NCBI GenBank assembly: GCA_018881555.1
Contig: JACAXG010000094.1
Span: 186,001-250,000 of the forward strand
Source of the DNA: Amblyornis subalaris
Lineage: Eukaryota; Chordata; Aves; Passeriformes; Ptilonorhynchidae
Length of the DNA: 64,000 bases
Direction: 5' to 3'
Positions 1 to 64,000 of this stretch are shown here, one piece after another. Every line of letters begins with the position of its first letter. Positions within the stretch are counted from its first letter, which is position 1. The position numbers were made by a program, and so were the translations under genes. Below the pieces are notes generated by a model. The model saw only the letters and a program-made list of their open reading frames with translations, did no database searches and was not told the DNA's origin.

Positions 1-2364
1 GAACTGGAAAGCCTAGGCCTGAGCAGGGTCACCGTGAGATGTTTCAGACTCAATCCTTCACCACCGAAAACAGATGTCTTAAGCCTGAGCCACATCGAAG
101 CCAAACTGTCCACAGTTTTCATGAAAGCCTGTCAAGTTGTGAGCAGCCTGAACTTCCAAACCACCAAGAAATGACTTTTGAGTTTCTGAGACAGATGTGA
201 GGAATCTGCCCTGAGGTCCAGACCTTGGGAAACTGGCAAGCCCTGCTAGTAAAATGGTGATGGCTCACAAGAATCCTCCGTGTGGCTCCAGGTTCCTTCA
301 AAAACACCACATGTCTGCGACTTGTTTCAAAAAATGTGTCATTTCTGGTGAACTGAAAGCCTCAGTCTGTGATGAGGTCTAGTCCTTACATGTTGCTTCC
401 CACAAAGTGCAGGTTCTCTTATGCCCTTTCACTGTGTACTTCTCTGAAGGCTTCTCTGTGCACACTGTGCACATGCTCCTCACTCCTTGGACAAGGCATG
501 ATCTTTCAGACTGGAGCTCATGTTCCCCAGACATAAGGATTAGAGCTCATGACAAGGACATGAATACAACTGCCCACTCCTAGGCGCCTCTAGAAGACAG
601 ACTAGGGTACAGACACAAACTATTACACTTGAGTTTGGAGATGCAAGATAAACTGGCTTGTTATGGTGGAAATACAAAGAATCAGGCTTATCCCGTGAGC
701 TCCTCTGCTTCCATGAACCACCTGGATCAGTTGTTTTTTCACAGACAGCTTCAAAATTCTTCAGTGAACGAACTGCTATGCTGTATTGTTAAGGCTGCAA
801 CATGTCTATTAGCAGAAGATAATCTACCACCCCTAAGACTGATTAACTTCCATTAAAGCCAGGGACGCTGACAATTCTGTATCAAGCAGCTACATATCTG
901 GCTATGCACAGCAAATCAAAACACACTGAACATCACGGAATATGCTGGCAAGATACGGTAGTACTTTCTCATTCTGCTCTGGTTAAAATGAAATACAACC
1001 AGAAATCAGAAACAGAGCTGGAAAATAAGAAGCATTGATACACTTCTAGACAAACCTGAAAAATAAATCCTATACATGCAACTCACTGACAGTGCTTCTT
1101 ATATCCAAAACAATCATATTTTACATACAGCTACCTTAATGAAAGAAAATGCTACTTTAAAAGTTAAAGAAATCAGCTATTTTATTGTAAGTTTAAAAAA
1201 TAAATACTCTGAGGAATGAAGAAAAAAAAGCATGTTAAATAATTTCATTACATTCTAAGATGCCAAATCATCTGTGAGTGGTTTCTTTTTAGATGAAAAG
1301 AAATCAAAATATAGGACAGATGTTGAACAAACCACATTTGAGGTCTATCACACACTGGCATTTTTCAAATTATTTTGGCTCATCTATTGAATAAGGTGTA
1401 TTTTGCTTGATTTTGAAAAGGGAAACATCAGGAAATATTTAAAGGCCAATTGCTGCCAATTAACTTTGATCAGCAAAAGTTGCATTTGAATCTTTTAGAT
1501 TCTTTTGCCTGTCTGGAATAACACACTATTCTAAAATCTAGCAAAACAACAACTTGATGATTAATGTGTGTTGGCAGCCCCACCACAAGCTTGCTTAACA
1601 GCTGGATTTTAAATAAACAGCTGTCTTCACTATGATGGGAAAGAAATCTGACTGTTTTCATGTTTTTGTGCTATTAAAATATGATCAGAAATTGCCTTTT
1701 TCCCTTTTAAGATGAAACAGCCAGGCATTACAGTGACAGTCTCTTTCAGCAGTTTGGAGCGTTTTGGAACAATCTCACAAGCGTCGCCAAACCATGGCCT
1801 GCGTAGGCTAAAAAAGCCCTTGGCATGCCAGCCCCAGCTCCTCTCCTCGCTGGACACTGCAGGCAGAGGCACCCTGGTACAGAACACCCCGTGCCTGCTG
1901 AAGGCAGAGCACCCCCAGGAACAGGCCATGGAGACGGACAGCCCATGCAACATTAATGATGTCCCTCGGGGCTAAGGTAACACTTGCCCACAGTGGGATG
2001 CAAGCAAGAAATCTGTACCCGGCCATCAACTGTTTATAGAAGCTGAAGTTTAATATTTAATGGCCTGTGCAGACTATTGAATTCTGCATGTTTATAGATC
2101 CTTTTGGTCTATCCACTTCTGAAACTTGTCTACTGTCATCATAAATACTAAAACCCGTGAGGACAAAACTCTACCATTTAAACTATAGTACCCTTTGAAG
2201 GCCAGTGTAGACATTATTATATATCCTAATGACTAAATGATACAGCTATTTTTTAAGCATTTCTGTATTGAAACTGTGCAAATAACTGTCAAACCATCTA
2301 ACAGCACATAAAACCAGACAAATATTAAATAATCTCTATATGTTTTAAAAGAATGAAAACTTAC
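1..2364. other. EYA1: Intron following EYA1 E12
   Basis: Intron sequence that continues beyond the left edge. Bases 1-620 and 1750-2030 are richer in GC than the rest. No EYA exon, recognisable transposon or RNA gene was seen; the short open frames here have no family resemblance. Confidence 0.7.
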
Positions 2365-2454
2365 TTCTAAATCGTTAAAGAATAGATGTGTGTCTGCCAA
2401 ATTGAAAATCATCTCTTCCATTCGAAGTCCGAGGGACACAGAAGTGGGAGGATC
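2365..2454 (-). CDS. EYA1: EYA1 exon E12, Eya domain following the catalytic loop
   Basis: 90 bp, phase 0 to 0, 30 residues (352-381 of the MEMQ form) from [15 protein letters not shown] to [10 protein letters not shown]. Known for the family: this follows the catalytic Asp loop and leads into the helical cap insertion of the Eya HAD domain. The donor is consensus (GAA|gtaagt, 2359-2364). The acceptor is ttaag|GAT, an AAG acceptor, which is usable but less favoured than CAG or TAG. It is the last exon in the window; the next family segment (ECDQVHIDDVSSDD) was not found between 1 and 2364. Exon length and both ends fit the conserved protein exactly. Confidence 0.96.
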
Positions 2455-9696
<7,242 letters not shown>

Positions 9697-9836
9697 CTCT
9701 AGATCAGAGTCAGGTGGTGGTGAAGGATTATTGTTTCTTCTGCCACGTCCACGTGATTTCCCATCCGAACTACGACGTAATCTATCTGAGTCTGAATCTT
9801 TAATGGGGGTTGATNGACTGTGGATTGTACTGTATT
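9697..9836 (-). CDS. EYA1: EYA1 exon E10, SP/TP-rich and basic linker before the Eya domain
   Basis: 140 bp; the first codon (Glu) is completed from E9, and the exon ends phase 0 after DSDLE. It encodes [20 protein letters not shown], then a basic stretch [17 protein letters not shown] and [10 protein letters not shown] (residues 277-323). The basic block is a plausible nuclear-localisation or nucleic-acid contact patch (inference). The SP and TP dipeptides are candidate proline-directed kinase sites; MAPK sites in the matching part of Drosophila Eya are established. Base 9815 is N and makes one codon CNA; CCA (Pro) is expected from the family. The acceptor is acaacag|AA and the donor GAG|gtacat, which is moderate because of C at +4. 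Confidence 0.96.
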
Positions 9837-12007
9837 CTGTTGTAGTAAAGAAAGTATATTTTTTACCTTTCAGTTCAGTCTTCAAAATGTTCAGCTTACT
9901 TGCTTTTTACATGCGACACTAAATCCAGGGTGTTTGCTTAAACAGTCCCAACTAAAATAATTAAATTTAAGCGGCAACACTGACACATAAATTAATTAAA
10001 TCTAGCTCAATTTATATGTAAAAACAGTGATAAATTATTTCAGTAAACACATGAAAAGACTAAGAAAAAAAATTTTCATTCCTTCAACTATTACAAGATT
10101 AAATTCTAAAAAAACAATTTTAAGTGATACTAGCTTTTTATAAAAGAATGTTGACTTAACTTAAAAGTTTTCAAATTTAAATGCTTTAAATGCTTTAAAA
10201 TAACTGTTATGGTGACTGGTAAGAAAAAAACCCCATCCATCTGTAAAAACATAACATATAGAAATTGAAAAATTTTCCAAATTGCCTGGTTTCAGACACT
10301 TTTCTTTTAGATTGCTACATTTGAGCCAAAAGAATAGAATTATTCCTAAATAAAGAATAAACCAGAGTATTTATCTTCCCATGGTAATTTATATTAAAAA
10401 TTGGTACATATGCATCAACTATGAAGGTGAAATTTCTAGTACTTTTCAAAGGCCTACTCAATATTGAAAATTTCCAGTGAGTACCTTCAAAATAGGATAC
10501 AAATCTTTACGAACAGTATTGTATGCTAATTATTATATTTCAACAACACTTATTTAGAAGTATATTTATTGTTGTTGAAAAGATGAAAAAAGAATGATGA
10601 TTTATGTCATTAAGAACAACAGAATTGTTCTGAAAACATGCTAGTTGAAGATATTTTGCTACTCTTAACATCCATAGACTCTATTACAGTGAATGCCTGT
10701 ACATTAACAAAGCAGACACCCAGCATCAATTATCCTTCCCATTAATTTAATTAGAAATACCATAGTCTTCAGAAATGCAACAACACATTTTTAAATCCCT
10801 TTTGAAGACTTCCTTTCATAGTCTGAAGTTCACAAAGACTTTTAGTTTGATGGTCACTGTGATTTCTTTTTTTTCTACTTTAGTGAAGGCAGCTGGAATT
10901 TTTATGTTTATCGATTTTACCACTCAGTTAATATTAACTACTCTTTAGAGTTGAGTAGATAGAAGTATTTCTATTTCCATTTTAATCTGCCTAGACCATG
11001 GCATTCCAGCTTGAACAGACAGGTATACTTCTCACACAAGGGATTCTCTCTCCTAGGAAAACATCCTGTTGAGGTCAAAGGTTAGATCAAGGAAGAGACT
11101 CTGGACATCTGTGTAACACCACATATGCACAATTACTCAAAATAATAACAGTTGTTTGTGCTGAATGAAAGGAAAAGGTCTTGAAATTCTCATGCTCAGC
11201 CTTCAAATCTACACTTACTGAAAATTAGCATACCTTATATATTTCACATCATATATTTACCAAAGTATTTCAGGCTACATTAAACAAAGCAGAACAAGTT
11301 AAGATGTAACTCAAGGTTAAACACAGCATATTCAGAAGACACTCAGCCTATAATAAAAGAGTGATTCTGTGTGCATGTCAAACAACAAAAATTATCCAGC
11401 CATGTCTATCTACACATTCCAATAATATGTATTTTTTCCTATGACAATGTACACTTCACAATATTTCTTTAAACTATTTAAGCTTTGAATCCTGACTTCT
11501 CTTTCACCTACTGTACTCAACCATAAATAAGAAATCATAACAAATAGTACCAATTTTACCAATTAATTTGTCTGCTATACACTATTTTCATCATTAAAAT
11601 CTTTCATAAAAATAAAAAAGAAAGAAAACAATGCACAAAAGCCTTGAAATAAATTATAACCCAGTAAAATAAACAGACTAGAATTCCTTCAACAGGAATA
11701 CTGGCCAATGATGTTCTGAATATATACTCTAAAATTCCGACGTAATGGAAAATTGCATTTCCTACTGACTAATTTAAATGATGGCTGCTCTTAGTCTCTG
11801 ACACTGTTTTCAGGAGCGTGGCTTTAGTTCCCACTTTTTAAAATTTTTCTCACAGACATGATATACCTAAAAATGTTAAGTATTAAACTTGTGAGAGTAA
11901 TGCTAATACTAAAAAAAAAAAAACAGCGAACAGATAACGTGGAAAGAGAACAAACAAAACTTCATGACAAATAAACAAACAAGCAAACCTAAACAAGGTG
12001 TTCAAAA

Positions 12008-12121
12008 AAAGACTGAATGTGGCACTTAGTGCCATGGTTTAGTTGGTAAGGTGGTGTTAGGTGTAGGTCATAGGCTGGAATTGATGATCTCCAAGGTCTT
12101 TTCCAACCTATGTGATTCTGA
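12008..12121 (+). mobile_element. CR1 LINE 3' end, short copy
   Basis: Contains the avian CR1 terminal block: GCCATGGTTTAGTTGGT, a TAGGCTGGAATTGATGATCT segment, then AAGGTCTTTTCCAACC and a GATTCTG end. It is 5'-truncated to about 110 bp and lies antisense to EYA1. Recognised from remembered CR1 consensus; the subfamily is not assigned. Confidence 0.8.
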
Positions 12122-13299
12122 GTGAGCACACAGAGCAGAGCATGGTAGGGGCAGGGAAGAAAGTCTAAGAGACGTCCAAGTTTCCATCTTTGCAAACACC
12201 TTTCACTTAACAATACTGCATTCAAAATTTCAAACACAGGGCTGCAAGTCTGGGTGGAGGCTCATTTCCATTGCCCCTTCACAAGTAATCTGTCTGGATG
12301 CACCAGACTCTCACCTGACAGAATGAATCCCAACCCTGCCTCAGGACTCCATGGTCCCTTCTTGGTACCACTGTACCTCCATCATTCCCAAGAAAGATTT
12401 GTCTGTCCTGCTCTTACAGATCTCTCCAGGAACTCTACTCTGCTGCTTTGACAGCTGTGCCATCAGAACATACAACTTCAGCAGTCATTACAGCAATAGA
12501 AGTGCAATCTGTGAAAGCGGGGGAAAAATTATTCACTTCACTGTACCTGCATGCCTTTGAAGACTGTTCACAGATCCCCTTTGTTGTTAGGTTGACCCTT
12601 CCCTGTCAATCTTCTTTTCTAGGCTCCGATTATCACTTTCTACAGTATCTCCAAACTGGACAAAATAATGCAAAGCAAAGTCAAGCAAAGCTTGACTTCC
12701 TGAATGTTCCACAGGCTACCCTCCCCTGGACACCACTTGGCAGGAAAAAATTTGCTTTTTCTACAATATTTTCAATAAACGTTAGGTTCAGCATTCCTAG
12801 ATCACCTTCTGAGGAGGAAGCAACACTGAACTGATTGCTTCTCAAAGACCTGGCCAAACCTTGCACATGAACTGAATAAGCAACATTATTAAAACCTGAA
12901 GGTTCAGAGTCTACTCAGGAGAGCAGTGTGTTACAGTGTGACAGATGGCAGTATCCAGTGGGGGGAAAATATGACATTGTGTGCAAGAAACTTATTCCAC
13001 GTATGTAAAGAGAAACCTCTGTGTGCATGGCTGAGTTACCAGCTCACTGTCCAATGGTTGCTCTCAGGTCCTCATAAGGAAACCCAGTTAAAGAATACAG
13101 GGCCCAGCTGAGCCCTGAGCCTTGACAAGCCCAAGCCCTGACAAATTCTGGAGAAAGAAAAACAACAGCGGCTGAGGGTAGTCTGTGTGCCTCTAATATT
13201 TGAAGTACTGAGAGCGGTCCACAGGGAAAGGTAGAGTCTGGAAGAAGCTGCCAACATTCCCCATCCCACATTTGTGCAGTTCATCATTCCTGCCTAAAT

Positions 13300-13690
13300 G
13301 TATACCTCACACCTGCTCCTATTCAGATCACATCTCCATTTTTTGAGTTCTCATCCCGTCTCCAAAGAACTCGCAGCCCCTCTCAGCATGGTGTCATCTA
13401 CATATTTAATAGGCAAACACATTCTGTTCCGTCACCTAAATGATTAATGAAAATGTGGTCTGGTGCTAGGCCCAAGGCAGGCACCGAGGAATGCTGCTCT
13501 AACCATCCTTCTATTTTAACTGCAAGCTCTCACTGACTTCTCTCTGGACATGATTTCCTAAACAGCTTTTTATCCTTCTGCAGTAGTTTCTGCCAAACTG
13601 CTTTAGCCTAGTTTGCTTTTAAGATTGTTAAGTGAAAAGATTTAACTGCCAGCGCATCAAAAGGCTTGCTGAAGTCAATTTACATAGCCA
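13300..13690 (-). pseudogene. Degenerate CR1-type LINE reverse-transcriptase fragment
   Basis: The minus strand encodes, in shifted frames, pieces of a LINE reverse transcriptase in the right order: IDFSKPFDAL (motif A; usual form LDFSKAFD) at about 13650-13680, IFINDLGDGTEC at about 13425-13465, PIKYVDDT (motif C; usual form IKFADDT) at 13390-13413, then a GAASSLE segment. Stops and frameshifts separate the pieces, so it is dead. Same orientation as EYA1. Much more diverged than the CR1 copy at 37.2 kb, hence older. Confidence 0.85.
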
Positions 13691-16600
13691 CAAACCATGT
13701 TATTATTATACCCATTAGTCTACAATCATTGGTAGGAGAAGGTTAATTTGTTCAACTTCAGCTGACTTCATGGTACCAGACATACTTTAATATTAGCCAA
13801 GTGAAATGATTATGCTTCTAAAACACTGAATTCAATTTTATCCTGTTCTTGAGCATCACAAACAGGAAGTAAGTGCAGGAGAAAACTCTGCCCTCCACGT
13901 AACCATGAGTGCAGAAGGGGTGAGGATGAAGTCTCCACTGCCTGTCCAACACTAAAGCAAGATCACCACAGGGAGCTGGCAGCAGCCAGATTAAATACAA
14001 GAAGGAGTTCTGACAAAAGCTAGGAGATTTGTGGCACATTTTGCCAAAAAATCCTGCATGCCAGGCTCCCAAAAGATTACAAGAGCTCAAGAAGAGCCTG
14101 AAGACATCCCTGGAAGTGAAGCATTCAGGGGTGCTACAGCTGCACACATTAGCAAGTTGGATCTGTGGGACCAGACAAGTGGTGGCAACTACTCCAAGCT
14201 CTGCTGCCTGTTTCTGGGAGGTCATTTCAGTGTAGGTCCGCCCTGATCTAGTATCCTGGGCACCCTCAATAGGGCCTGGAGGAATTAGGAGCTGTCCTGG
14301 CCCCCTAGGTGCCCTAGGACTGCTCCGCTCAGCCAAAGCTTTGCATCAAAACAGACCCTACTCAAAATTAAAATGCTAATGCAGGCACACCCTAAACACA
14401 CAAACAACAGCAGGTCTGGAAATCCCCTGAGACAAAAATATCTGGAATATGGAAGAGTGCTTAGGGCACATCTTACACAAGCTTAGCCTGTCCTCGCTGC
14501 TCCTGAGGCTGTCTGCTGATGTCCCCTGCAGCAGGCAGGGTATGGGCTGGTGGATCCATCAGTCTGGACCACTACAGCTATCTCTGTGTGTTGCATATGC
14601 CTTCACAAAATTATATTAATAACGTAGCAGTACTTATTCTTCTGCATCCATGAACATACACATCATTTTAGCTCTCCCTGTTACAGCAACTCTCTGTACC
14701 CTGCCCCAGGCAGATAGTAAATGCTATTTCTGCTTCACACATTCAGAGTTCCCTCTTCTGAACCTTGGGTAAGTGTAATAGACCCACTCTCAACTTCTCT
14801 CATCAGTCAGAAAAAAAACATTTTAAACCTAGATTCTATAAATATCTTGTTTTCCAGGTGTGACTGGTACTCCCCTGCTTCTGAGCTGGTAGCAACTCCT
14901 GTAGTATATAGTGACATCAAGCCTGACAAAAACTACACATAACTTTGAGGAGTAAAATATGTTTACATTCTGGTTTAACTAAAATACATGAACCATATTG
15001 TATCAGACTTTCCTCAATGCTTCAAGGCACAGTATTATTGCAACTTGACATGAGTTCATAAGCTTATACTTCCCTTTGTATTTTACTTTTTACTTTATTC
15101 CCCATCACTGTGGTCAGTGTTGATGGTTTTGTCACACAGGACAATTTTCCATCATCTCCGAAATAAAAATACTTTGATTACTTGTGAACAGACAATACAG
15201 CCACAGAGATAGCATTTGCAATACCATATTCTGTAATTCACTTCTGTTTATTATGGAAATCCCCCCTAAGTAATTGCTGCATTTTCTTACTGTTGATTTC
15301 GATATACAGCAATAGTATCCAATGACAAATCTGAGGAAAGCTGGCTATGCCAGAAAGCCCAAAATCAAGTGTATCTCTAGGTAAATTCAACTGGTGAGTG
15401 TGTGGGTTGGACTTTTGCTGTTGACAAAGACATTGCAAATTTTGTCAGACCTTTTCCCTACTACACTGAAAGGTTATGCAAAAAAAGAGTAAACACACAT
15501 TATCAAAGTAATCATATCTCATGTCTCAATGTAAATTACATGGGTGAGCTGGGTCTAGGGTAGTTAATGTAGTCAAATGTCTCTGCAAGTAGGTACGTAC
15601 AAATATTTTCCATTTAGATTGTGCCCCAATTAATGGCTTCCCCTTAAATCTTATACTTAATTTTGCTACTGTTATTTCAACTCCTATTTACCAGAATAAA
15701 AATGTAAGATTGAAGTAATTTGAATATGTCAGTCTCATACTATGATTTTCTTACTTTTGCATAATTAAAGCTTCCTTTCCATAAATAAAACTAAATACAA
15801 ATTTCATGAGCACTTATACAAACTTCTACTTGCATACAACCGGACCAGGACTAAACAATGCAGCAGAATCATATGTATTTGTGGATTTTTTTTTTACATG
15901 TCTATAAAAAAAATAGTACTGTATTAGTAGTAAGTAAAAGAGTAACTAAATAAGTATTGCAAGAAATACAGTAATGCCTGCTGGCAGGATCACAGAAGTA
16001 TGTCTTTAGGGCTGTTTTGATAAAATGTCAAAATCTTCACTTGAAAAACAAATCTAATGTTTTTTTTATTGAGAATTAAAAGCATACTATTAAAACTTGA
16101 CAGAAGCTCTCAATGGTCTGTTAAAACTAGTGGCAAAAATGCCTATTTATTTCAAAGCTCGATTGAGTTTTTGATTTAGGATTGCATATTGAAAATAATG
16201 ACAAAATATCATATATATGAGTATTTATAAACTATATACGACCACAACCTAAAGTGGTCCAGATTTTTTTTTCTCCAACTTTCTTTGTTGAAGAAAAAAA
16301 GGTGAAGCAATCCCATAATGGGCCAGTAGTACCCGTATCTGTTGTAGTTATTTCTTCCTTACTCATTAGTTCTGTTTTCAAACAATTTGAAATCATTATT
16401 ACTCTTAATCCCACCAAAACCAAAGAACATTCCAGAAGAACAACCATTATCAGAAACGCAAAATCAGTACTTTGCCATTCATTATAGCATCCAATTTAAT
16501 TCCTGTTTTTACAGAATTTTCCATGACTTGCCTTCCTTATATAAATATATCCTCTAAATCTACTCTTAATTTATATTTATGAAAAAGAACAAACATTAGA

Positions 16601-19600
16601 ATATCAGAAATGTACTGCAAATACAGCAGCATTTCTTTCCATACAAGTATTAGTGAAAAGTTGCCTATATAGACTACTTGCTCTGTTTCACTTTTCTGTC
16701 TCTAATTTATTGTTATGAAATATGGTAAGAAGAAACTGTAAAAGTTGCCTTCCCTTTTGTAATACTAAATGTGATATAGTACTATAAGAAAAAGATGTTT
16801 AGTCTTTAAGAGCAAAATAGTGACCCATGTCTGAGAACACGTTTTGCTGGCTGGCACAGCCCTTGTGGGGTTTTAATCTGCACTGTGAAGTATGTGAGTA
16901 ATATGAAAAAAAACCCCAAACCTTCCAGTAATATATTAAAAATACTTATTACAGAAACCAAGGAAACTGAAAGAGATCAAATCTCAAGACCAATGCAAGT
17001 CTCTCTTGCAAGAAATGTTGTTTCATAAATTATAAATACATCATCATAGGAAATAGAAGGATAAATTCAGCCTTCCTGACGGAATTAAAAAAAAACTTGC
17101 AAAAATCAAGAATTTTTTATTACCAGCTGTGATGATGGAGTAGAAATATTGCGAGAGAAAATTATTGCAGCTTTAGAAAAGGTAGTCTTTTCCAATATTA
17201 ACTCCTAGAAAGACATGTTACGAATGTTACTCTAAGTATTTTAGAGCATCAGGGTAGGCATAATGGATTGGGGCAAAATTCCATCTGTTCAGGGTAAGTT
17301 TCAACACTGGCAAACAGCTGGAAACTAAGTAAGAAAGCATAAAAAGTACAGACATACACACAGCACTAATTCATCCACTGTCTCCAGTGATCTTCTACAT
17401 CAAGAATTTCTTGGTGTCTGTGTAAATCTAATCTTTGAGCTCGTCTAAGCTATGCTTGAATCGGCATAAACTTTTTGTATCCAAAACATCCTGCAGCAAA
17501 GAGCTACATAGCTTACCTGTATGAAACAAATAAATACTGCTTTTGTTCACTCTGAACCTATTTCAGTGAATTTGAATATTGGAAGGGAGAATGAGTATTT
17601 GCTCATTGATCTATTCTCTTTTATAATTTTAATTATTATTACTTCTCTTAGATACTACAACTTAAGACAAAAAGTCAGCAACTTTCTGATTATATCACTA
17701 AGAAAAATACAGGCTTTTGTTCACAGAAAAATAACATTAATTTGTATGTCTGATTTATGGATACAAGGACTATAAACCTCTGTGGCAAGCAAAATGGTTT
17801 TGTGTTGACTGCAGTACAAGAAAGTTTGAAATCCAGAAAGGGAGGGGAAAGAAGAAACACTGAACATGGAAAATCTCAGGTTCTTCTGCAAGAATCCCTG
17901 CATGTTCTGGATTGCATGGCAAAAAATCTTTCAAATTTAACTAGTAACTGAGGGAAACCATAAAAGGATTATTTTATATTTGGACAAGGAATTAAACACA
18001 CTTCAAGTGAAATTATCTGAGCTTTCTGAGTTTGCAAAACTCTACTAAAAATGTCACAAGAGCACATAATTACTTTCTCCCTTTCACATTTTTCTTACCA
18101 GACTCTTCTGTTTCACTTACTGGCCCAAATTCATAGGAACCACCTATGTCTGTCAAATTATTCTGGTGCCTCTGTAAAGTCTGAAGGCTGTTCTGTGCTT
18201 GTCCTGGCATAATTCATAACCACACAGATTACATGTTTTTTTTTTAAATATAGAAGATGTCTAAGGATAGACAGCTGCAATTCAGCAGCTGGAGCCCATC
18301 CTACTAAATGTGATGGCTCTGCACTGCTCCCCACCATCCCTCATATGAAGCGTTCCAATTGTGGTAAAGAATCAGCAGCCCAACTTGACCAGATGTGGCA
18401 AAGCAGCCTACAGAAATTTGACTAATTGTAATAAAAATTTGTTTAGCTTGCTCCTTTGTTCTGTGTTTTTGACCCAACTATGAATTACCCTCTGTTGAAT
18501 ACGCCTTTCACTTGTCCCCGCTCCACCACCATGCCCTTCCTCCATGTTGATCCCTTTTCCTCGGCCCCAGCCTTACTTTGTCTTCCAAGCAGACTGTGTG
18601 TGAGCTCAACTGAGACTTTGCAATAAGCCTCAGAAAGAAAAAAGTAAAACCATTTACACTGCCCAAGGGGAAATGGCAAGCACAGCACTGGATTCACTGA
18701 CTGATCCTTGCTTCCCTTCTACCAGGGTTGAAGGTTTCTGAGGCAGCAAAAGGTTCCCACCTAATTTTTCTTTAGGAACCCAACACTGGCATGTCAGCCA
18801 CCTTGAACTGCTCCCATACCACTGGAGAGGCTTTGGCACCTCAGGATTAAGATTGTAGTTAAACTGAACTCTAAATAGAGGTGTTCAGCTCTCTCCACTC
18901 AATCCAGAAGGAGCCTAGATGGGCTTGATTGTAACTTAAATGCATAAAGACAATTGCATTAAGAAAAATGGAGAAATCTGCATCTATCCCTATACCTTCT
19001 GCTGACTGCAACCACGTTGATGAAGGAAAACAGAAAGATGGCTTTCATTAGCTCCTCCTAATAGTGACCCACAGCAGGTACTTTCCTAAATGTGCCGCTG
19101 CCTCCGGCAGAGGCAGCCAGCCTATGATAAACCCATAGCTACATTAAGAGTTGTTATTTTCAAACCATCAGAAGGAACTTTTTCAGAACTGTTAAATCAG
19201 TAACAGGAAAAGATGGGAGTCCCAGCAATGCCAGAGGAGGTGTGCACATGTTCGAGGATGGGTTAAGCATGTACATCCATGGATGTACAGATTTCAATAC
19301 ATGAAATAACAAACTAAAAGAGGGATTAGGTGCAGGATTCGTCCATGAGAAAGCTCACCAAATTCTTTCAAATTTTTAGACAAAGCCTTTATGACAAGAG
19401 TATGGAACATTTGAGGGAGAAAAGAAAGACTTTTTAAAAAGGAANTGATAGAAAAGCTCTGTCCAGACTTATGGAGCACAGAAAACTAAATAGGAGGACG
19501 GGCTTTAAGCCACTAAGTTTGAGCTTGGGAAAAATATACCCTCTGTCTTCATATGCACATTTACTATTGCTTTCAGGAAGTATCAATGACTTTAAAAAAA

Positions 19601-20870
19601 ATACATGCAAAGATTTTGCAAAAAATCAAGACCCAGATGATACNATGATTCAATTTTAGTATCCTGATAACAGCTAAAACTTGATCACATTTGGGTTTTG
19701 GGCTAGGAGGAACTTAACTGCTTCCAACTTAAAAAGAAAAGCAAACAAAACCAGAAGAAAACAATTTTTTTTTTTTAAAAGTGAAAAGCAGGGTAATTAT
19801 GCAGACATCAACACACATCCATATATCCTGAATGCCACAGACCCCAACATGCTTTACATACTTAGAAAGATTCCTTTCTCAAATACAGTGTACACACGTG
19901 TCCTCATGTACATAAATGCACACACCAGCTGTATTTTCTTCCCTACTTACTTGCAGCAAACNTCACAAAAGAGACAACACTGCATAACATTTTCTTCAGG
20001 TACACACTCATGCAGGAAAGCAACAGTGGTCTAGCAAATTATATTAAAAGTTCACAATGCATATGGAAGATCAGTCCCATAAAGTACTTCAGAAAAACTA
20101 AGAACAACCTCACCCCAAAGAAGTCCAAAACAAAACCACCTGATACCACTGCCAAATCATAGTTGCTTCTTACTGCATTACTGACAAACACATCTGCAAT
20201 CCTGGACTTTCTCTCTGACAGATTTTAAACTTCTGCCATCTACTAACGACTGACATGCTTGAACTGTTAAAAAAATGGAATTTTATTTTTTTTAATAATG
20301 AGAAAAGTATTTTTCACCCCCCATTTCCAAAAACAGCTGGAGCAGTTTGGCACAAACGTTCAAAAAATATCTCAACTAGTAAAGGACTGCCAAATTCCAC
20401 CAAGAAAGGTAAAAGGACTGGGAAAAAGGATAAGCCACTGAAAATCTTTTCTTAAAATGGAAGNACTTGTGCAATTTCAATTCCCCATTACAAGCATTAT
20501 TATGACCTCTGAAAGTAAAAACCACAAAAACTCTCTTTCAAGTGGACAGTTGGGCTAATGTTTGAAGGCCTCTTGATTTCAGTCTTACTTAAGAAAAATC
20601 AAAGGGGTTTATCTTAATGAACACAGAGCTTAAAAGCACCAGGTTCTTGTTTAGTGTAGACTTATCCATACCCTGCAATTTTTAACACAAGCATTTTACA
20701 AATAAATACAAACAACTTGTATTCCAGATAAGCTTTAAAACTTTTACTGATCCTCTTTTTTCTTTAGTCTATTTTCTGTTAAAATCTGTCCAAGATATGC
20801 CACAGGCTCAGGATTAAGAAATAATAATAAAAAAAAAATCAACGGCTATACACAAAAAAAATCCAATTCA

Positions 20871-21535
<665 letters not shown>

Positions 21536-21618
21536 CTGCTGTGAACTATTAAATCCAGTAGAATTTGTGAGTGAATTATTTCCTGCATATATTCCTGATG
21601 ATGTTGTAAAACTGCTGC
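21536..21618 (-). CDS. EYA1: EYA1 exon E8, transactivation region
   Basis: 83 bp, phase 1 to 0, encoding [20 protein letters not shown] and TGFNSSQQ (residues 187-214; the first Gly is shared with E7). Low-complexity Ser/Asn/Thr sequence typical of the EYA N-terminal transactivation region, expected to be disordered. It sits only 419 bp from E9, the second-shortest intron in the window. The acceptor is ttcag|GCAGCAG and the donor CAG|gtaaat. The acceptor is followed by further AG dinucleotides, but none that keep frame at 3-nt spacing. Confidence 0.96.
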
Positions 21619-21931
21619 CTGAAATGAAATGAAAAATTACGTGAATTACTAAAACAAAGTATTGGAAATAACTTCCATCACATGACTTTCTCATAACATT
21701 ATGGCATATTTGTAATATTTCCCATATGTTGACCGATTCAGCTGTATAACATGTTCATATATGGAAAGTGATAATTCGTAGTTCTTACACTCTGTGTTTC
21801 ATTATTGCAATAAAAAAATCCCCTTGAAATGTAGACAGGAATTTTGGACCCACCTCAACTCTGATTGAAAATTAGGCTATTGCACTCCTCTGAATAANAC
21901 CCAGCACTCTGGAAGTAATGATGTTTTTTCT

Positions 21932-21948
21932 GTTGTTGTTGTTGTTGA
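21932..21948. repeat. (GTT)n simple repeat
   Basis: About five consecutive GTT units in the E7-E8 intron. Confidence 0.9.
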
Positions 21949-24024
21949 ACAATAAGGGCAAGCCTTGTCCCGAGAGATGCCATCTCCCCTCACAAAAGCC
22001 TAGTGGCTCTGTTTCTCCTCCCACCTTTGAGAACTGTGTCCTCTCCCCTCCCTCAGCCTCAGCCCCTCATAAGAACAGCAAAAGCTGTAACTCCCTGCTC
22101 CAAACAGCTCAGTCCAACTGCAAAGCCATTAGGATTCACTAATCCATCATAGACAGCCTTGGGCTGCAAACCTTTTTTCTTTTGATAGAGTCTACCAGGC
22201 ATGACACAAGAGAAAAAAAGTACCTTTCTGAGAAGGGAGACCCAACATTGAATTTAGCCCAGAGACTGAATTACTGCCTTCATCTCCCTCCTCCAGCTTT
22301 CATGAGGCACAAAAAATTGACAGATGGGGCTCTTGTTTAATACCCAACCTGAGATGCTGTTCCACTAAAAGGGCAGCTGTTTTGCCCTTGCTGGTTATAA
22401 CCCAGGAGTGACACAGCCACCAGCTGAGACATATGGATGCACAGGGTGAAGCTACATAAGCCACCCCANAGTCTGTAATGAAGCAACCTATTGAACTCAT
22501 CCAGCAGGAGAGCACAAGTCAGCATAGGTTATTAACGTCCGCAGGTTGTTTACAGCCTCCCTTGCCACTGAAACTTGCCTCAGTGCAAAGATACACAGAA
22601 ATCTTGGGAGCAAAAGCTTACAGGTGAGCAAAGGAGACAAGGAGGGATGAAAATCAACAGGGAGCCAGGCATACAGATGCATCANTCCCCTGAGGTACCC
22701 GACACAACTCAATTAACAACCAAATCCTATGCAGAGGTTACTCATTGGGAAAAGCGATGTTTCTTGCAACTCCAAAGAGCACAGAAAGCAGACAGGCGTG
22801 CATACTTAGTACAACCCCTGAAAGACATTTGTGAGCTATTTACTTTTCTTAAACAAAAAAANCACCAAACTAATAGGTATCCTAGCTATGAGATGTCAGA
22901 AGGAAAAATATTTAAATGCTTTGATTGCAGAAGTTACTACAAGCACATACAAGTTAAGTCTCAAAGAACGAGATGTGAAGTCCAACAGCAGTGGGAGTAA
23001 AGGATGAAGCTTAAACTTAATGTATGAAATGAATGTAAACATTTCTCTTGTATCTTCTACTAGTGCAAAATCTNTGTGGTTGTTGATAGATGCTACTAAT
23101 CCTGTGATCTAAAGTCAGATTACTTCNGCAGAAGAGTTGACATCCAAGTTTAGCAGATAGTACAGATAAACAGTACTAATGAGAAAAACATGTTGGTTTA
23201 AATTTAATTTAAAATTGGAAAACAGATGTTATTTCTTTCTATTGTAATAAACTCAAAAGCCAAAATACAGCTGAAAAATATTTTAAATTGCAAAACTTTG
23301 AAATGATATTTTATTTCTAATAGTGCTCTGGCTGGAAGAATGCAAGTCACTGTGTCTCTTCTTATTTCTGTAGTTATTTTTGAGTGATGTAGTAATACAT
23401 TCGAACACAGGTTTTAGAGGTGCAGTTTGAGCCACTCCAGAAAGAGATAAAAGGCCTCTCATAGTTTTAAGAAGAAAAAAACCCCGGACTTTTTTTGAGG
23501 AATACGTTATCTTTCCACAGAAAATTTGGCAAATAATTTGCAAGAGCAAATGAGAAAAGTAATTACATGCCAGCCAGCATCTCTCCCTCTCAGACAAAGA
23601 CACGCACACACACACTGACATGCAGATCTCTCTCTTTCATCTCATGGTCACCACTGGCTCCAATGGAGGAGGGGTAGGGGTCTCCTAGACCGTAACAAAT
23701 ATGAAGCAGGTTTCTCAAAAACAGCTCCATGGGCCACCCAGAACTATGGGCCTTAAGTTGTTTTTAAAATACTCCCGATTTCGCAAATTGTTTTTTAAAT
23801 ATTCAACCATAACATGGCATAGAGCCGCTATCCTGCCTTAGCTGAACAAACACAAAAATAAGAATCACTACAAAACGCACAAGATTTACTGCCCTGAGTT
23901 GGCCAGCTACACAGCTTTAAAATGTGATAAAAGCTGTAAATTGCAGGTCAAAGGTCTATTTTGCAAAGAGCTCTGACCCACATTAAGGCTGGGAATCCCA
24001 GTCAGCATCGGAAAGCGGCTGGAC

Positions 24025-24120
24025 CCTGCTGGGACTAGGGCGCACTCCAGGCGCGGGGCTTGCCCTGTGCCGCGGCCGCAGGCGCGGGATGAGGTCCTCC
24101 CCCGCGTATTGGCCGCAGCA
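24025..24120. promoter_or_regulatory. Intronic CpG-rich patch
   Basis: About 95 bp with a high density of CpG (GGGCGC, GGCGCGGGG, GCCGCGGCCGC, GGCGCGGG, CCCGCG) inside an AT-rich intron. CpG survival suggests an unmethylated, possibly regulatory site or internal promoter. No exon or start site could be tied to it. Confidence 0.4.
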
Positions 24121-24758
24121 GCCCATTTGCTTTCCTAGNTCAGTCTCCTTGCCATGGGCTATGTCTATCATCAGGGTACAATGTATGTGGCAGAAGTTTA
24201 GTGCAGCTCTCCTGGGAAAGCCTTAGACGGCCAGATGGGCTACTTAAACTCAAGGTTTCTTCCGTTTGCTTACAGTGTTTAAAAATCCTTGGCAAACTCC
24301 CCCTTGTCGTCCTAGTAACTGCTTAGCCATCCAGCACAATATTTTTATACTGCATAATAATAACCAAATACCTTAACGTTTACTTTTTTATGGTTGAATT
24401 CCCAAACCAATTGGACAGTTATTCTCAATCATCACAGTCTTGGTAACTAAAACAATGCTGGTGCTCATCACAGGTCTAGCACCCNTCCAGCGGTAGGATA
24501 CTCAGGTGCAGGGTAAAAGCCGTGCTTTTATCACAATCAAAGGAGACTCAAATAAGACAGCTGCAAATGGAGCTCTTTCCTTGCTGTTTCCCCCAGCCCT
24601 TCCCCACTCCATTTATCCTCACTGAGCAATCCTTATAACTCTGCCAATATAGGAACAACGGCCCATTCGCACAGCCATTAGTCAAGTAAGTGGTCTTTCA
24701 ACATCTATGAAGCAACTTACATGAAAAACAGCTTAAGGAACACACTTGTTAAAGTAAA

Positions 24759-24787
24759 GGGGGAGGTGTGGGGTGTGGGGAGATGGG
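24759..24787 (+). repeat. G-quadruplex motif
   Basis: Four G-runs (5, 4, 4 and 3 G) with loops of 6, 3 and 4 nt on the plus strand, that is, the non-RNA strand of EYA1. Confidence 0.8.
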
Positions 24788-27700
24788 TGGCAAAACTGCC
24801 TGAGTCCTTTCCTCACCCTCTCCCCTATGCACCCTCCCTTACAGAGATGATAAATTTGTGACAAACAAAAATCCAATTACCAGAATAAACTTAGCAAGGA
24901 GTCATAGGCAGTGATTCTACTTATAATTTTCAAAAGTTGGCAGCCTCTCCCTATGCTATTGTTCGGTGACTAACGACGCTGTAATTTTAGCAGGGTCAGG
25001 AAAAGCACTGGGTTTAATTGGCTGCACACGCACCGCGAGACAGCGTCTCTACATTGCAGGGAGACATTCATCCCAGGGAGAGGAACCAGAATTAACTCCA
25101 AAGCTTTCGAGTGTGAGGCAGCCCCAGTCAGGGAACACGAGCACAACAACTGCAAGGCCGCTAGGAAATCCCCTTTACCGCAGGCAAGAATGCCAGCAGG
25201 GCCCCGAGCGCGCTGTCATGTAACGCTTGGTTGTGAAGTAGGTTGTGGGATCCATTATCTCCATTTAGCAGCTCAGCAGCTGCACGCAGGAGATGAAGAA
25301 CGGCTATTGCAGGCTACGACAGNGCTGAGGTTGCAGCCTGCCCATACACTGCTAGAGGGGAAAGGNAGAATAAACTTATTTTCCTCTCTGGGGGTTTCTG
25401 CACAAACAACTGAACAGCAGCAGCACTAACCCCGTCTTCTGTCATGAGAATCAATTTTGTCCTTAAATAACAGTTGAAACTATGAACAGGTTCTCCTTCC
25501 AAAATTAAATGAGGAAAGGGAAACAAATGTTCCTGTTTACTTTTAACAGCTATTCAATCGTAAGGAAGAATAAAACCAATTCAGAGTTGTTTCAAACACA
25601 AAAATTAGCCTAATAAAAATATTAAAAAGACATATATTCTCATGTATAATATAGACATTTATTGTCATACATTTAACTGCAAGAAAGACCTGTTCAGCAA
25701 TGTGATTTTTTTCTACTTAGCAACTAACAAGTCCACCAATTCTTTCATTTGAAATGTTCTCCTTATTTCCATTTTTATGGTCTCTAAGGTTTCTGTAGAA
25801 GATCAGTTCTTCCCTCACCCACACACTGTGCTGTTTATGAGCACAACAGAAACGACATACACACCACAGGGACCCTCCAACTCTGACCTGTGGCTCTTCT
25901 GCCCAAGCCAGACTGTCAGTGATCCATTGACTTCCACAGGTGGGCAGCTCTCAGCCCAGGCTCAGACCCTGTCCTCCCTAAGCCCTGCAGATAATACTAT
26001 CATGAAATCAATGCTTCTGATCCTTTTCTTATTAGAAGCTTCACAACTAGATCATCTTTAACATATTTCTTTTTGCAGAATATTTTTAAATCCTTCCCTT
26101 TCAATGTATACAGCTGAAATGCTTTCCAAGATCTTACTTGACAACTGCCACCCTTTGCTGAGCTTGACCATTCTGATCTTACACACATTTTGCATATCTC
26201 AGAAAACAAAGCAATATCCTTTATGGCAGACTCTATGCAGTCCATTGACAGTCCTAGCTTTGCTCTACTAATGCCAGCATTCACTTACGCCTAAAATTTT
26301 CCAACAAGCACCCTCTCATGTTATTCTATGCTGCTCCCTCTTCCCTCCCTCTATCAAATGAGTTTCCCATAGACATCTGCAAAACTGCTTCACTGTCTTG
26401 CCTAAAATCCCTTTTTATTGACATCCCTTTGCTCTGTATGTTACAAAAAACACCTTTAGAGCTGCTAGATAACCAATATGGGGTGTAAAGTGTTTATTAT
26501 ACATAAACAGTGTCAGCTTTATTGTTACATTAGGCCCTTCTAGCCTGTGTGTTTATTTTAGCCTCCAACTTCCATGGAGACTGTATTTTTATTTGCCTGT
26601 ATAAGTTAGCACAACAAGATCCCAGTATATGACTGTGGCATGAAGGTACTACTGCAATAGAAATTATAGGCAGCACAGACATGATTTTTCTATAACATTA
26701 TTTCCTAGCGACCATAAATTATCAGTTCTTTAAAAGCTGAAATGTTGGTCCAGAAGTTCATTGTAGCTGCTGCTGGCAAGTATTTTGAGCTCTCTCCTAC
26801 CGAGAGATACGATTTTTTTGGAGGGGAGGTTGGTGTGGAGGTGTGTTTGTTGTCTAAGTTTTTTTGTGTAGCTGTCTGCAGAAAGCAAAATCAATAATCT
26901 GGTTATGATTGTATTTACCCTGATGGGGAGAAGATCATCACTATTCAACATGTAGATGAAAATTTGCATGCTACTCTGGTCCTATCCCTCTTAGTTGTCA
27001 GAGCACACTGTAAGTCAGCAATATTTCAGATGTCAGATGGTCACTTCTGCCCTANGGAGCTACTCAACACACAGTTCCAAAGGGGATTAAAAAAAAAAAA
27101 AAAGCACAACAGAAAAACATCTCTCTTGTGTCTGAGCAAAGGACTGGATCAATATACCCTTAAAGCTGTGGAACAAAAGCGAAACGAGTGTTTACTTGAT
27201 GGCACACAGTAAACTGAGCTTGATAATAAAGAAAGGTGCTAAACTTATAAAAAAAGTGTGGTCCAGTTCTGTGATTGATCACTTATTCAACAATGCCAAA
27301 ATCCGCAACACACCTGATTTCTACTACCAAATTCAGGAGTTAAAAGGCCTGCAGCAGACATCCCAAATTACCTATTTTTGGTAAACAAAGATTTTTTATA
27401 ATACCCGTTAAGTGGTGAAAAATTCAGAATGAGGCACACCAGTGGCTTCCCAATATGGAAGAGGGAAAAGAAATTGGGAGAACAAGGTGGAAGAAACTGA
27501 ACAGGCAAGCAGGGCTACAAAATATAATTGATAATAATAGTCTGCACATACAAAGACTTACAGCTTTTAAATAGACTTCAAAGAAACAGACTTCAATCAT
27601 TACTTAGCTACCTCCACAGCTGCAGTAGGTATTTTTATCTTCTTCTCCCTCCTCGAACACATTCAGGTGTCAAATTATATTTGGCATTTCCTAAATTCAT

Positions 27701-28029
27701 AATCCTGTCACGTTTTCCAAGACTAGTTTTGTCTCATTCACTATTTGCTAGAATATTGCTATTCAGAGATATGTTTTCACTGTAGCAACACTAGAATACT
27801 TCACTATTTAAAATTTAATGAAGCAAGGGATCTTCCAAACTGCTGAGAGTTGGCCTGTTGCTCTCTCTGCAATGGCAATCTTCATTTCAGCTCCAACTGC
27901 AGTAACATCGGAGGTAAGTGCTCAAGCAAACATTCATTTTTATTCTAGGAAGGTAAAGAAATAAGGAGGAAAAAACCCCACCACAGCATTAGCAATATCT
28001 AATTAATGGTAATAACTGTTTATACAGAC

Positions 28030-28167
28030 CTTGCATCTGGTAGCTATAGGGAGCCTGTCCAGGTTGAGGTGTGCTAAAGCTGGCACCGTAGCTTAGAAAT
28101 CCTGTCTGTCCAGGTGACTGTGACTGTGCCAATCCACCTTCTGTCTTGATGCCTGCCCACAATGCAC
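28030..28167 (-). CDS. EYA1: EYA1 exon E7, Gly/Gln/Pro-rich transactivation region
   Basis: 138 bp, phase 1 to 1, residues 141-186: [20 protein letters not shown], then [20 protein letters not shown] and YSYQMQ. IKTE fits a sumoylation-type consensus (psi-K-x-E), which is suggestive only. The acceptor is atttag|GTG. The donor is CAAG|gtctgt and departs from consensus at +3 and +4, so this exon is weakly defined. Because its length is a multiple of three with equal phases, skipping would delete 46 residues without a frameshift. The boundary is nevertheless fixed by the exact fit of the joined protein. Confidence 0.96.
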
Positions 28168-30869
28168 CTAAATCAGTTAGTGACAGCAAATCTATTTGTT
28201 CATATTCAAACAGGGATGGAAAATAAAATCACTTAATTAACAGCAAATTTAACATACACATACTACTGCCTGCACGACAGAACAAATATCGAGAGCATGC
28301 ACAAATGAACAGGGCAAGGGCAGTCTAAAAGCACATGGAAAACTGAAGTTCACCAGGGAGAGGTTAAATTCAAAACTGTGTTTCCAATAACTGCAAAAGA
28401 AATTTATACATGAACAGGAAGTTGCATTATTCCTTTTTTCCTTTCCAGCCAAAGGCAAACTTTTCCATATATTCATGACATTACACAGAGCTAGATTAGC
28501 AACTTTATATGATTTTAATGAAGCATAGCGTAGCCAAGCTCTCCTGCCATCTACCCATTAACGACATAACTGAGATTTGCATTGTATAATATTCCTGCAT
28601 GAAAATTACACAGCTGTAAGTGCAATGGCTTTCTAAGGAATTAGAAGTGAATAAAGAGAACTAGCAGTATTAAGTGCAATGATGATTTTTCAAAGCTAAT
28701 TAAACACTAATTCAGTTTTTAATAAATAAGCACCTAATAGACAGGAACTATTCCTGAAGCAATCTCCCCAAACTGGGAAAAATATAGCAGAGAGTCATTA
28801 ATCTGCACTGACAGGGAAATCCATTACACACATTACTCTCTCATTTCTAAATTTAGTTATAAAAGAATCCAAAGTCTGATCAATGAATGACTTGCTGCCC
28901 AGTTTCAGCGATTCTTCCCTCAATTTGTAAGGCAACAAGCAAGCAAATATCAGCAAGCAAAATACTGAGGAAATGCACACAATTCAGTCTNTGTCTCTTT
29001 GTTTTAGTTATAAGGTTGTCCCAACATGAACTACCATTTAAAAATAATTATAGCCAAAGTAATGGGAAAGTGATACAATATTCTTAGGTTTCACTGTGAC
29101 ATTCAGGGATACCTCATTGTTCAGAAACCAACAATATTTGAACAGAATTAACTAAGTGTGAATTAGTAACATTCCTTTGAAAATTACTGTTAATCTAAGT
29201 CCATTTCCTGGTTGGATTTTTTTTAAACAATATTCAACAATGTCTGAAGGTAGGAGAGGGCTGAGAAGGTACTGTCTTTGCAAAACTTAAATATCTCCCT
29301 GTATACAAATGGCAGCATATTTTCTGCCATCTATATAATTATTTTTCAACTGCCGTCATTAATTATCCTTAATTCCTTCTGCCAGACCTGCTAACTGCCA
29401 GACTAACCCTGTTTGCTTGTTTTTCCCTGATGCTTACTTGCTTCTTATGTTTCATGTTACAATTAGGCAGCTCGAATGACGAATCTTGACACGTCATTTC
29501 CAAGGGGAAACTCCAGCTATGGATGATTTGGTATCAACGATCCCTATTTGTTGTCTGTTTAAGGACTTCTGAAATGCTGATTAAATATTGCTTAGAGAAA
29601 GTTTAACTAAATCAAGCATTAAATTTCTAGTCTAAGTTTTCTTTAACAGCCTGATCCAACCCTCCATCTCAGACCAAGCGGGAGGAGATGATCAAAAGCA
29701 GCAGTAGGAGGATGCCACTTGAGTGAAGACAACTTGGCACTGACATGCCCTTTTGCAAACCTCCATGCTATGAAGAGCCTTTCATCTCCTGGGACTTACT
29801 CTCACACTTGCTCTCATCCAGAAAGCCTTCACTCATCAAACCTCGATACTCCCTTCTCCCAAGTCTAATGTACATAAGGAAGTGGGAAGGGACAGTGACA
29901 CAAGGGAACTGCCAGGGTCTGGAAAGTAAAGAAGCTGGTAAGCAAAGCCTTTGCTAGATGCTGGTACTGGAGCAGGCAGGAGGAAAGAGCTTCAGGAAAT
30001 TCTCCAGCCTCCTCAGGGGCTTTGCAGATGAAGCACAGCCAGAAGCCCCTGGGCAGCAGCTGTCAATGGCATTCCCCTCCACCCCCCTTCCTGCCTGCAT
30101 GGCTGTGGAGGTGGGGAACTGGAAAAATGAAGAGGCTAGAGGTGTGTTTGAGACAGCACCTTCCCAAACTCCGTCCTAAAGAGAAAATTTGAGGGAGGCT
30201 GATATGGGAATTAATGAANACTTTTTCTTCCAGTAGACCCAGAGTAAAGTAACAAAAAGAAAGAGGCCCCCTGCTTAACTCAGTTTTTCCTTTCACATAT
30301 GTCATAAGTCTTCTTCCTTTATACCTAGGGGAAGATTTCTGCCTGGATGAAAGACAGGCAAGACAGAAGGTACATGGGGTCTAAGCTGCATACCAAAGAG
30401 GAGAATTTTGGCTCCAAAAGCAAGTCTTCAGTTCTTGCCTGTTGCAAATGAGCATCTCAGTGCTCCCCACATAATTTCATTCAGGAATATAGATGATACG
30501 GCATGCCTTAAATATGCAAAATTGTATGTTAGGTCCCAAAAATTTTTAATTATTCTTTTCTTTTAAATATTACTCCTATAANGTACATCAGCAAGAAGCA
30601 CCTTAGCACCAGCCACAAGGCATTGTCTGAAAAGAACACATAAAAATCCTCTTGTCTCAGGAGCTGAGGATTTCAGTGGTCAAATGCAGCTCTGCAATGT
30701 AAAATATTAGGCAAAATTATCTGAACTCCTAGGTATGGGGGACGGACTAGGCAAAAAACCAAACAAAAACAAAAGAGTAGGCAGGCATGTTAACCCCTAC
30801 GGGCAGTTGCCAAGTAAAGCAACTCTCAATTACAGCTCCGACGACAGTGAGACAGCTAAACTCAAGTAG

Positions 30870-30936
30870 TGAAATCAAGGCCTGGCTGAAGTCAGTGGGA
30901 ATTTTAGAGTTGACTTCAGTGAGGTCAGGATTTCAT
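30870..30936. repeat. Ancient MIR-like palindromic repeat
   Basis: Imperfect 67-bp palindrome: TGAAATC...CCTGGCTGAAGTCAGTGGGA, then TTGACTTCAG...GGTCAGGATTTCA. It resembles the sauropsid CORE/MIR-like repeat family in which GAAGTCAATGGGA is followed by its own complement. Inner arms CTGAAGTCA and TGACTTCAG are perfect. Confidence 0.6.
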
Positions 30937-31127
30937 NCAGAGGAACCAAGCAAAAAACAAAAAAGTCACTGTTTGGGCCGCCCAAGCCCTGCAGTCAGCC
31001 AAGTACCAACACAACGTGTGCATAGGAGACACAGGTCAAGAAAAGCAGGGTGGGGAAAGGGGTCATCTGTTATCACCCCACCTGATCCAGATGGAATTAA
31101 CAGACAAGCTCTCATGAGCAACAGGAG

Positions 31128-31131
<4 letters not shown>

Positions 31132-31178
<47 letters not shown>
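31132..31178. repeat. (TG)n dinucleotide repeat
   Basis: About 23 uninterrupted TG units; a likely polymorphic microsatellite in the E6-E7 intron. Confidence 0.98.
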
Positions 31179-31180
<2 letters not shown>

Positions 31181-31814
31181 ATGTAACACTCCCCGTCTCC
31201 ATAGTTTAAGTTTAAAATACGTGGATTCAAACTGAAACTGAAATGTCCAATTTATGTTTAGAACCCTATTAAAGTAAGGGGAAATAATAATGTATATCTT
31301 TCACCTACTGTTCACCATAATCTGCTGTAGGATATACTTGAGATGCAGTGGATTTCAACTTGCAGATTTCAAGATGAAAGATTCACCAGTTTTGCACTTA
31401 AAATTTTTAACACTTTTAAAGGGAACAGCTTGTATGGTGAGTTCTGTCCTTTTGATATAAAACTTACATTATCTGAATGTATCTTTACAAAATATACCGC
31501 TCAAAGCATGTGGATTGTATATTTCCAATATACTCCCCCAGAGGAGTATAAGACCTATTTTCTAATTATGCATCCTCGCTGCTGCACCGCTATGTGGTCT
31601 GCCAGCAGACAGTCTGGCAGGCAAATGGTCTCNCCCACAGCAGCTTGTTTTTAAATTAAATTTTTTTGGAAATATTTGCTACTTAGTACTATCTCCTTCA
31701 TCAGACAGACAGAGCTTTAGTGGCAATTTACCTCAATTTTCACCTCCAGGGAGTTTTGAAACACTGGAAAGTAAGATTTTTTTGATGGGGGCATTTTTGA
31801 ATCAGTTTTTTTGC

Positions 31815-31890
31815 CTGCTGAAAATCAGCACAGCTTCACAGATTCATCTGAGTTCCAGTAATCTGTATCAGCTGAAATTCAGACCTTTAC
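31815..31890. repeat. Possible diverged MIR-like repeat
   Basis: CTGAAAATCAGCACAGCTTC followed by TATCAGCTGAAATTCAGACC resembles the ends of the same sauropsid palindromic repeat type (ACCAGCTGAAAATCTGGCC). The middle is diverged. Weak call. Confidence 0.35.
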
Positions 31891-32206
31891 ATCCCGACAT
31901 AATTTCCCACACTGCTGGGGAGCAGAATCCTGAGCAAGTCACCAGGAGTTGTGCCTGTGTAATGGAAGCCCTGAGATCTCTTTTCCCATTTCAGTGCTGT
32001 ATTTTTGATGTCACCAACAAAAAGCTAATGCTCTCTCCCTGATCCCAAAATGGGTTCATCCTCTTGAATACCTTTTTAGCTCTTTAGTACATAAATTAAG
32101 CATCACTCATTCCAAGGTGGGAAAATTAACAGTCCTCTACAAGAAATGCTCTACAGCACAGCTGTCCCACTAAGTACTAACACAAGGGTCACATAATCTT
32201 GATCTA

Positions 32207-32776
<570 letters not shown>

Positions 32777-32846
32777 TTGGAAGGGTAAATCTGTGGTGGG
32801 GAGAACTGGTGTGTTTGTCTTGGGCTGAAACCACTGCTTCCAATTG
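32777..32846 (-). CDS. EYA1: EYA1 exon E5, transactivation region
   Basis: 70 bp, phase 1 to 2, residues 69-91: [20 protein letters not shown] then YPS, plus two bases of the next codon. Contains FSPR and FSPP, candidate proline-directed phosphosites. The acceptor is ggtgcag|CA. The donor is CCAA|gtatga, with A instead of G at -1 and a non-consensus +4 to +6, so it is weak and faces the tandem acceptor of E6 across a 377-bp intron. Confidence 0.95.
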
Positions 32847-34755
32847 CTGCACCAAGGAGAAAAGAAAGCATACAGAAGTGTAAATACACACACCGAAGAT
32901 AAATATTATTTTTCCTAATAGAATTTCAGATTATTAACAAGATTTTAATTAAATTCAAATATCATTGATACCTTAGATAGAAAATAATATTTTATGAGGA
33001 ACTATACAAGAATGCTTAACATTAAAATCTTGATTGCAAATCTCAAATACTAAATTGCTCCTTTGTACAACTCCTGAGCCATAGTTTATTCTTTGGTTGC
33101 ACACAGGCAACATTTTCAATGCAAACAACCTATTTCCTAATGGAAACATTTCCCTTCATATTTTCAAAGGATTGTTGATATCTCAAGTGCAACATTTTAT
33201 TAACTTTTAGAATTTTTAAGACCTACATTTTATGAAGGAGCTTTATGCGTGCCTCGATTGAAAACATATGGCCAGCTTCAGAGCACGTGCCTCTTTTTAG
33301 AAAAAAATAATTCATAATACAGACTATGTATTACCTTATTACACTTCTATTTTCTTCCGCCTTATCTGCTTTCTAAAATGTATTCAGACCTTCAAATCAG
33401 TCAGTGTCGCATAAAAAGATGTCCAAGTGCAGATGCTGTTAGTGAAACACTNAAGGCGAGGAGGGCACACCGCGAGCTGCTCCCCGAGCAGCCCNGTGCT
33501 GCTGACACAGAGCCGCACACCAACACAGCCCATTTCTGCCAGTATTTCTGGGTGCTGCTCAGGCGTGGCGGCTGCGCTGGCGCACTCTGCTCAGGGCGTT
33601 ATTTTTGGGAGCCCTTCCCTCTCTGGTTACTGTCTGGGTATCACTTCTCCTCTAGGTCCCAAGGTGGGTTTGGAAGCCTTTGCCAGGAAAGGGTCAGGAG
33701 CAGGTTATGAGACTACTGTAAAATCAGACAGCCCGAGAAACAACAGGCCTTATTGCTAAGTACTTGGAAATAAACAAGGCACGCATAATTACCCTTCGCC
33801 AGCTACCCCTTTCCTGGCCAGCTACAGGGAAAATCCATCATCTTTACACTCTGGGAGGGAAGCAGGGAGCCTCCTTCTGTGCCTTCCACACCCGATTATT
33901 TTTCTTTTCTGTGGCCTATGAGGCTGCAAACATGTCAAATGTTACAGTCCAACCTTTAGTCAGATCACCACAGATGTACACAGCTACTATTAAACACACT
34001 GTATTTTCTTCTTTCAGAGAATTAAAATACCTTAGAACCTTTCTTTCTTTGGGCTTTCGGGTTTGATGCTTTCATACTCAACAGCCTGTGCAGAAAATGG
34101 CAGCTGTGACAAGATCAGGAAAGGGCTGGCTACTTGGAGCCTGACTGGTTGTGAGATGTCAAATTTTGCTACCATGGAAATATAATCCCACAATATAGTA
34201 TTATATCCTTTTTAAATTCATTTGCACCATAAAAACGATGACCTAGAAATTCCACAGTTAGTCCACAGGTCTGCAAAACTGTGCAAACACCGTAGGTTGT
34301 TCTCTCAGTGTTTGTCTCCTGTTATGTCAGAAGCTAAGATGGATTTGGCTTCCAAGAAGAAAAGAGCCTGATAAAAGAATGAATACCCTGGTAATAATAA
34401 ATTACAATAAATGAGGAAGACCTACCTCTCAATTACATTGATAATCACAGAGCATGTATGTTTACTCACAGAAAACAAAGGGTAATTTGTTTTCTGCGAG
34501 TAAAACAGACTCAGGGCCAGACAACTCCCTGGTGAGACTCCCTCTGAAGACACCAATGGACATTAACAAGCCTGATATTACAATGTTCTTTACTTGGGGA
34601 AAACTCCTGTTGACTAACACTAAGATGAACAGAAATAGACACAAGCTGGAAAGTGCACAAGGCTTTTTACCAGATGTGCACAGGTTTAGACCACGTGGGA
34701 TAAGAAAATAACAAATGAAAAAATGCTGAGCTTAAAACATTTGTTTATTCCTTAC
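32847..34755. other. EYA1: EYA1 intron E4-E5 (1909 bp)
   Basis: AT-rich apart from a moderately CpG-rich patch at about 33450-33610 that contains two Ns. No exon recognised. Confidence 0.75.
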
Positions 34756-34836
34756 CTGATCCTGAGAAATTGTCTAAAGACCCGTCTGTGGTAGTAGTAG
34801 TAGCAATCTCACCGCTGTTCATTGGTTCTGTTTTAA
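34756..34836 (-). CDS. EYA1: EYA1 exon E4, Thr-rich segment
   Basis: 81 bp, phase 1 to 1, residues 42-68 starting with the shared Val: VKTEPMNSGEIATTTTTDGS and LDNFSGS. VKTEP is a sumoylation-type psi-K-x-E-P site also present in EYA4 (motif reading, not proof). The five Thr codons include a short (ACT)n run, a small coding microsatellite that could vary in length. The acceptor is tctgtag|TT after a good pyrimidine tract and the donor TCAG|gtaagg. The exon is frame-symmetric, so in-frame skipping is possible. Confidence 0.96.
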
Positions 34837-37152
34837 CTACAGAAATATAAACAGAAGATATTCTATATGCATCTAATATTCTTGCATGCACATGCACACA
34901 CACTCACTACAGACACAAACTCAATAAAACAAAAATCTGCCAAAAATATTCTAAATCATGGCTATTGATATTTTGCATTTTATGTATTTGTGTATACAAA
35001 CAATGCAAAATACTGGCAGCTATGATTTACACATAAATATAAGATGATCAAGAGGGTTATTCCTGTCCTCAAGGAATAGGAGCCACTGTAACAAACCAGA
35101 AGTCCCCATGCAACTCTCTGCACCTGTCCTGATTCCTCTTAATCCTGCAGACCCAATAATAAGGATCCACATTTAGATCAGGTCACAAAGCATTTACAGG
35201 CTTGAATGACAGCAAATTGAATAAGACAAAAAAGGAAATAATTTTGAAATGTTTTTTGCTGAGAGCTGTTCAAATTTTGTGTCCATTCAATTGTTTCCAG
35301 AGGAAAATTAAGAATTTGTGATGAAGTAAAACACTTTCTTCAGGGTGGATTTCTCCTCTCAAATCGAAAACCAACTTTATACTCAACAACCCTGAATAAA
35401 CAAAAGAGACAGAGTCCTCACCAAATATTTCAAAGAATGCTTTTACATTTTATTCCCTCTGCACCCACAACTCAGTGCGGTTGTCAGAGAGCAAAAAAGA
35501 AAGAGACCAAGAGATTATCTCCTGGCTCATGCTGATTCATAATTAAAAATCAATTAATGTCTTTCAAAAAAGCCCAAAGTAAATAAACTATTTCCCTTTC
35601 TGTTACTCCAGTGCAAAATCTGTAGTGACAGTGTCCTGATCCATAAAGCAAGGATGCGGCTGACCTGGCATGGATGTAAAATAGGCACAATACCTACTCC
35701 CACAGAGTTAGCAGAACAACATGGCAATCTCTCAAATCCATTTTTACACACCTGGCTTTTGGGGTTACAGCACACCAAAAGCAACTGAGGATGATGTTTC
35801 AGAAAACAACAGAGCTGATCTTACTATCAACGTCCCCCCTTTCTGTTGACACACACACAGACGCCACTTCCCACGCGCCAGCGCTGGTGCATACCTGACC
35901 TTTCAGCGAGGCAGTTCTGTAACGCTGCCAAAAGCCAATCTGAGAAAACCAAGGTAAACTGCACCCCATTTGTCATGTAAAGCCTTAGTGTCATCATATT
36001 TGCATAAATGTGCAACATGTATGTTGTCTATACATGTGTGTTCACGAATTACAACCATCACTAGCAGAAACATGTTGGTACCAGGTTGAGGCAGAGGGAC
36101 TTCCCTCTTTTCACAAAAGATCTTTCCTTTCATTGCCAACCCCAATTCTTATTTCTGCATGTCTATTCCCTTCACCAAACCTCCTCCATGGGATTTGTAA
36201 GCAATCTCTCAAGATTCTACTAATTGCCCATTATTTTCTTTTGATTCTCACACAGGATTTTTGTCTGCTAACTCGAGAGGTCAATGCTTAGCTTCACACA
36301 AAACCCTGTGTCAAGAAGAAGTGCAGCCCTGTGAGAAAAGTTTCATGCGGTGAAATGGTTGGTGCAGAGGCTCCAGTGTCCATAGGTTAGGCATTTTTGA
36401 GGGGGGTTATTCAGGTTGAGAACATTAGCTGCTCTTCTGCAGAGCAGCTTTTTTGCAAGAAGTGAAGTCCAAGAGACTCTGCAAGGTGAATTAATGTAGT
36501 AAGAAAAGGTGGCCATGACGTTCACTTCAAAAGTGCACTCATGATCTGAACTGTAACTCTAATAAAAAGATATTTCTTAAAAGCACAGCATATAAGTTAT
36601 CCACCATCCATTTAATAACTAAATACTAGAAGTCTAACACACAGATGCAACAAAACATTTATTGCAAAGTGTCTATGACAAGTAATTTTTCAGAAACTAC
36701 CAGACTTTTACAGCATGTCCTACAGTTTGTCAATCTAGATATGAAGAATTATAGCATCTACATTATCTTCTGCTTTTTCTTAGAAGATTATCACAGCTAC
36801 ATTTTANAGTCAAATACTTCTCAAATGTACCACTCCAACTTTCCCCAAAATCTGCAAATCTTCTGAATCTAATTTCCATAATGCAATGATACTTTTGGAA
36901 ATAACAATGAAAGATGCTTTCCTCTATAGCTGACACCTGAGGTAAGGGAAACAGAGAGGAAGGTTAGACAGATCAACCTAACTTGGAGTAAAAGGTGGGA
37001 GTTTTCAGTATGTGCTTTCTTCAAACTCTTTCTCTTCTCTACCAGAGAAACAATGTACCATATTGCTAATTTTTGGAACACTACAAATTAGCAGTCCAAG
37101 GACTATGCTGAACTGCCTCACACANTATAGGGGAAGTATAGCATCAGTGTTT

Positions 37153-37181
37153 CTAGATAGAAAGCAGCCCTTTCTATCTAG
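37153..37181. repeat. Perfect 12-bp inverted repeat abutting CR1 5' end
   Basis: CTAGATAGAAAG, loop CAGCC, then CTTTCTATCTAG. The right arm ends at the base before recognisable CR1 sequence begins. Confidence 0.9.
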
Positions 37182-37845
37182 CAGTGGTGGATGAGAGGTT
37201 ACATGCGAGCTGGCCATGTGCACTCACAGCCCAGAAAGCCAGTTGTATCCTGGGCTGCAACAAAAATAGTGTGGCCAGCAGGGTGAGGGAGGGGATTCTG
37301 GCCCTCTGCTCTGCTCTTTGAGACACTACTGAGAGTACAGAACCCAACTCCCGGTTCCTCAGCACAGGAAAGACATTGATCTGTTGGAGCAAGTCCAGAG
37401 GAGGGACACGAAGATGATTAGACGGATGCAGCACCTCCCCTGCAAGGAAGGGCTGAGAGAATTGGGGTTGTTGAGCTTGAAAAAGAAAAGGCTTTGGGGT
37501 GACCTAATTGTGGTCTTCCAGTAGCTGAAGGGAGCCTGCAAGAAAGATGGAGAGTGACTTTTTACAAGAACATGTAGTGACAGGACAAGGAGGAATGGAT
37601 CCAAACTGAAAGAAATCAAGGTTAGACTAGATATTAGGAAGAAATTCTTTCCTCTGTGGGTGGTGAGGCACTGGAAATGGTCACCCAGAGAAGTTGTGGA
37701 TGACCAACCACTATAAATGTTCAAGGCCAGGTTGGATGGGGCTCTGAGCAACCTGGTCTAACAGAAGGTGCCCCTATCCATGGCAAGAGGATTGGAACTA
37801 CTTGATCTTTAAGGTCCCTTCCAACCAAAATCATTCTATGATTCT
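37182..37845 (+). mobile_element. CR1 LINE, 5'-truncated 3' end (~660 bp)
   Basis: Recognised from CR1 landmarks in order: GTATCCTGGGCTGCAACAAA, TGTTGGAGCAAGTCCAGAGG, AAGAAAGATGGAGAGTGACT, TAGATATTAGGAAGAAATTC, GTTCAAGGCCAGGTTGGATG, AAGGTCCCTTCCAACCAAAA and the ATTCTATGATTCT tail. It carries the end of the LINE ORF plus 3' UTR; the frame is broken by many changes, so it is inactive. It lies antisense to EYA1 in the E4-E3b intron. Moderate divergence from the remembered consensus. Confidence 0.95.
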
Positions 37846-40800
37846 AAGTGGATGTAAATGCTTCACTTGCCATTTTGATTTAAAAGCCTACTTCATGGGC
37901 CTTTGCACCTATTTGGATCCCTCAAGATATCATTTTTAGAAAAACCCCATAAAAATGGAATTTCTGTCTCTCTGACTAATGAGCAATACTTCAGTGCAAC
38001 ATAGTTTATAACTGAAGGCTGTTTACTACACATACTACTTTTTAAGATACAGGAAAACATATGAAATGCAATGCATGCCTTCTTCATGGCAATGAATTCT
38101 AGTTGCTGACTGAGGTGCTCACAAATTTTCCATAAAAACTTTATGTCTTCTCTCACAGCTGTTGGATCTCCTGAATATAAGAAAAACAGGGTATAAGAAA
38201 GGATGTTCCCATTATTCCTGATCTGGATACCCATTACTTGGGTGATAATAAATATGCCCTATCATGCTGTTTTTATAAACAACCATGACCATAATGAAGA
38301 TGGATAGGTACTAAAAAGCTCTCCATTCCCCAAGCACTTTAATCAAAATGCCTGAAAATTACTGCCTATATCCTTCTATCGGCCTAAGTATATTTCAAGA
38401 GGATGCAATCTTGCTATACAAAGAAATAAACTGAGAAGAACAGCCATGGGTTTACCTGTTGGAAATATTTACCACGTGTATTCTTACTGCAAAGGAAGGT
38501 CTCTCATTTGTCCAAGGCAAAAACTNACCTGCAATGGAGCATATTTCACCCCAGAATCCTGGGGAAAGAGAGCTGCAAAGGGACTGCCTAAGGATTACAT
38601 GGGTAATCCATGTCTGTCATGAGAGACATATGGAGTAGTCCGAGGAAGCCAGGCTTTGGACGGGCACGGATCTGGCCCTGCCACATGCTACTTAAGCGTG
38701 CTCTGGATTTCAGCTCTTCACATTTCCCATGACAATTAACATTTCTGCAACGTCCTAAGCTTTCACAAGATGACACTGGGAAATGAGTGAGAATATTGCC
38801 ACATCTAGAAAGCACACATTGCATGCTTGCCAGTAACTGCCAACACCATGCTCAGTTGTGGCAGAAACCATGGAAACTGACACAGGAAAGTTCCCATTTC
38901 TGCTGCTCTTTTACCAAAACTGACCTTTGCAGAGGTGCAGAATGATCAGACTTGAATTCTAGAGACAGACTCTGATGTAGCAATGGACTACTAAGTTTTA
39001 GTGCCACCGAAATCACTCATGTAATAAAACAGATTATCAATAAGAAGTTCAAGAAGAAGACAAATGTCTCTTAATCTGCTGCAAAAATTCAGTGTTTACT
39101 TAGAACTAGTGATTTAGATTTGGTTTATACACCAAGGAGCTTAAGAAAGTGTGTCAATAAAGAAATATTTTGCCTGCTTATTTTTCTTTTCTAGTCATTT
39201 GTGAGATTCTAAAAAGATTTTAAAAGAAACTGTGTAAGAAAACAACACAACAGAACAACAGGAAAAATGGGAGTAGCAGATAATAACACAAATGCTAGCT
39301 TGGAGAAAAAAGCATAAAAATTCAGAGATATCATAACTGCTGATCTAATGTTATATTGATTGTCAAGATAATTCTTCTTAAGACACTCAGAGACTGCAAA
39401 TGCAATGTGCCCTGTTTTGTCAGCTGCATACAAAAGGTGGTTAAAAAATTACTTACATGGCAGTTTCTGAACTCCACTGAGAGAGGGAACTTCAGACCAG
39501 AACCCACAAGTTCACGTGGTTCATTGGCCAAGTAACAACTTTCTGAGTTCACAGCTTGTCATGCAGTTCCTGGTATATGCATCACTGAAGAGTGTTATGA
39601 GGAAAGAGATGTTGGCTATTTTAAATATGGATTTAGAGACCTAATATTTAGCCACTCCTAACATAGAAGTTGTAGGAATACCTCATAAAGATNGCACCTT
39701 GAAGCATGCAAAAAGTAAGGTTCTTAAACATCTTTTTAAAATCGTTTTTATTATCTAAAATACATATAAGGCTTGCCCTACTGAACATGCTTTGTTAACA
39801 GCTATGCCATATACATTAAATCAGAACAGAAACATTGCAAACACGGCTGACTTATTAAATTGGTTTTAATTTTCAGTTTTAAGATTCAATTAACACTATA
39901 ATGTTATGTTTTTTGTATTACACAAACAAGTGGGCAAAATTAAATTATTCCTGCTGACAGCTCTCAGTTTTCATGGGCTACAGAGTCTCAACAAAGTAAG
40001 TGTGGTGGTTGGGTTGTTTACAGACATACATAAGAACACAGTATCTTGCCCTATTTTGGTTTGTCTGAAAGTGACATCTTCAAATAACATTAGCAGCTAA
40101 ACACTGGGTAAATCTTGATTAACTACTTTATGTATCCATTACTATTCACACAGTTTTGCTTGATACCATCCTCTCTCTGTACCCACTAGAAGCCCAAAGC
40201 TCACCTGGAAGTGTAAAGATAATTTTCACTAACAACGAGACAAAAATTCTACCTTGAACCTCTATGCTGATGATATTTTCCATTATTTTATTCAAACACT
40301 CCTCTGTTTGCAGTGAAGAATCTTGCAATTATAAAAAGGTTACTAAAGGTTACAGGTTGCTCAATTATACTAATTCCTATCCAGGATATTATTCTTTTTA
40401 TCACAGATTATCAAATCATCAGCTCCTGACCATGAAGCCCTATAAACTTACTTGTTACTGCTTCTCAAAGCAGGGAACTCTCCCTGAATCTCATCGTCTG
40501 GAAACTACCAGAAGGTAATTTCCAGCCTAAATTTATGTTTAGTTTTCAAAGAAAGTCCCTGCTCAAAGCAGCACATTCTAGTTCAAGTACAGACTGTTTC
40601 CTGCTCTCCCCTCCTCTGATGTGAGAAGCTTCAAAACTTCTCCAGTATTTGGGCTGTGGCTAACACTTTGCTTTCACCACATACACCTCCATGACCCTCA
40701 TCTTCCTCTTATGTATTACAGGTGAAAGAGCTTTTTTACTGCTCATCTAGCAGTAAAACCCTCAAATTTGTGAAGAAATGGTGTCATTGCCACAGTACAA

Positions 40801-43800
40801 AATCAGAAAGAAAATTCAAAACCATCTGGATAGAGACAAGGTTTGACAACATTTGCAGCTGCTAATCAAGATTCAACCTGGATATTTATCTGACGAGTAT
40901 AGTCATGGGTTAAAATAATCTCATTCACTGCAGTTAGGAGACAAGAATATCTGAGTCTAAAATTCCTATCCCTTCACATTCACATACCCAATTATACCAA
41001 ATGTTTGTATCTCTCCTCTCCAAATGGAGGCAGCATATAGCCAAACCCAATCCTTTCAGAAGGGTCATGGACTATTCTATTTCCTTTTTTCTTTTCCTCT
41101 CTTCAACTGGGAATCTGACCATGCACATGTTTAACAGCTTGCAGTGTTCATGTATAGTATTCACATTGTTTAACCAAAGCCAGACAGAACGGCCACAAAA
41201 CATCACAGGCCCAGCCATTAATGGCAAAGAAGGTTGTGTTCAGCTACCTTCTGGGAACATGCAGGTCTTCAAGTGAACCAGAGAGAAACATGGAGAAGTC
41301 AAGCTGTCATGGTTGACATGGCTAACCCTGACGTGTAACCAAGTCTTATGCTTTTTTATCTACCTGGGACAAGTAAAATCTCTCAAAAGGTTACAAGATA
41401 CAAACACAAATGCTAAATCATCAAGTCACAAGTCTAAAGTTGCTAAGGCTCTTCAAATACCACCCTATCAACATCTTTGACTAAGATGTTCCTTGGAGGT
41501 TCTGTTGGTGCACAGTGACAGAGGGGATTTCCTTCTCATCTCTATTACTAGCCAGGCATATGACATATGACATTTCATAGGACATTTGTGTATGGAATCA
41601 CACAATTGTACACACACGTGCATAACAGGATGGTCCCACCAGAAAGACACCACACCTAGAAGGGTGTGTTGCAGCTACAGTTTTCAGTGAAGTAATGGAC
41701 ACCTTCACAGGTCCCCGACATCCCACAGCCTGTGCACAGCCACTGGCTTTGGGACCCTCATACACAATCAGAGGGTGCTCTCACACCACCGTTCTTCATC
41801 CACAGTCTGGAACAGCATGTGCTGCAAACACACATGAGAAGCTTGCAAAAAAAAAATATACTAAAATAATGGTGCTTCCAAGATGTTCCTTTTTTTTTTT
41901 TAAAGTTATTTGTCATTTGGAGTATTTTCTTTCCCTCAAACGCTTGTGGGAACCAGTATTGTTATTAACTTATCACTTAAATGAGGTCCTTTCTTTCAGA
42001 AAAAATTTATGGAGGAAACCAAAATAGAGAAGCTTTCAAAAACAGAGACACATACATATAGAAAAGACAGTAAGTACATAAATATTTATTGGCCACTCTC
42101 CTCCCCAAGACCTTGCAACAGGAGTTGCTCTACTGAGTCAGCACAGGAGTGGACAAGTCATTTCACTGGCCAAGTACCTATGAAACAGGAATAATAGAGC
42201 ATTATGCTACATGTGCTCAGAACAGACGGAAAGACTCTTGGGGAAGCAGGAGAATGAGAGCACAAATAAGACAAAGAGTCTGGAAGAAAGCCAGTGTAAT
42301 ATAGCAAGGAAAAAAAGCCTAAGAGCAGGGAAGAGAAGATAGTCCAAGTCAGCCCCTCGACTTCACATAAACTGGCTGTATCTGATTTTTACCCTCCAAA
42401 AGTGACATCAGGTTGAAGATTCTTACTAGCCTCTACAGACTTCCAGATTGCTTTTGGGAGCCTGGGACCTCTGCAGCTTTTGCCTCTGGCCACACAACTG
42501 TCCTCTTACACTCTTCTGGGCTGAGTGAACAAGTCAGCATCCATAGCTCTTGATGCTAATACCCTACTGAAAGGCAAATATTACATCTACATTTAGTATG
42601 CTATTATTTCAGGATGTCTAAATATGGAGGTATTTCTGCATCAATTACAAGTTTCATACCATGAGCTCTTCAACACAAGCATAGAAACGTCAGCATACAT
42701 AATTAGCAGAAACTCCAGAAATGAGTAATTAAAAGGTACTGGAATCCAAGCACCTCCAAAAGAAGGATCATTTTGTCTGATTGCCATCACCTACCACAAC
42801 TTTGCACCCCAAAGCACACAAAAATATGAATAAATGTAAAAAAATAGGAATAAATTAAAAATCATTCACTGCCAACGTCAACTGCTTAATTGTAATACTG
42901 AAAGATTATTTTGAGTGCTACAAATTGAGNCCTAGAATTACAAAAAATATAATTTATAGAAATATAGTTTACTTAGAAAAATCTACATCGTGTGCTATAA
43001 CAACTAGCTCTACCCTATTTCAACATCTTACTCCCCTTTACTTTAGAAAATACTGAAAACAATTTTTTCTCCATTCTGTAATACTGCAACTTGACAGCAA
43101 ACATACTACACAGTGCTGCCTTTTGAAACCCTGAAGATGGATTTATGTTCACCAGACTTAAAAAAATCCTTTCTAATGGCCACATATCAGATAGTCTCAC
43201 AGTGGAGAGCTCTGACTGCCTTTGTGAGGTGAGTGAGATCTCATTCTCATGTTGCAGCAGGTACTTAAAGAGTGAGAATAATTTTTTTTTCCAAAGGAAT
43301 TTTGACGTCCAACTCCCTTTGAAGCCTCCCTTCCTATGTATCTTTGAAAATCTGATCTTCAATTTGTTACCCATTTTCCCTTCCCACTTGATATGACAAT
43401 GCCTCCCCTCCTTCCTTCTTGAACACTCAAATAAAAGGCAGTAGCAGGTCTGTACTCCTAAAATCCATGTAGTTGCTCAGAAAATCACAGCTCCTTCTCC
43501 CAGTCCTCATCTATTCTTTTCCATTCCAGTTGCATAAAACACCACCATGATGGGCCACAGGCTTCTGTTTCTCACTCTATTGCAGATTTGATTTACATTC
43601 TTTAGATTAAAGTAAAGATCACCATAGGCAGAAACTGGATGCAGTCATCTGCTATGGAAAACAGATTTCCTACTCCTTTCAAATTTACTGATTACTCACG
43701 GCCTTTCCCCTCTAAAGTGTATCTACCAAAGTGGGCACTGGTGTTGGAATAGCCACCAGCTGTCTGATAAAACTTAATGAATGGCAATTTTATGAGCTTC

Positions 43801-45342
43801 TGTTGTTACTGTTCCTTTAACTCCTTCAGTATCAACCCACTATGGCAATTCACTGACAAAGGAAGATTAGAGATAAGGCATGACTATGAACATTTTGATC
43901 CCTATTTCAAAGATCTTTTTAAAGAGATTTTCTTAGGCAAGTCATACAGGGCCATAATTTTTATGGTGTCCAGTGTCAGCTCTTTTGAACAATAGAGGGT
44001 ATTTCGTGGAAATACCCTTAAACAGAACATGGAAACCTCAAATACTGTAGTATTTATATAATCAGCACCACCTCGGCATACTAGGACTGCTTTTTCTGAG
44101 TGCCTTTAGCCAGACATTTTAGTGTTACTCCTCTGCATTTGATCCTGGGAAATTTCTGTCTGGCCAAGCTCTATAATTTCCTTGTTACTTCCCCATCAGT
44201 GAAGACCATACTGCCTGGCCAAGAGAAAAATTTTGCTCTATTAAAGCGAAATTAAGCACACAAAGAGATATTATATATAAGCTGCATGCAGAGATTAAAC
44301 TAAGAGTCAATCGCACAACTAAATTCCCATTCCGTGCTTTGAAAACTTACAGCTAAGTGTGAAGTTAAAAACATTAGCTAACAAAGTGAGCTATCTTCCA
44401 ACCACATCCTCTTGCAGAACAACATCAATAGAAGACAAGTCTGAAAATGTGCCTTAGAGGAATTAATGAACATTTGTTTGAAATGCAGCCATTTCACTTT
44501 GGGACAGGTATTTTTTTTCTTCTTCTTTTTTTCTTCCCCTCCCCCTCATCTAGTGAACATATCCTGTGCTTCAGGGTATGGAAACCTGTCAAAATCACAC
44601 CCATAGTCAAATCAAATTTAACATATCTTTACAAGATATTTATAACATGCAAATACCTAGAGGCCTTGCTTCTCGGTCACATGAAGATCCCTTATGCCAG
44701 AGAAGGTGGGCTCTTTCATGTTAGTGAGAATGTGTGCATGGTAGACTACAAGCTGGTTTCACATACCATATTTGACATGTGAAGATTCAACAACCCACAT
44801 CTCCACTCCACGTGCAACAAGCAAGCAAACCACACTGCAGCATTTTAAAAGAGGTGTTCGGCGAGCCCTTATGACCGCATCCTTACAATCAGCCACTTGT
44901 GTCTCAGCAGGATTCTGCTTCAAGAATCTCAAAAAAAATAATTTTACTTCACTCTTCATTAAAAAAAAATAAGAAACTATTGCTTCATTCACTCCACTTT
45001 TTCTTAAGTCTCTTTAGTAGCTCAAGGAGCCTAACAAAACATTTTCTCAAGATAAAACAGATTAGCAGCAAAAATTCCACCTTCAGATTCTTAGGCATCT
45101 GCTTCACTCACAAATTCTGTCCCTTGGCACACATCTCATTCAGAAATAAATTATTCTACTGGTTTCTTTAAAAAACTTTTCCTTATTTGTCACTTAAGAG
45201 CAATCAGAGACAGGAATTTTCAAATTAGAAAGCTTAGACTGGAACCGCCAAGCACAAGCTATTTCTTGGGACACTTTTGGAACAACATCTGAAAACGCAT
45301 GCTGAGTGCCCACGCCTGCTGCGCCCACTGCAGCACCCAAAC

Positions 45343-45405
45343 CTGCAGGGCTCTGTGTGCTAGGGCTGAGCAACCAGTCTGCAGTGCTGAGGAGGGTCAT
45401 GTCAC
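45343..45405 (-). CDS. EYA1: Probable alternative EYA1 exon (E3b), EYA4-like TADWLLS peptide
   Basis: Between E3 and E4 the minus strand has a strong acceptor (ccttttccctcag|GTGAC), a 63-bp open frame and a GT donor (CTGCAG|gtttgg). With the G left over from E3 it reads GDMTLLSTADWLLSPSTQSP then A, and leaves one G for the Val codon of E4. It is therefore phase 1 to 1 and can be included or skipped freely. The core MTxLxTADWLLS, as I remember EYA4 (ENMTVLNTADWLLS), lies at exactly the same place in that paralogue, just before VKTEP. The EYA1 protein as I remember it lacks it. The donor is weak at +3, +4 and +6, so inclusion may be low or tissue-specific. Alternatively it is a decaying relic of the ancestral exon, but the intact frame and pyrimidine tract argue against that. 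Confidence 0.78.
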
Positions 45406-48741
<3,336 letters not shown>

Positions 48742-48791
48742 CTGCAGCTTGAGGAAACAGCAACATCTGAACTGGTTTGGGACTTCTGCAC
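48742..48791 (-). CDS. EYA1: EYA1 exon E2, 5' UTR or in-frame N-terminal extension
   Basis: 50 bp with a clear acceptor (ctggtttacag|GTG) and donor (GCAG|gtaagg). Read in the EYA1 frame it is open: VQKSQTSSDVAVSSSC, joining E3 as Arg-Ser-MEMQDL. As I remember EYA4, the matching stretch [20 protein letters not shown] is coding, and the VxK...SDV...RSM pattern is shared. So E2 is an ancestral coding exon: it is translated if an upstream exon supplies an ATG in phase 0, otherwise it is 5' UTR. No upstream ATG exon was identified here. Exon reality is well supported; its coding status is open. Confidence 0.88.
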
Positions 48792-48984
48792 CTGTAAACC
48801 AGGGAAACAAACAGAAGCTTCTATTACTACGCTTTACTATGAGGCCTTAATTTAAAGAAAGGATACCACTACGGANGACAATTCTGTTCTTTAAATCCAA
48901 AGGGAGAGGAGGAGGGTGCGGTGCCCGTGAAAGGCATATTGTCTTTAAATTGAAGGCTCAACTGTTGTTTCCCCGGCAGGTCTC

Positions 48985-49190
48985 TCTCCCTCCTCCCCGC
49001 GCCGGGGGACGGCAGCCAAGTGACGGGATAGTGATTCATCAGGGGCCCGTGACAGCTGCAGAGGGGCTCACTCCTCCCACGGCTCGGCTCGGCTCGGCTC
49101 GGCTCTGCCCTGCCCTGCCCTGCACCCCGCAAAGGGAACCCCGCCGCGCCGCCCTGCCACGGGCAGCCCTCAGCATCCTCCGCTCCTCTC
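48985..49190. promoter_or_regulatory. GC-rich CpG cluster just upstream of E2, possible second promoter
   Basis: CpG-rich block 200-400 bp upstream of E2 in transcriptional direction, holding five GGCTC pentamers (49081-49105) and three TGCCC pentamers (49106-49120). A donor-like GGA|gtgagc lies on the minus strand at about 49066-49071. EYA1 is known to have alternative 5' ends, so an alternative first exon here is possible. No TATA or initiator could be recognised. Confidence 0.4.
49081..49120. repeat. GGCTC and TGCCC pentanucleotide tandem repeats
   Basis: Five consecutive GGCTC units run directly into three TGCCC units. GC-rich microsatellite within the CpG cluster upstream of E2. Confidence 0.95.
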
Positions 49191-49357
49191 GCCTCTTCTC
49201 ATCCCTCCCTTCCCCTTCAGTCTTGACAGCTTCTTGCCCTCATCATACTGGTTTTCCTCTTCCTTTGCTCTTCGCCATCCTTCCTCTGTTCCGGGGCCAC
49301 AGGCAATCCACAAGTCAAGCTCACCCCAAAGGCAAGCTGGAGAGGCTGATGTCATTT

Positions 49358-49370
49358 GGGGGGGGGGGGG
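49358..49370. repeat. Poly-G run (13 G)
   Basis: Thirteen consecutive G on the plus strand, followed by AAGGGG; prone to sequencing-length error. Confidence 0.95.
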
Positions 49371-52300
49371 AAGGGGTAGAGATGATAGCAGAGGGCAAGT
49401 CTACCTATGGTAAAGACCTTCAATATACAGCCAACAGTATTACACAACCATCTCTAAAACAAGCCCACCTCAGCCCAGGTCGAATTAAAACAAAAACTCC
49501 ACATGTTATTGCACAGCCTTACTCATAAAAACTCCAGTTGCTAATGAGACTTCTGATAAAATGACTTAAAAGGACACTTCTGGCTATATAAATGGGAGGA
49601 AGCTGTAGCATTTACCTCTGAGGTCACTCATGAAGAAAAGGAATCTGGTTCCACTAGGAAGCCCACTACTAATTTTTTAGTTTAATAAAATTACTCCTTT
49701 TAGAACTCAGGTGAGTAACAGTTTTCATATCCTATTAGAAAAACACTGTTGCTTTACTAACAAACTCTAGCCAGTAACGATTGTCGGCAGGTGATAAAAC
49801 TCAGGTGGAAATACATTGCTAGACTCTGTTAGCTTAAAAGCACACAAAAGCTTCTCTGGGCAAGGTATATATCCTCTTAATGTCTGCAGTGAGGATCCTT
49901 CTTGTGCGTTTCCATTCAACCTGAACTGACATCTCTTAAATGATCACAGAGCAAAGACAAGGGAGATGAGGCATTTTAAGTGCCATAAAAATCATCCAAG
50001 CAAATCCTACTTATGTGTCTGTAGGGTGGGTTTTTTGTTATTTTTAATCACAGCAAGAATTACTACTAGCAAGAGTAAACAACTGCTAGGGGCAGTCAGG
50101 CAATGAAAAACATTACAAATTATGTCAAGAAGCATGCAATAATGCATGCTGAAAAACATCAATCTTTTCATAACTGGGTACGTAAAGTACTGCATAACAC
50201 GCTTTTCAATACATCGGTNCATGCCAAATCAAACTAGACTAGCAGATACAGTCAAAACTGTGCATTTTGGTTTAAAGACTTTTTTTCCCCTCAGTTCTTT
50301 ACCCCAGAAACTGCTGCAGAGTGCCTTAGGATATGCTTCTGCTGTTACTTCTAAACACCTGGAAAAAATTATAGGTGAGAACTAAGTTTGCCTACAGAGC
50401 TATCTTCACTCCCTTTTGCACAGGCTCTTTTAAAACATATCTTTTATAATAGAAAAAAACTTCCTTTTTCAAATGGATGCTTTAATTAACTGATATTTTC
50501 CAACACGCCCTACACAATTATTCATACTTGATCAAACTCTAAAATACATGTAACCTTCACTATTTTAATTACCAAATTTTTATAAAAATAATAATTTCTG
50601 TACATTTATAAATATATACAATATATACATATGTACATGTACATGTGCGTGCATAGTGAGAAAGATTTCCTTTATGGATTCATAGGAGAGGGCAAACCCC
50701 CCCCCCCAATTTATTCAAAGTGAATTAAATATATACCTTAAATGTTTTCCAACACTCTATGATTTGTGAAAGTTCATATCCACAATCTTAATTTTCATTA
50801 GACGTACTTTAGATATATTCCTTTGTGTCTCAAGGATTATTTAAACCATGTGTTGCACGTTACCAAATTTAAAAACGACTCTTTAATCAAAATAACTTTA
50901 AAACAACTAATCCTCACTTAGGCTGGTCAGCTGAATCCACAGAGTGGTCCAGGAAAAATAAATCTACTCTCAAGAATGCGAATGCAGACAACAATTAGAC
51001 ACAGATGTGAGTGAAATTAGTTACAGTTTACAAAATGCTACACTTCACATGCTTTCAGTTTTTTATGTGCAGTACAAAATTACAACGTAGTAAGGAACCA
51101 CACTTATGACGACCAGTTAGTTCATAGAATAAAAACATTTCTGGGTGGCGTGTGCTTGTGCTTTCTCTCATACATTCCCATTTTGTCAACAGATTTCTGG
51201 ATAATTGAAGTTCTGCAACATAACTCACATATTGAACAAAAAGTGGGTAAAAAACCCCTAACACTTGGCCTTACCCAGACAGAAATGGGTCAAAAAAAAA
51301 AAAAAAAGGAGCTGTCACACCCCCTTCATAATCTGTGCTCTGCTTAAACTAAAAATGCCTTATATGCTAAATGGCATACGCGTTCTTCTTAATACCTCAA
51401 AAACATTACTGTATATAATTTGGTTGTTGTAAATAACATTTACATCTTTCTCCTTAATACAGATTGCAGATCAGGCACTATACAGTGCATGGCAAGAAAG
51501 AAAGGACAATGATAGCAAAGCTACTTAGAATTCATCCATTTACGAATCTTAAATCAGTAACATCAAATTCTGATTAGTTAATGAGGTCTTTTAAGTTTGC
51601 CTTTTTTTCTAATTAAATTTATAATTCTTCACAGATGTAGGTTTTGTTGATGTTCAATTTGTCTCTCTCATTTTGTTAAACCTCACATAGTACTCCACCA
51701 ATCCATTGAATAGCCACATTAAATCTGCTAATACCATGCTCTTCAACCCCAGAAATTATTTCCAGAAGGCAAACTTGCTTTGAGAGATCATCAAACAAGA
51801 CTTAAGGTACACATTTTATCACATTTTCCCTACCACAGAGCTCAGGATGCAGAGGAAAATTCATGACTTTTGCACTGTTTATTATACTTTGCTAAATTAC
51901 AAATCAAAAGCATCTGACAGAAGATCATGTATGAAGCCAAAAAGTTAATAATGTTCTGTGAAAAGTAAACTGTAAATGGGAAGGGATTCTAAATTTCAGC
52001 AGCACAGAGCAAATAAAATGTAGGTACTTGTCTAAATTACAGGTTTTCCACAGTATTTTTGCTTGCTAGGAGCAATTTTTTTAATGGCTATAATTTAAAA
52101 CATTTTTCCAGCTGAAAAGAAATTTTCGAAGTGAAAATAAGAATTTAACCCAGAAAACTATAGCCAGCACACGCGCTTTCTCTTAGTACACAGTTCTACT
52201 TTAAAGAAGCAAATTTCAAAGACAATGGCAGTTTTCAAATGAGAGTGTTCCTTCTCAGGAAAAAAAAAAAATCTGTCATTTTTAGGAAGGGGTGGAGAGA

Positions 52301-53494
52301 GGGAGAGAAGGGGACTTTTTCCCAACAGCACTGCTTGCCTCCCTAGGCACGACAGAGTCAGTGTCTACCCACATGATGGCTTCAACAGCCAAAACGTTAC
52401 AAAACTAAGATGCAAATTGGCTGCAGAAAGCCACCTTGCTGGCAACCCAGGAAACTTGGTAATACTTTCACTCTTCCAATAATCATATATTGCTGGGCTC
52501 TAAGGGAAGAGGTAGGGCTTTTTCACTAGATATTCATATCAAAGACAAATTGCACTTATTAAAGCAAAAGCAGGTAATTGCAGTTATTTAATTTTTAATT
52601 ACTAGTTTTAATTCCTCTAAAAGTGCCACCCTGCGTGCTCATTTCATACACTTATGAATGAAATGTTTTGAAACCCCAACACTTTCTTCCCTTTAAGAAA
52701 GAAGTACTACATTGTGACAATGCTCCTATTATGACCAGCCATTTAAGAATGTCTTTCTGCTTCTCCAAGATTTTTTTTGGCTCCTGAGAAATACTTCATA
52801 CTTATTGCAATTCAAACAAAATGATTACTCATTCTTTTTTTCTCCTTTCTCCTAAGGTGAAGCGTGACTCAAGCCGTCTGTCACTGCGCAGAACTGCTGA
52901 GAGGGGATTGCTGCTCATTTCCAGACCCTTCTAGGCCTTGGGAAAACTCTGACAGCAGTGAGGTGCTTTGCTAAAAACTGCACATCATGGGTTTGTGAGC
53001 AACATGTAAAACGCTGTGTGGACATGTGTTTATATACCTAAAATTATATAATGCGTATACACACGCCTATATGTATTTTTACAGATGCATATCCATATAC
53101 ATACTATTAATTTATTTTACACATCAAACCAGCAGTCTGTGTTCTGGCAGATGCTTTGAGAACCATCTCAGTATGGGATGCAAAATAAAATAATCTTTAT
53201 ACATGGTATCTAATGTTAAAAACTTCCAATGATACACTACCCCACATTTCCACTTCTTATTTCAAATTTCCCTCAGTGTTCATTTTTAAATTTAAACGAA
53301 CTACACGGAGTCCACTATAATTTCTTTTTCCTGAAAGCTTTTATCTCTTCTGCTTGCCTCAGTTTTAAATGTTTGTTTACAGAAGAAAGCAGAAAAACCG
53401 TCAAAACCCAACAACCTTCAAAAAGACATTTTAAATGCACTAACACCTTTACTTTTCCAGAATAAATCTTGCACTGTAAAGGGCAGTCCTTCCC

Positions 53495-53515
53495 CTTGGT
53501 GTTTGAAACACCAAG
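53495..53515. repeat. 21-bp perfect palindrome
   Basis: CTTGGTGTTT, central G, AAACACCAAG. The left-arm motif CCTTGGTGTTTG recurs about 235 bp downstream near 53729. Confidence 0.85.
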
Positions 53516-54298
53516 AGAAATACATACTTGGGAATGTTTGTTGGGTCTTGGTTGCTCAAAAGCAAGATNTAAGTTTAATGAGACTTCAAAAGGNTTTTAA
53601 CTTCCTCGTTCTAAGATCACCATACTAAATAAGCCACCTAAAATGTCAATAAACGTCAAATATTTCGGTTGTGTAGATATTTATTCTGTCATCTTGAAAA
53701 GTTCTCCTGTGGGGATCTGCGTGTTTTCCTTGGTGTTTGGAAAATTTAAACATATTAAGCAAAAGGATTTCCTGCTTCAGAAACGCTGTCAAAATCTCTG
53801 TCAGGCATTCTTCCTCCCAATTTTTTATTATTTTTCTCACGCTCTCGTGTCTGTTTCAACAAGGTCTGCTGGTTTCCTACCGTAGGTGCCTATTCCTCCC
53901 CCCCCCATTTTAACATCTCACATACGTTATTCGTATGTGCCGAGCCATTAGTACTCGAGGAAATCAAACGGGAGAATCCCCAAACCTGGCTGATCACAAT
54001 AAACAGAACCTCCTAACATCTGTTTTGTGGGAAGCCTACAAACCCCAGCCTGAACCACGGCCAAAATTAACTGCTGCACCCAGTGATTTATAATTGCGCG
54101 CTGCTCTCCTCCTGGGAGGCAGAAAGTGCGGAAAGCGCCCTCGCCCCTCCGCGCACCCCGGGCTCCTCGGCAGCCGGGCTGCTGCAGTCGCCCCCTTTCC
54201 CCGGTCTTGCGCTCCCGCTCCCGCCCGTCCCGCTGCCCGCGCCGCCGCCGTCAGCGCCCGCCGGGTACTCACGGTGCCGGGCGCGCAGCTCCGCGGGC

Positions 54299-54325
54299 TC
54301 ACAGCACGCCGGCCGCGCCTCCCAT
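54299..54325 (-). CDS. Upstream ORF MGGAAGVL in the presumed 5' UTR
   Basis: ATG at 54323-54325 in a strong initiation context (G at -3, G at +4), followed by eight sense codons including the ATG and a TGA at 54299-54301, 26 bases before the putative donor. If transcription starts above 54325, this short uORF would precede the weak-context EYA1 ATG and could lower or modulate translation. Its relevance depends entirely on the unproven first exon. Confidence 0.4.
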   Translation of the reverse strand: MGGAAGVL

Positions 54326-54356
54326 GGCGCGGCGGGGCAGGCGCGCCCCGGGGCGC

Positions 54357-54382
54357 GGGCCGGGGCCGGGGCCGGGGCCGGG
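54357..54382 (+). repeat. (GGGGCC)n run, G-quadruplex motif
   Basis: Three full GGGGCC units flanked by GGGCC and GGG, giving five G-runs of 3-4 with 2-nt loops: a canonical quadruplex pattern on the plus strand. In EYA1 RNA it would be read as the C-rich complement, within the putative first exon or promoter. Confidence 0.9.
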
Positions 54383-54514
54383 CAGACAAAGCGCGGCCAA
54401 GGGAAGCTGCCTCCAGCCCCGCCGTCTGTTTGCTCAGCCTTGTGTGTCGCCCAGGCAGTGCCTGGGGGCACGCTGCCGCTCCCCCGCCCGCTCTTCTCCT
54501 CACTCCCCTTCGCC

Positions 54515-54590
54515 TTCTTTTTTTTTTTTTCCTCCTTTTTTTTTTTCTTTTCCTTTCCCCCTTTGGGTTTTGTTTTTGTTTTTGTAATGC
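54515..54590. repeat. T-rich pyrimidine tract inside the CpG island
   Basis: Two long T runs separated by CCTCC, followed by TTTTC/CTTTCC stretches and TTTTTG repeats. It splits the CpG island in two. On the EYA1 sense strand it is purine-rich (A/G). It may be a nucleosome-excluding poly(dA:dT) tract; that is inference. Confidence 0.85.
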
Positions 54591-55164
54591 AAACCGCAGC
54601 TATTCTCTTGTCCCAACCGTATTGGTTTAAAAGCAACAACTGCAATGAATGGCTTGCGCGNTCTGAAGTCAACCTTCCTGCACGGGCGAAACGCAGCCGG
54701 GGCCGCCGCGCTCCGCCGCGGAAACTGCGCGCCCCTGGCCCCCGGCCGCCCCCTCCGCCCCCTGCTCGGCCGCCGCAGCCCCCCTTCCTTGCACCTTCCT
54801 CAGCCTCACCCCACAAAACCTCCTGAAAATGCCTCGCGTCCCTCCTCATTTAGAAAGTTTGATTGTGTGTAGACGCGTCCCCTTTTGTAAGCTGGGTTTA
54901 AACTAAAGCCGTCCTAATAGAATAACTGGAGTTACACCAACATTATATCAATAAGAGAAGCTAAATAGGGATACTCATAGAGGCTCTTAAGCATACAACC
55001 AGCATGCACGTCCGGACATGCCGTTTTGATTGGATATGTAACAGATTTGTTCTCAAATATCTGAGATTCTTGCAACCTTGTAAAGAAAGGGTCTGCTAAA
55101 ACTATTTAAGCCAGCCCTCTGCAATTTAAAGGTGTTTATTAAATAAAGTATCCGGAACTTTTAA

Positions 55165-55180
55165 AATGGTTTAAACCATT
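55165..55180. repeat. 16-bp perfect palindrome
   Basis: AATGGTTTAAACCATT, self-complementary, about 400 bp upstream of the CpG island. Confidence 0.85.
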
Positions 55181-57224
55181 AAATATCTGTATCCCTAAAA
55201 ACAATTGTAAATCTAGTCAAATTCGTATTTTAATTATTACTAATCACTTACTAAAGTTTTAAAATTTAAAACTGTGTAAAGGCCGTTTCCATAGACCTTA
55301 CAAGTATTTCCAAAGAAGAGAAAGATGGTTGCATAGAGTTAAATTTATGCATTAAGTAACAGTAACTCTAAAGCCTAGCTTTTACCAATCAATAAGTAAT
55401 TAAGGAATTTAATTAGTAAGCCATTAAACTGAAATGGGTTTGTGGTACTTTTCTACTACAGAACTTTTAGCTGCTGATAATTAAAAAAATCTCTTTTAAA
55501 AATATATACATGATGTTAAAAAACATTATAACATACAGAGTAACTAAATTTGACCAGCGTTCTCCAGAGNATTTCCACTTTGCAGACAGTATCTTTCACT
55601 TCATGTAACGCTTATTTTTCTACACTTTNTTCAGTACACATAATCCAAATATGATGAGGAAAACAGTGTAACAATTTGTANTACCAAAAAAGAAGTCTTA
55701 ATAGCACGCCAGGTCTACAGTACTAAATTAAAAAAACAAAACAAAACCAAACCAAAAATCAACACCCCCCCCCCCACTTTATACTGTATAAATAGATTAA
55801 TACAGAACTTTTTTCTCTTTACAAAAACCTGTGGTTATTCACTGCTAATATATCCTTACCTTCAATTAACTAATCTGTGAATGAAAGAAATACTTCTACA
55901 GGAGAAATATCTTCTGGCTACTACATCCCAGTAAGTGAGACATTATTTTGTAGCAAGTACATTGGGAATACTTCAGGAAAGCAGATCAGTTTGCAAAGCT
56001 ACAAGTCAACTTCGAGCTGAAAAGGCACCTAGGATTTCATTTTGTTTAGCGGAGAAAAGGGATCTCGGGACAGTCACACACCATATATGGGAACCCAGGT
56101 CAAAATAAGCAGCTTTCGATTGGGCCTGTCTGCGTAGCCAGCACAAACACAATCCCATCACTTCTTCAGAGTCACAAACCAGATCTCACGCCAAGAAAAC
56201 TATTTATCATGTTCTATATTAAACTGTGAAAGAAATACAAATTACTTATTACGGAGTCATGNGGTTTTGTCAGGTAAAAGTCACTGAAATCCTGAAACAC
56301 AAGGCTATGCAATCATTCTGAACTATATGCTCCTTTGGAACAGCCACAATCCTCTGCAAAATGCTTACCACTGAATTGCCAGTGTTAATAAGATCATTTT
56401 TTAAAAACCCTACCAATCCGATATAAAGACATGTCTTGCTTCACTGACTCTAGGAGCTACATCTATTACAGGAAAAATATCAGGCACACACTTTAAGGAA
56501 GCAGAAGCTCATTTTTTTTCTAGAAGAAAAACTCAAGAAATATCATATTGTTGTTTTGAGGTACCATCTAACACTGGAAAATGTAACTCAAAACTCTTTC
56601 TCAAAAATAGTGATACTTAAATGATGCTATGGAAATCAAAAAGTGATTTAAAAGAAAAGACTGTGACTTCAGTGATGCATGTAGATTTTTGCATAAATCC
56701 ATTTCATTCCATTGTTGCAAAACCCCCCCAAATAGTACAAATATAATAATAACTTTCAATATTTTAAATGTAAAGGCTACTGAAACAGGTTTATTATTGG
56801 TTAGTTTGCAGTCCCTACTGGGAGTTTTATCCAAGTAATAACTTCAGGAGTGTGCTCAGTCTCTGTACTTAATTAAAGTAAGACAGATCCCCACACACAC
56901 GGAGTTTGATGATGTGATGATAAACATGGGATAAATTACACAGAGGCTAAGATGATCAGAAAAAGGGTGTTGACGATGCATTGCAAGAAAATAATCAGCT
57001 TTGAATTTTTAATCTCTTCTGTAGTATGGCATGTAGGCAGTATGGGAACTGAAGCCATATAAATGATCTAGATGGGGGATATGAGATAAAGTAGGGTCCT
57101 CTGTGTTTATACAGCCATTAACCAGTGCCTTAAAGTTCTTTATCTGATGTCTGAAGATTGGACTTCAGATTAGTGTATATCATTACCCCANGATATGGTC
57201 TAACCTATGAACTTATCCTACAGC

Positions 57225-57313
57225 TGATACTGTGGACCAGATCCTCATTTGGTTTAAGTGAGTGCAGTTCTTTTTATTTCAGGAGGTAATGTAATTATGA
57301 CAGCTGAGCACTG
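57225..57313. repeat. Ancient MIR-like palindromic repeat
   Basis: CAGATCCTCATTTGGTTTAA...TTTCAGGAGGTAATGTAATT, then GACAGCTGAGCACTG. It matches the layout of the sauropsid repeat that begins CAGATCCTCAGCTGGTGTAAAT and ends with its complement. Diverged. Confidence 0.5.
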
Positions 57314-58699
57314 CACCGATTTGAAATCTACTTGAAAGAGGTTTGTTTACTTATCTTTTTGGTTTTGTTTTTCCAAGTAATGGCATACCAAATCAGTGCA
57401 GAGTGGGTTGTTGGTCACTGGCACCCAACATCATTTTCGAGCCACAATTGCACTAACACTGGGTTTGAAACAGAGATTTCAGAGGGATTTGCATATGTTT
57501 ACATCATGCCTAAATTTGCCCTGATCATGCATTCCCATTAATGCAGCTGGCATCTCAAGAGTCCTAAGAAGTAAAGGACCAGGCCTATTACATAATATCA
57601 AATGCACAACAAGCTATTGGGTATATTATTACAACTATTACTCATGCAATATGGTTTTAACTCCATATGCAATGTCACCCACTTGTTTTAGCACAAATAA
57701 CATGGGTCCATCTGGAACACAGTATTTGCTGGGTGCTTAGGTGCCACAATTACAGGTGTTCTGGTAATTAAGCAAAATCAGATGTAAGATGAAAATGGAA
57801 GAGTGGGATGTTCATATGTTTGTCTCCAAGCAGTAAACACTACTGAAATATTTAATATCAGAAACAGGCCTGAGAAGACCACACTTCACTAAAGAAAAAG
57901 ATGCATCCCGTGGCTCCTGAAAGCCACCACCTGGCTCTTCCCTTAGTAACTGCAGTGCAACGTCAGAACCCTCTGAAACAGCAATATCCCTCCTATGCCT
58001 CCATACAAGTTTTATCTTACACAGAGCAGCTGTTGCCTAGAGACGTCCCCGGCTGGAACAGAAGTTTGCAGCATTTGANGGGAGCCCTTATTGTCTCATA
58101 CTGCTCATGTGAGCAAAAGTAGAAAGACCTTGGTAAATACAAACAATAAAAGTGGCAGAAATCAACCATTTTATGTGTTCTGTCCAAAACCTGCCAGTGT
58201 GACTAAGAACAACAATTTAATTATATTCTTTCAAGATGCATTGGATAAAACTAATTCTGAATCAAGGTTTATGTGTAATGTGTTACAAAGAAAAGGTATG
58301 TGTGTTAACCATCATACTTAGTCAAAACGTGCATGAACTGCAGGCCCCAGTTTCCTAGTTTTGCTAGTCTGCATGCAATTGTAGTTGTTTTCAATACACC
58401 ACTTCAGTATGACTTACAGAATCATTTAATGTAATTTAAAATAGGAAATAGTAATCTTTATTAAGCTATAGTAGATTCTGCTTTAGCTTTTTGAATGCAG
58501 AACTTCTATATGATTCTGAAATAGTTCTTGACAGCTATGATATAAACAAATGCAGATTGTCCACAGAAGAAGCAAAATCTAGTTTGAAAGCAAATACCTT
58601 AGTGTTTCTCAATTTTTCACTTTCCAAACTGAAAGTGTGTTTGTTCTTTCAGTAGGTTTGTTGCATCTTACAAGCATTATGCTAAAGGGGGGAAAAACT

Positions 58700-58726
58700 C
58701 TGTGTGTGTGTATATATATATATATA
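58700..58726. repeat. (TG)n(TA)n microsatellite
   Basis: TGTGTGTGTG followed directly by TATATATATATATATA. Confidence 0.95.
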
Positions 58727-61033
58727 GGCACCAATAGTGTAAACTATAGATATACTCAGTACTCTAACTGCAAAATAAACAAGTAGTTTGGCAGGGTGAA
58801 GGGAAGGTTTCCTAGGTGAACTTCAGTTTTATATTTATCTNATACTATAATCTCCCTTTGGGTATTTTTTAACACCCTACATTACTAATCTATTCTAGAA
58901 ATCACATTAAGGTAATTATACTTATGATTGCCATACAAAAACACTGACAATCTTTGGTCTCCAGACCATCTGAAGTAGATGCTCTATCCAAAAGTGATGG
59001 CTTTTCCCTAAAGACCGAGACACCAGGTCTATGATATCCTGAGGGCAGAGCTCTGAGATCTACTCCAGATTTAAGAGTAATATAGCTTTTCCAACTAGAA
59101 CAGTCTTCATTTAAGCAATGTCTTAGTTATTAAATGGAACTATTGAAAATTACTTTCCATTTTCCAATAAGGTTCAAGAGTTTTACAGGAGGATTTTTAA
59201 TACTGTCTACGGTACATAAGAATCAGTGGAGTGTTACATTTATTTGTTGCACAAAAAAACTCTTCTCAAAAGATCCATAAACATGTTAGTAACTATTTAT
59301 AAAAGAAGTCCTGATGAAGACAACATAAATGTCTTTGAACAAAGTTATTTGAAGAATTATCTGTTTGCAGGATAGGGGGTGAAATGAAAGGAGTAAATTG
59401 CAATCTGTGAACATCCTTGAGAAACAGCTAATTTTTCTAATTGACATTCAGGCTTTTACTCCAGCTCAGCATGGAAACATAACTGCCTAAAATTTGAAAA
59501 TAATCATCCTTCACTGTGATATGTGAATAATAATTTGCTTATAAAAATGAACAAGTCAAATCAAATGCAGCACTGATGATGAGAAGCAGCTTGCTAGCAT
59601 TCTAACGGGTGATAAAAGCTATGATGAGTAGTTCCTCAGAAGGCTGAATTGGAGGAAGAACACACTACAAATGAGAGATTACCAGTGAGCTGACAAAATA
59701 ATCAAGTCCTGTTGTTCTGTAAAGACTATAAAACATTTCATTTCNCACACATGCCATTTTTCCATAGTTCATCCTCGCAAGATGATTTAAGCCTTCCTCA
59801 TCTTTCATTTAGTGCTACCAGAATAAAGTTAGAACTTACAAACTATTGCAAATTTTTTTTCACAGCAATACCTTACATTTTTGCCAGTCATATAAATACA
59901 GTGCACTTANAACATGAGTCAGCTCAGTAATTCTAGACTGTCTTTTCTCCAACTTTTTCCCACTAACATGAACAAAGCCAGTTTTGTCAGCACCTCCTAT
60001 AAGGTGAAAAGGAAGATGGAAAGTTCCTCTTTGTTTTTCAACTCTGAATTAAAGTCATACTTGGAATACTTAATTCTTCAAGAAAAATATGTTTGTTCAC
60101 TAGCCACAGAAACAATAGGTTTATTTGTTGCAAATTCCATTTTGTTATTATTTCCTAAATGCGTTCCGTATTTTTTTCCTGAAGCATTATTCATGTCACT
60201 GTTCAACAGTAGATGGAGCAGTGGATCATTACTGTATTTTAGTTATTTGTGTCAATTATTGCATAATTTTTCAGCTACTGACATATAAGGCTGCACAAAA
60301 CACCTAAAAATTATATAGAGAAAATTATTATTAATTAAAACATCTAGAGATAGAAAGAAAATTGAAAGAACAGCAATCCAAACTCACTTTGACAAATTAT
60401 TAAGACCAACCTGCACTTATGACTAATATAAGTGACTCATAAAAACACATTCAAATTACAAACCTTGCATTAGCTGAATACAGTAAATATGTACATCCTT
60501 AACTTTGAAACATTCAGTCACACTTATTTTTCTTACGGTGATCAGGAAAGGTGAACTATCTTCTAAAAGTGAAGTGCATAAATATTCCACATTGTGGGCC
60601 TTGTAATGAAAAGGACAAAGTGGAAGCCTAAGCTAAACTTAGTCATGAAATTTACTTTATACTTGCATCAATGCTTTTCCTAGAAACTGTTTATAAGAAA
60701 TGTAAAACAATAAATTCTTTTGAACCTTACAGCAATGATACTGTGACCCTCATTTGTTCAGCTGAGGTTAGATTCTCACCTATCTGAAACCATCTAAAAT
60801 AAGCATTTCGTCGAAGATGATCATCCCAACCCTCATCCTCCAGGGAGAGAGAGAGACACTTCCAGTCAATGCAGAAGACTCAATTTTGAGGTCTCCCCTC
60901 CCTGCAGACATAGACTTAAGATACTCTCAGGTTCTGATGGCTACAGCTCCCCCAAGAACTCAAACTTCGTCAAACCCAATAGTACAATTTCCCTTAGAAT
61001 CAATTGGGCCTCAATACTAAATTGGATTCACAA

Positions 61034-61072
61034 AAGTTTCAAAATAGAGCATTCGGCTCTATTTTGAAACTT
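61034..61072. repeat. 17-bp perfect inverted repeat with 5-nt loop
   Basis: Left arm AAGTTTCAAAATAGAGC (61034-61050), loop ATTCG, right arm GCTCTATTTTGAAACTT (61056-61072). No mismatch. It is too short for a vertebrate pre-miRNA stem. It could be a tiny MITE-like relic or a dimeric binding site. Confidence 0.92.
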
Positions 61073-64000
61073 CGTATAATTACTGAGTGAGACTGCCAAT
61101 ATTTGTTGTTACAAATCAAGGCCAGAGGAAAACTTCTCAGATGGCTTCAAAGCCCCAGTTCTCATCTCCAAGCCCAGTTCCCTCCCCCGCTTCCTTCCAG
61201 CAGCATTAACTTTTTCTTTGCAATCTCACAAATCGGAAAAAGAGTAACCTCTAAAGCTGTTTTAGACTGAAGGTCAGAATTCAAAGGATTGGTAACTTTA
61301 TCCACAGAGCCTTGCAATCACATTGCTATTGGAAACACACCCAGAAGCACCAGCACTCGAGATGTTTTTATTAAGCAATGTCAATAGGTACGAAATTTGA
61401 AGGTTGGTTTGTTGGGGTTTTTTTTCCATAATGTAAGGTTTATCAAGACTCATATTTGCAAGAGATCAAATTGCTTTCTGCCACTGAATTTTAGTTTAAC
61501 GTTCTCTGAGGTAAGGAAACTGGGCTCTGTGTTACATGCTAATGAAAACAGCAGCTTTGGTTTGTTTATCTAAATACTTAAAGAGAGGCACCTCTTGCAG
61601 CCAAAATGTAAACAAAGCTCAAACTCTTTTTACTGCTTGGATACTCCCAGGCTTCTAATACAGATTTTTTTTTTTTCTAATTAAGGGCATTATACATATT
61701 TTTACACATATATCCTGCTTTACAATCTACCTTTCCAAAGAAATATTTAATTATTAATCCAATTATTCATAATTATGGCTATATTTGGAACCCACAAACA
61801 CAAGATGACAGATCTCTTTCAAACCTGGGCTCAAGGGAAAAAAGAACTCACAGAGAGAAGTCAGAACTTTTGTCCCTGCAAACCTGTCTCTAATTTAGAG
61901 GGAAATAGGTTAAAATAAGGATTTCAAGAGGGTTTCACAAGACTTAAGAACAAGCAAAGGTGTGATTCCAAAATCTAAAAAAGCAAATCATATACCTTGT
62001 CCCTCTGTCTTGTACCACATTTGCATGCACAAAAGACTGAAGCATTCATATCCACCCAAGTGATTCACCTGACNAAGTTCTGAAAATGCATCTTCAAGGA
62101 TGCCTTGCCTTCTACAATACAGGAATCTCCATAGACAACCACCTTCATTAAACAATGTTGCTAAACTAGGCACAGACTAATGCACTGGATGCCAATTTAC
62201 GAGCTGAGAGACACAGCATGGGTGCTGCACACTGAGCAGAGGCTGAACGCTTTGCATGCAGTGGTACCACAAGAATGCAACATCATAAGGAGAAGAAGAC
62301 ACAAAGATACACACAACGGAAGACAACCACATGAAGGACTTGAAACAAAGTTGGGTGAGCAGAGATAAACTGTTTTTAACTCTTACAATTTGATTTTTTA
62401 AAAATTGCAATTTGGCAGCTATCAGTATAAGGAATGTGTTGAGTGCAACTCAGAAATGCTTATTTGTGTTTGGTGCATCTACTGCCATTATAATCACAAG
62501 CAGGGTACCTTTTGTAATCAGGCTGATTTTTAATAGCTCATCTGGAAAGAGACAATTNTAAATTAGAGACACCATATTAGTGGCTTTAGTAGACTAACAG
62601 TGCACTAGCTTGAAACATATTTCACCAATGTACTCCACCACAGATGAGTGCTTGTTGAAATAAAGTCAAAATTAAAATGCTGAGGACTGAATGCTGCAAG
62701 GGATGCCTTATGGGGCCTGGGACACCAGGGCTCCATTGCCCTGGCTGAGGACACCTCTTGCTCCACCAAGCCCCAATGGGCTGTGGCCATACAGTAAAGC
62801 ATCCCTAGNCCCTGCAGGCACTGATGAAGTGCTTACCCACCCCTCAAGCGTCCAGAATGAAGGCTGGAGGGGGACCAGGAGGGGGACCTCCTGAACCTTA
62901 ATCTGTATCTAGAAGGGTTTTGAATTCAGAAAGAGTCTCAGGAACTGTGTGGTGCCTACAGTTGGAAAGAGGGGAAATCCAAGGGATGGAGAATGGCTGC
63001 CCCTCAGCTGGACACAGCTTGGGCACTGCACTGTAAGGCTCCCATTCCTCTGTGAAACCCTAAAAACCTGCCACAAANCAGCAATGATAACCCTACAGTG
63101 CATTTCTCTTTTCTCCTGTCTCCTCTCTCATAAAATCCTCATTGGTTTTAGTAGGTTGGGGGTTTTTTTAATGAGAAAAAACTATTAACATTTTCACCTC
63201 CAAGATACTATAAAATATTGTGTATGCATCTCTCAAGTGTGAATTAAAACAGGATCAATTCCATGCTAATTTGCCTCAGACATATGTGGTATGTGAAGCA
63301 CAGCAGGGGCTTTATACAAATCTTTCTCTACTAGTTCATGAATGACAGGATTTGGCTTTCATTTCTCTGGTCAGTAAGTAAATAATAGTAAACAGTTATG
63401 CAGCATGCATCATAGAGTAGCATCTTTTAGGTCAACTATATTTTATGTCAATCTAATGTGGGGTTGCCTAAAATAGTTTCTACCATCTGAAGAACATGCA
63501 GGATGAAATGGACTTGAGCAGCTCCTATATTACAAGGTTGCTATCTACCAGTGCTGGGGTCTGCTTCAGCCCAGGCCATGTCCTGCAGTCCAATCCAAAG
63601 GTGGACTGTAGTACCCGTTAATTGTCCTTTTGACCTCAAAAGNGCTGTGTACTGCTGGTTGGAGTCTATCCTCACAGTCCAGGTTGCAGGAAACAGGTCT
63701 AGTTATCTTGTCATGTTTGGATGCACTGAAGTTCGCCAAGACACCATTTCTCAAAATTTGAATGGGTACAATAAAATGACTCAAAGTGAATGGCAATGAA
63801 AAAATAGCTGNAAGTTAATACGCAGTAAAAATGTTTCCTGTTAGTTTAGGACTTCAGAGACCCTGAATAAGAGGTTTGAAGACTTCTGTTTATGTTTGGT
63901 TTAGAAATTCATGTTTATGAATAAAAAAAGAATAAATCACAGNGATTTAAGAGATTGGTTTGAGATAGTGATTTGCTAAATCTTTACATTCACCTAAGCT

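What the first reader, a model, noticed from the sequence alone, without database searches (positions are those of the whole stretch)
45343..45405. Hidden EYA1 exon matching the EYA4 TADWLLS exon
A 63-bp minus-strand segment between E3 and E4 has a strong acceptor, an intact frame and exact phase 1-1 compatibility. It encodes GDMTLLSTADWLLSPSTQSP then A, collinear with the EYA4 peptide that precedes VKTEP. Standard EYA1 proteins, as I remember them, lack it. It suggests that the common EYA1/EYA4 ancestor had this exon and that this lineage keeps it as an optional, weak-donor (gtttgg) cassette in the transactivation region. Conservation of a Trp/Leu-rich motif in an otherwise low-complexity region hints at a protein-binding site.
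Basis: partly seen in the sequence, partly recalled or inferred. Interest (0 to 1): 0.82.

Follow-up and report, generated by a model that had tools for sequence, protein, structure and literature searches.

The report
Optional EYA1 exon shared with EYA4
The 63-base segment is a genuine optional exon of the developmental gene EYA1, already present in predicted EYA1 proteins from sharks to birds and matched by an exon of its sister gene EYA4; none of the mammalian EYA1 proteins examined carries it, so it is neither hidden nor peculiar to this bird.

Summary
Window 45343-45405 (minus) is a phase 1-1, 63-nt exon between EYA1 exons E3 and E4, encoding (G)DMTLLSTADWLLSPSTQSPA. It is not hidden: all 130 EYA1 proteins listed by two searches carry TADW, in sharks, sturgeons, gar, teleosts, coelacanth, frogs, a turtle, squamates and birds. 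The closest listed protein, parrot Pezoporus flaviventris (P0015), has the identical exon peptide. Three 607-residue fish-like proteins sit on contigs of 2.3-3.7 kb, so they presumably come from spliced RNA. The same genome has the paralogous EYA4 exon: 69 nt, same phases, 42 of 63 aligned bases identical. With human flanks plus the cassette as query, no named mammal appeared in the best 120. Without the cassette, 0 of the best 120, 111 of them mammalian, had it. Best reading: an old optional cassette, present before jawed vertebrates diverged, shared by EYA1 and EYA4, and absent or unannotated in therian EYA1. It inserts a Trp/Leu motif directly before VKTEP, whose lysine is SUMO site K43. 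What the peptide does is inferred, not shown.

The parts
45343..45405 (-). EYA1 cassette exon, 63 nt, phase 1-1, encodes (G)DMTLLSTADWLLSPSTQSPA
   Evidence: splice sites and frame; identical insert in 28 listed EYA1 proteins
45406..45435 (-). acceptor and polypyrimidine tract (19 of 21 pyrimidines at -25..-5)
45325..45342 (-). 18 intronic nt after the donor; read through they give GLGAAV, as in the Aphelocoma and Cinclus models; the following dinucleotide here is GC
47207..47330 (-). upstream coding exon E3 from the MEMQDL methionine to NGTE and the phase-1 G; donor AAG|gtgagc
   Evidence: tblastn with recalled human EYA1, splice site
34756..34836 (-). downstream exon E4, begins (G)TT AAA ACA GAA = VKTEP, the SUMO consensus containing K43 (human numbering)
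   Evidence: K43 position in P0131 and P0152; SUMO1 at K43/K146 from a review passage

Best explanation
It is an ancient optional cassette exon of EYA1, paralogous to the EYA4 TADWLLS exon. Shown: exon anatomy, matching phases in both paralogues of this genome, presence in EYA1 protein models from sharks to birds, and models with and without it in two lizards. Inferred: three fish-like contigs are spliced RNA; inclusion, set by a good acceptor and a mediocre donor, adds a 21-residue Trp/Leu motif (22-23 in listed fishes and frogs) to the N-terminal transactivation region just before the VKTE SUMO site (K43 in human numbering). I think the motif most likely acts as a short linear docking site for a coactivator, or modulates SUMO-dependent repression (about 0.4 for this functional step alone; the stated confidence is for the exon's identity, age and paralogy). 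Therian mammals appear to have lost it from EYA1 while EYA4 keeps it; retention in mammalian EYA4 is recalled, not tested.
For: Two searches whose queries contained the cassette each listed their best 120, of 337 and of 794 matches. Together they gave 130 EYA1 proteins (often several isoforms per species), all with TADW. Insert length differs by whole residues (21 in listed amniotes, 22 in listed fishes, sharks and frogs, 23 in Latimeria, longer variants aside) and the N-terminal half varies less than the C-terminal half, as expected of a coding exon. P0082, P0083 and P0084 are 607-residue proteins on contigs of 2,276, 2,553 and 3,727 bases, 100%, 99.8% and 100% identical to listed Cyprinus carpio, Danio rerio and Siphateles proteins; the EYA1 exons in this window alone span about 45 kb, so these contigs look spliced. 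EYA4 in this genome: exon L003:1502-1570, 69 nt, phase 1-1, 42 of 63 aligned bases identical. Skip forms: 120 of 120 listed. Both E3 and the cassette end in G, so the V of VKTEP is kept in either isoform. SUMO1 at K43 and K146 lowers Eya1 transcriptional activity (review passage, PMC11155398).
Against: No RNA reads from this bird were available. Most protein models look like automatic predictions and may not be independent of one another. The database is clustered at 90% identity and one mammalian cluster (P0152) has 1018 members, so a cassette-bearing mammalian isoform could be hidden inside it. The EYA4 query over the whole genome found EYA4's two exons and EYA1's E4 but did not list the EYA1 cassette, and the EYA1 cassette query did not list the EYA4 exon; paralogy therefore rests on the direct alignment and the window scan. 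No functional test of the peptide exists here.
Confidence: 0.9

Rival explanations
1. A decayed relic exon, or a conserved non-coding element in the intron that automatic annotation mistakes for an exon.
For: Mediocre donor, 6 of 9 consensus positions. Absent from the mammalian EYA1 proteins seen. Some models extend past the donor.
Against: Frame and the TADW core are kept in models from sharks to birds, with whole-residue length changes and less variation in the N-terminal half. Three fish-like contigs of 2.3-3.7 kb join it to both neighbours in a 607-residue protein.
Confidence: 0.06
2. A lineage-specific exon kept only in this bird group, as the finding implies.
For: The 111 mammalian EYA1 proteins listed lack it.
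Against: Annotated in sharks, sturgeons, gar, teleosts, coelacanth, frogs, a turtle, squamates and many birds.
Confidence: 0.01
3. Independent gain in EYA1 and EYA4 rather than common ancestry.
For: The C-terminal halves of the two peptides are unalike; whole-genome queries with one exon did not list the other.
Against: Same position before the KTEP exon, same phases, 27 of 36 identical bases over the MTLLSTADWLLS core, and an extra residue (GDNMT) shared by this genome's EYA4 with shark and some frog EYA1.
Confidence: 0.03

Closest known systems
EYA1 isoforms with the cassette, e.g. P0015 Pezoporus flaviventris, Taeniopygia guttata X2 (P0027), Danio rerio X5-X8
   Same: same exon at the same place; the peptide is identical to the window's in 28 listed proteins, P0015 among them
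   Different: Taeniopygia differs in the last residue (T for A); Danio has one residue more and a different tail (GDNITMLTTADWLLSSSSQSAA)
EYA4 TADWLLS exon (this genome, L003:1502-1570)
   Same: phase 1-1, position before the KTEP exon, core M-T-x-L-x-TADWLLS
   Different: 69 nt instead of 63; different C-terminal half; the MSLLA that follows in the recalled human protein is encoded here at the start of the next exon, at an acceptor 15 nt upstream of the VKTEP one; which acceptor this bird uses was not tested
Mammalian EYA1 (human P0131-P0135 and others)
   Same: same flanks NGTE / VKTEP
   Different: no insert: 0 of the 111 mammalian proteins listed

Membership tests
EYA1 cassette exon (EYA1/EYA4 TADWLLS exon family) | lies between the NGTE exon and the VKTEP exon of an EYA gene | tested here: met
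EYA1 cassette exon (EYA1/EYA4 TADWLLS exon family) | symmetric phase 1-1 with AG acceptor and GT donor | tested here: met
EYA1 cassette exon (EYA1/EYA4 TADWLLS exon family) | peptide with the TADW core, like EYA1 proteins elsewhere | tested here: met
   130 of 130 listed cassette proteins contain TADW, a set found by similarity to the cassette; exact insert in 28
EYA1 cassette exon (EYA1/EYA4 TADWLLS exon family) | paralogous exon in EYA4 of the same genome | tested here: met
EYA1 cassette exon (EYA1/EYA4 TADWLLS exon family) | inclusion and skipping in RNA of this species | not testable with these tools
   no RNA data held; both forms are annotated in Podarcis muralis and P. raffonei
Protein-docking transactivation motif | binds a partner or changes transactivation | not testable with these tools
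   inference from conservation only. In P0015 the one Pfam match overlapping the cassette is far below its cut-off (Rab3-GTPase_cat, residues 70-106, E 0.21, 11.7 bits against 26.1), and the cassette peptide matched no solved structure at E up to 10

The most novel reading that the evidence does not exclude
A regulatory peptide of EYA1, conserved for the whole history of jawed vertebrates, was lost from EYA1 in therian mammals but kept in EYA4. In other vertebrates its splicing switches coactivator docking or SUMO repression at K43, so work on mouse and human EYA1 has missed a layer of control.
Probability: 0.3. Interest if true: 0.55.

Novelty: already known. Interest (0 to 1): 0.3.

Why it matters
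EYA1 and EYA4 are deafness genes (branchio-oto-renal syndrome and DFNA10; titles and abstracts), and much of what is known of them comes from mammals (general knowledge). If mammalian EYA1 lacks a peptide that other jawed vertebrates use, results from chick, frog and zebrafish EYA1 may not carry over directly, and the bordering SUMO site gives a concrete place to test this. The exon itself is ordinary and already annotated.

Tried and rejected
I first thought that the six extra residues in some EYA1 models (as if from a donor 18 nt downstream) matched EYA4's TMSLLA. The EYA4 DNA of this genome shows MSLLA encoded at the start of the next exon, so I dropped that. I looked for an 18-nt microexon in the window's intron that would explain the other six-residue variants: the kea form VVSPLR was not found, and SMVLAV occurs at 38852 (minus) but without AG/GT flanks, which may be chance. 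The cassette peptide matched no solved structure.

I wanted to test whether EYA3 has a divergent counterpart; six attempts did not complete, so nothing is claimed. No DNA from other vertebrates was available, so synonymous versus non-synonymous change was not measured. Invariance of L and TADW within the 26 distinct 19-residue cores is by construction, because the extraction pattern required them; the separate count is 130 of 130 with TADW, itself biased because the proteins were found by similarity to the cassette. Literature: ten searches, one of them for the string TADWLL (0 papers), and passages seen by 'find' in nine papers. No passage seen describes the EYA1 exon; no paper was read whole, and subscription papers are mostly not held.

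Full report
What is there. A recalled human EYA1 protein places the exons in order from E3 at 47330 down to 2365, about 45 kb. The encoded 403 residues are closest, at 99.0%, to EYA1 of the parrot Pezoporus flaviventris (P0015), with falcon proteins at 98.8% (lineage). It is a bird, perhaps a parrot; the margin is slight. Between E3 and E4 lies the reported segment, 45343-45405, with acceptor ttttccctcag|GTGACATG and donor CCTGCAG|gtttgg. Phase 1 on both sides gives NGTE-GDMTLLSTADWLLSPSTQSPA-VKTEP.

Chance. The segment is the best ungapped match in the whole window to the shark, zebrafish and recalled EYA4 peptides, at scores 71, 67 and 63, against maxima of 38, 45 and 42 in 100 shuffles. The acceptor is good (19 of 21 pyrimidines). 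The donor is middling rather than exceptional: U1 duplex energy -6.9, against -4.0 to -11.9 for the seven others scored of ten in the window.

Not hidden. A search with the spliced window protein, scored on residues 30-85, gave 337 matches, best 120 listed. A second search with human flanks around the cassette gave 794, best 120 listed. Together these show 130 proteins, several of them isoforms of one species, all with TADW. They come from sharks (Heptranchias, Pristiophorus), sturgeons, gar, many teleosts including Danio rerio X5-X8, Latimeria, frogs, Chelonia, lizards and snakes, and many birds. The exact 21-residue insert occurs in 28. The exon is thus already in public annotation; the 'isoform X' names suggest automatic prediction.

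Spliced RNA. Three proteins without names (P0082-P0084) are 607 residues long on contigs of 2,276, 2,553 and 3,727 bases. Their best matches in the held set are Cyprinus carpio (100%), Danio rerio (99.8%) and Siphateles (100%) EYA1. With EYA1 exons spread over about 45 kb in this window, such short contigs look spliced, and they include the cassette. That they are transcript assemblies is my inference; the tool does not explain the source label 'lgn'.

Mammals and skipping. In one search a mammalian EYA1 with the exon should have ranked high, because the flanks were human; no named mammal was among the 120 listed. A control without the cassette (best 120 of 472 listed) returned 111 mammalian proteins (placentals and one marsupial, Sarcophilus) and nine from other tetrapods. 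None of the 120 has TADW: 119 join NGTE directly to VKTEP, and the one left unparsed, P0222, also joins directly but reads VKIEP. The nine others include Podarcis muralis and P. raffonei, which also have cassette models, so the exon is optional there. Caveats: clustering at 90% identity can hide an isoform (cluster P0152 stands for 1018 sequences), and no monotreme was seen.

Paralogy with EYA4. The same genome carries the EYA4 exon at L003:1502-1570 with acceptor ttctcag and donor CAA|gtatgaga, 69 nt, phase 1-1, reading GDNMTVLNTADWLLSCSTPSSAT. Aligned with the EYA1 exon, 42 of 63 bases are identical; over the twelve-codon core it is 27 of 36. Same position and phases, plus the extra residue that EYA4 shares with fish and frog EYA1 (GDNMT here and in sharks and some frogs; GDN, GDS or GDT in others), support one ancestral exon before the EYA1/EYA4 split, with a one-codon loss in amniote EYA1. 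Against: the whole-genome query with the EYA4 peptide did not list the EYA1 cassette, nor the EYA1 query the EYA4 exon. I put this down to the tool's loose first look, since the direct comparisons are clear.

Likely working. EYA N-terminal regions hold a P/S/T-rich transactivation domain (PMC5849647, passages). The cassette adds a short conserved MTLLSTADWLL motif and a more variable tail. It sits directly before VKTEP; that lysine is residue 43 in P0131 and P0152, and a review states that SUMO1 at K43 and K146 hampers Eya1 transcriptional activity (PMC11155398, passage). Both E3 and the cassette end in G, so the valine of the SUMO consensus survives either splice choice. A docking motif next to a repressive modification site is the most economical reading, but it is inferred; no Pfam family passes its cut-off over the segment.

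Odd detail. Of 129 cassette proteins parsed, nine (eight species) carry exactly six extra residues before KTEP; P0075 has five extra, P0118 thirteen and P0088 one. GLGAAV in Aphelocoma and Cinclus equals a read-through of the window's own intron for 18 nt, but the window has GC, not GT, there. Other versions are not explained.

Verdict. The interesting point left is the apparent absence from therian EYA1 of a peptide conserved elsewhere in jawed vertebrates.

Noticed in passing
45325-45342 (minus) and models P0046, P0049-P0054, P0056, P0073: Nine EYA1 models from eight species carry exactly six extra residues after the cassette; two equal an 18-nt read-through of this window's intron, the rest are unexplained.
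   Followed up: partly
L002 (EYA4, downstream exon): EYA4's KTEP exon has two possible acceptors 15 nt apart in frame (tatgtag|TGTCTCTTCTTGCAG|TCAAAAC), so MSLLA may be optional in EYA4.
   Followed up: no
38852 (minus): The intron between cassette and E4 encodes SMVLAV, as in the Ammospiza six-residue variant, but without splice-site dinucleotides.
   Followed up: partly
9815 and at least 49 other positions: Single isolated Ns are scattered through the window, one in EYA1 exon E10; they look like ambiguous base calls.
   Followed up: no
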